From Pseudomonas sp. R84 (GTDB lineage Bacteria; Pseudomonadota; Gammaproteobacteria; Pseudomonadales; Pseudomonadaceae), in NCBI RefSeq assembly GCF_009834515.1, contig NZ_CP019426.1, forward strand, positions 6,279,501-6,343,500: a stretch of 64,000 bases of DNA, written 5' to 3'. Under the pieces are notes generated by a model. It was not told the origin of the DNA. It did no database searches and saw nothing but the letters and a program-made list of their open reading frames with translations. Of the stretch, positions 1 to 64,000 are shown piece by piece. A program made the translations under genes and the position numbers. Every line of letters begins with the position of its first letter. The first letter of the stretch is position 1.

Positions 1-1104
1 CTTCATGGTCACGATGGCCATGCGATAAGAGCAGCCTTCGGGCGGCAGGTAGAAGTCGGTGATTTCCGGGAACTGCTTCTGCAGGATCGGCACAAACACT
101 TCGTTCAGCGCCACGCCAAGGATCGCCGGCTCATCAGGCGGACGGCCGGTGTAGGTGCTGTGGTAGATCGGTTTGATCCGGTGGGTGATGCGCTCGACGG
201 TGAACACAGGGAAGCTGTCGACTTCGTTGTAGTAACCGGTGTGATCGCCGTACGGGCCTTCATCGGCCATTTCGCCCGGATGGATCACGCCTTCGAGGAT
301 GATCTCGGCAGTGGCCGGCACTTGCAGGTCGTTACCACGGCACTTGACCAGCTCGGTGCGATTGCCGCGCAAGAGCCCTGCGAAAGCGTATTCGGACAGG
401 CTGTCCGGTACTGGCGTCACCGCGCCGAGGATGGTCGCCGGGTCCGCGCCCAATGCAACGGACACCGGGAACGGCTGGCCCGGATGCTTCTCGCACCACT
501 CGCGGAAGTCGAGAGCGCCGCCACGATGGCTGAGCCAGCGCATGATCACCTTGTTGCGGCCGATCACTTGCTGACGGTAGATACCGAGGTTCTGGCGTTC
601 CTTGTTCGGGCCTTTGGTGACGGTCAGGCCCCAGGTGATCAGCGGGCCGACGTCGCCGGGCCAGCAGGTCTGCACCGGCAGCATCGCCAGATCGACATCG
701 TCGCCTTCGATGACCACTTCCTGGCACACCGCGTCTTTGACGACTTTCGGCGCCATCGAGATGATCTTGCGGAAGATCGGCAGCTTCGACCACGCGTCCT
801 TCAAGCCCTTCGGCGGCTCGGGTTCCTTGAGGAAGGCCAGCAGTTTGCCGATTTCGCGCAGCTCGCTGACCGACTCGGCGCCCATGCCCATGGCCACCCG
901 CTCTGGGGTGCCGAACAGGTTGCCGAGTACCGGGATGTCGTAGCCGGTGGGCTTTTCGAACAGCAACGCCGGGCCCTTGGCCCGCAGCGTGCGGTCGCAC
1001 ACCTCGGTCATTTCCAGCACCGGCGAGACGGGAATCTGGATGCGTTTCAACTCTCCGCGCTGCTCAAGCTGCTGCACGAAATCCCGAAGATCCTTGAATT
1101 TCAT
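1..1104 (-). CDS. ubiD: UbiD, 4-hydroxy-3-polyprenylbenzoate decarboxylase (3' end outside window)
   Basis: Prenylated-FMN-dependent decarboxylase of ubiquinone biosynthesis, acting on 4-hydroxy-3-polyprenylbenzoate in the cytoplasm. The visible part is the N-terminal 368 residues, beginning [20 protein letters not shown]. It includes the family segment [18 protein letters not shown] near residue 290 in the cofactor and active-site region. The family is about 490 residues, so roughly a quarter lies before base 1. The ATG at 1104 gives the standard UbiD N-terminus. Its neighbour rho, 2 kb away on the same strand, matches the usual Pseudomonas layout. Assignment is by recognition of conserved segments and context. 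Confidence 0.95.
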
Positions 1105-1143
1105 TGACGATGGCACCCTCAAAATAGGCGTACATCCTACCTG

Positions 1144-1173
1144 CTCTGACGGGCAAACAGCAGCCCGTCAGAG
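1144..1173 (-). terminator. Perfect 11-bp hairpin after the acyltransferase gene
   Basis: The arms CTCTGACGGGC (1144-1154) and GCCCGTCAGAG (1163-1173) are perfectly complementary with an 8-nt loop. It sits 12 bases past the acyltransferase stop and ahead of ubiD. There is no clear T-run after it, so it may be a transcript-stabilising hairpin rather than a true intrinsic terminator. Confidence 0.5.
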
Positions 1174-1184
1174 CCTGGCATCAT

Positions 1185-3146
1185 TCAATTGTCGCTGGTG
1201 CCCAGCATCAATGGCGCAAACAACGGGCTCAGTCTGGCGCTGCCAACGTCCGAAAGATGATCGGCATCCTTGTACTGCGAGTGGCCGTCGACATCGATAG
1301 CGCACAAGCCGTCCTTGCACATCAACGGCGTCGGATCGATGACATGAATGCCGGAATCAGCGGCGCTCATCGAGCCGAACAACGACGTGAAAAACTGCTG
1401 GCGAGCCAAGTGTTCGTTGAGCGGGCGACCGAGACCTTCTGCCGAACGGCCGATGCGCGCCAGACTGGTCAGACGGTCGATGAAGCTCTTGTGTTGCAGC
1501 GGCACTTCCTTGAACAGCCAGACTTGCACTCCCGCTTCACGCAGCTCGGCCACTTGCGCCTTGAGGGCGGCGGCCATGCGCTGCTCTGCCTGGCGTGGGT
1601 TGTCCTTGCGATCAAGCAGGAACTGTAGATCGCCATCGCCGTCTTCACGACCATAAACGTACAGGCTCCAGTTCGCCGCCAGCACCACGTCCTTGATCCC
1701 CAGACTCGTGACGCGGTCCATGTTGCGCTGGTTGAAGTCCTTGCACTGCGGGCGCAAGTGGTCATCGATGATCGGCGGGCACCCGGTCAAACTGTACAGC
1801 CACACCGGCTGCACGTTGCGTCCGGCATTGCCTTCGATGGCTGGCAACAACGCTGCGGCGTGACTGTCGCCCCAGAACATTTTGGTCGCCGTAATATGTT
1901 GATCACCGCCCACAAGGCAGGTCTTGGTCAGTGCCTTGTCCGTGCTCAAGTGCATGCACTTCGACTGCCCGGCGTTCCACTCGCGCGATTGCGCATATTC
2001 CAGCGCCTTGCCGGTCAGACGCTGCGGAACGCCGTCTGCCGAGCGAATCGCCGAGCCGGTGATCGCCAGCACGGTGATCGACACCAGACCGCCGACCAAC
2101 ACCGAGTTACGACTGGCGAATACACGTTTCTCACGAAACGGCAGCTCGATGTAACGCAGGCTCAGCCAGGCCAGCGCCAACGCAAGTGCCATCCAGCCGA
2201 GCGCCTCCAGCGGTTGGATGCCATCGATGGAGATCGCATTGGCGTACACGTAAACCGGCCAGTGCCACAGGTACAGCGAGTAGGACAGCAGGCCGATCCA
2301 AACCAGAACGCGGACACTCAACAACCGGCCCGCCCACGTTGGGCCCTGTGCGCCAGACCAGATCAGCGCCGTCGTGCCCAATACCGGCAGCAATGCTGCC
2401 CAGCCCGGGAACACCGTGGACTTGTCGAATGTGAACACCGCCACCAGCACCGCCGCCAGGCCGGCCAGGCCAACACACTGACGCAGCCACGGCCGCGCGA
2501 CATGCTTGGGCACGGGCATCACCGCCAGCATGGCCCCGCACAGCAGCTCCCACGCGCGGGTCGGCAACGAGAAAAAGGCAAACTCCGGACGGCGCTCGAT
2601 GTAGATGATGTTCAAGCCGAACGACACCAGCAGCACGGCAAACAACATCCAGCGCCAATGGCGGACATAGCGCATCAGCAACACCATCATCAACGGGAAG
2701 AAGATGTAGTACTGCTCTTCCACCGCCAGCGACCAGGTATGCAGCAGTGGTTTGAGCTCCGACGCCGGCGCAAAGTAGCCGTCTTCACGCATGAACAGGA
2801 TGTTGGAAATGAACAGCGACTGGTAACGAATCGTTCGCCCCAGTTCGGCAAGGTCCTTGGCCGTCAGCAGCAGCCAGCCCAATGCCAGCGTCACGATAAC
2901 CACGACGGTCAATGCCGGCAGGATACGCCGGGCACGACGGCCCCAGAAATCCAGAAAACTGAAACGCTGTGCGCTGATTTCGCGGAACAGAATCGAGGTG
3001 ATCAGAAAGCCGGAAATGACGAAGAACACATCAACGCCGACAAAACCGCCGCTGAATGTAGTGAATCCGAAATGAAACAGTACGACGGGAATAACCGCCA
3101 GTGCCCGTAATCCGTCGATATCACGGCGATTGCCAAACGTGTGCAT
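1185..3146 (-). CDS. Membrane O-acyltransferase with C-terminal SGNH domain (OafA/YrhL-like)
   Basis: This 653-residue protein probably O-acetylates a surface polysaccharide (LPS O-antigen or similar). Residues 1-350 are an acyltransferase-3 domain of about ten membrane segments. It carries the conserved start DGLRALAVIPVVLFHF (His25) and the SLAVEEQYY motif (139-147). Residues from about 395 form a periplasmic SGNH hydrolase-like domain with GDSH at 426-429 and a DADH motif near residue 630 that would supply the catalytic Asp and His. This fused architecture is typical of OafA-type enzymes, where the membrane part brings in the acyl group and the SGNH part transfers it. The substrate cannot be read from the sequence. 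It stands alone between rho and ubiD. Confidence 0.9.
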   Translation of the reverse strand: MHTFGNRRDIDGLRALAVIPVVLFHFGFTTFSGGFVGVDVFFVISGFLITSILFREISAQRFSFLDFWGRRARRILPALTVVVIVTLALGWLLLTAKDLAELGRTIRYQSLFISNILFMREDGYFAPASELKPLLHTWSLAVEEQYYIFFPLMMVLLMRYVRHWRWMLFAVLLVSFGLNIIYIERRPEFAFFSLPTRAWELLCGAMLAVMPVPKHVARPWLRQCVGLAGLAAVLVAVFTFDKSTVFPGWAALLPVLGTTALIWSGAQGPTWAGRLLSVRVLVWIGLLSYSLYLWHWPVYVYANAISIDGIQPLEALGWMALALALAWLSLRYIELPFREKRVFASRNSVLVGGLVSITVLAITGSAIRSADGVPQRLTGKALEYAQSREWNAGQSKCMHLSTDKALTKTCLVGGDQHITATKMFWGDSHAAALLPAIEGNAGRNVQPVWLYSLTGCPPIIDDHLRPQCKDFNQRNMDRVTSLGIKDVVLAANWSLYVYGREDGDGDLQFLLDRKDNPRQAEQRMAAALKAQVAELREAGVQVWLFKEVPLQHKSFIDRLTSLARIGRSAEGLGRPLNEHLARQQFFTSLFGSMSAADSGIHVIDPTPLMCKDGLCAIDVDGHSQYKDADHLSDVGSARLSPLFAPLMLGTSDN

Positions 3147-3238
3147 GAAAAAACCTTACCTGTTCTGGATACAAAATCCCTTGAAGGCGCGAAGTTATCA
3201 GCCGCGCAAACTTCAATCCAGATACAAATAATCCAAGG

Positions 3239-3272
3239 CAAAAAAAAGCGCCCTTTCGGGCGCTCCTTTTCA
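3239..3272 (-). terminator. Intrinsic terminator of rho
   Basis: A GC-rich stem GCGCCC/GGGCGC with a TTTC loop lies 14 bases past the rho stop. Read on the minus strand it is followed by a run of T (AAAAAAA on the plus strand). Confidence 0.85.
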
Positions 3273-3285
3273 AACGTGTTTCGTA

Positions 3286-4545
<1,260 letters not shown>

Positions 4546-4742
4546 ATAGGAATGACGTAATCATTTATGGAGGGGGGGAAATTAAGCTTTTGGCTTAATG
4601 AGGCCGCGCCGCAGAGAAGGCGACAGGATCGCGAACTAATTCGAAAAGGAGTGCGTCGGCGACGGCTAGCAGGGGGCAATGGAGAAACCAGTGCGGGGCC
4701 GAATGTACCACCTGAGTTTCGGAGCGTCTAGCCCTGAATACG

Positions 4743-4774
4743 CAAAAAGCCCCGCTAATTGCGGGGCTTTTTTT
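4743..4774 (-). terminator. Intrinsic terminator of trxA
   Basis: The stem AAGCCCCGC/GCGGGGCTT around TAATT has a long T-run on the plus-strand side and an A-run on the other. It starts 20 bases past the trxA stop and separates trxA from rho. Confidence 0.85.
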
Positions 4775-4794
4775 CAGGCACTTTACAGCGACGC

Positions 4795-5124
4795 TTAGAT
4801 GTTGGCGTCGAGGAAAGCCGCCAGTTGCGACTTCGACAGGGCGCCGACTTTGGTCGCTTCAACGTTGCCGTTCTTGAACAGCATCAGCGTCGGGATACCA
4901 CGCACGCCGTGCTTGGCCGGGGTTTCCTGGTTTTCGTCGATGTTCAGTTTGGCAACGGTCAGCTTGCCTTTGTAAGTCTCGGCAATCTCGTCCAGAACCG
5001 GAGCGATCATTTTGCAAGGACCGCACCATTCAGCCCAGTAATCGACCAGGACAGCGCCTTCGGCCTTGAGTACGTCGGCTTCGAAGCTAGCGTCGCTAAC
5101 GTGTTTGATAAGATCGCTGCTCAT
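4795..5124 (-). CDS. trxA: Thioredoxin 1
   Basis: Cytoplasmic dithiol-disulfide reductase that supplies electrons to ribonucleotide reductase, PAPS reductase and peptide methionine sulfoxide reductase. The 109 residues are full length. The active site AEWCGPCKM places the redox cysteines at 34 and 37, and the cis-proline loop RGIPTLMLF is present. The gene is monocistronic: a terminator follows and a GntR-type gene lies behind it. The trxA-rho arrangement is conserved across gammaproteobacteria. Confidence 0.98.
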
Positions 5125-5244
5125 GGAATTCTCCAGGTTGTAAGCAAAAAAACGTGGCCCATCATAGCCGCCCTTCCCCTGTTCAGGAAGCCGCAGTTGA
5201 TTGAGTCTTGCTATGGCACTCGATGAGTTTGGGTATAGCTCAAG

Positions 5245-5952
5245 TCACGCCGTGGCGGGGGCGATGAAGGAAATTCCGGTGCGCAGTGCGGCGTTGCGCA
5301 CGTGTTCCTGCATGGCTTTTTGCGCCGCAGCGGACGCCCGGCGTGCGAGGGCCCGCAGAATCTTGCGGTGTTCCTGCCAGGTCTCCATGGCGCGCTCGGC
5401 GCGGATGAACGGTAGTTTCTGGCTTTCCAGGAACATCTCGGCGCTGGCCGTGAGGATGTTCAGCATCGCCTGATTGCCGCTGGCCAACAGTATGCGCCGG
5501 TGGAATTCGAAGTCGAGTTTCGCGGCGGCGTCGAAGTCGCCGGCCTTCAACTGGTCACGCATGGCCGCAACATTGTCTTCCAGCGCATCCAGATCGAACG
5601 TGCTCAAGGTCACCGCCGCCAGTCCCGCCGCAAAACCTTCCAGCGCATAGCGCAACTGAAAGATATCCAGCGGCGACGCCTGCGCTGCAAACGACCAACC
5701 CGGTGCATTTTCGCCGCGCGACAGCTCCACCGGCGACTGCACGAACACGCCTTTGCCCGGCTGAATACTGACCACGCCCAGCGCACTTAACGATGACAGT
5801 GCCTCGCGCAACGACGCCCGGCTGACGCCCAGTTGCAGCGCCAGATCCCGTTGCGACGGCAAGGCATCGCCCGCGCCGAAACCCTGCTCGGTGATCAGTT
5901 TGCGGATCGCTTGCAGCGCCACTTCGGGTACTGCACGGGAAATCGAATTCAT
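5245..5952 (-). CDS. GntR-family regulator, FadR/FCD subfamily
   Basis: A 235-residue DNA-binding repressor or activator. Residues about 10-75 form the winged helix-turn-helix (LPSQRDLALQLGVSRASLREALSSL, recognition helix around residue 45). Residues about 95-220 form the all-helical FCD ligand-binding domain. It is divergent from an amino acid ABC transporter operon across a 256-bp gap, so it most likely controls that operon in response to the transported compound or a breakdown product. That link is inferred from position only. The ligand is unknown. Confidence 0.88.
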   Translation of the reverse strand: MNSISRAVPEVALQAIRKLITEQGFGAGDALPSQRDLALQLGVSRASLREALSSLSALGVVSIQPGKGVFVQSPVELSRGENAPGWSFAAQASPLDIFQLRYALEGFAAGLAAVTLSTFDLDALEDNVAAMRDQLKAGDFDAAAKLDFEFHRRILLASGNQAMLNILTASAEMFLESQKLPFIRAERAMETWQEHRKILRALARRASAAAQKAMQEHVRNAALRTGISFIAPATA

Positions 5953-6087
5953 GGTTTTTCAGACGCGCCAGGCCAATGTGCGGCTAGTTGTAAAGCTATT
6001 CGCCGAGTCCGGCAAGTCGTGCCCCAGCGGGGTTCGATACTGCGGAGCGATGCGCGATAGCGGTGCGAAAAACAACCTGACTGTTCA

Positions 6088-6101
6088 GACCAGTAAGACC
6101 G
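6088..6101. promoter_or_regulatory. Candidate GntR/FCD operator in the divergent promoter region
   Basis: The bases GACCAGTAAGACCG read on the minus strand give CGGTCTTACTGGTC. This resembles the FadR/LldR-type pattern GGT-NNN-ACC, with mismatches in the right half. A looser inverted repeat TGTTC/GAACA (6082-6086 and 6101-6105) brackets it. The position, between a GntR gene and the operon it probably controls, is the main support. Confidence 0.3.
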
Positions 6102-6208
6102 AACAAACCCGCTGAAACCGCGGCCTGCCACGACGAAAGCCACGTATTGGCACGGCCCATGCTCTGTCCGAACGCAGAAATCACTTCCCGCCGATCCGGA
6201 GATTGTTC

Positions 6209-6994
6209 ATGACCAAGCGTTACAGCGCCCTCCTCGCCGCTCTGTTTTCCTCTCTGTTGCTCAGCCAGGCTCCCGCTCACGCCGATGGTCTCGACGACGT
6301 GGTCAAGCGCGGCACGCTGAAAGTCGCCGTGCCTCAGGACTTCCCGCCGTTCGGCTCGGTCGGCCCGGACATGAAGCCGCGCGGTCTGGACATCGACACG
6401 GCGAAACTGCTGGCCGATCAACTCAAGGTCAAACTCGAACTGACCCCGGTCAACAGCACCAACCGCATCCCGTTCCTCACCACTGGCAAAGTCGATCTGG
6501 TGATTTCCAGCCTCGGCAAAAACCCCGAGCGCGAGAAAGTCATCGACTTCTCCCGCGCCTATGCTCCGTTCTATCTCGCCGTGTTCGGCCCGCCAGACTC
6601 TGCGATCGCCAGCCTCGACGACCTCAAGGGCAAGACCATCAGCGTCACCCGCGGCGCCATCGAAGACATCGAACTGACCAAGGTCGCCCCCGAAGGCGTG
6701 ACCATCAAGCGCTTCGAAGACAACAACTCGACCATCGCCGCTTACCTCGCAGGGCAAGTTGACCTAATCGCCAGCGGCAACGTGGTGATGGTCGCAATCA
6801 GCGAAAAGAACCCGAAACGCGTTCCAGCCCTGAAAGTGAAGCTCAAGGATTCGCCGGTCTACGTCGGCGTGAACAAGAACGAAGCGGCGCTGCTGGCCAA
6901 GGTCAACGACATCCTGACCACCGCCAAGGCTGACGGCGCACTGGAAAAGAATTCGCAGACCTGGCTGAAAGAGCCACTGCCGGCCGATCTCTGA
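6209..6994 (+). CDS. Amino acid ABC transporter substrate-binding protein
   Basis: Periplasmic binding protein (261 residues) of the SBP_bac_3 family that delivers a polar amino acid or related compound to the membrane complex. A signal peptide (MTKRYSALLAALFSSLLLSQ, cleavage after APAHA) is followed by the typical opening of a GlnH/HisJ-type lobe (VVKRGTLKVAVPQDFPPFG) and the GLDIDTAKLLAD segment. The ATG at 6209 was preferred to an in-frame TTG at 6203 because GGAGA (6198-6202) is correctly spaced from it. It is the first gene of a four-gene operon. The ligand cannot be told from the sequence. Confidence 0.92.
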   Translation: MTKRYSALLAALFSSLLLSQAPAHADGLDDVVKRGTLKVAVPQDFPPFGSVGPDMKPRGLDIDTAKLLADQLKVKLELTPVNSTNRIPFLTTGKVDLVISSLGKNPEREKVIDFSRAYAPFYLAVFGPPDSAIASLDDLKGKTISVTRGAIEDIELTKVAPEGVTIKRFEDNNSTIAAYLAGQVDLIASGNVVMVAISEKNPKRVPALKVKLKDSPVYVGVNKNEAALLAKVNDILTTAKADGALEKNSQTWLKEPLPADL

Positions 6995-7015
6995 TCGACT
7001 GCGCGGGAGACCTTC

Positions 7016-7684
7016 ATGGCTTATCAGTTCGATTTCATGCCGGTGGTGGAAAACACCGACCTGTTGCTGCGCGGGGCGCTGTTCACCCTTGAGCTGACCG
7101 CCATCGGTGCGTTGCTCGGGGTCGGCGTCGGAATTGTCGGGGCGTTGGTGCGGGCGTGGAACATCCGCCCGTTCTCGGCAATCTTCGGCGTCTACGTCGA
7201 GTTGATCCGCAACACGCCGTTTCTGGTGCAGTTGTTCTTCATCTTCTTCGGTTTGCCGTCGCTTGGCGTGCAGATTTCCGAATGGCAAGCGGCGGTGCTG
7301 GCGATGGTGATCAACCTCGGCGCCTATTCGACCGAGATCATTCGCGCCGGCATTCAGGCGATTCCTCGCGGGCAACTGGAAGCCGCAGCGGCGCTGGCGA
7401 TGACGCGTTTCGAGGCGTTCCGTCATGTAGTTTTGCTGCCAGCGCTGGGCAAAGTCTGGCCGGCGCTGAGCAGCCAGATCATCATCGTCATGCTCGGCTC
7501 GGCGGTGTGTTCGCAGATCGCCACGGAAGAGCTGAGCTTCGTCGCCAACTTCATTCAATCGCGCAACTTCCGCGCCTTTGAAACCTACGCGCTGACCACG
7601 CTGATCTACCTGTGCATGGCGCTGCTGATTCGCCAGTTGCTCAATTGGATCGGTCGCCGCTACATCAGCAGGAGCCGCGCATGA
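7016..7684 (+). CDS. Amino acid ABC transporter permease (first)
   Basis: Inner-membrane permease of the HisM/GlnP type, 222 residues with about five membrane helices. The N-terminal signature for polar amino acid permeases (LLLRGALFTLELTAIGALLG) is present. The EAA loop, EAAAALAMTRFEAFRHVVLLP, contacts the ATPase. It follows the binding protein by 21 bases and overlaps the second permease by 4 bp (ATGA), so the two halves of the heterodimeric channel are translationally coupled. Confidence 0.92.
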   Translation: MAYQFDFMPVVENTDLLLRGALFTLELTAIGALLGVGVGIVGALVRAWNIRPFSAIFGVYVELIRNTPFLVQLFFIFFGLPSLGVQISEWQAAVLAMVINLGAYSTEIIRAGIQAIPRGQLEAAAALAMTRFEAFRHVVLLPALGKVWPALSSQIIIVMLGSAVCSQIATEELSFVANFIQSRNFRAFETYALTTLIYLCMALLIRQLLNWIGRRYISRSRA

Positions 7685-8331
7685 GCGATTTCACTTTCTG
7701 GGACATCCTGCGCAACCTGCTCGTCGGCCTGCAATGGACGCTGGCGCTGTCGCTGGTGGCGTTCATTGGCGGCGGGATCGTCGGCCTGCTGATATTGATC
7801 ATGCGCATTTCGAAAAACCCTGTGTCGAGCAGCATCGCCCGCACCTGGATTGAGCTGTTCCAGGGCACGCCACTGTTGATGCAGCTGTTTCTGGTGTTCT
7901 TCGGCGTGGCGCTGGCCGGGATCGAAATCTCGCCGTGGATGGCCGCAGCGATTGCTCTGACCTTGTTCACCAGCGCCTATCTGGCAGAGATCTGGCGTGG
8001 CTGCGTCGAGTCGATCGCCAACGGTCAGTGGGAAGCCTCGGCGAGTCTGGCGCTCAATCCACTGGAACAGCTGCGCTACGTGATCCTGCCGCAGGCGCTG
8101 CGCATTGCTGTGGCGCCGACCGTGGGCTTCTCTGTGCAAGTGGTCAAGGGCACCGCGGTGACCTCGATTATCGGTTTCACCGAGCTGACCAAGACTGGCG
8201 GCATGCTTGCCAACGCCACGTTTGAACCGTTCATGGTCTACGGCCTCGTCGCCCTCGGCTACTTCCTGCTCTGCTACCCCTTGTCCCTCAGTGCGCGCTA
8301 CCTGGAAAGGAGACTGCATGCCTCTGCTTAG
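7681..8331 (+). CDS. Amino acid ABC transporter permease (second)
   Basis: The second channel subunit, 216 residues, begins with an ATG that overlaps the stop of the first permease. The N-terminal segment LLVGLQWTLALSLVAFIGGG and the EAA-like loop EASASLALNPLEQLRYVILP mark it as HisQ/HisM family. It pairs with the upstream permease. The ATPase gene starts 14 bases before its end, which indicates continuous translational coupling through the operon. Confidence 0.92.
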   Translation: MSDFTFWDILRNLLVGLQWTLALSLVAFIGGGIVGLLILIMRISKNPVSSSIARTWIELFQGTPLLMQLFLVFFGVALAGIEISPWMAAAIALTLFTSAYLAEIWRGCVESIANGQWEASASLALNPLEQLRYVILPQALRIAVAPTVGFSVQVVKGTAVTSIIGFTELTKTGGMLANATFEPFMVYGLVALGYFLLCYPLSLSARYLERRLHASA

Positions 8332-9055
8332 AATTTCCGCCCTGCATAAATACTACGGCGATCACCACGTGCTCAAAGGCATCGACCTCAGCGTCGAGGA
8401 AGGTCAGGTGGTCGCGATCATCGGCCGCAGCGGCTCGGGCAAATCCACCTTGCTGCGTACGCTCAATGGTCTGGAGTCGATCAACGACGGCGTGATCGAA
8501 GTCGACGGCGAATACCTCGACGCCGCCCGCGCCGATCTGCGCAGCCTGCGGCAGAAGGTCGGCATGGTCTTTCAGCAGTTCAATCTGTTCCCGCACCTGA
8601 CCGTGGGCGAAAACGTCATGCTCGCGCCGCAAGTGGTGCAGAAAGTGCCAAAGGCCAAAGCGGCGGAGTTGGCGCGGGAGATGCTTGAGCGCGTGGGTCT
8701 TGGGGAAAAATTCGATGCCTTCCCCGATCGGTTGTCCGGCGGTCAGCAGCAGCGTGTGGCGATTGCCCGGGCATTAGCGATGTCGCCGAAGGTTTTGCTG
8801 TGCGACGAGATCACCTCGGCGCTCGACCCGGAACTGGTCAATGAAGTGCTCAGCGTCGTGCGGCAGCTGGCCAAGGACGGCATGACGCTGATCATGGTCA
8901 CCCACGAAATGCGCTTCGCCCGCGAGGTCGGCGACAAACTGGTGTTCATGCACCATGGCAAGGTGCATGAGGTGGGGGATCCGAAGGTGTTGTTTGCCAA
9001 TCCGCAGACGGCGGAACTGGCGAACTTTATTGGTACGGTGGAAGCGACAGCCTGA
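8318..9055 (+). CDS. Amino acid ABC transporter ATP-binding protein
   Basis: Cytoplasmic motor of the importer, 245 residues, GlnQ/HisP family. Visible motifs in order are Walker A GRSGSGKST (36-44), Q-loop FQQFNLFPHLTVGEN, signature LSGGQQQRVAIARAL, Walker B VLLCDEITSALDPE and the switch histidine in VTHEM. The ATG at 8318 has AAGGAGA just upstream and gives the standard N-terminus. An open frame continues 37 codons further upstream but lies inside the permease. It is the last gene of the operon, with a REP doublet directly after it. Confidence 0.95.
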   Translation: MPLLRISALHKYYGDHHVLKGIDLSVEEGQVVAIIGRSGSGKSTLLRTLNGLESINDGVIEVDGEYLDAARADLRSLRQKVGMVFQQFNLFPHLTVGENVMLAPQVVQKVPKAKAAELAREMLERVGLGEKFDAFPDRLSGGQQQRVAIARALAMSPKVLLCDEITSALDPELVNEVLSVVRQLAKDGMTLIMVTHEMRFAREVGDKLVFMHHGKVHEVGDPKVLFANPQTAELANFIGTVEATA

Positions 9056-9080
9056 AGATCTTCTGAAGCAGTGATGCCCT

Positions 9081-9145
9081 CTTCGCGAGCAAGCTCGCTC
9101 CCACATTGGAATGCGGTCACCTATGGGAGCGAGCCTGCTCGCGAA
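9081..9145. repeat. REP doublet
   Basis: Two inverted copies of the cttcgcgagcaagctcgctccc type (9081-9105 and 9123-9145) with an 18-bp centre. This is the REPIN layout common between genes in fluorescens-group pseudomonads. Confidence 0.9.
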
Positions 9146-9262
9146 TGGCCGCGCCGCGATCTCCAGACTTTCTGCGCTGAATCAACGGTTTGAACCATGC
9201 GCGTTGGCGCCAGCCTTTGATCGTGGCACGATGTCGGGGTTATCGACCGAGACCCCCTGATC

Positions 9263-10765
9263 ATGCCGCAATCCCAAGCCAAGAATCTGTCCCTGATCGC
9301 CGCAATCGACCTGGGCTCCAACAGCTTTCACATGGTCGTGGCCAAGGCCCAGAACGGCGAAATCCGCATTCTCGAACGTCTAGGCGAAAAGGTTCAGCTC
9401 GCCGCCGGCATCGACGATGAGCGCAAGCTCAACGAAGAATCGATGCAGCGCGGCCTCGATTGCCTCAAACGCTTTGCCCAACTGATCAACGGTATGCCGC
9501 TGGGCGCCGTACGCATCGTCGGCACCAACGCCCTGCGTGAAGCGCGCAACCGCCTCGAATTCATCCACCGCGCCGAAGAAATCCTCGGCCACCCGGTGGA
9601 AGTCATCTCTGGCCGTGAAGAGGCGCGTCTGATCTACCTCGGCGTGTCGCACACCCTTGCCGACACCCCCGGCAAACGCTTGGTCGCCGACATCGGCGGC
9701 GGCAGTACCGAATTCATCATTGGGCAACGCTTCGAGCCATTGTTGCGCGAAAGCCTGCAAATGGGCTGCGTCAGCTTCACCCAGCGCTACTTCAAGGACG
9801 GCAAGATCACCCCGGCCCGCTACGCCCAGGCGTACACGGCGGCGCGGCTGGAGATCATGAGCATCGAACACGCTCTGCACCGCCTGACCTGGGATGAAGC
9901 CATTGGCTCCTCGGGCACCATCCGCGCCATCGGTCTGGCGCTGAAAGCCGGCGGCCATGGCACCGGCGAGGTGAATGCCGAAGGTCTGGCCTGGCTCAAG
10001 CGTCGCCTGTTCAAGCTCGGTGACGTCGACAAGATCGATTTTGAAGGCATCAAGCCGGATCGCCGGACTATTTTCCCGGCAGGTCTGGCGATTCTCGAAG
10101 CGATTTTCGACGCCCTCGAACTGCAACGCATGGATCACTGTGACGGTGCGCTGCGTGAAGGCGTGCTCTACGACCTGCTCGGCCGTCATCACCATGAGGA
10201 CGTGCGCGAGCGCACCCTGACCTCGCTGATGGAGCGTTATCACGTCGACCTCGAACAAGCGGCGCGAGTTGAGCGCAAAGCCTTGCACGCGTTCGATCAA
10301 GTGGCTGTGGACTGGGAGCTGGATGACGGTATATGGCGCGAACTCCTCGGCTGGGCGGCGAAAGTGCACGAAGTCGGCCTCGATATTGCGCACTATCACT
10401 ACCACAAGCACGGCGCCTACTTGATCGAGCATTCGGACCTCGCCGGCTTTTCCCGCGAAGACCAGCAGATGCTCGCGTTGCTGGTGCGTGGCCATCGCCG
10501 CAATATTCCGAAAGACAAGTTTGCCGACTTCGGTGACGACGGTGACAAGCTGATTCGCCTGTGTGTGCTGCTGCGCTTTGCGATCCTGTTCCACCACATT
10601 CGTGGCACGCAGACGATGCCGCAGGTGGTGTTGCACGCGAAGGGCAACACCCTGGATGTGGAGTTCCCGGAGAACTGGCTGGATGAAAATCAGCTGACTC
10701 AGGCGGATTTCGGCCTTGAGGCAGATTGGCTGACGCGGGTGGGGATTGTGCTCACGGTCCACTGA
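9263..10765 (+). CDS. ppx: Exopolyphosphatase
   Basis: Releases orthophosphate from the ends of inorganic polyphosphate and belongs to the Ppx/GppA family of the ASKHA ATPase fold. At 500 residues it is full length. The phosphate-1 loop [15 protein letters not shown] (about 13-27) and phosphate-2 loop [12 protein letters not shown] (about 142-153) are visible, and the C-terminal half carries the HD-type helical domain ([18 protein letters not shown]). It is convergent with ppk across a terminator and a repeat element, so the polyphosphate-degrading and -forming genes are neighbours but not an operon. Confidence 0.96.
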
Positions 10766-10780
10766 GCCTCGATTGGGCAT

Positions 10781-10812
10781 AAAAAAGGCGATCCTTCTGG
10801 ATCGCCTTTTTT
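10781..10812 (+). terminator. Intrinsic terminator of ppx
   Basis: The stem AAAAGGCGATCC/GGATCGCCTTTT around TTCT is followed by T-rich sequence, 16 bases past the ppx stop. Confidence 0.9.
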
Positions 10813-10856
10813 ATTGGGTGTTCGGCTGGGATTTAGTGGTGTGCGTGAGATCGATG

Positions 10857-11002
10857 CCCCTCACCCCAGCCCTCTCCCGAGGGAGAGGGAGCCGATCTCC
10901 GTTGGCTTCGAAGCCTGAGTTCGACTCGGTATTGCAAGTCGACGTAACCCTGATCACCCCGGTCAGTCCCCTCTCCCTCCGGGAGAGGGTTAGGGTGAGG
11001 GG
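10857..11002. repeat. Paired inverted repeat of the 'cctcaccc...ctctccc' family
   Basis: The left arm (10857-10890) and the right arm (10967-11002) are near-perfect reverse complements over about 33 bases, separated by 75 bp. Each arm is itself a hairpin (CTCTCCC-GA-GGGAGAG type). Repeats of this kind are scattered in many proteobacterial genomes. It sits between the convergent ppx and ppk ends and may be a small non-autonomous mobile repeat. Confidence 0.75.
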
Positions 11003-11017
11003 CTCTGGCTCTTGGCT

Positions 11018-13243
11018 TTAGCTGCTCACCGGCAAAATCGGGCTACCCAACCGCTCCAGCAACGTCGCCTGCGCACTGCGCGGGTTCTGGTTGCCGGTAG
11101 GCGTGTTGCGAATGTAACGACCATCCGACTGCAAGCTCCAGCTGTGGGTGTTGTCGGTCAGATACAGTTCCAGCTCTTTCTTCACCCGGGTCAGCAGTTT
11201 TTTGCCTTCGACCGGGAAGCAAGTCTCAACGCGCTTGTCGAGGTTGCGCTCCATCCAGTCGGCGCTGGAGAGGAACATCTGCTCGTCGCCGCCATTGAGG
11301 AAGTAGAACACGCGGGTATGTTCGAGGAAGCGGCCGATGATCGAGCGCACATGGATATTGTGCGAAACCCCGGCAATCCCCGGACGCAGGCAGCACATAC
11401 CGCGCACCACCAGATCGATGCGCACACCGGACTGGCTGGCCTTGTACAACGCGCGGATGATCTTCGGATCGGTCAGCGAGTTGAACTTGGCGATGATGTG
11501 CGCGGGTTTGCCGTCGAGCGCAAATTGCGTCTCGCGGGTGATCATGTCGAGCATGCCCTTCTTCAGGGTGAACGGCGCATGCAGCAGCTTCTTCATGCGC
11601 AGGGTTTTACCCATGCCGATCAACTGGCTGAACAGTTTGCCGACGTCTTCGCACAAAGCGTCGTCGGAAGTCAGCAAGCTGTAGTCGGTGTACAGCTTGG
11701 CGTTGCCGGCGTGGTAGTTACCGGTGCCGAGGTGCGCGTAACGGACGATCTCGCCCGCCTCGCGACGCAGGATCAGCATCATCTTGGCGTGAGTCTTGAA
11801 GCCGACCACGCCGTAGATCACCACCGCACCGGCCGCTTGCAGACGGCTGGCCAGTTGCAGGTTGGATTCTTCGTCAAACCGCGCACGCAGCTCGATGACC
11901 GCTGTCACTTCCTTGCCGTTACGCGCGGCATCCACCAGCGCATCGACGATCTCGGAGTTGGCGCCGGAGCGGTACAGGGTCTGACGCACAGCGAGAACGT
12001 GCGGGTCTTTGGCGGCCTGACGCAGCAGGTCGACCACCGGGGTGAACGACTCGAACGGGTGCAGCAAGAGAATGTCCTGCTTGCTGACCACGCTGAAGAT
12101 GTTTTCGCTGTTCTGCAGCAGTTTCGGGATCTGCGGGGTGAACGGCGTGTATTGCAGCTCCGGATGACTGTCCAGGCCGGTGATGCTGAACAGGCGTGTC
12201 AGGTTGACCGGGCCGTTGACCTGATACAACTCGCTCTCGCTCAGGTTGAACTGCTTGAGCAGGTAATCCGAGAGGTGTTTTGGGCAGGTATCAGCGACTT
12301 CCAGACGCACCGCATCGCCGTAACGACGTGAGAACAACTCGCCACGCAGGGCGCGGGCCAGGTCTTCGACGTCTTCGGAGTCGAGCGCCAGGTCGGCGTT
12401 TCGGGTCAGACGGAACTGGTAGCAGCCTTTTACCTTCATGCCTTGGAACAGGTCATCGGCGTGAGCGTGGATCATCGACGACAGGAACACATAGTTGTCG
12501 CCCGGGCCACCGACTTCTTCCGGCACCTTGATGATCCGTGGCAGCAAGCGCGGCGCCGGGATGATCGCCAGACCGGAGTCGCGACCAAAGGCGTCGATAC
12601 CTTCGAGCTCGACGATAAAGTTCAGGCTCTTGTTCACCAGCAACGGGAACGGGTGCGTCGGGTCGAGGCCGATCGGGGTGATGATCGGCGCGATCTCGTC
12701 GCGGAAGTAGCGGCGCACCCAGGTCTTCAGCTTGACCGTCCAGTTGCGGCGCCGGATGAAGCGCACTTGGTGCTTTTCCAGCTCCGGCAACAGGATGTCG
12801 TTGAGGATCGCGTACTGACGATCAACGTGACCGTGCACCAGCTCGCTGATCCGCGCCAGCGCTTGATGCGGTTGCAGGCCGTCGGCACCGGCCTGTTCAC
12901 GAGCGAAGGTGATCTGCTTCTTCAGGCCGGCGACGCGGATTTCAAAGAATTCGTCGAGGTTGCTGGAAAAGATCAGCAGGAACTTCAAGCGTTCCAGTAA
13001 CGGATAGGACTCGTCCAGCGCCTGCTCCAGCACGCGGATGTTGAATTGCAGTTGCGAGAGCTCGCGGTGGATGTACAGGCTGCTGTCATCCAGGCCCGGT
13101 ATCGCAATCACTGGCGCCGCCGCGACAGGTTCGGTGACTGGCGCGGGTGGCGCAGGCTCCAGTTCCGGCGGGGTCTCGGTGATTTGCTCGACCACCGGCT
13201 GAGCTTCTTTTACTGCAACTTCCGTGAGTCCTTCGGTATTCAT
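11018..13243 (-). CDS. ppk1: Polyphosphate kinase 1
   Basis: Makes long-chain polyphosphate from ATP through a phosphohistidine intermediate. The 741-residue protein has a proline/glutamate-rich N-terminal extension (about 1-45) before the usual opening [22 protein letters not shown]. Two phospholipase-D-like catalytic domains follow, with the active-site region [20 protein letters not shown] near residue 500. The start at 13243 has AGGAA well placed. The extension is longer than in E. coli Ppk. The gene is downstream of hemB on the opposite side of a 18-bp gap, so hemB and ppk may be co-transcribed. Confidence 0.96.
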
Positions 13244-13261
13244 TGAATGTTCCTGGGAGGG

Positions 13262-14401
<1,140 letters not shown>

Positions 14402-14482
14402 TCACGTCGAGACACATTTGGACACTTTCATGAATGTGTCCGAAGGGTTAGGCTGCGCGTTCATTTCGCCAGCACCCAGACA

Positions 14483-15133
14483 ATGCTCCAACAATTTCTG
14501 CATGACTTTGGCTACTTTGCCTTGTTCCTCGGCACGTTTTTCGAAGGCGAAACCATTCTGGTGCTCGCGGGCTTCCTCGCGTTCCGTGGATACATGGACA
14601 TCAACCTGGTGGTGGTTGTGGCGTTCTGCGGCAGCTATGCCGGCGATCAGCTGTGGTACTTCCTGGGGCGCAAGCACGGGCGCAAATTACTCGCGCGCAA
14701 ACCGCGCTGGCAGCTGATGGGCGACCGCGCGCTGGAGCACATTCGCAAGCATCCGGACATATGGGTGCTGAGTTTCCGTTTCGTTTACGGTCTGCGCACG
14801 GTGATGCCGGTGGCGATCGGTCTGTCGGGTTATCCGCCGGGCCGTTATCTGCTGCTCAACGGCATCGGTGCGGCGATCTGGGCGACCGCGCTGGCGGCGG
14901 CGGCTTACCACTTCGGCGCGGTGCTTGAAGGCATGCTCGGCAGCATCAAGAAGTACGAGCTGTGGGTACTCGGCGCGCTGCTGATTCTTGGCGTTGGCCT
15001 GTGGCTGCGCCGCCGCTTCAAGAATGCGCGGCTGGCCAAACAGGTCTACGCCGACGAGCAAGCCGCGAAAGCTGCACTGCTGAATCAAGCCGAAGAGTCC
15101 AAGCCCGCCGAACCGAAGACGCCAGCCGAGTAA
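14483..15133 (+). CDS. DedA family membrane protein
   Basis: Inner-membrane protein of 216 residues in the DedA/SNARE-associated (VTT) family. Members support envelope homeostasis and are implicated in lipid-carrier (undecaprenyl phosphate) recycling. Hallmarks are the re-entrant segment FLGTFFEGETILVLAGFLAF with the conserved acidic residue, GDQLWYFLGRKHG, and RFVYGLRTVMPVAIGLSGYP with the conserved arginine. The C-terminal tail after the last helix is Lys/Glu/Ala rich. It is divergent from hemB. The exact substrate is not known for this copy. Confidence 0.88.
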   Translation: MLQQFLHDFGYFALFLGTFFEGETILVLAGFLAFRGYMDINLVVVVAFCGSYAGDQLWYFLGRKHGRKLLARKPRWQLMGDRALEHIRKHPDIWVLSFRFVYGLRTVMPVAIGLSGYPPGRYLLLNGIGAAIWATALAAAAYHFGAVLEGMLGSIKKYELWVLGALLILGVGLWLRRRFKNARLAKQVYADEQAAKAALLNQAEESKPAEPKTPAE

Positions 15134-15424
15134 CTCGTTGGCGACTTGCTGCAAGCCCGCCGGCACTGAGCGGGCTGGCCGCCCCTCTCAGTCAGATACG
15201 TCACTTTTAACCTCGCTGCTCTGGCGCATTCACGTTCGCCAGCGGCGTTCTCACGCCAAAAATCTCTCGCTCGTTACGTAGCAGGCAACCGCAAATAATG
15301 AACACCCCGGCGTTGTTGCGATCCATGTAGAAAGCGTTCCATGCAGGTGCAGCCACCACTTGAGCCTATGGCAACGCGCGATAATTTAGTGGACATTTAG
15401 CGCCATGAATCTGGAGAGAAACCC

Positions 15425-16093
15425 ATGAGCAAAAAAGTTGCAGTGATCCTGTCCGGCAGTGGCGTGTACGACGGCGCCGAAATCCATGAAAGCGTGATCA
15501 CCCTGCTGCGCCTCGACCAACGTGGCGCGCAGGTACAGTGCTTCGCCCCGAACATCGCGCAATTGCACGTGATCAACCACCTGACCGGCGAAGAAATGCC
15601 CGAGTCGCGCAACGTCCTGGTGGAATCCGCGCGCATTGCCCGCGGCAACATCAAGGACATCCGCGATGCTGACGTCGATGATTTCGATGCGCTGATCGTG
15701 CCGGGCGGTTTTGGTGCGGCGAAGAATCTTTCGAACTTCGCCGTCGAAGGCGCTGGCTGCAGCGTGCAGCCGGAAGTGCTGGCGCTGGCCGAGGCATTTG
15801 CCGAAGCGGGCAAACCCGTCGGCCTGATGTGCATCTCGCCGGCACTCGCGGCGAAGATCTACGGCCCGGGCGTGACCTGCACCATCGGTAACGACACCGA
15901 CACCGCCACGGCGATGAACAAGATGGGCGCCACCCATGAGGATTGTGCGGTAACGGAAATCATCGAAGACAAGGCGCGTAAACTGGTGACGACCCCGGCT
16001 TACATGCTGGCGCAGAACATCAGTGAGGCGGCTTCGGGGATCAACAAGCTGGTCGACCGTGTGCTCGAACTGACCCACGAAAACGACGCCTGA
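15425..16093 (+). CDS. elbB: ElbB, glyoxalase III-like isoprenoid-associated protein
   Basis: A cytoplasmic protein of the DJ-1/PfpI superfamily, 222 residues. Visible features are the N-terminal GSGVYDGAEIHESVI, the loop VPGGFGAAKNLSNFA, and the nucleophile elbow PVGLMCISPAL carrying the conserved cysteine. E. coli ElbB has weak glyoxalase activity and was linked to isoprenoid synthesis, but its physiological role is unsettled. AGAGAAACCC gives a good ribosome site. The 290 bp before it contain no gene. A REP doublet follows. Confidence 0.93.
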   Translation: MSKKVAVILSGSGVYDGAEIHESVITLLRLDQRGAQVQCFAPNIAQLHVINHLTGEEMPESRNVLVESARIARGNIKDIRDADVDDFDALIVPGGFGAAKNLSNFAVEGAGCSVQPEVLALAEAFAEAGKPVGLMCISPALAAKIYGPGVTCTIGNDTDTATAMNKMGATHEDCAVTEIIEDKARKLVTTPAYMLAQNISEAASGINKLVDRVLELTHENDA

Positions 16094-16116
16094 TCCCCCG
16101 CAGCACACACGACAAC

Positions 16117-16205
16117 TGTGGGAGCGAGCCTGCTCGCGAATGCGGTGTGTCATTCAACTCGATGTTGTCTGATACAACGCCTTCGCGAGCAGGCTCGCTC
16201 CCACA
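16117..16205. repeat. REP doublet
   Basis: Inverted copies tgtgggagcgagcctgctcg (from 16117) and its reverse complement (ending 16205) with a unique centre of about 40 bp, between elbB and yaiI. Confidence 0.9.
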
Positions 16206-16222
16206 GGGGATTTGTGTAGGGC

Positions 16223-16678
16223 TTAAGGTTTTCGCGTCAGTCGGGTGAGAATCCGGTCCAGTGCATTGGCGAACGCCTGCTTCTCGCGATCGCCAAACGG
16301 CGCCGGCCCGCCGCTCATCTGGCCCTGCTCGCGCAGATCGGTGAACAGGTTGCGCACGGCCAGGCGCTCGCCCATGTTCTGCGCATCGAACTCCTTACCG
16401 CGCGGATCCAGCGCCGCGACGCCCTTCTTCACCAGCCGGTCGGCCAGCGGGATATCGCTGCAGATCACCAGTTCACCAGGCACCGCGTGCTCGACCAGAT
16501 AATCGTCTGCCGCATCCGGGCCGCTCGGCACCACGATCAGTTTGACGATGGCCAGCCCCGGTTTGATCTGCGGCTGCCCGGCCACCAGCACCACTTCAAA
16601 CTGACGCTTGAGGGCGAACTTCACCACCAGATCCTTCGCCGCCCGTGGGCAGGCGTCGGCATCGATCCATACACGCAT
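16223..16678 (-). CDS. yaiI: YaiI/YqxD family protein (UPF0178)
   Basis: A 151-residue protein of the UPF0178 family, related to PIN/NYN-type nuclease folds. It begins MRVWIDADACPRAAKDLVVK, the diagnostic family opening with acidic residues. DIPLADRLVKKGVAALDPRG and ADDYLV are also conserved. The ATG at 16678, with AGAGGTAAAG upstream, was chosen over an upstream in-frame start at 16699. The biochemical role is not established. Confidence 0.88.
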   Translation of the reverse strand: MRVWIDADACPRAAKDLVVKFALKRQFEVVLVAGQPQIKPGLAIVKLIVVPSGPDAADDYLVEHAVPGELVICSDIPLADRLVKKGVAALDPRGKEFDAQNMGERLAVRNLFTDLREQGQMSGGPAPFGDREKQAFANALDRILTRLTRKP

Positions 16679-16696
16679 TTTCTTTACCTCTAAAAG

Positions 16697-16796
16697 CAAA
16701 AGATCGCAGCCTGCGGCAGCTCACAGAGTGCGCGTCGTGCCGCAATATTGCGACATGCTACGCCCCTGTAGGAGCTGCCGAAGGCTGCGATCTTTT
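16697..16796. repeat. REP pair of the 'aggagctgccgaaggctgcgatc' class
   Basis: Inverted copies AAAAGATCGCAGCCTGCGGCAGCT (from 16697) and AGGAGCTGCCGAAGGCTGCGATC (to 16796). This is a second REP family, distinct from the gagcgagcctgctcgc type. A single copy recurs at 52394. Confidence 0.85.
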
Positions 16797-16810
16797 AAGG
16801 GAGCACTCAA

Positions 16811-18709
16811 TCAAGCAGCCGAAACCCGCCGCTTCTCCGCCACCCAACTACGCCCATACAACACACCAATCGCCAGAATCGCCACCGCCTGCGCCGTTAA
16901 CGAATACGCATCGGCATGAATGCCCAGCCAATCGAATTCAAAGAACGCCACCGGCCGCGTGCCGAAGATCCCGGCTTCCTGCAAGGCCTTCACACCGTGC
17001 CCGGCAAACACCACCGACAGCGCACACAGCAGCGCCGCGTTGATGCTGAAGAACAGCGTCAGCGGCAGTTTCGCCGAACCGCGCAGAATCACCCACGCCA
17101 GACCCACCAGCAGCACCAGCGCCGTCGCCCCGCCCGCAAGCACCGCGTCATGCCCGGCAGGACCGGCCTGCAACCACAGGGTTTCGTAGAACAGGATCAC
17201 TTCGAACAACTCGCGGTACACCGAGAAGAACGCGAGGATCGCGAAACCGAAACGTCCGCCGCCACCAACCAGGCTGCTCTTGATGTAATCCTGCCAGGCC
17301 GCTGCGTGGCGACGGTCATGCATCCACACGCCGAGCCACAAGACCATGACACTGGCGAACAGCGCTGTTGCGCCTTCGAGCAGTTCACGCTGCGAGCCAC
17401 TGACATCGATCACATACGCTGCCAGCGCCCAGGTGCCGAGGCCGGCCAGCAGCGCCAGCCCCCAACCGACGTTGACGCTGCGCACCGCCGATTGCTGGCC
17501 GGTGTTACGCAGGAAGGCGAGGATCGCCGCCAGCACCAGAATCGCTTCCAGACCTTCGCGCAGCAGAATCAGTAAACCGGAGATGTAGCTCAGCGACCAG
17601 CTCAGACCATCGCTGCCAAGCAGGCCGGCAGACTCTTTTAGCTTGGCCTTGGCCACGTTCAGGCGCTGCTCGGCCTGCTCGACCGGCAAGCCGTCCTGCA
17701 ACGATTGCCGGTACGCCATCAGCGATTTTTCGGTGTCCTTGCGCACGTTGGCGTCGACGTTATCCAGCGAGCTCTCGACCAGCTCGAAGCCTTCCAGATA
17801 GGCCGCGACCGACAGGTCATAAGCCTGATCGTGATCACCGGAGCGATACGCCGCCAAGCTCTTGTCCAGCGTTGCGGCGGTGTAGTCGAGCAACTGCGCC
17901 GGACCACGCTTGACCTGCGGCGGCTGCGCGCGTTGCGCACGAAATGTCGCCGCCGCTTGCGGGCCTTCGGCAGCCTGCACTTCGGCCGGGGTCTGGCGGG
18001 CCAGATCGGCGATGTTGTAGCTCTTCTCCGACTTGGCCGCCGCCGGATCGGCGCTGAAGCCGGCGATGTAAGTCGCCAGATCCCAGCGCTGACGATCGTC
18101 AAGCTGATCGGCAAACGCCGGCATGTCGGTGCCTTCGACGCCTTGGCCGAGGGTGTTGTAGATCGCGTACAGGCTCAGGTGATCCAACCGCGCCGCATCA
18201 CGCAGATTGGCGGGTGCCGGGGTCATGCCGAGTCCCGCCGGGCCGTCACCGGCGCCGCTGTCACCGTGGCACACCGAGCAATTCTGCGCATAGAGCGGTG
18301 CGCCGCGAGTCGGATCCGGAGTGATGATCGGTGCCTGGCTGACTTCATAGGCTACCGCCAGTTGCGCGCCCAGTTGCCGCGCCTGACGAGCCACTTCGGC
18401 GCCGTCCTGCTTCGCGGTGATCGCTGCCTTCAATGCGCTGACACCTTGCTCCAACGCAGCTTTTTCAGGCTTGGCCGGCATGCCGGCGATCAAGCCTTGC
18501 AGCGCTTGGGTGAACTCCAGTTGCTCGCGATATTCGGAGTCATCGACCACCTTGCCTGCGGCTACCGTCGGCGGGTAGTCGGCGCTGATGTAGTCGAGCA
18601 GGTGCAGCGCTTGCGGTGCGCCTTCCGCGGTATCGGCCAGCAGATTGAAGCTGCTCAGGGCAAACAGCGGGAACACCAGCCAGGCCAGGAAACGGGACGA
18701 GGCAGTCAT
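16811..18709 (-). CDS. FTR1-family iron permease fused to a cytochrome c domain
   Basis: High-affinity iron uptake permease, 632 residues. A signal peptide (about 1-25) leads into a periplasmic segment. Then comes a class I cytochrome c domain with haem site CSVCH (144-148) and axial Met in TDMPAF (about 194-199). A helical EfeO-like linker follows, and the FTR1 membrane domain has two REXXE iron-binding motifs, REGLE (384-388) and RELFE (499-503). FTR1 permeases take up ferric iron made by a partner oxidase, and the fused haem domain may provide that redox step. No efeB or efeO gene is adjacent. A large inverted repeat sits just before the start. Confidence 0.92.
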   Translation of the reverse strand: MTASSRFLAWLVFPLFALSSFNLLADTAEGAPQALHLLDYISADYPPTVAAGKVVDDSEYREQLEFTQALQGLIAGMPAKPEKAALEQGVSALKAAITAKQDGAEVARQARQLGAQLAVAYEVSQAPIITPDPTRGAPLYAQNCSVCHGDSGAGDGPAGLGMTPAPANLRDAARLDHLSLYAIYNTLGQGVEGTDMPAFADQLDDRQRWDLATYIAGFSADPAAAKSEKSYNIADLARQTPAEVQAAEGPQAAATFRAQRAQPPQVKRGPAQLLDYTAATLDKSLAAYRSGDHDQAYDLSVAAYLEGFELVESSLDNVDANVRKDTEKSLMAYRQSLQDGLPVEQAEQRLNVAKAKLKESAGLLGSDGLSWSLSYISGLLILLREGLEAILVLAAILAFLRNTGQQSAVRSVNVGWGLALLAGLGTWALAAYVIDVSGSQRELLEGATALFASVMVLWLGVWMHDRRHAAAWQDYIKSSLVGGGGRFGFAILAFFSVYRELFEVILFYETLWLQAGPAGHDAVLAGGATALVLLVGLAWVILRGSAKLPLTLFFSINAALLCALSVVFAGHGVKALQEAGIFGTRPVAFFEFDWLGIHADAYSLTAQAVAILAIGVLYGRSWVAEKRRVSAA

Positions 18710-18724
18710 GAAGAATTCTCAAAT

Positions 18725-18766
18725 GGAAATGCGAAGTTACATATTGTTCACTTCGAACGCATTTCC
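18725..18766. promoter_or_regulatory. Inverted repeat upstream of the FTR1 gene
   Basis: GGAAATGCG at 18725-18733 and CGCATTTCC at 18758-18766 are perfect inverted arms. The inner AAGT/ACTT bases extend the symmetry. It lies 16-57 bases before the FTR1 start, so it is either an operator or a 5'-UTR stem-loop. It is not a good match to the 19-bp Fur box. Confidence 0.5.
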
Positions 18767-18897
18767 CTCAAGCTTTGTCGATGCCGCGTCAGACATGACG
18801 CGAGCTATCGGAGAAAAAAACGACACATCACTTAGCCACTATTGCACCCTATACTGAGCTAACTGTCGCATTTCCCGCTCAAGGATGAACCCCTTTC

Positions 18898-20298
18898 ATG
18901 CGCCATCGCTTGCACTTGCCCCTGTTGATCGCCGCCGTTGTGCAACTGAGCGGCTGCGGTGCGTATCGCAATTACGATATGGAACTGCAACAGACCACCG
19001 ACCAGTTCAAGGCCGGCAACATCGACAGCGCCCTGTCCGTGATCGAAGCGAACAATCCGGCCCCGGAAAAAGACCTGCTCTACTATTTCGAAAAGGGCGC
19101 CGTACTGAGTGCCGGCGGCGAGTTTGCGCAGAGCCAGACCACCTGGCGCAGCGCCGAGCAGATGATCATCGAGCGCCAGGACACCATTGAAACCACCGGC
19201 GACAAGTTGCTCGCCGCCATGGGCGATCACTGGGGCAGCATCATCAATGACAAGCTGCGCCGCTACGATGGTTACGACTACGAAAAAGTCATGCTGACCA
19301 CACAAATGGCCCTCAACCAACTGGCCATGAATGATTTTGACGGCGCCCGTGCCGACATCAAGAAAACCCACGAGCGCGAAGCGCTGATCGCCCGCCAGCG
19401 GGAGCTGGAATACGAGCGTGTCGAAGAAGCGGCCAAGGCCAGCGGCGCCCGCGTCCATTACAAGGATCTGCAAGGCTACCCGGTGGTCATGCTGGAATCT
19501 TCCGCCGTCATCGCCTTGAAGAACGGCTATCAGAGCGCGTTCAGTCACTATCTTGCCGGCTTCACCTATGAAGCGCTGGGCGAGAAAGATCTGGCAGCGC
19601 CCGGCTATCGTCAGGCAATAGAACTGCGTCCGGACATGGCGTTTTTCCAGCAGGCATTGCGCGACCTCGACAGCCCTGGACTGAAGGTAGACGAAAGCGA
19701 TGTGCTGATCATCGTGCAGAGCGGCCTGGCGCCGGCTCGCAGTTCCGTGCGCGTGCCCTACCCGGTGAAGTTGGCGGACGGGCAAGTCATCGTTGCCAAT
19801 GTATCGTTTCCCGTGATGGTCCCTGACACTTCGACCCCGGCGTTCAATCAAGTGAGCATCGACGGTCGTCAGAAAAAGCTGATCGCCGTCAACAGCATTA
19901 CCGACATGTCCTTGCGTACGCTGCGTGACGACATGCCGGGCATTATCCAGCGCACAACCTATCGGGCATTTCTGGCGGCCGATGTTCAGGCAACGGACAA
20001 TCGACGCGATCCGAGCAAAGCCTCCTACGTCACTCACTGGGATGGCTTCGAGCAAGCCGACACCCGTACCTGGCGAACCCTGCCCAACCTCACCCAAGTT
20101 GTGCGCCTGCGCCTGAAAAAAGGTGAGCACCTGATCAGCCTGCCCAACGCGCCCGGGGCTGCGCCACTGAAAATCCGCATCGACCAGAACCGCCAGGTCA
20201 TCAACTTGCGTGCCTTGGGTGATCGGGTGTTTGCCAATGGCAGCGCATTCCAGTCGGACGGGGCGTCGGCAAGGAGCGTGGTATCCAACCTGAAATAA
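18898..20298 (+). CDS. COG3014-type outer-membrane lipoprotein, copy 1
   Basis: A 466-residue predicted lipoprotein. The lipobox LSGC puts the lipidated Cys at about 20. Several TPR-like helical repeats follow (AGNIDSALSVIE, DFDGARADIKKTHERE, GEKDLAAPGYRQAIELRPD). The C-terminal part is rich in beta strands (TRTWRTLPNLTQVVRLRL). It is clearly paralogous to the next gene, with similarity over the full length. Unlike copy 2 it lacks the Gly-rich hydrophobic segment before ADTRTWRTLP and has a polar insert there. Function is unknown. Clustering with YcfL and LpoB-like proteins suggests a cell-envelope or peptidoglycan-related role, by association only. Confidence 0.8.
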   Translation: MRHRLHLPLLIAAVVQLSGCGAYRNYDMELQQTTDQFKAGNIDSALSVIEANNPAPEKDLLYYFEKGAVLSAGGEFAQSQTTWRSAEQMIIERQDTIETTGDKLLAAMGDHWGSIINDKLRRYDGYDYEKVMLTTQMALNQLAMNDFDGARADIKKTHEREALIARQRELEYERVEEAAKASGARVHYKDLQGYPVVMLESSAVIALKNGYQSAFSHYLAGFTYEALGEKDLAAPGYRQAIELRPDMAFFQQALRDLDSPGLKVDESDVLIIVQSGLAPARSSVRVPYPVKLADGQVIVANVSFPVMVPDTSTPAFNQVSIDGRQKKLIAVNSITDMSLRTLRDDMPGIIQRTTYRAFLAADVQATDNRRDPSKASYVTHWDGFEQADTRTWRTLPNLTQVVRLRLKKGEHLISLPNAPGAAPLKIRIDQNRQVINLRALGDRVFANGSAFQSDGASARSVVSNLK

Positions 20299-20505
20299 GC
20301 AATGGCACCAAACTAACAAGTGAGATTAAAAAGCTATTACATAGCCATCACCGCCTGCTTATAATGCCGCGCCCGCGTTATTGCGCTCGGGCATTAAAGC
20401 TCCTCAGGTTATGAGGAATTGGCAGGAGGCCAGCGCCACTGCCGATGGGTCACACCAGCCCGACCAGCATCCGCGGCTGTATTACTCCAGGGAAGAAGTA
20501 CCCCC

Positions 20506-21900
20506 ATGGCATTCCGCGCCCCCACTCTGATCGCGCTCAGCGCCGTCACGTTGCTGTCCGGCTGTTCGGCGTTTCGCAACTACGACTCGGAACTGGCACA
20601 GACCAACCAGCAACTGGCCACCGGCAACGTCGACGCCGCGCTGACTTTGCTGGAAAAGAACAACACCGGCCCCGACAAAGACCTGCTCTATTACTTCGAG
20701 AAAGGTGAGTTGCTGCGCGCCAAGGGCGACCTTTCGGGCAGCCAGAATGCCTGGACCAGCGCCGATGGGGTGGTGGGTCAGTGGGAGGACTCGGTCAAGC
20801 TCGACACCGGTAAGTACCTGGCTCAGTTCGGCAGCTTCATCGTCAACGACAAAGTGCGTCGCTACGAAGGCTACGACTACGAAAAAGTCATGCTGACCAC
20901 GCAGATGGCCCTGAACCTGCTGGCGGTCAATGACTTCGACGGCGCACGTACTGCGATCAAGAAAACTCACGAACGTGAAGCAGTGATCGCCGACCTGCGC
21001 GACAAGGAATACCTCAAGAGCGAAGAAGAGGCCGAAAAAGAAGGCATCAAGACGCAGTACAAGGACTTGCAGGGTTATCCGGTCGCCAGCCTCGACGCAC
21101 CGGAAGTGGTGGGTCTGAAGAACAGCTACCAGAGTGCCTTCAGCCATTATCTGTCCGGCTTCGTCTATGAAGCGCTGGGCGAAAAAGGCCTGGCTGCACC
21201 GGGCTACCGCAAGGCTGCCGAACTGCGCCCGAACACGCCGCTGCTGGAGCAGGCGCTGGTCAATCTCGACAAGCCGAGCAAGTCCGACGACAGCGACATT
21301 CTGATCGTGGTGCAAAGCGGTCTGGCGCCGGCCCGTGATTCGATCCGTGTGCCACTGCCATTGCCGATCTCCAACAACGTGGTGATCACACCGCTGTCGT
21401 TCCCGATCATCAAACCTGACACCTCTACGGCGACGTTCGCGCAAATCGGCGTCGACGGTCAGCAGGTCGATCTGACCGCGCTCAACAGCACCACCGCCAT
21501 GTCCCGCCGCGCCCTGCGTGACGACATGCCGGGGATCATCCTGCGCACCACCGTGCGGGCGATCACCAAAGGCGTGGCGCAGAAGCAGATCAACGAAACC
21601 AACCCGCTGGCCGGTCTGGCCGTCGGTATCTCTTCAGCTGTGCTCGAAGGTGCCGATACCCGTACGTGGCGCACCCTGCCGGACTACACCCAAGTGGTGC
21701 GTCTGCGTCTGAAAAAGGGTGAGCATCAGGTTACCCTGCCAAGCGCCGTGGGCGGTTCGGTGGTCAAGGTCACTGTCGATCAGCGTTATCAAGTGATCAC
21801 TTTGCGCGCCGTGGGCAACCAGGTGTTCGCCGGCGGCCTCGCCGCACACGTCATCCCGAGCGCCGGCGCGACCAACGTCGCCAGCCTCAAACAACCTTAA
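20506..21900 (+). CDS. COG3014-type outer-membrane lipoprotein, copy 2
   Basis: A 464-residue lipoprotein, tandem paralogue of the preceding gene. The ATG at 20506 gives signal sequence MAFRAPTLIALSAVTLLSGC with the lipidated Cys at about 20. An open frame 29 codons further upstream has no signal peptide. TPR-like repeats fill the first half. Near residue 365-380 it keeps a Gly/Ala-rich hydrophobic stretch (NPLAGLAVGISSAVLEG), a likely membrane-interacting hairpin that copy 1 lacks. It heads a tight run with ycfL and lpoB (15-bp and 36-bp gaps). Confidence 0.82.
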   Translation: MAFRAPTLIALSAVTLLSGCSAFRNYDSELAQTNQQLATGNVDAALTLLEKNNTGPDKDLLYYFEKGELLRAKGDLSGSQNAWTSADGVVGQWEDSVKLDTGKYLAQFGSFIVNDKVRRYEGYDYEKVMLTTQMALNLLAVNDFDGARTAIKKTHEREAVIADLRDKEYLKSEEEAEKEGIKTQYKDLQGYPVASLDAPEVVGLKNSYQSAFSHYLSGFVYEALGEKGLAAPGYRKAAELRPNTPLLEQALVNLDKPSKSDDSDILIVVQSGLAPARDSIRVPLPLPISNNVVITPLSFPIIKPDTSTATFAQIGVDGQQVDLTALNSTTAMSRRALRDDMPGIILRTTVRAITKGVAQKQINETNPLAGLAVGISSAVLEGADTRTWRTLPDYTQVVRLRLKKGEHQVTLPSAVGGSVVKVTVDQRYQVITLRAVGNQVFAGGLAAHVIPSAGATNVASLKQP

Positions 21901-21915
21901 GAACGGAGTCTTTGC

Positions 21916-22290
21916 ATGCGTTTCAAACTCATCGCCGTCGCCGCCCTCGCCTTGCTGGCGAGCGGCTGCGCCACCCCGCCACCGCCAGAGCCGGGCAGCG
22001 CCGCGAGCAAAGTCGTGGCCATGGGTCCGCAGAAACACATCGTCGTCGGCGCCATGCGCGTCGCCCGCGAAAACGGCTTCATGACGGTCAATGTGCAGTT
22101 GAGCAACACCCTCAACAGCAACAAGATTTTCTACTACCGCTTCGCCTGGCTCGGCGCGGAAGGCTTCCCGATTGCCGAAGAAGAAGTCTGGAAAAGCCAA
22201 ATGATGTACGGCGCCCAGACCAGCTTCATTCAAGGCATCGCCCCGACCCCGAAAGCCGTGGACTTCCGTCTGGAAATCAAGACGCCGTAA
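21916..22290 (+). CDS. ycfL: YcfL family lipoprotein (DUF1425)
   Basis: A 124-residue lipoprotein with signal peptide and lipobox ASGC (Cys at about 17), followed by a beta-rich DUF1425 domain (VNVQLSNTLNSNKIFYYRFAW). In E. coli ycfL sits next to lpoB (ycfM), and the same pairing is seen here, which supports the assignment. The molecular role is unknown. It was probably transcribed with the neighbouring lipoproteins. Confidence 0.82.
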   Translation: MRFKLIAVAALALLASGCATPPPPEPGSAASKVVAMGPQKHIVVGAMRVARENGFMTVNVQLSNTLNSNKIFYYRFAWLGAEGFPIAEEEVWKSQMMYGAQTSFIQGIAPTPKAVDFRLEIKTP

Positions 22291-22326
22291 GCCTGCCACC
22301 CTATTCCTGTTTTAGAGAGCACTCCC

Positions 22327-22914
22327 ATGTTTGCACGCTTTTCCTGCATCGCCGTTATCGCCCTGCTGGCCTCCGGTTGCGCCAACACTTCGCCGACCCT
22401 GGGCAGCAAGAACATCAGCTACGGCGACACCAAAGCGGTTGAAACCGTGACCAACGAATTCGGTTCGACCGACCTGCAAATGATCGCCGAGTCGATGACC
22501 CGCTCGCTGGCCCAGTCCGGCATTCTGCAGGGTCGTCCGGTCGTTCAGGTCTACGACGTGAAGAACAAGACCAGCGAGTACATCGATACCCGCGAAATCA
22601 CCACCAGCATCAAGACTCAGCTGATGAAAACCGGTGTTGCGCGTTTCGCCAGCGACAACAACGCCATGCAAAGCCAGGTTGACCAGCTCAAGCTGCAAAA
22701 CCAGAGCGGCCTGTACAAGAAGAGCACCGTGGCCAAGACCGGCAACATGGTTGCCGCCAAGTACCGCATCGAAGGCTCGATCAGCTCGATCGTCAAGCGC
22801 AGCAGCGACTACAAGGACGTCTTCTATAAATTCAGCCTGCAACTGATCGACGTTGAAAGCGGTCTGGCCGAGTGGATGGACGAAAAAGAGATCCGCAAAA
22901 CCACGGAGCGTTAA
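22327..22914 (+). CDS. lpoB: LpoB-like penicillin-binding protein activator
   Basis: A 195-residue outer-membrane lipoprotein with lipobox ASGC (Cys at about 18), a short linker and a TolB-N-like globular domain (STDLQMIAESMTRSLAQSG, YRIEGSISSIVKRSSDYKDV). E. coli LpoB reaches through the peptidoglycan to stimulate PBP1b. Pseudomonads use a different activator (LpoP) for PBP1b, so the partner of this homologue is uncertain. The next gene starts 3 bases after its stop. Confidence 0.82.
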   Translation: MFARFSCIAVIALLASGCANTSPTLGSKNISYGDTKAVETVTNEFGSTDLQMIAESMTRSLAQSGILQGRPVVQVYDVKNKTSEYIDTREITTSIKTQLMKTGVARFASDNNAMQSQVDQLKLQNQSGLYKKSTVAKTGNMVAAKYRIEGSISSIVKRSSDYKDVFYKFSLQLIDVESGLAEWMDEKEIRKTTER

Positions 22915-22917
22915 TTG

Positions 22918-23661
22918 ATGCGCGCATGGATTGGCATGATGGCCCTGGCTTGCGCGTTCAGCGTGCAAGCGGCCCCGAAAGTCGCGGTGACGGATCTGGC
23001 GTATCAGGAACGTGTGGAGCAATACATCCACATCGTTTCCGCTCAGAGCAATCATCGCGAGGGTTACTACAGCTCCAGCGGCTCGTCGAGCTACAACGAG
23101 ATCGAAGCGAGCACCAGCTACATCGAGCAAGGCGAGCTGCGCAAATTCACTGGCGACATCAAGGGTGAAATCCTGCGTACCGGCATGTTCCAACTGGTGC
23201 AAGGCACGCCGTACACCGCGTCGTCCAAGGGTGACGTCTACGACGTGATCAAGCGGATCAAGGCCGGCAACTTCAAAGGCGCCGACTATGTGCTGTTTGG
23301 TACGGTGTCGGACATCGACTTCACTCAGGACGTCAACGAGCTGGCGCACACCGACAGCTATTCGGCGGTACTGGGCCTGACGTTGGTGGCGGATTTCAGC
23401 CTGATCAACACCAAGACCTTCGAAATCACTTCGGCCTTCACGGCGATGGGTGAAGCGCAGGACACCAAACTGGTGAACCATCGCGACATCAAGATCTCGC
23501 TGAACCGCCCACGAGTGGTGCGTGACGTGTCGAAGGCGCTGGGTGAAGACGTGGCCGGGCAACTGAGCATGCAGCTCGGTGGCGGTGGTTACGAGCAGCC
23601 GCGCGAAGCGCCGCAGCGCAACAATCTGCCGCGCGATACTGCGCCAGTGATTCTGCGCTGA
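22918..23661 (+). CDS. Periplasmic CsgG-like protein linked to LpoB
   Basis: A 247-residue exported protein: signal peptide MRAWIGMMALACAFSVQAA with no lipobox, then a domain resembling the CsgG/TolB-N fold (VAVTDLAYQERVEQY, ADYVLFGTVSDIDF, ADFSLINTKTFEITSAF). It follows the LpoB-like gene by 3 bases. A TTG at 22915 is also in frame, but the ATG at 22918 is the natural start. Probably the last gene of the envelope cluster. Function not known. Confidence 0.72.
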   Translation: MRAWIGMMALACAFSVQAAPKVAVTDLAYQERVEQYIHIVSAQSNHREGYYSSSGSSSYNEIEASTSYIEQGELRKFTGDIKGEILRTGMFQLVQGTPYTASSKGDVYDVIKRIKAGNFKGADYVLFGTVSDIDFTQDVNELAHTDSYSAVLGLTLVADFSLINTKTFEITSAFTAMGEAQDTKLVNHRDIKISLNRPRVVRDVSKALGEDVAGQLSMQLGGGGYEQPREAPQRNNLPRDTAPVILR

Positions 23662-23675
23662 TGACTGGCCCCTGA

Positions 23676-23728
23676 TCATTCCCATGCTCCGCGTGGGAAT
23701 GCATCCCGGGACGCTCTGCGTCCCAGCC
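23676..23728. repeat. Intergenic palindromic repeat of the 'ccatgctccgcgtgggaatgc' class
   Basis: Two adjacent hairpins, CATTCCCATGCTCCGCGTGGGAATG and GGGACGCTCTGCGTCCC. This is a sequence class I recognise as scattered between genes in fluorescens-group genomes. Confidence 0.6.
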
Positions 23729-23763
23729 AAAAAAAAGGCGACCCGCAAAGGTCGCCTTTTTTG
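23729..23763. terminator. Bidirectional terminator between the lipoprotein cluster and lysE
   Basis: The stem AAAAAGGCGACC/GGTCGCCTTTTT around CGCAAA is flanked by A and T runs on the two sides, so it can serve both convergent genes. Confidence 0.88.
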
Positions 23764-23775
23764 TGCCCGCGATGT

Positions 23776-24408
23776 TTACGCCGCCGCTTTACGCAACGTC
23801 GCCATAAACGCCGCTGCACCGATGAACAGCCCGGCAAACGTGCGGTTCATGCGCTTCTGCTGCTGCGGGGTGCGCAACAGACGCAGCACCTTCGACGCCA
23901 GACCGGTGTAGCCCGCCATCACGATCAGGTCGACGCAGACCATGGTCACGCCAATCACCAGATACTGAATCAGCAACGGCGCATGCGGGTTGATGAACTG
24001 CGGCAGCACCGCCAGCATGAAGACCAAAGCCTTGGGGTTGCTGATGTTCACCAGAAAGCCACGGAATATTAGCGCCAGCGGTTTGCCGATCGGCCGTACA
24101 GCCGCGTCATCACTCATGTCCATGGGCAGCGCGCGCCATTGCTTGATGGCCAGATACACGAGGTAAGCCACACCAAACCATTTGATCGCGTGGAAGGCCG
24201 TGGCCGAAGCGGTCAGGATCGCGCCAACACCGGCGCCGACAATCGCAATCTGCACCGCCAGACCGATTTGCAGGCCAAGGGCGTTCCAGTAACCACGCCA
24301 GAAACCGTATTGCAGACCGCTGGACATCGACGCAATGGCGCCAGCACCCGGGGACAGACTGATCACCCAGCAGGCGGCAAAAAACGCCAGCCATGTTTGA
24401 AGCTCCAT
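23776..24408 (-). CDS. LysE/RhtB family amino acid exporter
   Basis: An inner-membrane exporter of 210 residues with about six helices. The family opening SLSPGAGAIASMSSGLQYGFWRG and the segment KWFGVAYLVYLAIKQWR are present. The C-terminal helices GLFIGAAAFMAT complete it. RhtB-type proteins expel amino acids such as homoserine, threonine or lysine. The substrate here is unknown. Monocistronic, with a terminator on one side and a REP doublet on the other. Confidence 0.88.
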   Translation of the reverse strand: MELQTWLAFFAACWVISLSPGAGAIASMSSGLQYGFWRGYWNALGLQIGLAVQIAIVGAGVGAILTASATAFHAIKWFGVAYLVYLAIKQWRALPMDMSDDAAVRPIGKPLALIFRGFLVNISNPKALVFMLAVLPQFINPHAPLLIQYLVIGVTMVCVDLIVMAGYTGLASKVLRLLRTPQQQKRMNRTFAGLFIGAAAFMATLRKAAA

Positions 24409-24510
24409 CGCACACCTCGACTCATGCTCGTGACAAATGCCTAAGCTAATGCGGGTTTGAATGGATGACTACCAATTTTTGCTGAATGTTGCAGGTGCTG
24501 CTGAGGGCCC

Positions 24511-24576
24511 CTTCGCGAGCAAGCTCGCCCCCACATTTGATCGCGGTCTACTGTGGGAGCGAGCCTGCTCGCGAAG
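24511..24576. repeat. REP doublet
   Basis: Inverted copies cttcgcgagcaagctcgccc (from 24511) and ggagcgagcctgctcgcgaag (to 24576) separated by about 20 bp, between lysE and the MscS-type gene. Confidence 0.88.
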
Positions 24577-24600
24577 GTGCCAGATCAGACGCCGCAGAAA

Positions 24601-25182
24601 TCACTTTTCGAAACCACTCGACGGAAACACATCCGTCCCGCGCCAACGTCGCACCGAGCGCTGGAAAAACAAGCTGTTCGGCACCTGCACCATGGCGCTG
24701 CCGGTCCCCAGCTCCTCCGCCTCGATCAACGTGGTGTAAAGCAGATTGATCGCCACCACCCGGCCTTTGACGCCAGGCTTGTCGGTGGTGTCCACCAGCT
24801 CAACGATATCGCCCAACCGAAACGGTCCGACAGTGAAGATCAAAATCGCGCAAAGCAGGTTCGACAGCACACTCCACATCGCAAAGAACGCGACCGCCGC
24901 CACCGCGACGAAACCCGACAGAGCCGTCCACAACACCGTGGCAGAAACGCCAAGGCGTTCCAACACGAAGATCAGCGCACTGCCCATGATCAGCCAGCGC
25001 AGCACACCACGCAGCGGCATCAGCAACTGCGGCGGGAACGGATAGCGCTCACCCAACCGGGTCAGGCCTTTGGCGACGAAGCGCTGGGTGAGGTAACCGG
25101 CCAGCAGGATCAGCAGAATCTGCACGACAAACCAGATCGGCTCGACCCACTCCGCCGGCAGCGGCAGCTTGAACGCATCCAT
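24601..25182 (-). CDS. Short mechanosensitive (MscS-type) channel protein
   Basis: A 193-residue membrane protein with three or so helices followed by the MscS beta-domain signature VGPFRLGDIVELVD and the NLLYTTLIEAEELGTGSAMVQVPNSLFFQ region. It ends soon after this domain, so the C-terminal alpha/beta cage of E. coli MscS (286 residues) is missing. Short forms of this kind exist in Pseudomonas. The ATG at 25182 shares one base with the stop of yheS (TGATG), so the two are translationally coupled. It probably releases solutes on osmotic downshock. Confidence 0.82.
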   Translation of the reverse strand: MDAFKLPLPAEWVEPIWFVVQILLILLAGYLTQRFVAKGLTRLGERYPFPPQLLMPLRGVLRWLIMGSALIFVLERLGVSATVLWTALSGFVAVAAVAFFAMWSVLSNLLCAILIFTVGPFRLGDIVELVDTTDKPGVKGRVVAINLLYTTLIEAEELGTGSAMVQVPNSLFFQRSVRRWRGTDVFPSSGFEK

Positions 25183-27092
25183 CAGGACAGCGCCTCCAGC
25201 TCCGCTTGCATGCTTTCCAATACCTCGAGGGCTTCCATCCACGCCTCTTCCAGCTCGCCTTCACGAACCTTCAGCTTGGCCTGTTCGGCGAGCAGATCAC
25301 GCAATTCGTTCTTGCGTGCCGGCTCGTAGATGTCGCTGTCGCCGAGGCTGGCGTCGACCTTGGCGAGCTTCTCGTGAAGCTTGCCCAACTCGGCTTCGAG
25401 CTTGTCGGCTTCACGCTTGTGCGGGGCCAATTGCTGACGCAACGCAGCTGCGGCCTGACGCTGAGCCTTCTTGTCGGTCTTGTCCGGGTTCACCGGCGTA
25501 TTGCTGACTGGCGCGTTGCGCTGGCGGTATTCCACCAGCCAGCGCGCATAGTCTTCGAGGTCGCCATCGAACTCTTCGACCTTGCCGTCTGCGACCAGGT
25601 AGAAGTTATCGGTGGTGCTCTTGAGCAAGTGCCGATCGTGAGACACCACCAACACCGCACCGCTGAATTCCTGCAGCGCCATGGTCAGCGCCAGGCGCAT
25701 TTCCAGGTCGAGGTGGTTGGTCGGTTCGTCGAGCAGCAGCAGGTTTGGTCGTTCCCAGGCGATCAGCGCCAAGGCCAGACGCGCCTTTTCACCACCGGAG
25801 AAATTCAGCACTGGCTCATCGATGCGTGCGCCACGGAAATCGAAGCCGCCGAGGAAGTCGCGCAGAGTCTGCTCGCGTTCGCTCGGCGCCAGACGCTGCA
25901 TGTGCAGCAACGGACTGGCCTTGGAATCCAGCGAGTCGAGCTGATGCTGAGCGAAGTAGCCGACCACGGTGTTCTCGCCACGGGTCAGGCGCCCGGCGAT
26001 CGGAGACAGCTCGCCGGCAAGGTTCTTGATCAGGGTCGATTTACCCGCGCCGTTCGGCCCGAGCAGGCCGATCCGCGCACCCGGGGTCAGTTGCAGCTTG
26101 ACCTTCTCGAGGATGGTTTTGTCGCCGTAACCGAGGCTCGCATCAGACAGATCGATCAGCGGGCTGGAGATCTTGCTCGACTCGCGGAAAACGAAATCGA
26201 ACGGCGAATCGACGTGGGCCGCCGACAGCTCTTCCATCCGCTCCAGGGCTTTGATCCGGCTCTGCGCCTGACGGGCCTTGGTCGCTTGCGCCTTGAAGCG
26301 GGCGATGTAGCTTTCCATGTGCGCACGTTGCGCCTGCTGCTTCTCGTAGGCCTGTTGCTGCTGGGCCAGACGCTCGGCACGGGCGCGTTCGAATGCGGTA
26401 TAGCCGCCGCGATACAAAGTGATCTTGCGCTGATCGACATGCGCCACGTGGTCGACGACTTCGTCGAGGAAATCGCGGTCGTGGGAAATCAGCAGCAAGG
26501 TGCCCGGGTAGCTTTTCAGCCACTCTTCGAGCCAGATGATCGCGTCGAGATCCAAGTGGTTGGTCGGTTCGTCGAGCAGCAACAAGTCCGACGGGCACAT
26601 CAAGGCCTGCGCCAGATTCAGACGCATCCGCCAGCCACCGGAGAAATCACCGACCTGACGATCCATCTGCTCGTTGGTGAAACCCAGACCGGCGAGCAAC
26701 TTGCGCGCTCGTGCGTCGGCGGTGTAACCGTCGGCGCTGTCGAGTTCCGAGTGCAGGCGGGCCTGAGCGGCACCGTCGTGCGCGGCTTCGGCGGCGGCGA
26801 GGTCACGTTGCACCTCGCGTAGACGCAGGTCGCCATCGAGCACATAGTCGACGGCAAGCCGCTCGAGCGTCTCGATTTCCTGGCGCATGTGGGCGATGCG
26901 CCAGTCGGCCGGCAAGAAGCAGTCACCCGAATCCGGGTGCAGTTCACCCCGGATCAAAGCGAAAAGGCTCGATTTGCCGGCGCCGTTGGCACCGATGAGG
27001 CCGGCTTTGTGGCCGGCGTGCAGGGTCAGCTCGGCGTCTTCTAGCAGACGTTGCGGGCCACGCTGTAAAGTCAGGTTCTGAAGTCGGATCAT
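25182..27092 (-). CDS. yheS: ABC-F family ATPase YheS
   Basis: A 636-residue soluble ABC-F protein with two ATP-binding domains and no membrane part. It has Walker A motifs GANGAGKSS and GPNGAGKST, signatures FSGGWRMRLNLAQAL and FSGGEKARLALALI, and paired LLLDEPTNHLD Walker B motifs. An Arg/Gln-rich linker (about 240-290) and a C-terminal coiled coil (about 560-630, LEAELGKLHEKLAKVD) follow. The opening MIRLQNLTLQRGPQRLLEDA and the length match YheS rather than EttA or Uup. ABC-F proteins act at the ribosome exit site, and the exact role of YheS is limited to general translation rescue. Confidence 0.92.
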   Translation of the reverse strand: MIRLQNLTLQRGPQRLLEDAELTLHAGHKAGLIGANGAGKSSLFALIRGELHPDSGDCFLPADWRIAHMRQEIETLERLAVDYVLDGDLRLREVQRDLAAAEAAHDGAAQARLHSELDSADGYTADARARKLLAGLGFTNEQMDRQVGDFSGGWRMRLNLAQALMCPSDLLLLDEPTNHLDLDAIIWLEEWLKSYPGTLLLISHDRDFLDEVVDHVAHVDQRKITLYRGGYTAFERARAERLAQQQQAYEKQQAQRAHMESYIARFKAQATKARQAQSRIKALERMEELSAAHVDSPFDFVFRESSKISSPLIDLSDASLGYGDKTILEKVKLQLTPGARIGLLGPNGAGKSTLIKNLAGELSPIAGRLTRGENTVVGYFAQHQLDSLDSKASPLLHMQRLAPSEREQTLRDFLGGFDFRGARIDEPVLNFSGGEKARLALALIAWERPNLLLLDEPTNHLDLEMRLALTMALQEFSGAVLVVSHDRHLLKSTTDNFYLVADGKVEEFDGDLEDYARWLVEYRQRNAPVSNTPVNPDKTDKKAQRQAAAALRQQLAPHKREADKLEAELGKLHEKLAKVDASLGDSDIYEPARKNELRDLLAEQAKLKVREGELEEAWMEALEVLESMQAELEALS

Positions 27093-27142
27093 AATGGCGG
27101 CGGAGTCTACCAGCTTCGCTCACAACTGGCGCGAGTAGCACG

Positions 27143-27604
27143 ATGTCCTCTGACCTGTGGAGCTTTTCCCTTGCCACCTACGCCCGACCGGGCGTGGAAG
27201 ACGCCTGCCTGCAACTGCAAACGGCGGGGGCCAATGTGTGCCTTCTGCTGTGCGGTTTATGGCTGGAACAACGTGGCGCAACCTGCGACGAACAACGCGT
27301 AAGGCAGCTTCATGCGTTGACCGGACCGTGGGATATCGAGGTGGTGCAGCCGCTGCGAACCCTGCGCATGCAATGGAAAGCGCGGGCGGTGGATGACGCG
27401 GTTTTGAAAGGCATGCGCGAGCAGATCAAATCACTCGAGCTGGAAGCTGAGCGAGCGTTGCTGTCACGGCTTGAGGGTGTGGCGCAGGAGTGGATGCAAA
27501 ACGACGCAGGCTCGGCAACCTGGCTGGAAGAATTGGCCGGCACAGCGGCCAGCCCGAACCGCGACGCGCTGCAAGTGCTGCGCGTCGCGGCAACCGGCAC
27601 TTAG
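27143..27604 (+). CDS. TIGR02444 family protein
   Basis: A 153-residue cytoplasmic protein typical of pseudomonads. It opens with LWSFSLATYARPGVEDACL and continues LQTAGANVCLLLCGLWLEQRG, the conserved core of the TIGR02444 family. No enzymatic motif is apparent. It diverges from yheS, and its TAG stop overlaps the TAA of the convergent algP by two bases (27602-27603). Confidence 0.85.
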   Translation: MSSDLWSFSLATYARPGVEDACLQLQTAGANVCLLLCGLWLEQRGATCDEQRVRQLHALTGPWDIEVVQPLRTLRMQWKARAVDDAVLKGMREQIKSLELEAERALLSRLEGVAQEWMQNDAGSATWLEELAGTAASPNRDALQVLRVAATGT

Positions 27605-28764
27605 GAAGCGCTGGTCGGGTTGTTGCTGACGCTCGACGCAGCGGCTGGCGATGGCGTAGTCGATGGCGTCGAGGTAGTAGCGGCTGGAGCAGGTGCCGAT
27701 GGCGCAGCCGACGCTGCCGGTGCGGCTGGCTTAGCAGCAGGCGCGGTAGCCGGTTTAGCAGCAGCTGGTTTGGCAGCGGCTGGCTTTTTAACGGCTGGTT
27801 TTGCGGCAGGTTTTGCAGCTGGCTTGGCGGCTGGTTTTGCAGCAACAGGCTTGGCAGCAGCGGCCGGTTTAGCGGCTGGCTTGGCTGCCGGTTTGGCGGC
27901 GGCATTCACGGCTGGTTTGGCAGCAGCTTTTGCTGGCGCTTTTGCAGCAGGTTTGGCGGCAGCTGGTTTAGCGGCAGTCTTGGCAGCTGGTTTTGCAGCA
28001 GCAGGTTTAGCTGCGGCGGTTTTCGCTGGAGCAGCTTTTGCTGCAGCTGGTTTGGCGGCTGGTTTAGCAGCGGCGGCACGGGTAGCCGGCTTGGCAGCGG
28101 CAGTACGCGCAGCAGGTTTTGCCGCCGTGCTTTTAGCCGCTGGTTTTGCAGCGCTCGCCGCAGCAGGTTTCTTCGCTGCAGGTTTTGCGGCCGCTTTGGC
28201 AGCTGGTTTTGCAGCGGCTTTCACCGGTGTTTTTGCAGCTGGCTTGGCAGCGGTTTTAGCAGCAGCTTTTGCAGCAGGCTTGGCCGCCGCGGTTTTCGCT
28301 GGAGCTTTTGCAGCAGCAGGTTTGGCAGCTGCTTTCTTCGCCGGTGCCGCTGCCGGTTTGGCTGCACGCGAGGACAACACTTTGCCCACGGCTTCTTGAA
28401 CGCGACCAACACCTTGGGCCAGTTTCAGGCTTTCCTGGGCATCGCGCTTGAGTTGCAGAATGTAGCTGCGGGTGTCGGACTGACGATCCTTCAAGGCATC
28501 GAGAAGGTCTTCCAGTTCTTTCACTGCGCCCTTGGCTTTGGTCTGTGCCTTGGCTTTGCCGGCGGCAGCTGCGTCCTGCAATTTGGTGCGGGATTTATGA
28601 AGTTTTTCCTGCGCCTTGCCGCGTTGCTTTTCCAGTTTGGCGAGCAGTTTTTCAGCATCAGCCAAGGCTTGGGAGCAAGCGTTTTCCAGATGCTCGAGCA
28701 AGCTGCCCGAGAGTTGTTGGAGTAAGTGCAACGGAGTATTTACAGGCTTCTTGGTGGCCGACAT
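27601..28764 (-). CDS. algP: AlgP (AlgR3), histone H1-like DNA-binding protein
   Basis: A 387-residue protein. The N-terminal 130 residues form a coiled coil (SGSLLEHLENACSQALADAEKLLAKLEKQRG). From about 140 to the end it is a Lys/Pro/Ala-rich tail made of dozens of KPAA-type tetrapeptide repeats, like a eukaryotic H1 tail. In P. aeruginosa AlgP contributes to algD (alginate) expression and binds DNA. A strong ribosome site (CAGGAGG) precedes the ATG at 28764. The repeat tract (about 27750-28370) is prone to length changes by slippage. Order algP, PPIase, algQ matches the P. aeruginosa locus. Confidence 0.93.
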   Translation of the reverse strand: MSATKKPVNTPLHLLQQLSGSLLEHLENACSQALADAEKLLAKLEKQRGKAQEKLHKSRTKLQDAAAAGKAKAQTKAKGAVKELEDLLDALKDRQSDTRSYILQLKRDAQESLKLAQGVGRVQEAVGKVLSSRAAKPAAAPAKKAAAKPAAAKAPAKTAAAKPAAKAAAKTAAKPAAKTPVKAAAKPAAKAAAKPAAKKPAAASAAKPAAKSTAAKPAARTAAAKPATRAAAAKPAAKPAAAKAAPAKTAAAKPAAAKPAAKTAAKPAAAKPAAKAPAKAAAKPAVNAAAKPAAKPAAKPAAAAKPVAAKPAAKPAAKPAAKPAVKKPAAAKPAAAKPATAPAAKPAAPAASAAPSAPAPAATTSTPSTTPSPAAASSVSNNPTSAS

Positions 28765-28956
28765 GGTTTACCTCCTGGCTGACGTGGGTGCGGCTCATAC
28801 TAGACCTCTGCAGTTACCGCCGCTAGGGCATCTTGACAGTATCGATTGCGTTGCGTTGCACCGAATCGAAAATGTTCTGCGCGAAGTCAAAAGCAGTTCA
28901 CCGTTGCAGACGTTCGCGCTGGCATAATCCACCGCATCTCAGGACGGAGAGTGCCC

Positions 28957-29622
28957 ATGTCGCGCTACTTTTTTTTATCCCTCTGGATGATTTTTTCGGC
29001 CGCTCACGCGGACGAAAAAACCACCGCGAACGATGCTCACGATCTGGCCTACAGCCTCGGTGCCAGCCTCGGTGAACGGCTGCGCCAGGAAGTCCCGCAA
29101 TTGCAGATTCAGGCGCTGATCGATGGCTTGCAGCAAGCCTATCAAGGCAAGCCGCTGGCACTGAGCGAAGCACGCATCGAACAGATTCTGGCCGATCATG
29201 AAGCGCAACATGCCGAACATTCTGCGCAGCCTTCGAGCGACGCGGCGATGGAAAACGAGCAACGTTTTCTGACCGCTGAAAAAGCCAGACCGGGCGTAAA
29301 AGAACTGGCCGACGGCATCCTGCTCACCGAGCTGACACCTGGCAATGGCACCAAGGCCGGGCCTGACGGAAAAGTGCAGGTGCTGTATGTCGGTCGACTG
29401 CCGGATGGCACGGTGTTCGATCAAAACACTCAGCCGCAATGGTTCAACCTCGACAGCGTGATCGCGGGTTGGCGCACCGCGCTGCAGAACATGCCGGTGG
29501 GAGCAAAATGGCGACTGGTGATTCCGTCGGATCAGGCCTATGGCGCCGACGGTGCCGGCGACCTGATTGCACCGTTCACACCGCTGGTATTTGAAGTGGA
29601 ATTGCGTGGCGCGACGAGTTGA
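28957..29622 (+). CDS. FKBP-type peptidyl-prolyl isomerase (periplasmic)
   Basis: A 221-residue isomerase that helps fold exported proteins. The ATG at 28957 gives a signal peptide (MSRYFFLSLWMIFSAAHA). Next is a helical dimerisation domain of the FkpA/FklB type (about 25-105), with LAYSLGASLGERLRQE. The FKBP domain follows (about 115-221), with LPDGTVFDQN, VIAGWRTALQNMPVGAKWRLVIPSDQAYGADG and PLVFEVEL. It is divergent from algP and convergent with algQ, the arrangement of PA5253 to PA5255. Confidence 0.92.
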   Translation: MSRYFFLSLWMIFSAAHADEKTTANDAHDLAYSLGASLGERLRQEVPQLQIQALIDGLQQAYQGKPLALSEARIEQILADHEAQHAEHSAQPSSDAAMENEQRFLTAEKARPGVKELADGILLTELTPGNGTKAGPDGKVQVLYVGRLPDGTVFDQNTQPQWFNLDSVIAGWRTALQNMPVGAKWRLVIPSDQAYGADGAGDLIAPFTPLVFEVELRGATS

Positions 29623-29631
29623 TCGGGCAAT

Positions 29632-29668
29632 AAAAAACGGTGCGCTTTCGGGCGCACCGTTTTTTTTG
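29632..29668. terminator. Bidirectional terminator between the PPIase gene and algQ
   Basis: The stem AAAAACGGTGCGC/GCGCACCGTTTTT around TTTCGG has A and T tracts on either side, between two convergent genes. Confidence 0.92.
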
Positions 29669-29682
29669 ATCAGGATTCGGGA

Positions 29683-30141
29683 TCAGGCCTGAACCGGATC
29701 TTCTTCCTTGTGTGCTGTGTGCAGCACTTCAATCAGGCAGTCTTCCAGCTCGAAGCGCTCGTGCAGCAGGCCGCCGAGTTCCTTGAACTTCTCGGCTACG
29801 CATTTGCCTTCATCGCACAGATCGTTGAAGGCGAGCAGCTTCTCGGTGATGACGTCGATGCGCGGATAGATCGTCTCGGCGAGTTCCAGACCACGCTTGT
29901 CGTTGAACGCCTTGGCTTCGCCAGTCAGCTGTTCGTAGATTTCGAAGTGCCCGGCCGAGACGTAATCGACCAGCACACCGCAGAATTCCTGCAGAGGCTT
30001 GCGGCTCTCGGACAGCGACTCAGGCTGTGCACCGAGTTTGTCGTAGGCACCGATCAGATCTTCACGCTCTTGCAACCAGCGGTCGATCAGCAGATGAACT
30101 CCACCCCAACGTTCCTGAGCATTCTGACAACTTTCGAGCAT
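29683..30141 (-). CDS. algQ: AlgQ (Rsd-family anti-sigma 70 factor)
   Basis: A 152-residue helical protein of the Rsd/AlgQ family that binds RNA polymerase sigma 70 region 4 and shifts polymerase toward alternative sigma factors. In P. aeruginosa it promotes alginate and siderophore gene expression. Conserved parts are [20 protein letters not shown] at the start, [20 protein letters not shown] and [16 protein letters not shown]. The ATG at 30141, with AAGAGAGA upstream, was chosen over a frame reaching to 30168. Confidence 0.93.
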
Positions 30142-30324
30142 GGCGATCTCTCTTCCCTTGTGGGTCATGCTGCTCTACACCCGCGCCCCTCTTTTGATTT
30201 TGCCTTGGGGAACGGCCGGGCAGAGCGTCATCGAGCAACATAAATCCAATGACACGTGCGGGCCAGATTATGCCCGCGCGCCTATGGCTTCAAGGTACGC
30301 AGGAGATAAAGTTCATACAAGTGT

Positions 30325-30876
30325 TTAATCCCGCAGCAGCACCGAGTGCGACGCTTCGCCGCTGAGCGGGCGTTGCAGAGCACTCCAGACCAGCCGCAAC
30401 AATTGATACACCGCCAGAATCGAGACGGCGACAAAGAACAACAGGCTCCACTCCGGGATGCTCAGGTCGAACAGGGTCCAGGAAATTTCCGCACAATCGG
30501 CACCGCCGCTAAACAATGTTTGCAAGGCACAAATCCATGGCAGACCGCTGAATAAGGCCTCGGGAGCTGGCGAGCAATTGAGCAGGTGCAGCAGCGGATC
30601 GCTCTGTATCAATACCTGCCGCCAGGCCGCCGTGGTGCCTCCCATGCTCGCGCCCAAGGTCAACAGCCAGTACAACCACAGACCAACACGCCTGGGGCCG
30701 TGCACCGCTGCCACACCACTGGACACGCACAGTAGCGTAAGGAACAGACGCTGCACCAGGCACAGGCTGCACGGCGTCAGGCCGACAGCATATTCAAGAT
30801 AATAGGAAGCTCCCAGAGCAAAGGCCCCCGCAGTGAAAGCCATGAAGAACAAGGAGCGTGAGCAGGCCAACGACAT
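30325..30876 (-). CDS. dsbB: DsbB-family disulfide bond formation protein (DsbB2/DsbH)
   Basis: A 183-residue inner-membrane oxidase with four helices that reoxidises DsbA and passes electrons to ubiquinone. The first periplasmic pair is CSLC (about 36-39, in GLTPCSLCLVQRLF). The second loop has LNCSPAPEALFSGLPWIC and a later Cys in GGADC. It lies between algQ and hemY on the same strand, as in P. aeruginosa, which carries two DsbB copies. The other copy is elsewhere. Confidence 0.9.
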   Translation of the reverse strand: MSLACSRSLFFMAFTAGAFALGASYYLEYAVGLTPCSLCLVQRLFLTLLCVSSGVAAVHGPRRVGLWLYWLLTLGASMGGTTAAWRQVLIQSDPLLHLLNCSPAPEALFSGLPWICALQTLFSGGADCAEISWTLFDLSIPEWSLLFFVAVSILAVYQLLRLVWSALQRPLSGEASHSVLLRD

Positions 30877-31068
30877 GGCTTTTCCGTAACAGTAGAGACA
30901 GACGGTTACGGTAGAGGAAAGCGTGTCAGCCTTTCAAGGCAAGGCCCTGCCGACAGTTCACCAGAGGTGTAGGGAAAACCCGACAGGTTCGATAGGAATC
31001 GGTGTAGCCCGTTGTAGGAATTTGCCTCAGGCGCTCAACGAAGTGGAAAATTCAGCCACAAAAGGTAA

Positions 31069-31090
31069 GCGAGGGAGCGAACTCCCTCGC
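31069..31090 (-). terminator. Hairpin after hemY
   Basis: The perfect stem GCGAGGGAG/CTCCCTCGC with a CGAA loop begins 4 bases past the hemY stop and is followed on the minus strand by TTACCTTTT. An outer GAAGTGG/CCACTTC pair (31040-31046, 31090-31096) could form a longer structure. It ends the hemC-D-X-Y transcript. Confidence 0.6.
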
Positions 31091-31094
31091 CACT

Positions 31095-32333
31095 TCAGAC
31101 ATGGGCCGGAACCGGCAACGGCGCGGCCAGCAGGCGCTCGTCCAGCAGACCAAGGCCTTCCTGGAACAACTGATTGCTGCGCTCGGTATCGCCCAACTGG
31201 GCGAGCAGGCGCGCCAGCTCCGCACAGGCCTCGGGATTGCGCTGCACACGCAGACTGCTTTCCAGGTAATCCCGTGCCTTGCCCCACAGACTGGTTTGCA
31301 GGCACAGTCGGCCGAGGGTCAACAGCAAGCTCGGATCGTTCGGATGATCCTTCAGCCAGCCTTCGGCGGTTTGCAACTGACGCGCTGGATCGCTACCGCG
31401 CACCAGACCGTAGAGACGGGTCAGATGGCTGTCGTACTTGCGCTTGAGGGCATTGCGCAGCACTTCTTCCGCTTCGACCTGAGCGCCCAACTGACGCAGT
31501 TGTTCGGCGTACGCCAACACCAAGGGTGGCTCCTGACGTTGAGCTGAGGTGAGTTGCTCCCAAGCGCGCGTGAGCGACTGCAAGCCAACGGTCCCGTCCT
31601 CTTCACGCTGCGCTGCCAGCGACAGGTTTTCACCCCAGGCGCGGCGTTCCAGTTCAGCCAGTTCGGCGGGTGGCAGGACTTTGTCCTTGCGCAACTCCGG
31701 CAGCAAACGAATCACCGCCGACCATTCGCCGCGCTGCTGATACAAGCGCTGCAACTGACGCAGCGTCTGTGCATTGCGCGGATGGCGATCGTGCATCGCT
31801 TGCAGGGTGACCAAGGCACCGTCGGTATCGCCACGGTCGGTCTGCAACTGCGCATGACTCAGAGCAATAGCCAGTTCTGCTTGAGGCTGACGCTCCAGTG
31901 CGCGCTCCAGCAAACGATCGCACTCTTCGTAATTGCCTTGCTCATTGGCTGCGCGGGCAGCGCCGAGGTAGTACAGCAATGGCTGACGCTCGGCTTCAGC
32001 TGCTCGATAAAGATGACGCTGAGCACTGGCCCAGCGACCTTCGGCCAGATCCAGTTGACCGTGCTCGATCGCTACCTGCACGCGCCGACTGCGGTTACGG
32101 CGCGACCAGGGATTGACCACGCCCGTGGAGGTCATGACCAGCTCGACCAACGCCTTGATGCCCCAGATCAGCAGCCACAACACTGCGATCACCGCCAGTG
32201 TCGCCCACAGGCTCGACTCGTAGCGGAAGCTCTTGTAGGCCACCAGCACGTAACCGGAATGCTCGGCAATAGCCAGACCCAGTGCCGCCGTCGCCGCTAT
32301 CACCAGAAACACAATCACATACAGGCGTTTCAT
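31095..32333 (-). CDS. hemY: HemY, TPR protein of the haem operon
   Basis: A 412-residue inner-membrane protein: two N-terminal helices (about 5-25 and 40-65), then a HemY_N domain and TPR repeats (EGRWASAQRHLYRAAEAERQ, KARDYLESSLRVQRNPEACAEL). The E. coli homologue is needed for efficient late haem synthesis, perhaps as a scaffold. It is the last gene of hemC-hemD-hemX-hemY and overlaps hemX by 4 bp. It is not the protoporphyrinogen oxidase that also bears the name HemY in Gram-positives. Confidence 0.93.
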   Translation of the reverse strand: MKRLYVIVFLVIAATAALGLAIAEHSGYVLVAYKSFRYESSLWATLAVIAVLWLLIWGIKALVELVMTSTGVVNPWSRRNRSRRVQVAIEHGQLDLAEGRWASAQRHLYRAAEAERQPLLYYLGAARAANEQGNYEECDRLLERALERQPQAELAIALSHAQLQTDRGDTDGALVTLQAMHDRHPRNAQTLRQLQRLYQQRGEWSAVIRLLPELRKDKVLPPAELAELERRAWGENLSLAAQREEDGTVGLQSLTRAWEQLTSAQRQEPPLVLAYAEQLRQLGAQVEAEEVLRNALKRKYDSHLTRLYGLVRGSDPARQLQTAEGWLKDHPNDPSLLLTLGRLCLQTSLWGKARDYLESSLRVQRNPEACAELARLLAQLGDTERSNQLFQEGLGLLDERLLAAPLPVPAHV

Positions 32334-33472
32334 GGCGTAGCCTCCTGCGCGGTGCTGGCGGCAGGTTTGGCGAAAGGTTTCACCGATTCTTCGGCATTGA
32401 CGTTGCGCCGCTCAAGATAGGCTTGCACCGCACTCAGCGTGCCGGCCAAGTCCGGCGTCGTGACCGTGACCGGTTCCTTGCTTAGCTCGGCAACCTGTTC
32501 GAGCATCACTTTGCTTTGCGGATTGTCCGGGTTGAAATTGCCCTTGAGGACATCACGCGCCTCAGCCAGCGCCTGGGTGTAGACCGGCGCCTGACCGTTG
32601 AGCGCGGCCCACTGCGCCTGCTCCAGCGCCAGGCTCAGGGCCAGACGCACTTGACTCAGGCTCTGCCCGGCCAGCAGCGGCCGCACATTCTTGTCGGCAT
32701 TGAAATCGATACGGATGTAGCGCGAGACCTTATCCCACCACTGCGCCCAACGACTGGCGCCATCACCGTCGGCAGTCAGGCCCAGCAGCGATTCACCGCG
32801 ATCCTTGTACTCCGGCGCCAGCTCGGTGAGGTCGATGACTTGATCACGCAGCGCGCCGAGACGCAGGAACAAACCGGTACGATCCGGTTGTGCAGTGCTG
32901 CGCAGCGCCACGAGGGTTTTCGCCACTTGCTCGCGAGCGGCGAAGGAACCGGGATCGTTTTGCTCACGGAGGATTTCGTCAGCGCCCTGCACCAGCGCTT
33001 GAGCGCTGCTGATGTCCTGCAGCGCCGAAAGACGCAGGCTGGCCAGACGCAGCAGATGCTCGGCCTCGGCCAGGCGCCAGTCCTTGCGGCTGGCGCCCAG
33101 CACCGTTTCAAGACGTTGATTGAGGCGCTGTTGGTCGCCCTGGAGTTGCGTCACCAGACGCTGGCGCTCGGCAAGTTCGTCGGCCCCTGGCAACTGCGCG
33201 AGGCGCTCGGTCAGGCGCTGTTCATTGAGCTTCAGGCTCTGCGCCTGATCGTTCAACGCCTGCACTTCACCGGACTGCTGCTGAGTGTTGGTCTGCAGGT
33301 GACGGACCTGCCAGACACCCCAGCCGCCGATCGCGACACCGGCGGCGCCGAGCAACAAGGCGACGATGGCCAATCCATTGCCTCGGCGCGGCTCTGTGGC
33401 CGGCGGTGGAGCTTCAACCTGGGGTTCAATCACAGGCTGGACGTCATCTTTTGGCAAGGCTGTTTCGCTCAC
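32330..33472 (-). CDS. hemX: HemX, membrane-anchored uroporphyrinogen operon protein
   Basis: A 380-residue protein with an acidic/proline-rich cytoplasmic start, one transmembrane helix (GLAIVALLLGAAGVAIGGWGV, about 29-50), a coiled coil (residues about 60-130, LNDQAQSLKLNEQRLTERL) and a helical periplasmic domain. It is the HemX family often annotated as uroporphyrin-III C-methyltransferase, but no methyltransferase motif is visible. The start lies 16 bases after hemD and the end overlaps hemY. Confidence 0.9.
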   Translation of the reverse strand: MSETALPKDDVQPVIEPQVEAPPPATEPRRGNGLAIVALLLGAAGVAIGGWGVWQVRHLQTNTQQQSGEVQALNDQAQSLKLNEQRLTERLAQLPGADELAERQRLVTQLQGDQQRLNQRLETVLGASRKDWRLAEAEHLLRLASLRLSALQDISSAQALVQGADEILREQNDPGSFAAREQVAKTLVALRSTAQPDRTGLFLRLGALRDQVIDLTELAPEYKDRGESLLGLTADGDGASRWAQWWDKVSRYIRIDFNADKNVRPLLAGQSLSQVRLALSLALEQAQWAALNGQAPVYTQALAEARDVLKGNFNPDNPQSKVMLEQVAELSKEPVTVTTPDLAGTLSAVQAYLERRNVNAEESVKPFAKPAASTAQEATP

Positions 33473-33488
33473 GTATCCATCCTTTGCA

Positions 33489-34250
33489 TTAGAAAACGGG
33501 TACGGGATGCTCCCGTAACGCCGTCAGCAAAGCCGCGGCACTCGCGCCGCGGCAATCCACAACTGTTTGAGCCCCGGCGGCAAGTGCCAGCTCGGCGACT
33601 CTTGGGCTTGGAACAAACAACGGCAATTGCGCAATTGTTGGCCAGGCATCGCCGGCCATCTGACGCAGGTGCTCGAAACCCTGTCCACTGCTGACCACCA
33701 GCCCGTTCAAGCGTTCCGCTTCGATCCGCCGTGGCAGTTCATCCGGGGCATAGGCTGGCAGGTCGCGTCGATACAATTCCAGATACTCGACACTAGCACC
33801 TAGCTCACGCAAACGCTCGGCGAGCAGTTCACGCCCACCCTCTCCACGCAGGATCAATACCTGCGCCCCGGGCTGACCGACCGCTGCACGCAGACGCGGC
33901 AATTGCAGCAAGGCTTCACTGTCATCGCCATCGGCCGGGAAGCTGACGTCGAGGCCATGCTCGCGCAGAATCTGTGCGGTCGCCGCGCCGACGCTGAACC
34001 ACGGCATTGTCAGCGAAGACGAGTTGCCGAGCAGATCCAGCGCAATGCGTGCCGCCGGCTTGCTGACCACGATCACCGCGTCGCAACGCGGTAACCGCGC
34101 AATCGCCTGACGAATATTGTCAGAGACCGGCAGCGCAACAATGTCCAGAAGCGGCAAACAACTACTGAAAAAACCCTGCACTGCCAACGTCTGCGCCAGC
34201 GCCGTGCAGTCATCCGCAGGGCGGGTCAGCAGCAGGCGCCAGCCAGTCAC
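33489..34250 (-). CDS. hemD: Uroporphyrinogen-III synthase
   Basis: Closes hydroxymethylbilane to uroporphyrinogen III with inversion of ring D. The 253-residue length is typical. The family is poorly conserved. Recognisable parts are the opening [48 protein letters not shown] and [14 protein letters not shown]. It overlaps hemC by 4 bp (34247-34250) in the standard hemC-hemD order, which confirms the call. Confidence 0.95.
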
Positions 34251-35188
34251 TCGTGACCCGCCTCGCCATAGACCGCTTTGAGAATATCGTCGGCGCCCTG
34301 GCTGAGCAGATCTTCGGCCACCTTCACGCCCAATCCTTCGGCATCGGCACGTGGCGCACGAGCTTCGGCGCTAAGCAGCTTGCCACCGCTCGGTTCACCG
34401 ACCAGACCGCGCAACCACAACTGCTCGCCTTCCAGCACGGCGTAGCAGGCGATCGGCACTTGGCAGCCGCCATTCAGATGTTTGTTGAGGGCACGTTCGG
34501 CAGTGACGCGCGACGAGGTGTCGGCGTGATGCAGCGGTGCGAGCAAGGCGTGGATTGCAGTGTCAGCGCTGCGGCATTCGATACCGACTGCACCCTGGCC
34601 ACCGGCCGGCAGGCTGTCATCGACACTGATCGCCGAAGTGATGCGGTCTTCAAAACCGAGGCGGATCAAACCGGCTGCCGCGAGAATAATTGCGTCGTAC
34701 TCGCCGGCGTCAAGCTTGGCCAGGCGGGTGTTGACGTTGCCGCGCAGGAAGCGAATTTGCAGATCCGGGCGACGGGTCAGCAATTGCGCCTGACGACGCA
34801 GGCTGGAGGTGCCGACAATGGCGCCGGCAGGCAACGCATCGAGGCTGGCGTAGGTATTGGAAACGAAGGCATCACGCGGGTCTTCGCGCTCGCAGATGCA
34901 GAACAGACCGAGGCCTTCCGGGAAGTCCATCGGCACGTCTTTCATCGAGTGGACGGCGATGTCGGCTTCGTTTTCCAGCAACGCGGTTTCCAGTTCTTTG
35001 ACGAACAGACCCTTGCCGCCGATTTTCGACAGGGGCGAATCGAGCAGCTTGTCGCCGCGACTGACCATGGGCACCAGCGTCACCAGCAGACCCGGATGGG
35101 CCGCTTCCAGACGGGCTTTGACGTATTCGGCCTGCCAGAGGGCCAGCGCACTTTTACGGGTGGCGATGCGGATTTCGCGAGAGGACAT
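34247..35188 (-). CDS. hemC: Porphobilinogen deaminase (hydroxymethylbilane synthase)
   Basis: Polymerises four porphobilinogens into hydroxymethylbilane. The 313-residue protein shows [17 protein letters not shown], the substrate arginines in [12 protein letters not shown], and the dipyrromethane cofactor Cys in [14 protein letters not shown]. It is the first gene of the hemCDXY operon. About 138 bp separate it from algR upstream on the same strand, so read-through is possible. No clear terminator was seen between them. Confidence 0.97.
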
Positions 35189-35326
35189 GGATCAATCCGT
35201 ACTGAATAGATACGGCGGATAATAACAGCTCAGCCAAATCCACTTTGACCTGAATCAGAGTCGGCGCGGCCTCCCTGGCCTGCAATGCCCGGTTAAAAGG
35301 AGCTGGAGCCGTCCGGAATGACCGGG

Positions 35327-36073
35327 TTACAGGCCCTGCATCATTTTGCGCACACCGGCCACATGCCGACGGCTGACAATCAGCGCATCACCATTGAGAC
35401 CTTTGAGGAACAGCTGGAAATGCCCCAGCGGCGTACGTTGCAGACGTTCGATACGGTCGCGGGCAACCAAGGCGTTGCGGTGGATACGCACGAAGCGCTC
35501 GCCGAATTCGTCTTCGAGAGCCTTGAGTGGCTCGTCGAGCAGCACTTCGCCGGCCTCGTGGCGCAAAGTCACGTATTTATGATCGGCAATGAAATAGACC
35601 ACCTGATCCAGAGGGATCAGTTCGATGCCTTTGCGGGTGCGCGCACTGATGTGGCTGCGCGGGCCGGTGCCACTTTCGGCAGCGGGACGGGTCAGGGCCG
35701 AGAGTTGCGCCCGGTTGGGACGTTCAGCCCGTTTCAGGGCGTCATGCAGATGTTCAGTTCGCACGGGTTTCACCACATAGCCCACGGCGCTGGCCTGCAG
35801 GGCTTCCACGGCAAATTCATCGGGGCTGGTGCAAAACACCACGGCCGGCGGCGTTTCGCGTTCGCACAGACGGGCAGCGACCTGCAGGCCATCAAGGCCT
35901 GGCATACGGATATCGAGCAGCACGATATCCGGCTTGTGGCTGTCGATCAGTGCCAACGCCTCTTCGCCATTCGTGGCGCTGGGCTCCAGAACTGTATAAC
36001 CCTCGAGCTCGCTCACCATTCGGCTGAGGCGCTCGCGAGCCAGTGGTTCGTCATCAACGATCAGGACATTCAT
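35327..36073 (-). CDS. algR: AlgR, LytTR-type response regulator
   Basis: A 248-residue regulator that in P. aeruginosa controls alginate, type IV pili and twitching. Residues 1-120 form the receiver domain, with phospho-acceptor Asp54 in VLLDIRMPGLDGL, acidic pocket VDDE and Lys in VVKPV. Residues about 140-248 form the LytTR DNA-binding domain (RIHRNALVARDRIERLQ). The ATG at 36073 overlaps by 4 bp (ATGA) the end of the decayed algZ gene, the usual coupling of the kinase-regulator pair. Here the kinase is broken, so the regulator is probably an orphan. Confidence 0.95.
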   Translation of the reverse strand: MNVLIVDDEPLARERLSRMVSELEGYTVLEPSATNGEEALALIDSHKPDIVLLDIRMPGLDGLQVAARLCERETPPAVVFCTSPDEFAVEALQASAVGYVVKPVRTEHLHDALKRAERPNRAQLSALTRPAAESGTGPRSHISARTRKGIELIPLDQVVYFIADHKYVTLRHEAGEVLLDEPLKALEDEFGERFVRIHRNALVARDRIERLQRTPLGHFQLFLKGLNGDALIVSRRHVAGVRKMMQGL

Positions 36074-36440
36074 ATTGCGCTGGATTCCTGCGTGAGTCTC
36101 GCACAAGGATAGCGTAGACAGGTGAAGTGACGTCCGTCACCGCGATCCACGCTAAGACTAGCCCGAGCGCCAAAAAGTGCCGTACGTCGGCCAGCAATAT
36201 TTGCCAGTGTCCGGGTCGTACTGCTCAAAGCCCGCTGTTTCCTGCGTTTCTCACGGGGTTTGCCGAAGGACAAAACACCCACCCCCTCTTCTTATAGTCG
36301 GCGGCCAGACCTTTGCGCGATCCAGAGCCGCGTCGACCCTTATGTCCAACTGTAGACGCTCGCCGGGCCGATATTGCTCAATCGAAAAATATCCTTGCGC
36401 AAAACCTCCGGGGCCAGCGGCGACTATGGCGCACACAATG
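36070..36440 (-). pseudogene. algZ: Remnant of algZ/fimS sensor kinase
   Basis: In other pseudomonads a kinase of about 350 residues fills the gap between argH and algR. Only about 470 bp separate the two genes here. Two disconnected frames on the minus strand look like kinase pieces. One is a segment [20 protein letters not shown] (around 36400-36330), matching the region after the histidine box in LytS-type kinases. The other is the C-terminus TLANIAGRRTALFGARASLS to GRHFTCLRYPC (around 36200-36090). The second overlaps the algR ATG by 4 bp. The membrane sensor, the histidine and most of the ATPase domain are missing. Confidence 0.75.
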
Positions 36441-36544
36441 AGAAAAAAACGTATCGACCAGTGTCAGCGACAGGATTGGCAACCCTGTTATTATCCGCGC
36501 CAGCGTTCCACGCCTTCTTTCTTCAAGCCGATACGAGCGAATTC

Positions 36545-37939
36545 ATGAGCACTGACAAGACCAATCAGTCCTGGGGCGGCCGCTTCAGTGAACCCGTCGA
36601 CGCCTTCGTCGCCCGCTTCACCGCCTCCGTCACTTTCGACCAGCGCCTGTATCGCCACGACATCATGGGCTCGATCGCCCACGCCACCATGCTGGCCAAG
36701 GTCGGCGTGCTGACCGATGCCGAGCGCGACAGCATCATCGATGGCCTGAAGACCATTCAGGGCGAAATCGAGGCCGGCCAGTTCGACTGGCGCATCGATC
36801 TCGAAGACGTGCACATGAACATCGAAGCACGCCTGACCGACCGCATCGGCGTCACCGGTAAAAAGCTGCACACCGGGCGTAGCCGCAACGACCAGGTCGC
36901 CACCGACATCCGCCTGTGGCTGCGTGACGAGATTGATCTGATCCTCGCCGAAATTACCCGCCTGCAAAAAGGCCTGCTGGAGCAAGCCGAGCGCGAAGCC
37001 GCGAGCATCATGCCGGGCTTCACCCACCTGCAGACGGCGCAGCCGGTGACTTTCGGGCACCACATGCTGGCCTGGTTCGAAATGCTCAGCCGCGACTACG
37101 AGCGTCTGGTCGACTGCCGCAAGCGCACCAACCGCATGCCACTGGGCAGCGCCGCGCTGGCTGGCACCACCTACCCGATCGACCGTGAATACACCGCGCA
37201 ACTGCTGGGCTTCGACGCCGTCGGCGGCAACTCGCTGGACAACGTCTCCGATCGCGACTTCGCCATCGAATTCTGCTCGGCCGCGAGCATCGCGATGATG
37301 CACTTGTCGCGTTTCTCCGAAGAGCTGGTGCTGTGGACCAGCGCGCAATTCCAGTTCATCGATCTGCCGGACCGTTTCTGCACCGGCAGCTCGATCATGC
37401 CGCAAAAGAAAAACCCCGATGTGCCAGAGCTGGTGCGGGGCAAGACCGGCCGCGTGTTCGGCGCACTGATGGGCCTGCTGACCTTGATGAAGGGCCAACC
37501 GCTGGCTTACAACAAAGACAACCAGGAAGACAAAGAGCCGCTGTTCGACGCCGCCGACACCCTGCGTGACTCGCTGCGGGCCTTTGCCGACATGATCCCG
37601 GCGATCAAACCCAAGCACGCGATCATGCGTGAAGCGGCGCTGCGTGGCTTCTCCACCGCGACCGATCTGGCGGATTATCTGGTGCGTCGTGGTCTGCCGT
37701 TCCGTGATTGCCACGAGATCGTTGGTCACGCCGTGAAATACGGCGTGGACACTGGCAAGGATCTGGCCGAGATGAGCCTGGAAGAACTGCGCCAGTTCAG
37801 CGATCAGATCGAGCAGGACGTGTTCGCCGTGCTGACCCTGGAAGGCTCGGTGAATGCCCGTGACCATATCGGCGGCACTGCGCCGGCGCAGGTCAAGGCT
37901 GCTGTGGTTCGCGGTCAGGCGCTGATCGCCAGCCGCTAA
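36545..37939 (+). CDS. argH: Argininosuccinate lyase
   Basis: Splits argininosuccinate to arginine and fumarate, the last step of arginine synthesis. The ATG at 36545 yields [20 protein letters not shown] and 464 residues, the standard length. Open codons further upstream are not family sequence. The fumarase/aspartase superfamily signature [20 protein letters not shown] carries the catalytic serine loop (around residue 280), and [14 protein letters not shown] contributes the base. It is divergent from the algZ remnant, in the usual Pseudomonas place. Confidence 0.97.
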
Positions 37940-37949
37940 AAGCCAAAAG

Positions 37950-38040
37950 CTTCGCGAGCAGGCTCGCTCCCACAGATTCTGCGTCGAACACGTAATCGTG
38001 TTTCAGCACATAACTCTGTGGGAGCGAGCCTGCTCGCGAA
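37950..38040. repeat. REP doublet
   Basis: Inverted copies cttcgcgagcaggctcgctc (from 37950) and gggagcgagcctgctcgcga (to 38040) with a 40-bp centre, between the convergent ends of argH and the GST gene. Confidence 0.92.
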
Positions 38041-38065
38041 TGCGATCTTCAGAACAGCAAAAAAA

Positions 38066-38725
38066 TCACTTCTTGGCAGCGATCATCGCCAAAAACGCCG
38101 GCATCGCCGCTTCCTTGTCCGCCGCAATCTTCTGCACATGCGGATTCTGCTCCAGCCGTTCCAGCAACGCCTTCGCCTGCGGCATCTCCGCCAGCAAATC
38201 GATCCCGAACAGCTTCTGCCCGACCGCACAGGCCAGCGGCACGCTGTAGAAGAAATACAAATCGGCAATGCTCAGACTGTCGCCCGCCACGTACGGGGCG
38301 AATTTGCCGTGACGGCCCAGCGCAGCAAAACCCAGTAGCAATTCAGTCTTGGTCTTTTCCTTGATCGCGTCCGGCAAGGTCATGCCGAAGAACGCCTCGC
38401 CATAGCAGGCACGCCCAGGCAACTCGATGTACAGCTCGATTTCCTTGGCAATCGCCAACACCTGCGCGCGCTCGAATGGATCGCTTGGCAGCAGCGGTGT
38501 GCCTTTCTGGGTCTGCTCGAGGTATTCAAGGATGATCGCGGTTTCGTTGATAAAACCGGCGTCTACACCGAGCACCGGCACTTTGCCGCGCGGGCTGATG
38601 GCCAGTGATTCAGGGGTCGACGTCGGGTAGAACGTGACCTCTTCGAACGGCAGGCCTTTTTCCAGCAGCGCCAGCTTGACCATGTTGTAGTAGTTGCTGA
38701 CTGAGAATCCGTAGAGCTTGAACAT
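38066..38725 (-). CDS. Glutathione S-transferase family protein
   Basis: A 219-residue soluble protein with a thioredoxin-like N-terminal domain (residues 1-78: LYGFSVSNYYNMVKLALLEK, cis-proline in GKVPVL, and the NETAIILEYLE glutathione-binding segment) and an all-helical C-terminal domain. The ATG at 38725 follows GGAGG at good distance. A GTG one codon earlier is possible. The substrate cannot be predicted. Confidence 0.88.
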   Translation of the reverse strand: MFKLYGFSVSNYYNMVKLALLEKGLPFEEVTFYPTSTPESLAISPRGKVPVLGVDAGFINETAIILEYLEQTQKGTPLLPSDPFERAQVLAIAKEIELYIELPGRACYGEAFFGMTLPDAIKEKTKTELLLGFAALGRHGKFAPYVAGDSLSIADLYFFYSVPLACAVGQKLFGIDLLAEMPQAKALLERLEQNPHVQKIAADKEAAMPAFLAMIAAKK

Positions 38726-38848
38726 CACATAGCCTCCAGGCCGTGCGGGGTGGGCAGGGCCTGTTTATAGATCGCACAGGCGAATCGCGCCAGCAGCATC
38801 ACCCCGCGGAATGCGGGTAAACTGGCGCCTTTCCATGAGGAGCCTGCC

Positions 38849-39133
38849 ATGAGCGAGCCGACAGACATCGACAACGACGACGAAGAGTTCACCGAGGCTA
38901 CGTTGATCGAAGCCATCGAGAACCAGATCGAAAGCGACAACCCGCCAGCGGCCAAAGCGACGTTCAACAAGCTGACCTTGGTGGGTGTGGAGCGCGAAGA
39001 GATCCTCAACCTGATGGCGCACGTGCTGGCCTGCGAGATTGACGCGATGCTCGATGAAGACCGTGCGTTCAATACCGAATGGTACGAAGCGGCGCTGCGC
39101 GCACTGCCAGAGTTGCCACCCGAAAAGCAGTAA
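38849..39133 (+). CDS. Small conserved acidic protein, function unknown
   Basis: A 94-residue acidic protein (MSEPTDIDNDDEEFTEATLI), mostly helical, with the core NKLTLVGVEREEILNLMAHV. I recognise it as a conserved Pseudomonas hypothetical without known function. A good ribosome site (GAGGAG) precedes the ATG at 38849. It is divergent from the GST gene and followed by a REP pair. No catalytic or metal-binding pattern is visible. Confidence 0.75.
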   Translation: MSEPTDIDNDDEEFTEATLIEAIENQIESDNPPAAKATFNKLTLVGVEREEILNLMAHVLACEIDAMLDEDRAFNTEWYEAALRALPELPPEKQ

Positions 39134-39149
39134 CAACACATTCCCCCCT

Positions 39150-39254
39150 GTGGGAGCGACGGTGCGACGATTCGACTTGCTCGCGAAGGCGTTTTATCAG
39201 TCAACTTATTTGCTGAATGACACACCGCTTTCGCGAGCAGGCTCGCTCCCACAC
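39150..39254. repeat. REP pair with one variant arm
   Basis: The left arm (39150-39187) is the longer variant gggagcgacggtgcgacgat continuing into ttgctcgcgaag. The right arm (to 39254) is the standard ttcgcgagcaggctcgctcc. The two therefore do not pair perfectly. Confidence 0.8.
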
Positions 39255-39408
39255 AATTTGTCACCCATCCATCCAGCCAACTCTCCGGCCCCGACTACAC
39301 TGGAATCCGCCTCAAGACAAAATCCCTGATCTGAGCACTGGACATGCCGCAAAAGCGGGTTCACCTTAGGGACGCTGTCGTCCAATTCCTAGAAAGTCTG
39401 GAGTCCTT

Positions 39409-39654
39409 ATGTCGCTTACCCCTGAGTTGGTTGCCGAACTGGAAGTCCTCGCACTCTTTCCCCTGGACAGTTCCCAGGAAGGTTTGAAAATTCATCAGAC
39501 CGCTGCCCCGAAACATATTTCTGCCGCCAAACGCCTCTTTGAAAAAGACCTGACGGATCAGCCCGATGGCGGGTATCTGACCAGCCTCGGTCGCGATGCC
39601 GCACAAAATGTGCAAACCGTGCTGACCATTCTGAGAGAGCAGGAAACCGCCTGA
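39409..39654 (+). CDS. TIGR02647 family protein
   Basis: An 81-residue protein of the TIGR02647 family, found mainly in pseudomonads. It begins MSLTPELVAELEVLALFPLD and has KIHQTAAPKHISAAKRLFEK and the closing GGYLTSLGRDAAQNVQTVLT. The short helical domain gives no functional clue. It lies 183 bp ahead of cyaA on the same strand. Confidence 0.85.
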   Translation: MSLTPELVAELEVLALFPLDSSQEGLKIHQTAAPKHISAAKRLFEKDLTDQPDGGYLTSLGRDAAQNVQTVLTILREQETA

Positions 39655-39837
39655 TCCTTCCCGACTTTGCCCACGGGAACTCCTGCCACGGGATTTCCGC
39701 GGGCCTGCCCGGCCTCCCGCGATATAAATCTGACGTCAAAAAACAAATTCAGCTTAAAAGTCCCGCTGCGCTAAGGCTAAACTGCCTGACATTCCGAGAC
39801 CCTCTACGTCCGAGCCTGCGAGCCGGTTTGAGCTGAC

Positions 39838-42681
39838 ATGACGCGCACCCACGAAATCCGCCCCGACCTGGACGAAGGCATTGACCGCAAGGTCCTCAGC
39901 CAGCTGCGCGCGCGTTTTCTCAAACTCAATGAAGGCCGCCTCGGCCGCGCCCTGGAAGGTTTGTCGACGCGCCAACAGAGCGTGTTGACGCTGTTGCCGC
40001 TGTTCTTCCACGTCAACCATCCGCTGCTGCCGGGTTATGTCTCGGGCAGTACGCCGGCCGGTCTGTCGAATTACGAGCCGGACACCAATACGCTCGCCGA
40101 AGCGCAACGCCTGACCCGTTCGTTCTCCTACAAGCCGCGTCACGGCAGCAACCCGCCACGACCGATCCACGGCCTGTTCCTGATGGGCAGCCTTGGCACG
40201 CTGGCACAGGCCGATCAGAGCGACATGGACGTGTGGGTCTGCCACGCGCCTGACTTGAGCGAAAGTGAACTCAGTGAGCTGAGCAAGAAATGTCAGTTGC
40301 TCGAAACCTGGGCTGCGAGCCAGGGCGCCGAAGCGCATTTTTTCCTGATCGACCCGGAGCGCTTCGTCAAAGGCGAACGCGACACCCAGCTCAGCTCGGA
40401 AAACTGCGGCAGCACTCAGCACTATCTGTTGCTGGACGAGTTTTACCGCACCGCAATCTGGCTGGCCGGGCGCACGCCGATCTGGTGGCTGGTGCCGGTT
40501 TACGAAGAAACCGCCTACGACCTCTACACCCACACCCTGCTGTCCAAGCGTTTCATCCGCGCCGACGAAACCCTCGACCTTGGCCACCTGGCGAGAATCC
40601 CGCCAGGCGAGTTCATCGGCGCCGGGTTGTGGCAGTTGTTCAAAGGCATCGAGTCACCGTACAAATCGGTGCTCAAACTGCTGCTGACCGAGGTCTACGC
40701 CAGCGAACACCCGCAGGTGCAGTGCCTGAGCCTGCGCTTCAAAAAAGCCGTGTTCGCCAACCAACTGGATCTGGATGAACTGGACCCGTACATGGTCGTG
40801 TACCGGCGTATCGAGGAATACCTCACCGCGCGTAACGAGCCGGAGCGGCTGGAACTGGTGCGCCGCGCGCTGTACCTGAAGGTCAACCGCAAGCTCACCG
40901 GCAACAGCCGCACCCAGAGCTGGCAACGCACGTTGCTGGAACGGCTGGCCAGCGAGTGGCATTGGGATCAGCGACAACTGACCCTGCTCGACAGCCGCAG
41001 TCAGTGGAAAGTCCGCCAGGTCAGCGCCGAACGCCGCGCGCTGGTCAATGAGCTGAACTACAGCTATCGCTTCCTGACCCAGTTCGCTCGCACCGAGCAG
41101 ACCGTCAGCCTGATCAACAAGCGCGACCTCAATGTGCTCGGTCGCAGGCTCTATGCCGCCTTCGAGCGCAAGGCCGACAAGGTCGAGTTCATCAACCCCG
41201 GCATCGCCCCGGATCTGGCCGAAGACACCCTGACCCTGGTGCAGTCGCGCAACAAGAAGGAGCCGGGACAAACCCAGTGGGGCCTGTACAACGGCAGCCT
41301 GACCGCATTGGAGTGGGAACACTTCGCGCCAATCAAGCGCAGCCGCGAGTTACTGGAGCTGTTGACCTGGTGCCACCGCAACGGTGTGATCGACAGCAGC
41401 ACGCGCCTCGCTTTGCATCCCGGCACCAGCGACCTGAGCGAGTTCGAGCTGTTCAACCTGCTCGGCAGCCTGCAGCAGTGCATCGCCCTGCCCTTGGCCA
41501 CCGTCGCGGAAGAACCGCTGCTGCGCGCCGCGGTGCCGAGCGAAGTGTTGATTCTGGTAAACGTCGGGATTGATCCGCTCAAACATCACCGCGACCTCAA
41601 TATCCTGATGACCACCGAGCGCACCGACTCATTGAGTTACGCCGGCGTGCGCGAAAACCTCGTGCTGACGCTGGATCAGGTCACGCTCAACAGCTGGAAC
41701 GAAGTACTGGTCAACCGCTTCGACGGCCCGCATGCCCTGCTCGACTGCCTGCGCGATTACCTCAACAATTTGCCACGCGGGCCATCGCAGCCGTCGCTGA
41801 AGGTGCGCTGCTTCTGCCACAACCGCGCGCAGTTCATTGCCCGCCGGGTTGAAGAAATCATCGACACCGCGCAGAACCTGCTGCTCAGCGAGTTGAATCA
41901 CCGCTATCTGATTCAGGTGCAGCAGCATTATCACGTACTGGAATTAGTGCCGGGCCAGGTCAACCACGTCGCCCTCGCCACCCTGCCGGCGCTGGTCGAT
42001 TACCTCGGCGAGGAACAGCCGCGCTACAGCCCGCTGCACCTGGACCCGATGGCGCTGGAGGAACACGACCTCGCGCTGATCCTGCCAATGGGCCAGCCGG
42101 AGTGCATTCAGGTGTTCTACCGCATTACCGAACAGCAAGCCGAGCTGTACGTATTGGATGAATTCAATGCGCTGTGGCAGCAGCATTTGCCGTACCACGA
42201 CGAGCAGAGTCTGCTGGTGCCGCTGCAGCGCTTCCTGCAATCGATCCTGTTCCGTCGCGAAGCCGTGTTGCCGATGGATGCCGGCCCGGGTGCCCGTCTC
42301 GAAACGTTGTATTACCAGTTATTGCCTTCGGGGCCGGGACGCGCACGACGGGTCGAAGCGCGGCCGGCACCGCAGACGCCGGTGAACAAGCCGTTCTACG
42401 ACGTGCAGGCGATCGTCGGCAAAGCCGCACCGGGCGAAGTGCAGGTCACTCTGTACTGCAATCAACGGGAATTCAGCGAGCTGGAACATGGCGACCAGCT
42501 GTTCAGCGTGGTCGCCCGGGAGATCGTCGAGCAGCGCCGCGACAGCGAACGCTATCGCTGCTACATCACCGACCTGGACCTCTCGGGCCTGCTCGGTGAC
42601 GGGCAGAGTTCAAGCAATCTGTATCTGCGCTACAAGGCTGACCTGGAGCGCGCTCTGAACGAGGCACTCGAACAGGTCTGA
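39838..42681 (+). CDS. cyaA: Class I adenylate cyclase
   Basis: Makes cyclic AMP from ATP for the CRP/Vfr regulon. The protein is 947 residues, larger than E. coli CyaA (848). The N-terminal catalytic domain has the nucleotidyltransferase-type motif GSLGTLAQADQSDMDVW (117-133) with metal-binding Asp129 and Asp131. The C-terminal half is a regulatory region that in enterics responds to the PTS. The start at 39838 gives the family opening LDEGIDRKVLSQLRARFLKL. It is convergent with rnk. Confidence 0.95.
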   Translation: MTRTHEIRPDLDEGIDRKVLSQLRARFLKLNEGRLGRALEGLSTRQQSVLTLLPLFFHVNHPLLPGYVSGSTPAGLSNYEPDTNTLAEAQRLTRSFSYKPRHGSNPPRPIHGLFLMGSLGTLAQADQSDMDVWVCHAPDLSESELSELSKKCQLLETWAASQGAEAHFFLIDPERFVKGERDTQLSSENCGSTQHYLLLDEFYRTAIWLAGRTPIWWLVPVYEETAYDLYTHTLLSKRFIRADETLDLGHLARIPPGEFIGAGLWQLFKGIESPYKSVLKLLLTEVYASEHPQVQCLSLRFKKAVFANQLDLDELDPYMVVYRRIEEYLTARNEPERLELVRRALYLKVNRKLTGNSRTQSWQRTLLERLASEWHWDQRQLTLLDSRSQWKVRQVSAERRALVNELNYSYRFLTQFARTEQTVSLINKRDLNVLGRRLYAAFERKADKVEFINPGIAPDLAEDTLTLVQSRNKKEPGQTQWGLYNGSLTALEWEHFAPIKRSRELLELLTWCHRNGVIDSSTRLALHPGTSDLSEFELFNLLGSLQQCIALPLATVAEEPLLRAAVPSEVLILVNVGIDPLKHHRDLNILMTTERTDSLSYAGVRENLVLTLDQVTLNSWNEVLVNRFDGPHALLDCLRDYLNNLPRGPSQPSLKVRCFCHNRAQFIARRVEEIIDTAQNLLLSELNHRYLIQVQQHYHVLELVPGQVNHVALATLPALVDYLGEEQPRYSPLHLDPMALEEHDLALILPMGQPECIQVFYRITEQQAELYVLDEFNALWQQHLPYHDEQSLLVPLQRFLQSILFRREAVLPMDAGPGARLETLYYQLLPSGPGRARRVEARPAPQTPVNKPFYDVQAIVGKAAPGEVQVTLYCNQREFSELEHGDQLFSVVAREIVEQRRDSERYRCYITDLDLSGLLGDGQSSSNLYLRYKADLERALNEALEQV

Positions 42682-42687
42682 GGCGGA

Positions 42688-43107
42688 TTACTCGGGAAAC
42701 GCGCCACCGTTGGCCGGTTGCGATTCGACTTCCAGCAAAGTCAGTTTGAGGGTCTTGCCACCGGGTGCCGGCCAGTCAATGTGCTGACCGACCTTCAGGC
42801 CCAGCAACGCGCTGCCGACCGGGGCCAGAATCGAGATCTTGCCTTCATCGGCGTTGGCATCCTTTGGATAGACCAGCGTCAGGTGATAGTCCTTGCCACT
42901 GCCTTCTTCGCGGCAATGCACACGGGAATTCATCGTCACGACATCGGCGGGCACTTCATCGTGGCCGACCACGGTATCGGCGCGGTCCAGCTCGGTTTGC
43001 AGCGCAATCACGCCCGGCGCAGCCTGGTCTTTCTCGTTCAGGTTGTCGATCAAGCGCTCCAGACGTTGCACGTCCAGACGGGTAAGGGTGATGGAAGGTG
43101 CGGTCAT
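42688..43107 (-). CDS. rnk: Rnk, regulator of nucleoside diphosphate kinase
   Basis: A 139-residue protein with an N-terminal coiled coil (LDVQRLERLIDNLNEKD) and a GreA/GreB C-terminal-like FKBP fold (VTMNSRVHCREEG, KISILAPVGSALLGLKVGQ). It binds RNA polymerase but lacks the Gre cleavage tip. In P. aeruginosa Rnk affects nucleoside diphosphate kinase levels and alginate synthesis. The ATG at 43107 was chosen over a start ten codons upstream, because that added segment is not family-like. Confidence 0.92.
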   Translation of the reverse strand: MTAPSITLTRLDVQRLERLIDNLNEKDQAAPGVIALQTELDRADTVVGHDEVPADVVTMNSRVHCREEGSGKDYHLTLVYPKDANADEGKISILAPVGSALLGLKVGQHIDWPAPGGKTLKLTLLEVESQPANGGAFPE

Positions 43108-43145
43108 GATCCGGGCAGACTCCTTTCTTCTGCACACAAAAAAAG

Positions 43146-43175
43146 CAAAACCCCGCCAAAAAAGACGGGGTTTTC
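43146..43175 (-). terminator. Intrinsic terminator after the DUF1289 gene
   Basis: The stem AAAACCCCG/CGGGGTTTT, with the bases between forming a CC-AAAAAA-GA loop, lies 60 bp past the DUF1289 stop and before rnk on the same strand. Confidence 0.82.
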
Positions 43176-43235
43176 ACCAGGCCTCGATGGGTTGAGGCGT
43201 GTTCGGACACTATCACAGCTCAAAAAATATACAAG

Positions 43236-43460
43236 TCACGCCCCGCCGCACTGCTTGCGCTGCGACGCCTGCGCGCAAATTACCCGTCGCCGCTCGTCGT
43301 CCGCCGAACGCCATTCGCGAATGTCCTCGACATGACGGAAGCAGCCGAGGCAGACCTTTTGTTCGTCCAGCCGGCACACGCCGCTGCATGGCGAAGGCAC
43401 GGCCGGGCTGATGTTGCTGTAAAGCGGCTTCGGTGGACGAACAGGAGCGGTGTCGGTCAC
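43236..43460 (-). CDS. DUF1289 family cysteine-rich protein
   Basis: A 74-residue protein with the DUF1289 pattern PSPCSGVCRLDEQKVCLGCFR and a downstream WRSADDERRRVI: four cysteines that probably bind a metal or Fe-S cluster. The likely start is GTG at 43460, 4 bases after the cyaY stop, so it is translationally coupled to cyaY. Without that start the frame continues antisense-like into cyaY, which I reject. Its place directly after frataxin hints at iron-sulfur handling, by association. Confidence 0.82.
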   Translation of the reverse strand: MTDTAPVRPPKPLYSNISPAVPSPCSGVCRLDEQKVCLGCFRHVEDIREWRSADDERRRVICAQASQRKQCGGA

Positions 43461-43464
43461 GGAA

Positions 43465-43797
43465 TCACAGACCTTCGAAGTCGAATTCAGCGCCAGCCTG
43501 CTGCTGGACGATGCGCTCGAGCATTTCGCCCAATTGCTCTTCGCTCTTGTCGCACATCCAGCGCTCGCTTTCTTCGTCGTAGTCGAAGTGGAAACCACCG
43601 GACACCGCCGCCAGCCACAGCTGACGCAGCGGCTCCTGGCGGCTGAAGATCAGCTGCGAGCCGTTTTCGAACTTGACGGTGAGCACACCGGCCGAGTTCT
43701 CCATGTCGATATCCAGATCACTTTCGTCAAAGATGTCTTCCAGTTTTTCCTGGGTTTCATCGACCAGATCGTGAAAACGGGCTTCGGACAAACTCAT
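43465..43797 (-). CDS. cyaY: CyaY, bacterial frataxin
   Basis: A 110-residue iron-binding protein that modulates IscS activity in iron-sulfur cluster assembly. The acidic first helix SEARFHDLVDETQEKLEDIF and the beta-sheet face with NGSQLIFSRQEPLRQLWLAA are typical. The ATG at 43797 gives a standard N-terminus. It is followed at 4 bases by the DUF1289 gene and is divergent from lptM-lysA-dapF, as in most gammaproteobacteria. Confidence 0.95.
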   Translation of the reverse strand: MSLSEARFHDLVDETQEKLEDIFDESDLDIDMENSAGVLTVKFENGSQLIFSRQEPLRQLWLAAVSGGFHFDYDEESERWMCDKSEEQLGEMLERIVQQQAGAEFDFEGL

Positions 43798-43911
43798 TGC
43801 GGCAACCTCAAAAAATGTCTGATCAGGCTCAAGCGCCGAAAGATACGGACGCTGCCGGCCGATTGCAAAGATTAACGACCAAGCACCTGCCGGCCCAGTA
43901 ACACCGAACCC

Positions 43912-44000
43912 TGTGGGAGCGAGCCTGCTCGCGAATGGCCGGCACATCCAACATTATCGCTAGCTGACACTCCGCTATCGCGAGCAGGCTCACTCCTACA
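43912..44000. repeat. REP doublet
   Basis: Inverted copies tgtgggagcgagcctgctcg (from 43912) and tcgcgagcaggctcactcct (to 44000). The right copy has point changes (a for g, t for c). Confidence 0.85.
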
Positions 44001-44123
44001 GGAGATTGCGGCGGTTCGGGCAGCTTTGGGCGAGCCCCGCCGGACGGGAACCCCCTCGCATAGGCAAGCTGCCGGGTGGCCGGTATACTCCGGCGCAATT
44101 AACGCATTTTCAAGGATTTCGCC

Positions 44124-44297
44124 ATGAAGCGCCTGATCTCTTCCCTTGCTGCGCTCGTCGCGGTTGCCTGCCTCGTTTCGGCCTGTGGTCAAAAAGGCCC
44201 GCTGTACCTGCCGGATGACGATCAGGACCCGGCCGAGCAAGCCCAGTCTTCGCAGAAGCAACCGTCCAAAGCACACAAGCACGACGTTTACCAATAA
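44124..44297 (+). CDS. lptM: LptM (YifL/LppL), small lipoprotein of the LPS translocon
   Basis: A 57-residue lipoprotein missed by length filters: signal peptide [21 protein letters not shown] with the lipidated Cys at 21, then the diagnostic [10 protein letters not shown] and a charged tail. E. coli LptM (YifL) mimics LPS to help LptD form correct disulfides. The Pseudomonas homologue is called LppL. It lies between cyaY and lysA-dapF, the conserved location. The ATG at 44124 follows AAGGA. Confidence 0.93.
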
Positions 44298-44306
44298 GGG
44301 ATCGCC

Positions 44307-45554
44307 ATGGACGCTTTTAACTACCGTGGCGGGGAACTGTTCGCGGAAGGTGTGGCGCTGTCCGCCATCGCCGATCGTTTCGGTACGCCTACTTATGTGT
44401 ACTCGCGCGCGCATATCGAAGCTCAGTATCTGGCTTACGCCGATGCCTTGGCCGGCATGCCGCACCTCGTCTGCTTTGCGGTCAAGGCCAACTCCAACCT
44501 CGGCGTACTGAATGTCCTGGCCCGTCTCGGTGCCGGTTTCGACATCGTTTCCCGTGGTGAACTGGAGCGTGTACTCGCCGCTGGCGGCAGTGCTGACAAG
44601 ATCGTCTTCTCCGGTGTCGGCAAGACCCGTGACGACATGCGTCGCGCACTGGAAGTCGGCGTGCACTGCTTCAACGTCGAATCCACCGACGAGTTGGAAC
44701 GCCTGCAAGTGGTCGCCGCCGAGCTGGGCGTTCGCGCCCCGGTATCGCTGCGGGTGAACCCGGACGTCGATGCCGGCACCCACCCGTACATTTCCACCGG
44801 TCTCAAAGAGAACAAGTTCGGTATCGCCATTGCCGACGCCGAAGACGTGTACGTACGCGCCGCGCATCTGCCGAACCTGGAAGTGGTTGGCGTCGACTGC
44901 CACATCGGTTCGCAACTGACCACGCTGCCACCGTTCCTTGATGCCCTCGACCGCCTTCTGGATCTGGTCGATCGTCTCGGCGATTGCGGCATTCACCTGC
45001 GCCACATCGATCTCGGTGGTGGTTTGGGCGTGCGTTATCGCGATGAAGAGCCGCCATTGGCTGCCGACTACATCAAAGCCGTACGCGAGCGTCTGAACGG
45101 TCGTGATCTGGCGCTGGTGTTCGAGCCGGGCCGTTTCATCGTTGCCAACGCCGGCGTGCTGCTGACTCAGGTCGAGTACCTCAAGCACACCGAACACAAG
45201 GATTTCGCCATCGTCGACGCGGCGATGAACGACCTGATTCGCCCGGCGCTGTATCAGGCGTGGATGGACGTCACGGCGGTCAAACCGCGTGACACCGCTG
45301 CGCGCAAATACGACATCGTCGGCCCGATCTGCGAAACCGGTGACTTCCTCGCCAAGGATCGCGAATTGGCCCTGGCCGAAGGCGATCTGCTGGCCGTGCA
45401 TTCGGCCGGCGCCTACGGTTTTGTGATGAGCTCCAACTACAACACCCGTGGCCGTGCCGCTGAAGTGTTGGTAGACGGTGATCAGGTTTTTGAAGTGCGT
45501 CGCCGCGAGACCGTGGCCGAGCTGTTTGCCGGCGAAAGCCTGCTGCCGGAGTAA
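44307..45554 (+). CDS. lysA: Diaminopimelate decarboxylase
   Basis: PLP enzyme that converts meso-diaminopimelate to lysine. The 415-residue protein has the fold-III alanine racemase-like barrel. The PLP lysine is Lys60 in VCFAVKANSNLGVL. The glycine loop HIDLGGGLGVRY binds phosphate. The C-terminal CGPICETGDF-type region (PICETGDFLAKDREL) completes the active site in the dimer. It starts 9 bases after lptM and 3 bases before dapF, forming one operon. Confidence 0.97.
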   Translation: MDAFNYRGGELFAEGVALSAIADRFGTPTYVYSRAHIEAQYLAYADALAGMPHLVCFAVKANSNLGVLNVLARLGAGFDIVSRGELERVLAAGGSADKIVFSGVGKTRDDMRRALEVGVHCFNVESTDELERLQVVAAELGVRAPVSLRVNPDVDAGTHPYISTGLKENKFGIAIADAEDVYVRAAHLPNLEVVGVDCHIGSQLTTLPPFLDALDRLLDLVDRLGDCGIHLRHIDLGGGLGVRYRDEEPPLAADYIKAVRERLNGRDLALVFEPGRFIVANAGVLLTQVEYLKHTEHKDFAIVDAAMNDLIRPALYQAWMDVTAVKPRDTAARKYDIVGPICETGDFLAKDRELALAEGDLLAVHSAGAYGFVMSSNYNTRGRAAEVLVDGDQVFEVRRRETVAELFAGESLLPE

Positions 45555-45557
45555 GCC

Positions 45558-46388
45558 ATGCTGCTGCGTTTTACTAAAATGCACGGCTTGGGCAATGACT
45601 TCATGGTTCTCGACCTGGTCAGCCAGCACGCGCATATTCAGCCGAAGCACGCCAAGCAATGGGGCGACCGCCATACCGGCATCGGTTTCGACCAGCTGCT
45701 GATCGTCGAGGCACCGAGCAACCCGGACGTGGATTTCCGTTACCGGATCTTCAATTCCGATGGCTCGGAAGTCGAGCAGTGCGGCAACGGTGCGCGCTGC
45801 TTTGCGCGCTTCGTGCTCGACAAGCGTCTGACCGCGAAACGACAGATTCGCGTCGAGACCAAGGGCGGCATCATCGAACTGGACGTGCGTAACGACGGCC
45901 AGATCGGTGTGAACATGGGCGCCCCGCGTCTGGTGCCGGCGGACATTCCGTTCGAAGCGCCGGCGCAGGCCATCAGCTATCAGCTGGAAGTCGACGGCAC
46001 CACGGTCGAACTGGCTGCCGTGTCGATGGGCAACCCGCATGCGGTATTGCGCGTGCAGGACATCAACAGCGCACCGGTGCATGAACTGGGGGCAAAAATC
46101 GAACACCATCCGCGCTTCCCGGCGCGAGTGAATGTCGGTTTCCTCCAAGTCATCGACCGTAACCGTGCGCAGTTGCGCGTGTGGGAACGCGGCGCCGGGG
46201 AAACCCAAGCCTGCGGTACCGGCGCGTGTGCAGCAGCTGTCGCTGCGATCAGCCAGGGGTGGATGGATTCGCCGCTATTGATCGACCTGCCCGGCGGGCG
46301 TCTGTCCATTGAATGGGCGGGCCCTGGCCAACCGGTGCTGATGACCGGTCCGGCAGTGCGTGTATACGAAGGACAAGTACGTCTTTGA
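45558..46388 (+). CDS. dapF: Diaminopimelate epimerase
   Basis: Converts LL- to meso-diaminopimelate for lysine and peptidoglycan. It is 276 residues with no cofactor. The two catalytic cysteines are Cys75 (EQCGNGARC) and Cys219 (QACGTGAC). The opening [20 protein letters not shown] is standard. It is 3 bases after lysA and 13 before the DUF484 gene, within the conserved dapF-xerC operon. Confidence 0.98.
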
Positions 46389-46401
46389 GTGAGCAGAAAC
46401 C

Positions 46402-47127
46402 ATGACCGATAAGCCTCAGGTACCCGCCCGACAGTCCGACGAATCAGCGTCCGAAAGCCTGGAGGCGGCAGCGGTTGCTGCGTACCTTGAGGCGCATCCG
46501 GACTTCTTCGTCGAGCACGAAGAACTGCTGCCCGCCCTGCGCATTCCTCACCAGCGCGGTGATACCGTTTCGCTGGTCGAGCGGCAGATGACCATTCTGC
46601 GCGACCGCAACATCGAGATGCGTCACCGCCTCTCGCATTTGATGGACGTCGCCCGCGACAACGATCGCCTGTTCGACAAGACCCGCCGCCTGATTCTTTC
46701 TCTAATGGACGCCGCCAGCCTGGAAGACGTGGTGATCAGCGTCGAAGACAGTCTGCGCCAGGATTTCCAGGTGCCTTTTGTCAGCCTGATCCTGCTCGGT
46801 GACAACCCGGCACCGGTCGGTCGCTGGGTCACTCACGCTGACGCCCAAGTCGCCATCGGCGGCTTGCTTACCGAAGGCAAAAGCGTCAGCGGCAGCCTGC
46901 GTGAGCATGAACTGGACTTCCTCTTCGGCGAAGAACAGCGCAAGCAGATCGGCTCCACCGCCGTGGTCGCGGTCAGTCATCAAGGCATCCACGGCATTCT
47001 CGCGATCGCCAGCCGTGATCCGCAGCACTACAAGAGTTCGGTCGGCACGCTGTTCTTGAGCTACATCGCCGAAGTCATGGGCCGCGTGCTGCCACGGGTC
47101 AACAGCTCCCTGCGCTCGGTACGCTGA
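46402..47127 (+). CDS. DUF484 family protein (GAF-like)
   Basis: A 241-residue protein of the DUF484 (YigA) family, with an N-terminal helical part ([23 protein letters not shown]) and a GAF-like C-terminal domain ([20 protein letters not shown]). In gammaproteobacteria it is almost always between dapF and xerC, as here, with a 2-bp gap to xerC. Function is not established. A link to chromosome dimer resolution or cell division has been guessed from position. Confidence 0.88.
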
Positions 47128-47129
47128 AC

Positions 47130-48029
47130 ATGGAACGACAACTGGACGCTTACTGCGAACACCTGCGCAGTGAGCGGCAGGTGTCGCCGCACACGATCTA
47201 CCATTACCGACGCGACCTCGACAAAGTGTTGGGCTGGTGCGTCAAACAGAACATTGGTAGTTGGGCCGCGCTGGACACACAGCGGATGCGGGGCTTGATC
47301 ATTCAACTGCATGGCAAAGGCCAATCCTCCAGCAGCCTGGCCCGGCTATTGTCGGCGGTGCGTGGGCTCTATCGGTACCTGAACCGCGAAGGTTTGTGCG
47401 AACACGATCCTGCGAACGGCTTGTCGACACCCAAGGACAAACGTCGGTTGCCGAAAGTCATCGACACTGACCGCGCCCTGCAATTGTTTGAAGGTGCAGT
47501 GGAGGACGATTTCCTAGCCCGACGGGATCAGGCGATTCTTGAGCTTTTCTACTCCTCGGGTTTGCGCTTATCAGAGCTGACAGGGCTTAACCTTGAACAA
47601 CTCGACCTCGCCGATGGGATGGTTCAGGTGCTCGGCAAAGGCAGCAAGACTCGCCTGCTTCCAGTGGGGAGAAAGGCGCGTGAAGCCCTAGAGCTATGGC
47701 TGCCCTTCCGCGCCATGGCCAACCCGGTAGACGATGCGGTATTTATCAGCCAGCAAGGTCGGCGCCTAGGTCCTCGTTCGATCCAGCTAAGAGTCAAAGC
47801 GGCAGGAGCGCGGGAACTGGGACAAAACCTACACCCGCACATGTTGCGACACTCCTTCGCAAGCCATTTGCTGGAGTCTTCCCAAGATCTGCGAGGGGTG
47901 CAGGAACTGCTAGGCCATTCGAATATCACGACCACCCAGATCTACACCCACTTGGACTTCCAGCACCTTGCAACGGTCTACGACAGTGCCCACCCACGGG
48001 CCAAACGCATGAAAGGCGATGATTCATGA
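47130..48029 (+). CDS. xerC: Tyrosine recombinase XerC
   Basis: Site-specific recombinase that with XerD resolves chromosome dimers at dif. The 299-residue protein has the SAM-like core-binding domain (residues 1-90) and the catalytic domain with all active residues: Arg146 (SGLRLSEL), Lys170 (LGKGSKTR), His237 and Arg240 (HMLRHSFA), His263 (LGHSN) and Tyr272 ([10 protein letters not shown]). It overlaps the next gene by 4 bp (ATGA). In P. aeruginosa it is called sss and affects root colonisation in relatives. Confidence 0.96.
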
Positions 48030-48733
48030 GCATCCAGTTGATCACCTTCGACCTCGACGACACCCTGTGGGACACCGCGCCAGTGATCGTCAGCGCCGAA
48101 GCGATATTGCGCGAATGGCTGAGCGAACATGCGCCGAACCTGGGCGCGGTGCCGGTCGAGCATTTGTGGGCGATTCGTGAGCGTGTATTGGCTAACGAAC
48201 CGGGGCTCAAGCATCGGATCAGCGCGCTACGTCGGCGGGTGTTGTTTCATGCGATGGAAGACGCTGGATATGCCCATGGCGAAGCTACCGACCTGGCAGA
48301 CAAGGGTTTTGAAGTGTTTCTGCATGCGCGGCATCAGATCGAAGTGTTCCCTGAAGTCGAGCCGGTGCTGGAGATCCTCGCCAATCACTACGCGCTTGGC
48401 GTAGTCACCAATGGCAATGCCGATGTGCGCCGGTTGGGGCTGGCGGACTACTTCAAGTTTGCGTTGTGTGCGGAAGATATCGGCATCGCCAAACCGGATG
48501 CCCGGTTGTTCCACGAAGCCTTGCAGCGCGGTGGCGCCACGGCCGAAACCGCCGTACATATCGGCGATCATCCGGGCGATGACATTGCCGGCGCGCAGCA
48601 GGCGGGGTTGCGGGCGATCTGGTTTAACCCGGCGGGTAAGGTCTGGGAAGCGGATCGCCTGCCGGATGCCGAGATTCGCAGCCTGAGCGATTTGCCAGCC
48701 GTACTCGCGCGCTGGAATGCCTCCTCGAACTGA
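48026..48733 (+). CDS. HAD-family phosphatase (YigB-like)
   Basis: A 235-residue haloacid dehalogenase superfamily hydrolase. Motif I is [12 protein letters not shown] (residues about 8-19) with nucleophile Asp10 and acid Asp12. Motif II is in GVVTNGNAD, and motif IV is [12 protein letters not shown]. coli YigB hydrolyses FMN and is the next gene after xerC. The same synteny supports the assignment, but the substrate is not proven. Start overlaps xerC. Confidence 0.88.
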
Positions 48734-48747
48734 TCTACCACCCCCCT

Positions 48748-48836
48748 GTGGGAGCGAGCCTGCTCGCGAAGGCAATCTGTCATCCAATATTGATGTTGAC
48801 TGACCCGCCGCTTTCGCGAGCAGGTTCGCTCCCACA
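48748..48836. repeat. REP doublet
   Basis: Inverted copies tgtgggagcgagcctgctcg (from 48748) and tttcgcgagcaggttcgctc (to 48836), between the convergent HAD gene and sutA. Confidence 0.9.
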
Positions 48837-48875
48837 AGGGAATTGCGTTCACTTCAATTGCGGAATTCCAGGCAT

Positions 48876-48906
48876 GAAAAAGCCCGCAGCGACGGCGGGC
48901 TCTTTC
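48876..48906 (-). terminator. Intrinsic terminator of sutA
   Basis: The stem AGCCCGC/GCGGGCT around AGCGACG with an A-run on the plus-strand left (T-run for the minus-strand gene) lies 20 bases past the sutA stop. Confidence 0.85.
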
Positions 48907-48925
48907 AGCAAGCAAGCGGCACGCC

Positions 48926-49252
48926 TCAGATAGGGCGGCTGCCGTACTTGTTGTCTGGCTTCTTCGGCGGATCGGCGACCACGTTGGCCTCCACTTCCTG
49001 AACCTTGCCGCCACGCGACAGGAACTCTTCCATGGCCTTGGCCAGGGCGTCGCGTTCCTTGTTCTTGGCTTCAATGCTCGGCAACTCGTCTACCGACACC
49101 GCAGCCTTGGCTTTGCCTTTGGCAGCCGGGGCCGGCGTATCGTCGCCACCATCGTCGTCAGCAACGTCTTCCGCTGCTGCTTCCAGACCTTCCTCGGCCT
49201 CGTCTTCGTCGCCTACTTCGAGGTCGTCGTTTTCCAGATCATCGTCGCTCAT
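48926..49252 (-). CDS. sutA: SutA, RNA polymerase-binding regulator of slow growth
   Basis: A 108-residue largely disordered acidic protein. Its first half is Asp/Glu rich (SDDDLENDDLEVGDEDEAEE), followed by the conserved basic C-terminal block KNKERDALAKAMEEFLSRGG to KYGSRPI. In P. aeruginosa SutA (survival under transitions) binds RNA polymerase and aids rRNA and housekeeping transcription in starved cells. Length and C-terminal sequence match. It has its own terminator and promoter space. The Pro/Ala linker (about 40-50) is variable in the family. Confidence 0.9.
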   Translation of the reverse strand: MSDDDLENDDLEVGDEDEAEEGLEAAAEDVADDDGGDDTPAPAAKGKAKAAVSVDELPSIEAKNKERDALAKAMEEFLSRGGKVQEVEANVVADPPKKPDNKYGSRPI

Positions 49253-49354
49253 GTTCTACCTCATGACTTGCGAAAAGCAGATTAGTTATAGACCAGCTTT
49301 GGCAACTGTCGAAAGTCGCCGTTAAAAAATCAGTAACCATTGGTGACCAACGGT

Positions 49355-49780
49355 TTATGCCCCTTCACCGTGCAAGGTGGCGAGGACTTTTCGGGCACCG
49401 CCATGATCACGGTGCTCGCCCAGATAAACGCCTTGCCAGGTTCCCAGTGCCAGACGACCTGCCGAAACCGGCAGACTGATCTGGCAGCCAAGCACGCTGG
49501 CCTTGAAGTGCGCCGGGAGGTCGTCCAGGCCTTCGTCGTTATGCTCATAGCCGTCTGTTCCTTGTGGGATCAGACGATTGAAAAATCGTTCGAAGTCGCG
49601 ACGTACCGCCGGATCGGCGTTCTCGTTGATGGTCAACGACGCCGAGGTATGCTGCAGCCACAAATGCAACAGACCGACCCGGCACTGCCTGAGTTCAGGC
49701 AGGCCAGCGAGTAACTCGTCCGTTACCAGATGAAAGCCCCGGGGCCGTGCCCGCAGGGTTATCAGAGTCTGTTGCCACAT
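49355..49780 (-). CDS. YjbQ family protein (UPF0047, thiamine-phosphate synthase-like)
   Basis: A 141-residue trimeric enzyme of the YjbQ family. Conserved parts are the His-containing [20 protein letters not shown] and the closing [20 protein letters not shown]. Some members have thiamine-phosphate synthase activity in vitro, while the normal reaction is not known. The ATG at 49780 (GAGAACTGT upstream) was chosen over an in-frame start nine codons earlier. Monocistronic, downstream of amtB on the same strand. Confidence 0.88.
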
Positions 49781-49951
49781 ACAGTTCTCCGCACGTTCGG
49801 GGCGCATTCTAGCGCGCTCTGGGAAAAAACAAAGGCCCTAATATTCGCTCAATGATGTAAGCCATTGGCCGGTGAAAAACCGCCGTCGTAAACACGACTA
49901 AAGGCGTACGAAAAATCCTTTCAGCCTGTCGCTTAATGACAAATCCCGGAC

Positions 49952-49983
49952 AAAAAAATGCCCGGCGAACCGGGCAATTTTTT
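49952..49983 (-). terminator. Intrinsic terminator of amtB
   Basis: The stem TGCCCGG/CCGGGCA around CGAA is flanked by A7 and T6 runs. It lies 13 bases past the amtB stop. Confidence 0.9.
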
Positions 49984-49995
49984 CAGTGCGCGTAC

Positions 49996-51333
49996 TTACA
50001 GGTTGTAGCCGCGTTCGTTGTGTTGTGCCAGATCGAGGCCAACCGACTCTTCTTCCTCGGTCACACGCAGACCCATGACGGCGTCGAGGACCTTGAGGAT
50101 GATGAAGGTGACGATCGCGGTGTAGATCACCGTGAAGCCCACGCCTTTGACCTGAATCCACACTTGCGCACCGATGTCGGTGACGGTGCCGAAGCCACCC
50201 AGAGCAGGAGCTGCGAATACACCGGTGAGGATCGCGCCGAGAATACCGCCGATACCGTGTACGCCGAAGGCGTCCAGGGAGTCGTCATAACCGAGCTTGC
50301 GTTTCAGGGTGGTGGCGCAGAAGAAGCACACCACACCTGCGGCCAGACCGATGACCAGTGCGCCCATCGGGCCCACGGTGCCAGCTGCTGGAGTGATCGC
50401 TACCAGACCGGCAACTACACCCGATGCGATACCCAGTGCACTTGGCTTGCCGTGGGTGACCCACTCGGCAAACATCCAGCCCAGTGCGGCGGCAGCGGTA
50501 GCGATCTGAGTGACCAGCATCGCCATGCCGGCGGTGCCGTTGGCCGCCGCAGCGGAACCGGCGTTGAAGCCGAACCAGCCGACCCACAGCATCGCCGCGC
50601 CCATCAGGGTGTAACCCAGATTGTGCGGAGCCATCGGGGTGGTCGGGAAGCCTTTGCGCTTGCCCAATACCAGGCAGGCAATCAGACCGGCCACACCGGC
50701 GTTGATGTGCACCACGGTGCCGCCGGCGAAGTCGAGTACGCCCCAGTCCCACATCAGGCCGCCGTTGCCGGACCAGACCATGTGCGCGATCGGTGCATAA
50801 ACCAGGGTGAACCAGATGCCCATGAAGATCAGCATCGCGGAGAACTTCATCCGCTCGGCGAACGCACCGACGATCAGCGCCGGGGTGATGATCGCGAAGG
50901 TCATCTGAAAGGTGATGAACACCGCCTCAGGGAACAGCGCCGCAGGGCCGGTCAGGCTCGAAGGCGTGACACCGGCGAGGAACGCCTTGCCCATGCCGCC
51001 GAAGAACGAGTTGAAATTGACGACGCCCTGCTCCATACCGGTGGTGTCGAACGCAATGCTGTAGCCATAAATGACCCACAGGATGCTGATCAGACCGGTA
51101 ATGGCGAAGCACTGCATCATCACGGAAAGAATGTTTTTCGAGCGAACCATGCCGCCGTAAAACAGCGCCAGGCCGGGGATGGTCATGAACAGCACGAGGG
51201 CTGTTGAGGTGAGCATCCAGGCGGTATCGCCGGAATTGAGGACCGGGGCCGCCACTTCGTCTGCCGCCATAGCAAGGCCGGGCATTACGATAGACAACAG
51301 GGCTCCTAGCCCTGCGAATTTACGCAGAGTCAT
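49996..51333 (-). CDS. amtB: Ammonium transporter AmtB
   Basis: A 445-residue channel of the Amt/MEP/Rh family. An N-terminal signal peptide (cleavage after AMAAD) is followed by about 11 helices with the signature DWGVLDFAGGTVVHINAGVAGL and the twin-His pore region. The C-terminal tail binds GlnK to shut the channel. It follows glnK by 39 bp, the conserved nitrogen-starvation operon glnK-amtB. Expression is probably NtrC/sigma 54 dependent, see the candidate site upstream of glnK. Confidence 0.97.
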   Translation of the reverse strand: MTLRKFAGLGALLSIVMPGLAMAADEVAAPVLNSGDTAWMLTSTALVLFMTIPGLALFYGGMVRSKNILSVMMQCFAITGLISILWVIYGYSIAFDTTGMEQGVVNFNSFFGGMGKAFLAGVTPSSLTGPAALFPEAVFITFQMTFAIITPALIVGAFAERMKFSAMLIFMGIWFTLVYAPIAHMVWSGNGGLMWDWGVLDFAGGTVVHINAGVAGLIACLVLGKRKGFPTTPMAPHNLGYTLMGAAMLWVGWFGFNAGSAAAANGTAGMAMLVTQIATAAAALGWMFAEWVTHGKPSALGIASGVVAGLVAITPAAGTVGPMGALVIGLAAGVVCFFCATTLKRKLGYDDSLDAFGVHGIGGILGAILTGVFAAPALGGFGTVTDIGAQVWIQVKGVGFTVIYTAIVTFIILKVLDAVMGLRVTEEEESVGLDLAQHNERGYNL

Positions 51334-51371
51334 ATTGTTTTCTCCTGGGGCGTTGGGGTTTGTGGCGGCGC

Positions 51372-51875
<504 letters not shown>

Positions 51876-52069
51876 TCACAGCGACTGCATCAGTGCATGG
51901 GTCGAAGGTGACTAAGCAGAAACCTTGCCATCTCGCCAAAAACCTCTGATTTCAATCCCTTGGCCTCTGTCGCACGCCATCCCGTGCAAAACCCCATCCG
52001 GATACGCACAACAACGGTGCGTCGCCATCCGTCCGCCTGCGCGAAAAGCGTGCATCCCTGACCACGAGA

Positions 52070-52096
52070 TTGACTATAGACACTGCGTGATACACT
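52070..52096 (+). promoter_or_regulatory. Candidate sigma 70 promoter of ubiK
   Basis: TTGACT (52070-52075) and TACACT (52091-52096) are separated by 15 bases, about 30 bp before the ubiK ATG at 52125. The spacer is short. Confidence 0.4.
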
Positions 52097-52124
52097 GCCG
52101 GCCATTGTTTCCAGGACATCCACC

Positions 52125-52385
52125 ATGCTCGCGCCCAAAGACTTCCTCGACGCCCTGAGCGGCACCGCCTCCCGCCTCTTCAGCGGCGACACCCCGCTGC
52201 CGAAAGCCGAAATCGAAAGCCAGTTCAAGATGCTGCTGCAGAGTGCGTTCAGCAAACTCGACCTGGTCAGCCGTGAAGAGTTTGATAGCCAGATGGTTGT
52301 GTTGGCGCGTACTCGCGCTCGACTTGAAAGCCTCGAAGCCAAAGTCGCCGAGATGGAAGCGAAGCTGACGCCGCCCGCTGAATAA
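52125..52385 (+). CDS. ubiK: UbiK (YqiC), ubiquinone biosynthesis accessory factor
   Basis: An 86-residue BMFP-domain protein. An amphipathic N-terminal helix (MLAPKDFLDALSGTASRLFSG) binds lipid, and the C-terminal coiled coil (LVSREEFDSQMVVLARTRARLESLEAKVAEME) trimerises. In E. coli it helps UbiJ and the Ubi complex handle lipid intermediates. It sits between glnK and the accessory region before comM. In Pseudomonas relatives it neighbours comM directly, so the intervening genes were probably inserted. Confidence 0.92.
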   Translation: MLAPKDFLDALSGTASRLFSGDTPLPKAEIESQFKMLLQSAFSKLDLVSREEFDSQMVVLARTRARLESLEAKVAEMEAKLTPPAE

Positions 52386-52393
52386 TCCGCGCC

Positions 52394-52426
52394 CCCTGTA
52401 GGAGCTGCCGAAGGCTGCGATCTTTT
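52394..52426. repeat. Single REP of the 'aggagctgccgaaggctgcgatc' class
   Basis: The sequence CCTGTAGGAGCTGCCGAAGGCTGCGATCTTTT is the same as the right arm at 16774-16796, here without a partner. It lies just past ubiK. Confidence 0.8.
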
Positions 52427-52504
52427 GATCTCCAGCCCTTCAACCATCCCGGCAACGTCCTACAACCTGCACCACCGCCGTCCGATTGCGCCGAAAAGCC
52501 CAGG

Positions 52505-52744
52505 TTTCTAAGCTCACCCGATGCTGAATGTTCAGCACCGGGTTTGGCGACCCGAACAGCTTAAGGCGCACGACAACCATGATGGCGGCTACATTTACCG
52601 CCACATCGTTTCATGGCGGTTGTGCGTGGGAGACCTTCGGGTCTGCCGGGTTCCTTTTGCTCCGGTTCGCCAACCCGCGTACAACTGCCACCCAATCGTT
52701 TGGCGACGATTGAGGGCAGCCCCTTAAGCAAGAGGAACTGCTCC
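52505..52744 (+). ncRNA. Structured leader of the Bro-N gene, P4-satellite-like (Ash/Icd region)
   Basis: This 240-bp stretch before the Bro-N gene has three strong hairpins: TGCTGAA/TTCAGCA near 52520; AGACC-TTCG-GGTCT (52631-52644, a UUCG tetraloop); and CGGGTT/AACCCG (52647-52652, 52672-52677). Two overlapping short frames also cross it. One contains HGGCAWETFGSAGFLLLRF, which resembles Ash/Icd-like peptides of P4-type satellite phages. In P4 this area makes the CI immunity RNA. I infer an RNA regulator or leader peptide. The peptide or the RNA could be the functional product. Confidence 0.4.
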
Positions 52745-53272
52745 ATGAATCAAGAAGAGACTTATCTAAGCCCGCACATCTTCACCCGCCACAAACTCCC
52801 CCTCCACGCCCTTCTCATCCAGAACCAACCCTGGTTCTGCGCCCGAGACCTGAGCCGCCTGCTGCACATCTACCTCAACGAACGCATGCTGCGAAAACTC
52901 GACCCCGACCAATACCAAACCCGCAAAACCCTGATCCACAACCAGATCGAAAACACCCTGCTGATCAGCGAATCCGGCATCTACGCCCTCCTCGTCTACC
53001 ACTACTGCCCCGAATACCGAGCGCTACGCGAATGGATCACCCACCAGGTCATCCCTACCCTGCGCGACGCCCAACATCCCAGCACAAGCGAACGCCCACA
53101 CCTGAGCCTGCTCAGTTGGCCGGACATGACGTTGAGTTTGTTGCACTGGAATAATCAGCCGTGGATACGGCTGCAGGATGTGCCGTTGATGGTGGTGGAA
53201 CGGGAACAGACCAAACGCCCAATGACGGGGCCATGGTGGAAAAGAGCTTCGCGGATGCTGCAATCGCTATAA
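52745..53272 (+). CDS. Bro-N domain antirepressor-like protein
   Basis: A 175-residue protein with a Bro-N-like domain, as in phage antirepressors: LPLHALLIQNQPWFCARDLS, the MLRKLDPDQYQTRKTLIHN loop and ISESGIYALLVYHYCPEYRALREWIT. A second, shorter copy of the same kind of unit follows (about 120-175: DMTLSLLHWNNQPWIRLQDV). No KilA-C or other C-terminal domain is present. The ATG at 52745, with AAGAGGAA upstream, was chosen over frames that run into the leader. It is a phage- or satellite-derived accessory gene. The target is unknown. Confidence 0.7.
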   Translation: MNQEETYLSPHIFTRHKLPLHALLIQNQPWFCARDLSRLLHIYLNERMLRKLDPDQYQTRKTLIHNQIENTLLISESGIYALLVYHYCPEYRALREWITHQVIPTLRDAQHPSTSERPHLSLLSWPDMTLSLLHWNNQPWIRLQDVPLMVVEREQTKRPMTGPWWKRASRMLQSL

Positions 53273-53536
53273 ACCCGCATGCCGGAGCTGGGCCCTGCGC
53301 AAATCGTAAGTCGATTGGAGATTCATCCAGAACTCAGGCGTAGTGTCGAGATGAGTGGCAAGGCTGATTGCCAGATCGGCGCAGATCCTGAGCTGGCAAT
53401 TCACAAGCTTTTCGAACTCACTCTCGCGCCATTTCGTGGGCATGGCCAGCTCCATGACAGTCATGCCCAACGGCTCCATGAATTCCTTATTCAGAACCTC
53501 GCCCGGATGAATCGGGCGCATACCATTGCGGTGCAT
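53267..53536 (-). CDS. Orphan HigA-like antitoxin
   Basis: An 89-residue protein like HigA-family addiction antidotes. It begins MHRNGMRPIHPGEVLNKEFM and ends with TTPEFWMNLQSTYDLRRAQL, both diagnostic. The helix-turn-helix in between (LAMPTKWRESEFEKLVNCQL) departs strongly from the usual pattern, so DNA binding may be lost. No higB toxin gene lies on either side. CTGGAGG precedes the ATG at 53536. The C-terminal six bases overlap the end of the convergent Bro-N gene. It may be a decaying remnant. Confidence 0.65.
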   Translation of the reverse strand: MHRNGMRPIHPGEVLNKEFMEPLGMTVMELAMPTKWRESEFEKLVNCQLRICADLAISLATHLDTTPEFWMNLQSTYDLRRAQLRHAGL

Positions 53537-53740
53537 TTTTCGCCTCCAGAGGCTGCATTGAGTGGCCAAACTGGAACATCCGACTCCTGGATACAAGACC
53601 TTCATACCCCTTTCGCCGGCGTCCTACACCTATTAGGGCATGGCCCTACAAACATCAGCGTCTGCGCCTGATTACGCGACTTTTCCTCCTTGTACTACGG
53701 TGGCCAACAAAGCATCTGTCACCCAAAAAACGAGGCCTCA

Positions 53741-53938
53741 ATGAAAGACAAAAAGAGAAGGGCAAAGCTAGAAGAGATTGTTGGATATCACGCTGAAGCA
53801 CTTCGGTTAGCCGGAGGTATTTCAGCCAATCAGCGTCATTTTATTGAGGTAGCGGCCAAGTACGGTAAAGAACTCGAACCGAATGGTTGGCTGGCCGGGG
53901 GAGGAAGCCAAGTAAGAAATCTCGAAGAAGAAAACTAA
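53741..53938 (+). CDS. Small unknown protein before comM
   Basis: A 65-residue basic protein (MKDKKRRAKLEEIVGYHAEA) that I do not recognise. The likely start is the ATG at 53741, an in-frame codon 17 codons earlier being poorly placed. The predicted helix is followed by a Gly-rich tail (LAGGGSQVRNLEEEN). It is in the accessory block between ubiK and comM. Without homologues its reality depends on the good codon use and charged composition only. Confidence 0.4.
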   Translation: MKDKKRRAKLEEIVGYHAEALRLAGGISANQRHFIEVAAKYGKELEPNGWLAGGGSQVRNLEEEN

Positions 53939-54085
53939 TGTGGCGCCTCTACTGAACGTGGAAGGGCACCTTGGCAACATCCAGTGAAGGTTTGCCCTCG
54001 CATCCGTGTCGCCTGGATTCGCTCTCCCAACTACCCTTCAAAAACCCGCAGGAAGCGGCTCCCCGATTCAGCTCAAGGAACGACC

Positions 54086-54943
54086 ATGTCCCTCTCCATC
54101 GTCCACAGTCGCGCCCAGATAGGCGTGGAAGCCCCCGCTGTCACCGTCGAAGTCCATCTGGCCAACGGTCTGCCGTCGCTGACCATGGTCGGCCTGCCCG
54201 AGGCGGCGGTGAAGGAGAGCAAGGATCGGGTGCGCAGTGCGATCATCAACTCCGGGCTGCAGTTTCCGGCGCGGCGGATCACCTTGAATCTGGCGCCGGC
54301 AGATTTGCCCAAGGATGGCGGGCGGTTTGATCTGGCGATTGCCCTGGGGATTCTGTCGGCGAGTGTGCAGGTGCCGTGTCTGACGCTGGATGATGTGGAA
54401 TGTCTGGGTGAGTTGGCGTTGTCCGGCGCAGTACGAGCGGTGCGTGGCGTGTTGCCGGCAGCGTTGGCGGCGCGCAAGGCGGGTCGTGCGTTGGTGGTGC
54501 CGCGGGCGAATGCCGAGGAGGCGTGTCTGGCCTCGGGGTTGAAGGTGTTTGCGGTGGATCATTTGCTGGAGGCGGTGGCGCATTTCAATGGGCATACGCC
54601 GGTTGAACCTTATGTCTCCGACGGGCTGATGCATGCCAGCAAGCCTTATCCCGACTTGAATGAAGTGCAGGGGCAAGTGGCGGCGAAACGGGCGTTGCTG
54701 ATTGCTGCTGCGGGCGCCCATAACTTGCTGTTCAGCGGGCCGCCTGGGACGGGTAAGACATTGTTGGCGAGTCGCCTGCCGGGGCTGTTGCCGCCGCTGG
54801 CCGAGAGTGAAGCACTGGAGGTGGCGGCGATCCAGTCAGTCGCCAGTGGCGCACCGCTGACCCATTGGCCGCAGCGCCCATTCCGTCAACCGCACCACTC
54901 CGCATCCGGGCCGGCACTGGTCGGTGGCAGTTGTGACAATTGA
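54086..54943 (+). pseudogene. comM: comM (yifB) 5' fragment, interrupted by an insertion
   Basis: ComM is a hexameric Mg-chelatase-like AAA+ helicase that extends branch migration during natural transformation, normally about 500 residues. The first 282 codons are intact: Lon-like domain (AVTVEVHLANGLPSLTMVGL, PADLPKDGGRFDLAIALGIL) and Walker A FSGPPGTGKTLLASRLPG. At HHSASGPALVGGS the family sequence stops and CDN-stop follows from foreign DNA that begins at 54932. The Walker B and sensor parts are missing, so the product cannot work. The ATG at 54086 follows AAGGAA. Confidence 0.95.
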
Positions 54944-54981
54944 AAATAAATGCAACTACACGAAAATAGATGCAACTGGAA
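54932..54981. repeat. Terminal repeats of a putative Tn7-like element
   Basis: The foreign DNA begins TGTGACAATTG and carries two near-identical copies GAAAATAAATGCAACT (54942-54957) and GAAAATAGATGCAACT (54962-54977), 20 bases apart. Repeated transposase-binding sites behind a TGT terminus are the layout of Tn7-like ends. A target duplication cannot be seen because the far end is outside the window. Confidence 0.6.
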
Positions 54982-55350
54982 CGACGTCTGGAGTGGCGAC
55001 TGAATTTCGCGCCAGTCCCCACAAAGTGCCATCGACGCCGATCTCCTTGTCCTGCTCAGCGACCCAACGGGGTGTCGGCGTAGGCTTGGTTTATAGCCAT
55101 AGGGAATTGAACTGAGCCTACTACACGGTTGTTCAGCCCCTCGTGAGTCGGATAAGCGAACGGCCGCTACTGGCCGAAAGCGGCCACAGGCTGGCTCCGA
55201 TGATGGATTGGATGTAGTAGCCCGCCTCCCCCCCAAATGTTTGGCTAAAGTCTCAAATCATCTGCGCGGCGTGGCAATTTTTAAGCATGCGATATCTAAG
55301 CAACTCTGCTGCGGCCGCATGAGCTAGGCTTTGCGGACCCCTCGTTGCCA
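54982..55350. other. Gene-free stretch after the element end
   Basis: No convincing coding frame. It holds an inverted repeat GGCCGCT/AGCGGCC (55162-55168 and 55179-55185) of a kind seen scattered in pseudomonads, and otherwise nothing I recognise. Confidence 0.5.
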
Positions 55351-55361
55351 GGATGGATCGC

Positions 55362-55580
55362 ATGCCAAATAACTCAGCTTCTAATATCGCCACTGCTGAC
55401 GCCCTGACATTGCTCCTGCACAACCAGCATGCACTGGCGGCGGCAATCGAGGAGGTCGCCGTTTGGCTTTCAGCGAATAGCGTGGCAGTGGTTGCAGAAA
55501 ACGCTGTGATGGCCATGGAGACCTTAGACACAAATGCAAAAGCGATCACAGATGCGATTATGCGGATACGGCAATCCTAA
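55362..55580 (+). CDS. Small unknown protein, helical
   Basis: A 72-residue Ala-rich protein (MPNNSASNIATADALTLLLH) that looks like a long helix, with heptads in ALAAAIEEVAVWLSANSVAV. The ATG at 55362 has AGGA eight bases upstream. An in-frame ATG at 55353 is also possible. I do not recognise a family. It is isolated within the inserted DNA, and codon use is unremarkable. Confidence 0.4.
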   Translation: MPNNSASNIATADALTLLLHNQHALAAAIEEVAVWLSANSVAVVAENAVMAMETLDTNAKAITDAIMRIRQS

Positions 55581-55587
55581 TTAAGCC

Positions 55588-55800
55588 TTTGCAGGCAGCA
55601 ATCGGTCAGAAGCAGACGTTTGGAACAGTAGAAACAACCCTGCCGCATCTCCCGCAAGCTCTAAACATCCTCGCAAGCATTGAGTCCACGGTCCTGCTGC
55701 GCGGGCAAAACGAACCGACAGACCGATGTGTTCGTAGCAGTGCAGGGTATGGTGCTTAAACCCGGTGGCGACAGGTACATCTATCACGCTTGAAACGCTG
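55588..55800. other. Gene-free stretch with degenerate intergenic sequence
   Basis: Contains GCAGCAATCGGTCAGAAGCA-type sequence of the kind that recurs between genes in Pseudomonas. No convincing gene on either strand. Confidence 0.4.
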
Positions 55801-55816
55801 GACGTTTAGTCCGATG

Positions 55817-56440
55817 TCACTGCGACTTTGCTGCCGTTTCAATGAGCCGAGCAACGGCTTTAGGGTTGGAGATCATCACCACGTGCGAACCGCCCTTGAG
55901 AACTACCGTCTCTCGGGCCTTTGCACGCTCGGCCATGAACGCCATCGCGTGTGGTGGGATGTTCTTGTCAGCGTCGCCATAGACCCACCAGGATGGAATG
56001 GATTTCCAGGCCGCTTGGCTAGCGACCTCGTTGAGTGCGATATCAGTGACTGGCCGCTGAGCAGCCGCCATCAATTTAGCGTTGGCGCTGGATACATCGG
56101 CAGCAAACTGGTCATGAAATTTGTCTTGCTGAATATAAAGATCGTTTCCGCCGCTTTTGAGCGCGACAGGTGCCGCCAAAGTTGAGCCTAACGTGCTGCC
56201 GGGAAACTTACCACTCAGCGCGACGGCACTTTCACCCACATCCGGGGCAAAGGCGGCGACGTAAAACAATGCTTTTACGTTGACCTGATTGTATGAGGCT
56301 TGGCTGATAACAGCGCCACCATAAGAGTGACCTACAAACACTGCCGGGCTCTTCAACCCGTAAAGTAGATCCGTAAGAGCCTGCGCATCGCCTTTGAGGC
56401 TGCGCAGAGGGTTCGAGGCGGCAACCACTGGGATGGCGAT
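55817..56440 (-). pseudogene. 5'-truncated alpha/beta hydrolase
   Basis: About 203 residues of an alpha/beta hydrolase like those annotated as esterases of the haloperoxidase/EstA-like group. The nucleophile elbow FVGHSYGGAVISQA, the acid in WWVYGDADKNIPPHAMAFMA and the His in LKGGSHVVMISNP are kept. The N-terminal beta strands with the oxyanion motif HGAF and the first 35-40 residues are absent. In the frame upstream (near 56438) a stop comes immediately before IAIPVVAASNP. The junction abuts the dctP fragment, so a rearrangement removed the start. Confidence 0.7.
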
Positions 56441-56458
56441 TTAGGCGCTCATGTGTGA

Positions 56459-56980
56459 AGGGAAATCGAGAAAAGCCAAACGCTGTTCACGTTCGATCAC
56501 ATCTGGGATAGCGGCTATCGAGTCATCACAACCAGTACCAAACAGATCACCAGTCCAGACGATCTGCTCTCCATGAAATTGCGGGTTCCGCCCCCCCCCA
56601 TCATCATGTCGATCTTTCGCTCGTTCGAGGCGGCACCGACGAGTATTAATTTCACCGAAGTTTATTCAGCACTCCAAACGCGTCTCGTCGAAGGCCAGGA
56701 GAACCCGCTAGCGATCATCTCCTCGACCAAGCTTTATGAGGTACAGAAGTATTGTTCGCTCACGAACCATGTTTGGGACGGATTCTGGATGCTGGGAAAC
56801 AGCAACATGCTCTTGGCTCAACAAGTTGGCGCGCAAGCAGTAAGAAATGCGGGAGCCCTTGATGCTTACAACCTGATGGCACCACTATTTGAGCAGTACC
56901 AAAAACAATTGGACGCCTCACAAAAGATCAGTCTCCAGTTGTTGCAAGAGCTTCAAAAACTGCAGAAAAAGCAGTCCTGA
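56459..56980 (+). pseudogene. Fragment of a TRAP-transporter substrate-binding protein (DctP) fused to unknown sequence
   Basis: From about 56462 the plus frame reads IWDSGYRVITTSTKQITSPD, then SMKLRVPPPPIIMSIFRSFE and LVEGQENPLAIISSTKLYEV up to VWDGFWMLGN (about 56797). This is the middle and late part of a DctP-type periplasmic protein. The start and signal peptide are missing. Downstream the frame continues into LAQQVGAQAVRNAGALDAYN and a Gln/Leu-rich coiled coil ending LQKLQKKQS at 56980, which does not resemble DctP. A 9-C run lies in it (56591-56599). It is most likely a chimera made by rearrangement. Confidence 0.65.
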
Positions 56981-57249
56981 TGTGAACAGGCTCAATAAAT
57001 TCAGATGATTGAGTCAGATCGTCATAGCAGAACGGACGAAGTCGTTGATCCCGAGCGTGATGGCATGAAGGCAGAGATGAACTTTGTGCATGTGACGCCA
57101 CGTCAAGAGCGGGGGCAATTGCTAATTATAGTTTTCTTATGCGGTTACATAAGAAGTGCCTGCGGTCATGGCAAGAATCCATCCCCCTGCCTACGCTGAG
57201 TGGGCGCGCGACGAACACGTGTATGTTGCGGCATAGAGGAAGGAATCCT

Positions 57250-59235
57250 GTGCTAATCGAATCTGTAGTCGTGTCTGGCTTCCGTTGCTTTGGTCGCGAC
57301 CCCATCTGCGTAACGATCTCTCCAAAAATAACGACTATTGTCGGGCCCAACGCGGCGGGAAAAACCGCTCTATTGCACGCTCTGTCAAAAATGTTCGGTG
57401 TGACGCGGGCACAACGCACGGTGCGTCGCTCGGACTTTCATCTAGGGCCGGACGACGACCCTACCGACCTTGAAATTAAGAACCTCTATATCGAGGTACT
57501 GATCGCCCTACCCGAACTAACGGATGGCTCGGCCACGCCAGAAACCATCGCGCCGTCTTTCCGGCATATGCTGATCGAGCGTACCGCTGGTGCCCCCGTC
57601 TGCCGTCTGCGACTTGATGCCCAGTGGGAGGACGATGGCACTGTCGAAGGCGAGGTCTCTCAGACCCTGCAATGGATTGACTCACTTGACGCAGAACCGA
57701 AAGACGACAAATGCCATCCCGTCTCTGTTGCAGATAGAGGGTTAATCCAACTCTATTACACGCCAGCTAGTCGTGACGCCGCAGCTCAGACACGTGCTAC
57801 TGCGGGAGCGTTAGCAGCTCGCCTGTTACGAGCGATCGAGTGGTCGCCGTCTACCGAAAACGCTGTTCAAGATGCCACGCAAAATCTCGCATCCGCTTTC
57901 GAAGGAGAGTCGGCAATTGCAGCAATCACCGGAGCACTGCAAACGCGATGGTCGGCACTTCATGATGAAGTTGTAGATACCAATCCACGACTCAGCCTGG
58001 TAAGTCGCAGGTTTGAAGAGGTCGTCAACAAGATCGCGGTTATGTTCGAACAGGGGCCGGACGGCCAAGAGCGTGGCATCGAGGCGCTCAGCGATGGTCA
58101 GCAATCGCTGTTCTACTTCGCCCTGGCTGCAGCGGTCTTCGATTTGGAAAGAGAAGCCGTAAAGGGATCGATTGAAGGCTTTAGGTGCGACGCTCTGCGA
58201 ATACCGGCGCTCACGATATTCGCATTGGAGGAACCAGAGAATCACCTATCACCTTACTTCCTCGCACGTATCATTCGTCAGGTTCGATCACTAACAAACG
58301 ATGGCAGTGCGCAAGCTATCGTTACCAGCCACTCTCCGGCCGTGCTAAGCCGCGTCGACCCGATGGAAGTTCGATACTGCCGCTGCGACCCACATACGCG
58401 CGTATCTTCAGTCAAGCGGATAGAGCTTCCGATCAATGATGCTGAGGCTAGTAAATTCGTTCGGGGTGCGATGTTGGCCTATCCAGAACTTTATTTTGCC
58501 CGATTTGTTTTGCTCGTTGAGGGAGACTCGGAAAGAATCGTTCTGCCCCAGCTTGCCGAGGCTATGGATTTGCTGATTGACCCTGCTTTCGTCGCCATTG
58601 TCCCATTGGGCGGACGTCACGTTCAGCATTTTTGGCGTTTGCTTAAGCACTTGGATATCCCTCATGCCACGTTGCTCGACCTTGATTTGGGGCGCGAAGG
58701 TGGTGGGTTTGGTCGAGTCAAGACAGCGATCGAAAAACTACTCCAGTTTGGCGCACCGAAAGCTCAGGTGCTGAAAATAGGACAAGGCATTTTGTCCGAT
58801 GCAGAGCTAGCCGAGATGCACACGTGGTCAGACACGCAAAATCACGGCAACCTTTTGGCATGGATCAACGGTAACTTGAGGCCTCAGGGAGTGTATTTTT
58901 CCTCACCTCTGGACTTAGATTTAGCGATGTTAGAGGCATTTCCCGCCGCTTATTCAGCCATCATTCCTGCAGGTGGCGGCCCACGCATGGCACCCGACAA
59001 AGCGGCCGAGGTAGTACTGGGCACTGCAGGCTCCGGCGTGAAATCGTATATCAGCCCTTTTGAAAACTATCTCCCGCTGTTCCCAAGCTACCGCTATCAC
59101 TTTCTGACCAACAGCAAGCCGGCTACTCATCTTGCAGCTCTGACGAAACTCGAAAAATCACAACTTGTGGAGAAGATGCCAGCAGTACTCAGCTCAGTGC
59201 TTAAGCATATTTCAGCATCTTTGAGACGAGACTGA
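57250..59235 (+). CDS. gajA: Gabija-like GajA, OLD-family ATPase with Toprim nuclease domain
   Basis: A 661-residue protein from GTG at 57250 (GAGGAAGGA upstream). The N-terminal ABC-like ATPase has Walker A GPNAAGKT (32-39), signature LSDGQQS (290-296), Walker B LTIFALEEPENHLSP (321-335) and H-loop TSHSP (359-363). The C-terminal Toprim has LLVEGDSERI with Glu424 and LLDLDLGREGGG with Asp477 and Asp479, all catalytic residues present. OLD class 2 enzymes paired with a UvrD helicase form the Gabija phage defence system, where GajA nicks DNA when nucleotide levels fall. It is about 80 residues longer than the B. cereus prototype. gajB follows after 2 bases. Confidence 0.85.
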   Translation: MLIESVVVSGFRCFGRDPICVTISPKITTIVGPNAAGKTALLHALSKMFGVTRAQRTVRRSDFHLGPDDDPTDLEIKNLYIEVLIALPELTDGSATPETIAPSFRHMLIERTAGAPVCRLRLDAQWEDDGTVEGEVSQTLQWIDSLDAEPKDDKCHPVSVADRGLIQLYYTPASRDAAAQTRATAGALAARLLRAIEWSPSTENAVQDATQNLASAFEGESAIAAITGALQTRWSALHDEVVDTNPRLSLVSRRFEEVVNKIAVMFEQGPDGQERGIEALSDGQQSLFYFALAAAVFDLEREAVKGSIEGFRCDALRIPALTIFALEEPENHLSPYFLARIIRQVRSLTNDGSAQAIVTSHSPAVLSRVDPMEVRYCRCDPHTRVSSVKRIELPINDAEASKFVRGAMLAYPELYFARFVLLVEGDSERIVLPQLAEAMDLLIDPAFVAIVPLGGRHVQHFWRLLKHLDIPHATLLDLDLGREGGGFGRVKTAIEKLLQFGAPKAQVLKIGQGILSDAELAEMHTWSDTQNHGNLLAWINGNLRPQGVYFSSPLDLDLAMLEAFPAAYSAIIPAGGGPRMAPDKAAEVVLGTAGSGVKSYISPFENYLPLFPSYRYHFLTNSKPATHLAALTKLEKSQLVEKMPAVLSSVLKHISASLRRD

Positions 59236-59237
59236 AC

Positions 59238-61142
59238 ATGACCTTATCATCGCGCAGAATCCGTCCGGAGGATTGGCAACCTGTAGGAGTAAGGTCACTC
59301 GAGGCAAACGCATTGGAGGTCGTGCGCTCACACGAAAACCGTTCCGTGATTGCAGGTCCTGGCGCGGGTAAAACGGAGTTGCTCGCACAGCGCGCCGCCT
59401 ACTTATTGCAAACCGGGGCGTCATCTTCGCCAAGACGTATTCTCGCGATAAGTTTCAAACGCGATGCAGCCTCTAATCTCGCGACTCGCGTGCGAAAACG
59501 CTGCCATCCTGACCATGCGAGCCGCCTGGACTCAATGACGTTTGACGCGTTTGCTAAGAGTTTGGTCGACCGTTTTGGCCAGTCACTGCCCGAATATTGG
59601 CGACCGCGCCCCGATTACGAAATGACTAGCTACTACGAGCGTGACTATAAGGACTTTCTTTACCAGGAGGTGGGCTTACCACCTGCGGGAATTGGCACAA
59701 GAGCTGACCTACGTGCAATTGGGCCAAAAACTTTTGAGCGCGTGTACCTGCTCGGTCAACTGCTGCCAATAAACACATGGTCATGCCCTTCCGTAGGCCA
59801 GTGGGCTGCGGATCGGTTCTGGCAGTCATCATTGCACGGAGGGGCCAAAAGCGTTCTGTCCTTCCCGATGATAGGCAGGCTCGCGGAGTTTCTGTTGCGC
59901 CTGAATCCCATGGCGCAGGAAGCGCTCCGACTTACCTATTCGCACTTGTTCATGGACGAGTTTCAAGACACAACACAGGTTCAATACGATCTTGTGAGCA
60001 CAATTTTCCGCGGGACGAGCACTGTAATTACCGCTGTCGGCGACAACAAACAGCAAATCATGCGCTGGGCGATGGCAATGGATGACCCATTCTCCGAATT
60101 CGACGCAGATTTCGACGCCGAGCGGACATCTCTCTATAACAACTACCGTTCCTCTCCCGATCTGGTAAGAATTCAGCACGTGTTAGCTCAGGCATTGGAT
60201 GCGAAAGCTGTCGCACCCATTTCTCAGACAGTGGGCACGATAATCGGAGAAAGCTGCTCTATCTTCGACTTTCCGAGCCCGCAAAAAGAAGCACGCGGTC
60301 TAGCTGCATCTATCGCATCAAATATCGCTGCGGGCAAGCTTACACCACGAGATTTCGTTCTCCTTGTTCGCCAAAAAGCAGGAGATTATGCCGAGCTTTT
60401 ACAGCCAGCTTTTGGTGCCCAAGGACTGAGCTTACGAAACGAGGCTGGGGTGATCGGTACAATAATGCTGCAGGAGTTACTTGTCGAAGACGTTTCGATA
60501 CTTATGGTTTCGTTACTGCGCTTGGCCATGACACCTCGGGCAGGACGCTATTGGAGCGAATGCCAAAGCGAGATGGCAGCGCTTAGAGGTGTCGCATCCG
60601 ACGACGAAATCGGACACGCCAAACTCTCACGCGAATTGGACGCGTATGCGATATGGCTTGGCGAAAACCGATCAATACCTCCAACAACAACGCAAGCTGC
60701 GCGAGCGCTCCTTGATGAGATTCTGAACTTCATTGGGCTTGAACACCTCAAGAGTCGCCACCAAACTTACGCGCAGGGAGAATGGCTCGAAAAAGTCATT
60801 GATTCAGCGGCGACCCATTTATACACCTCATCCATTCAATGCGGAGATTGGATCTCAACACTTGATACTTACGAAGGCGTCAATGCTATTCCTCTGATGA
60901 CCATTCACAAAAGCAAAGGACTCGAGTATCACACTGTCATCTTCATTGGCCTTGATGATGGTGCCTGGTGGAGCTTTTCTAACGATGAAATCGAAGCTAC
61001 CGCTGGTTTTTTCGTCGCGTTCACCCGTGCTAAGCAGCGTGTGGTTTTCACATACTGCGCCACTCGCGGAGATCGTACAAAAATTGCAACCCTGTATAAC
61101 TTACTTAGGGAAGCGGGTGTCCAAATAACAGAGGCAATCTAG
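59238..61142 (+). CDS. gajB: Gabija-like GajB, UvrD/Rep-family helicase
   Basis: A 634-residue superfamily 1 helicase. Motifs in order are Walker A AGPGAGKT (39-46), Ia ILAISFKRDAASNLATRV, Walker B FMDEFQDTTQ (Asp240, Glu241), III AVGDNKQQIMRW, IV NNYRSSPDL, V TIHKSKGLEYHTVIFIGLDD and VI FVAFTRAKQRVVF, so all are intact. In Gabija, GajB senses DNA ends or consumes ATP and activates GajA. It lies 2 bases after gajA and must be co-translated. At 634 residues it is longer than the B. cereus GajB (494). Codon and GC content are lower than in the core genes. Confidence 0.85.
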   Translation: MTLSSRRIRPEDWQPVGVRSLEANALEVVRSHENRSVIAGPGAGKTELLAQRAAYLLQTGASSSPRRILAISFKRDAASNLATRVRKRCHPDHASRLDSMTFDAFAKSLVDRFGQSLPEYWRPRPDYEMTSYYERDYKDFLYQEVGLPPAGIGTRADLRAIGPKTFERVYLLGQLLPINTWSCPSVGQWAADRFWQSSLHGGAKSVLSFPMIGRLAEFLLRLNPMAQEALRLTYSHLFMDEFQDTTQVQYDLVSTIFRGTSTVITAVGDNKQQIMRWAMAMDDPFSEFDADFDAERTSLYNNYRSSPDLVRIQHVLAQALDAKAVAPISQTVGTIIGESCSIFDFPSPQKEARGLAASIASNIAAGKLTPRDFVLLVRQKAGDYAELLQPAFGAQGLSLRNEAGVIGTIMLQELLVEDVSILMVSLLRLAMTPRAGRYWSECQSEMAALRGVASDDEIGHAKLSRELDAYAIWLGENRSIPPTTTQAARALLDEILNFIGLEHLKSRHQTYAQGEWLEKVIDSAATHLYTSSIQCGDWISTLDTYEGVNAIPLMTIHKSKGLEYHTVIFIGLDDGAWWSFSNDEIEATAGFFVAFTRAKQRVVFTYCATRGDRTKIATLYNLLREAGVQITEAI

Positions 61143-61328
61143 CTGTTCGGAAGAGCGCGCAATGGCTTAAAAATTTGTGAGCTTTGAGCAAGTTTCTACT
61201 TGTCAGCGTTGATGCTTGCATGCATTTTTGATATGAAGAAGGTCAAGGGGACTGACAAAGGATTCAATCTCTACGCACGAGCCTTCCGTTACCAATTTTC
61301 AACATCCAATGATCAAAAGGAGCGACTT

Positions 61329-61643
61329 ATGCTGCACGTAATGCTGACTCTCGATTTGTCTCAAGCTGAGCCAGAGCGCAATGATTTCTACAAACACCTT
61401 CTAGAGCTTGGGTGGGAAAAGTTTAGCGACGTCGATACAGTATGGCGGCGAGAGTTTCCAGGTAGGCCTACCGATGACACGACCGCATGCGGCACAGCAG
61501 GCGACATTGGAGAAGAGCTGACGGCAGCGGCGGAAAGGTTTCGGCCGAAACAGATCAGCTACGTGGCACAAATAGGAAACCATCCCGCTTACGCTAGGGT
61601 GGTGAGGAATGAAACGAATAGATACGCCGTTTACGAGGCATGA
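61329..61643 (+). CDS. Small protein downstream of the gaj genes
   Basis: A 104-residue protein that I do not recognise with certainty. It starts at ATG 61329 after AAGGAG, 186 bp past gajB. The opening MLHVMLTLDLSQAEPERNDF, then FYKHLLELGWEKFSDVDTVW, looks like a ferredoxin-like fold of the Cas2/GhoS type. Open codons upstream to 61200 are not needed. Position suggests it is part of the defence module (an accessory or antitoxin-like factor), but this is inference. Confidence 0.5.
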   Translation: MLHVMLTLDLSQAEPERNDFYKHLLELGWEKFSDVDTVWRREFPGRPTDDTTACGTAGDIGEELTAAAERFRPKQISYVAQIGNHPAYARVVRNETNRYAVYEA

Positions 61644-61790
61644 ATCGCGCCGGATTTTCTCGACACTCTCCAGGCTCGCTGCTTAGCCCTTTTCAAATTC
61701 TACTGGTAATAGCTGATTGTTGATGCCGTGGCGTCGTTTTGGGTTGCAAAACATCTTGATTTATACGAGGTAGCCTACTCGCTAAGGCTG

Positions 61791-62033
61791 CTATTGGAGA
61801 ACGTAGACCCTGACACCGTCTGATACTTCTGTCGTTTTTGTTAAGCTCCCGCCAGTGTAGCCATGCTTCCTTAAAAAGTTCGTATCGTCACAGCTCCACT
61901 CTTCTATGATGGTGGAACTGATACCCACACCACACTGGTCTGTAACTCGACCATTATAATTCAGTTTCTCAATGATTTCTTTTAGCTCCTCAGTTTCAAG
62001 AGATTCAAGCCACTCAATATTTGTTTGCATCAT
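61791..62033 (-). CDS. Small unknown acidic protein
   Basis: An 80-residue protein (MMQTNIEWLESLETEELKEI), two cysteines, no recognised family. Start at 62033 or 62030 (two consecutive ATG). It is transcribed opposite to the gaj operon and lies in the same orientation as the minus-strand module at the right end. Confidence 0.4.
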   Translation of the reverse strand: MMQTNIEWLESLETEELKEIIEKLNYNGRVTDQCGVGISSTIIEEWSCDDTNFLRKHGYTGGSLTKTTEVSDGVRVYVLQ

Positions 62034-62299
62034 ATTATGAACATCCTGTTGGCTGGATCGAAGTCATACTCAACTTGCTGCCGTAACCTTAGCTGAAAAC
62101 CTGGGGCGGCACATGACTTACTGGCCGCTGCTGACCATTCGCCATCAACTGATCATCGCATTTTTTCTGATCGTTTGAGCTATCGCTCGATGGATGCCAA
62201 GGCGCACACCGATGAAGTGGTGTAAGCAGTATTGCCGAGGCGGGGTGCTTGCTGGTTAGCGCGGTAGGTAGCAAGTGCCAAACGCTTGGAACGTCCCTT
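62034..62299. other. Gene-free stretch
   Basis: No recognisable gene on either strand. A 61-codon minus-strand frame here has no family features and is probably chance. Confidence 0.5.
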
Positions 62300-62896
62300 T
62301 TAGGTAGGCAGGAGCTTCAGCTCCATCCTATCGATCAAAGCCATTTGAGCAGCCAACCGTGCTGCCTGATCTTCAAGCGAGAGTTCTTCTGAATTACCAA
62401 AGAAGTCTGTCGCGAAGATATCGGCATGAAAATCCATGGCTTCGCTCGCTGTGTCATACACCTTAAAGGCTTGACTACCACAGTCATAGAATACTTCTCG
62501 CGCATCGCCAGTCCTGACAATCGCAATGCCCGCCGCTTTTTTCTTGCCGCGCGCACCTTTGCCCCGACCAGTAAAGCTGGCCGCACAAAACTTCATGACG
62601 TGAGCTTCCCCGGACTCAACCTTACTCAACCGAGTAACTGACATCCCTTGTGCGTATGCATGAGCGACGGTGTCGGGAGAGAGGGTACCGTCTTCAAGCA
62701 AGTGATAAGGATGACAAGCGCAGGATGCTACCATCTCATCGTTAAGGACTACGCCTGGCGAATGAGTGGTAGTCGAATGTGTCTCTGCATTGCACTCTGT
62801 GCATGTCAGTACCTTAGAAAGCTTAGCGGCTGCCGCTTGGCTTCCCAGTGAACTAGCGAAGACCGCTTGGCAATTCGGACAAATGAGCTGTGACAT
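62300..62896 (-). CDS. Zinc-ribbon protein of unknown function
   Basis: A 198-residue protein with an N-terminal zinc ribbon made of CPNC (6-9) and CTEC (31-34) and a third Cys pair CACH near residue 60. The C-terminal part has a Gly/Lys-rich basic stretch (TGRGKGARGKKKAAGIAIVR), and nothing else recognisable. It is the last gene of a minus-strand set, and its start lies 44 bp inside the preceding gene, so translation is coupled. A nucleic-acid-binding role is possible but not shown. Confidence 0.6.
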   Translation of the reverse strand: MSQLICPNCQAVFASSLGSQAAAAKLSKVLTCTECNAETHSTTTHSPGVVLNDEMVASCACHPYHLLEDGTLSPDTVAHAYAQGMSVTRLSKVESGEAHVMKFCAASFTGRGKGARGKKKAAGIAIVRTGDAREVFYDCGSQAFKVYDTASEAMDFHADIFATDFFGNSEELSLEDQAARLAAQMALIDRMELKLLPT

Positions 62897-63629
62897 CTTC
62901 CCTGAAACTCTCAGTCAGAAAATTTTGTAGTTCTTGGGGTAACTGCCTTACAAAGCAGTTCATGGTGAGAATCGGTTTACGATTCACCAAGATAATAGCT
63001 GAGTATTGATCGCTCCCTTTGAATTTCAAAGTAGCAAATCGCGATTCATCTTTCCATATCACAGAAACCGCGCCGTTATTACTCAAAGTCAAACTTGGCC
63101 TTGAAATAGAAAGCCCACGAACCTGATTCAATAAAAGTCTAACAGCTTGTACAGTACAGGCATCAGCAGGCTGACCACCCATTCCGTCCCAATCAGACTC
63201 TTCATTTTCAAAATCATCCAGACGTACGAAAGCATTATCATAGTCAGGATAGTTGCGAGCCCCAACTATCTGAGCATCAATAAGCAAAGCCGAAATTTTG
63301 GATACTACAGATTCATGGCTGTATCGAGCCATCTTCAACATTACTTGAACACTTGGCTCTTCTGTCGGAAAAGATGGCCAGTCGTCCAAAAAACTTCTTG
63401 CCTTAGTCAAAAATGCCACGGCTTCCGACGGGACTGCGCCAAAAAAACCGCTACCTCCAGCGCACGGAAAAGATGGAAAAAATCGAGTGTTGGGAGCTCG
63501 TCCTTTAAAAGCTGAAACCAGCTCCAATTCCGAATGGTTGTAAAAACAATCACGCTCAATGTTGTCCTCTTTGGCCAATCGGACAAGGAGAGCTTGATTA
63601 ACAACAAAATCCTGAGTGCTAGGATGCAT
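62853..63629 (-). CDS. Unknown protein, middle gene of the minus-strand module
   Basis: A 258-residue protein from ATG 63629 (GAAGGTGAC upstream), with no recognised domain. Visible features are a conserved-looking DYDNAFVRLDDFENEESDWD segment around residue 140, a VRLLLNQVRGLSISRPSLTL region and a C-terminal strand-rich part (FATLKFKGSDQYSAIILVNR). It overlaps the upstream gene by 11 bp and the downstream zinc-ribbon gene by 44 bp. The DNA is AT-rich for Pseudomonas, suggesting recent transfer. Confidence 0.55.
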   Translation of the reverse strand: MHPSTQDFVVNQALLVRLAKEDNIERDCFYNHSELELVSAFKGRAPNTRFFPSFPCAGGSGFFGAVPSEAVAFLTKARSFLDDWPSFPTEEPSVQVMLKMARYSHESVVSKISALLIDAQIVGARNYPDYDNAFVRLDDFENEESDWDGMGGQPADACTVQAVRLLLNQVRGLSISRPSLTLSNNGAVSVIWKDESRFATLKFKGSDQYSAIILVNRKPILTMNCFVRQLPQELQNFLTESFREDVTAHLSELPSGLR

Positions 63630-64000
63630 AATTGTCACCTTCTGGCACTAAGCCGAAAAACTCCCTAGCATCTTCGCTCAGGAGAGAGGCAACTATCATT
63701 TTATTCTTCTCATGCAAATCATCATATGACTTGCGAAGTAGCTCAGCAGCTATCGGTGAAGGATCACCAAAAATCAAACGATGCAAACAGCTAATCACAA
63801 GCTTATCTTTATCGTTATTCACTGGAGAGTGTAACAAGTTAAAGGTTGTTTTAATCGCCGTACCATTAGCAAACGGCTCATAAAATGAATGCTCAAACCG
63901 CCAATATGAAGCACCCTTAAATATCGACATCGGTATCCAATCACTCTGATTATTCAATATCTCATCAAAGCGAAGCTCGCGATCGAATTTAAAACTTGTT
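63619..64000 (-). CDS. Unknown protein, C-terminal part only (runs off window)
   Basis: The frame stays open to the window edge, so only the last 126 or so residues are seen (up to LVPEGDNYAS). The closing segment SYDDLHEKNKMIVASLLSED and AREFFG, and an upstream strand FEHSFYEPFANGTAIKTTFN, resemble the C-terminus of TIGR04255-type proteins, but this match is weak. It is the first visible gene of the overlapping minus-strand module. A TTG at 63957 could be mistaken for its start. Confidence 0.55.
   Translation of the reverse strand, partial: TSFKFDRELRFDEILNNQSDWIPMSIFKGASYWRFEHSFYEPFANGTAIKTTFNLLHSPVNNDKDKLVISCLHRLIFGDPSPIAAELLRKSYDDLHEKNKMIVASLLSEDAREFFGLVPEGDNYAS

Follow-up and report, generated by a model that had tools for sequence, protein, structure and literature searches.

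A Tn7-like transposon of the Tn6022 family with phage-defence cargo, very probably inserted in comM of Pseudomonas sp. R84

The protein TnsF directs the Tn6022 family of Tn7-like transposons to the gene comM, and transposition of the Acinetobacter johnsonii element AjTn6022 to this gene depends on TnsF, as described in PMC10293859. Experiments in the same source show that TnsF of AjTn6022 binds the DNA of comM, that 40-50 bp to each side of the insertion point are required, with a 10-bp stretch in the Walker B codons being indispensable, and that TniQ connects TnsF with the transposase. TnsF is presented there as having several zinc fingers in its first 199 residues, followed by a tyrosine-recombinase-like part without a catalytic chamber. 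The AbaR islands of Acinetobacter baumannii likewise have comM as target and inactivate it; in this species, removal of AbaR with restoration of comM has been reported to give higher transformation (PMC7508600), and loss of comM has been tied to low transformability (PMC11472951). A combination of a TnsF-like selector with comM as target is also reported for the Tsy elements (ZooTsy, PMC10293859). Tn7-like transposons with defence cargo, including Gabija and sirtuin-type genes, are the subject of PMC8649781, in the main text of which comM does not occur as a whole word.

Here we analysed a stretch of 64,000 nucleotides (the window) from Pseudomonas sp. R84, corresponding to G000:C1:6279501-6343500 of the genome, which is a single contig of 6,601,805 bases. 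The locus resembles AjTn6022 in its genes (tnsA, tnsB, tnsC, a short tniQ, a candidate tnsF and a tnsE-like gene on the opposite strand) and in the insertion in comM, which has the fixed orientation of the Tn6022 family and lies next to the Walker B codons; 369 amino acids are given for TniQ and 498 for TnsF of this family (PMC10293859), compared to 372 and 523 here. It differs from AjTn6022 in genus and cargo. The comM target and the probable inactivation of this gene are shared with the AbaR islands, whereas the cargo of the latter is antibiotic resistance and the one found here is anti-phage. TnsF-like selector and target are as in the Tsy elements, and Gabija and sirtuin-type cargo are both present here too.

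Both junctions with their GCAGT duplication, the empty sites in sister genomes, the tns domains, the homologues of TnsF and TnsE, the ten out of ten junctions measured at one position and the published TnsF tests leave us almost certain that a Tn7-like transposon of the Tn6022 family has inserted into comM after codon 282; its mechanism, activity and phenotype we infer. An earlier note on this DNA had proposed that comM is split by a Tn7-like insertion of the same kind as the AbaR/Tn6022 elements, with cargo against phages, and the junctions, the tns genes and Gabija support this proposal. The case is less novel than had been hoped, as comM targeting via TnsF has already been published (PMC10293859) and other genomes of the genus carry the insertion too. 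Less expected for a specialist may be this recurrence in the genus, the fossil border inside the island and the elements without detectable TnsF at the same place. No paper on comM-targeting Tn7-like elements of Pseudomonas was among those listed in literature searches, and we do not claim that they are absent from print.

The split comM gene and the ends of the insert

The 5' part of comM (54086..54931, plus strand) comprises codons 1-282, retaining Walker A and lacking Walker B and the C-terminal domain. Its frame is open from 54086 to 54931, then runs into TGTGACAATTG and stops after three further codons. The 3' half is located outside the window, from G000:C1:6363278 on, 28.8 kb downstream of the 5' half. 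Joining both flanks by script yields an uninterrupted ComM of 497 amino acids, which carries a serine at the position where others have a third glycine. All four sister genomes examined (L125-L128) have an empty comM site, at which the flanks overlap by 4, 4, 5 and 4 bases and GCAGT is present once.

The insert extends from window position 54932 (G000:C1:6334432) to G000:C1:6363277 and is 28,846 bp long, with a G+C content of 52.7% against 59.3% in the downstream flank. Only its left part (54932..64000) is in the window; the tns genes sit at the far end. A 5-bp target duplication, GCAGT, flanks the insert, with the left copy at 54927..54931 (plus strand) and the right copy at G000:C1:6363278-6363282. 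The left end (54932..54977, plus strand) consists of TGTGACA and two 16-bp repeats resembling TnsB sites (54942-54957 and 54962-54977), which are identical in 15 of 16 bases and spaced 20 bp start to start. TGTGACA is found at both ends of the element, and the mirror end, TGTGACATTCG, shares 9 of 11 bases with the left end. A search of both strands of the whole element for the 12-base core AATARATGCAAC gave five sites matching in 11 or 12 bases, two at the left and three at the right, all of them in the terminal 150 bp and pointing inward; only the three at the right end are independent, because the consensus was derived from the two left sites. An earlier repeat count (2 matches against 0.69 expected, a value reached in 19 of 100 shuffles) was weak and circular and was set aside. 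TGT...ACA ends, arrays of TnsB-type sites and a 5-bp target duplication, all present here, are hallmarks of Tn7-like elements.

The earlier note had described the intact frame up to 54931, the foreign DNA following it and the two repeats 20 bp apart, and each of these could be confirmed. As a check, it had suggested looking beyond the window for the 3' half of comM, an inverted end with repeats, a 5-bp direct duplication next to both ends and tnsABC/tniAB-like genes. All of these were found: the inverted end has three inward core sites, and tnsA, tnsB, tnsC and tniQ adjoin it.

The ComM C-terminal family (PF13335) has a single match in the genome, which is the broken copy (G000:C1:6363637-6363915, about 29 kb downstream). 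When the N-terminal half of ComM was compared with 38 genomes, the own one included, 35 gave one match each, located in an open frame of 497 codons or more; the frame in R84 has 334, and in two genomes (G014 and G024) the match was in two pieces. With its break ahead of Walker B and no C-terminal domain, ComM is most likely dead, and as the only PF13335 match is the broken copy, loss of ComM function in the strain is a fair conclusion from the sequence of the gene. The ComEC channel family is present in the genome. With its single copy of comM broken, the strain is most likely unable to integrate transforming DNA with the help of ComM. Breaking ComM while adding phage defence would be a trade of one route for gaining DNA against protection. 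Furthermore, disruption of ComM may guard the element from removal by transformation, an idea that is discussed for A. baumannii in PMC11472951.

A probable decayed comM border within the island

The island seems to retain, 10.7 kb in from its left end, a decayed left border of a further comM insertion (G000:C1:6345086-6345132, L003 11687-11733, beyond the window). This stretch of 47 bp consists of 33 bases resembling the last 33 of the comM 5' half, followed by TGTGACGAAAAAGG. Compared with the own left junction it matches in 33 of 39 bases with a score of 48, while neither shuffling the comM piece 60 times nor testing 50 actual host pieces of 310 bp gave more than 33; another piece of comM (from base 200 of the gene) scored 34, just above these controls. 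The exact match of 16 bp between the element and comM (40 shuffles: mean 12.0, largest 14) is part of the same fossil junction.

Apart from itself, the fossil is matched best in the 298 genomes of the genus by a left junction in G084, that of its comM element (44 bases at 86%). This match extends 11-12 bases into the end of that element, TGGGACAAAAAG, and the left junction in G025 is similar. The search gave 13 matching places in 12 genomes, one being the query itself, ten lying at the comM site (by sequence or position) and two being unfetched. The element in G084 had appeared to be shifted, with comM starting from residue 270; this was an alignment artefact, and the flanks show the same site with a GCAGT duplication.

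The remnant of an IS66 element ends 0-3 bases from the start of the fossil stretch. It is 87.0-89.7% identical to ten listed of 113 matching plasmid records, some of which are annotated as ISPpu14 family. That the fossil stretch is a normal part of IS66 was considered and rejected, since a query of 121 bases found no plasmid match at E up to 1 and ten of the 13 places matched in the genus lie at the comM site.

With this second, decayed comM/transposon junction, fused to the IS66 remnant, in its interior, the island has a mosaic history. The fossil points either to a previous occupant of comM or to two comM elements having recombined, and our guess is that the border was brought inside by such recombination via shared IS66 or tns sequence. 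An alternative would be that the island itself was built at comM by recombination of two comM-inserted elements, the left part coming from one and the right part from the other. The decayed comM flank and transposon end, so close to the IS66 remnant and best matched by the left junction in G084, speak for this. However, the outer ends belong together: the closest relative, G272 (92% identity in TnsB), has left and right ends of the same kind as the own element. In addition, a composite that later moved as one piece would leave an identical trace. We consider an assembly at comM from two elements possible and somewhat doubtful. The preferred reading is still the insertion of a Tn6022-family transposon after codon 282.

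Transposition genes, target selection and cargo

On the minus strand, from the right end inward, the element encodes TnsA (222 amino acids), TnsB (639), TnsC (297), TniQ (372) and a protein of 523 amino acids, in overlapping frames. A Pfam scan of 25 proteins from the element plus both ComM halves (27 in all) gave matches over the cut-off to Tn7_TnsA-like_N (60.1 bits), Mu-transpos_C (26.9), TniB (201.8) and TniQ (57.8); the rve core of TnsB (19.2) and the C-terminal domain of TnsA (16.8) stayed under the cut-off. The 523-aa protein, as well as a protein of 600 amino acids on the plus strand beyond it, matched nothing in Pfam or NCBIfam, and comparing their sequences with those of solved structures was uninformative.

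By position and homology, the 523-aa protein matches TnsF. It is 38-80% identical to eight aligned relatives, has a cysteine-rich N-terminus in which many cysteines are invariant across nine aligned rows, and shows 35% identity to the proteins at the same position in four comM-inserted Acinetobacter loci, a figure that refers to these loci and not to the AjTn6022 protein. A degenerate recombinase fold of this TnsF candidate rests on homology and position. The 600-aa protein is TnsE-like: its position and the published description would fit a TnsE of the Tn6022 type, the comparison being with the description and not with a published TnsE sequence. Its relatives share the arrangement and are 26-53% identical over nine rows, and of 18 named loci in which a tnsE-like gene is visible, 17 have it opposite to tnsF, the exception being L096 with both on the same strand.

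By analogy with AjTn6022, the element in which targeting was tested, TnsF would bind the Walker B stretch of comM (codons 297-302, taken from the joined comM sequence), which in the empty site lies about 42 bp downstream of the insertion point, and would pass the site to TniQ and TnsC. TnsA and TnsB would excise the element and join it with a 5-bp stagger, the tnsA end facing the 3' half of comM. Given the TnsE-like gene on the opposite strand, the element may have another route as well, one into conjugating plasmids. An Acinetobacter plasmid (L109, NZ_CP125670.1) carries a TnsABC-TniQ-TnsF element with no comM adjoining, as a TnsE-type route would give; the TnsF gene of this element matches in two separate pieces.

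The target region is shared with the Tsy elements in the published work (PMC10293859), and one could ask whether a tyrosine-recombinase transposon of this kind with a TnsF-like protein, or another integrase island, has split comM. Tsy elements are moved by a tyrosine recombinase (plus an HTH gene) and do so without tnsABC (PMC10293859). Here, in contrast, tnsABC-tniQ lies beside the end, the ends carry TnsB-site arrays and a 5-bp duplication, and none of the 25 reading frames of the element scanned with Pfam has a tyrosine or serine recombinase domain, so that we regard this explanation as already refuted and its probability as negligible.

The cargo in the window begins with an alpha/beta hydrolase reading frame, probably a fragment (55817..56428, minus strand), and a fragment of a gene for a DctP-type solute-binding protein (56573..56980, plus strand; profile positions 138-220 of 286). 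The pieces of these two genes and of the IS66 element show that the cargo is decayed in places. Downstream, a Gabija system is encoded on the plus strand, in which GajA with its OLD-like TOPRIM (57250..59235; PDLC00090, 803.1 bits) adjoins GajB, a UvrD-like helicase (59238..61142; PDLC00103, 745.5 bits). The frame of GajA is open from 57139, and its start at 57250 was placed at the beginning of the profile match. Four open frames follow: one of 147 amino acids (61200..61643, plus strand) without a Pfam or PADLOC match, one of 198 (62300..62896, minus strand) without a Pfam match, one of 261 (62853..63638, minus strand) and the 3' part of one of 280 that runs beyond the window end (63619..64000, minus strand), the latter two without a match in Pfam or NCBIfam.

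Defence-like cargo also includes a protein of the TIR/SEFIR type (TIR_2, 39.5 bits; bSEFIR model, 38.1 bits), one that matches SIR2_2 (36.9 bits, with weak PADLOC matches only) and an adenine methylase (MTase_II, 74.1 bits). Three adjoining genes outside the window (L005 3924-7775), likewise defence-like, match CARF6 (189.9 bits), an ORC-CDC6-like ATPase (297.4 bits) and PRTase-CE (147.8 bits). No Cas10 palm match in the genome exceeds the family cut-off of 27, two weak ones scoring 26.6 and 23.2 bits. No resistance gene was noticed in the Pfam scan of the 25 reading frames.

A CRISPR-associated transposon with a guide RNA aimed at comM would agree with the 16-bp exact match, with the CARF model hit and with the report in the review PMC11406308 that I-B1 elements acquired comM as guide-RNA target, but the 25 reading frames scanned contain no Cas effector domain and the 16 bp are part of the 47-bp comM/transposon-end junction beside the IS66 remnant, which makes this explanation extremely improbable.

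Other elements at the same comM site

The comM route of the Acinetobacter resistance islands recurs in Pseudomonas, in R84 with anti-phage cargo. Among 298 genomes of the genus, relatives of TnsB (E up to 1e-20) are present in 72 and relatives of TnsF (E up to 1e-10) in 15. Thirteen of these 15, the own genome included, have a right junction at the codon-282 position; of the remaining two, one (G236) shows the left junction only and the other (G136) is a draft. Twelve of the 13 come from the 30 TnsB loci that were fetched and one is G121 (L135). comM sequence was present in 15 of the fetched loci: the 12 with the right junction, all TnsF genomes, plus G118 and G149, which are at most 2 bp off and have no detectable TnsF, and G280 (L030/L139), where the element lies elsewhere in comM.

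Scanning the genomes of named species with the TnsF alignment gave 43 loci, several of them from the same genomes as in the sample above, so that the two samples overlap. The 3' part of comM is on the tnsA side in 32 of the 43, including four of the five Acinetobacter loci; the fifth is on a plasmid. No comM was found beside the tns genes in the other 11; several of these are short contigs, with the exception of at least four (L087-L089 and L108). Where the right junction was compared, it lies 5 bp before the same serine codon in 24 of 27 cases, the others being G118, G149 and L111 (Massilia, with another codon there). The right end is 17 bases before the same proline codon in all ten TnsF-type junctions measured, from the own strain, Pseudomonas and Acinetobacter.

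The two neighbours without TnsF are Tn7-like elements as well. In G118 (L130 and L068) the element has 14,936 bp and a GGTGG duplication and is inserted 1 bp upstream of the codon-282 position; in G149 (L131 and L069) it has 31,388 bp and a GGCAG duplication and lies 2 bp downstream, both offsets being measured from the shared proline codon. TnsB identity is 33-34% for these elements, and their TniQ proteins have 339 (G118) and 378 (G149) amino acids. In the four loci covering both elements, no frame of 50 amino acids or more was hit by a TnsF profile of 16 sequences (E up to 0.01); the same profile recovered TnsF in nine of 15 other loci, three of which had supplied rows of the profile. These elements would need a comM selector that is not yet described, perhaps their own TniQ alone. 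A match to comM of the kind a guide RNA would have, sought as exact matches of the element to the 300 bp of comM to the left and right of the site and compared with 40 shuffled targets each, was at chance level (G118: 11 bp, shuffle mean 12.0, largest 14; G149: 12 bp, mean 12.7, largest 16). The TnsB of G149 is matched in seven of 390 genomes of the order (E up to 1e-60), in no case with more than 40% identity; G000 (the own genome), G136 and G280 are three of the seven. Since close kin of this element are rare in the 390-genome sample, the repeated use of the site without TnsF rests on two cases.

Taking these neighbours and the fossil border together, we tentatively propose, at close to even confidence, that comM offers, around codon 282, a dock that can be used repeatedly, both by TnsF-guided Tn6022 elements and by Tn7-like elements without detectable TnsF such as those in G118 and G149. 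The island of R84 would then be a palimpsest retaining the border of an earlier occupant, with successive occupants exchanging defence cargo. The fossil junction and the TnsF-less neighbours make the repeated choice of one spot by different machinery a testable proposition.

A similar-looking block, recognised by eye, is present in two TnsF elements (L065 and L063, in G121 and G136) and in the TnsF-less element of G149 (L131 8978-12678), where it contains a gene matching DUF5131 and a neighbour weakly matching a GMT-like wHTH domain. This cargo block may be shared between different comM elements.

Insertions at other places of comM were also seen. In G280:C6 (L139/L030), a Tn7-like element borders comM from near the GGRFDLAIALGIL stretch, with comM continuing beyond codon 282, and thus occupies a different place. 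In G014 (L132, G014:C1:161500-174500) and G024 (L133, G024:C63:41000-52000), comM is split near residue 215, beside Walker A, by inserts of about 7-9 kb. The insert in G014 carries a large serine recombinase and a DprA-family gene, and G024 has both the split at residue 215 and a Tn6022-type insertion at codon 282.
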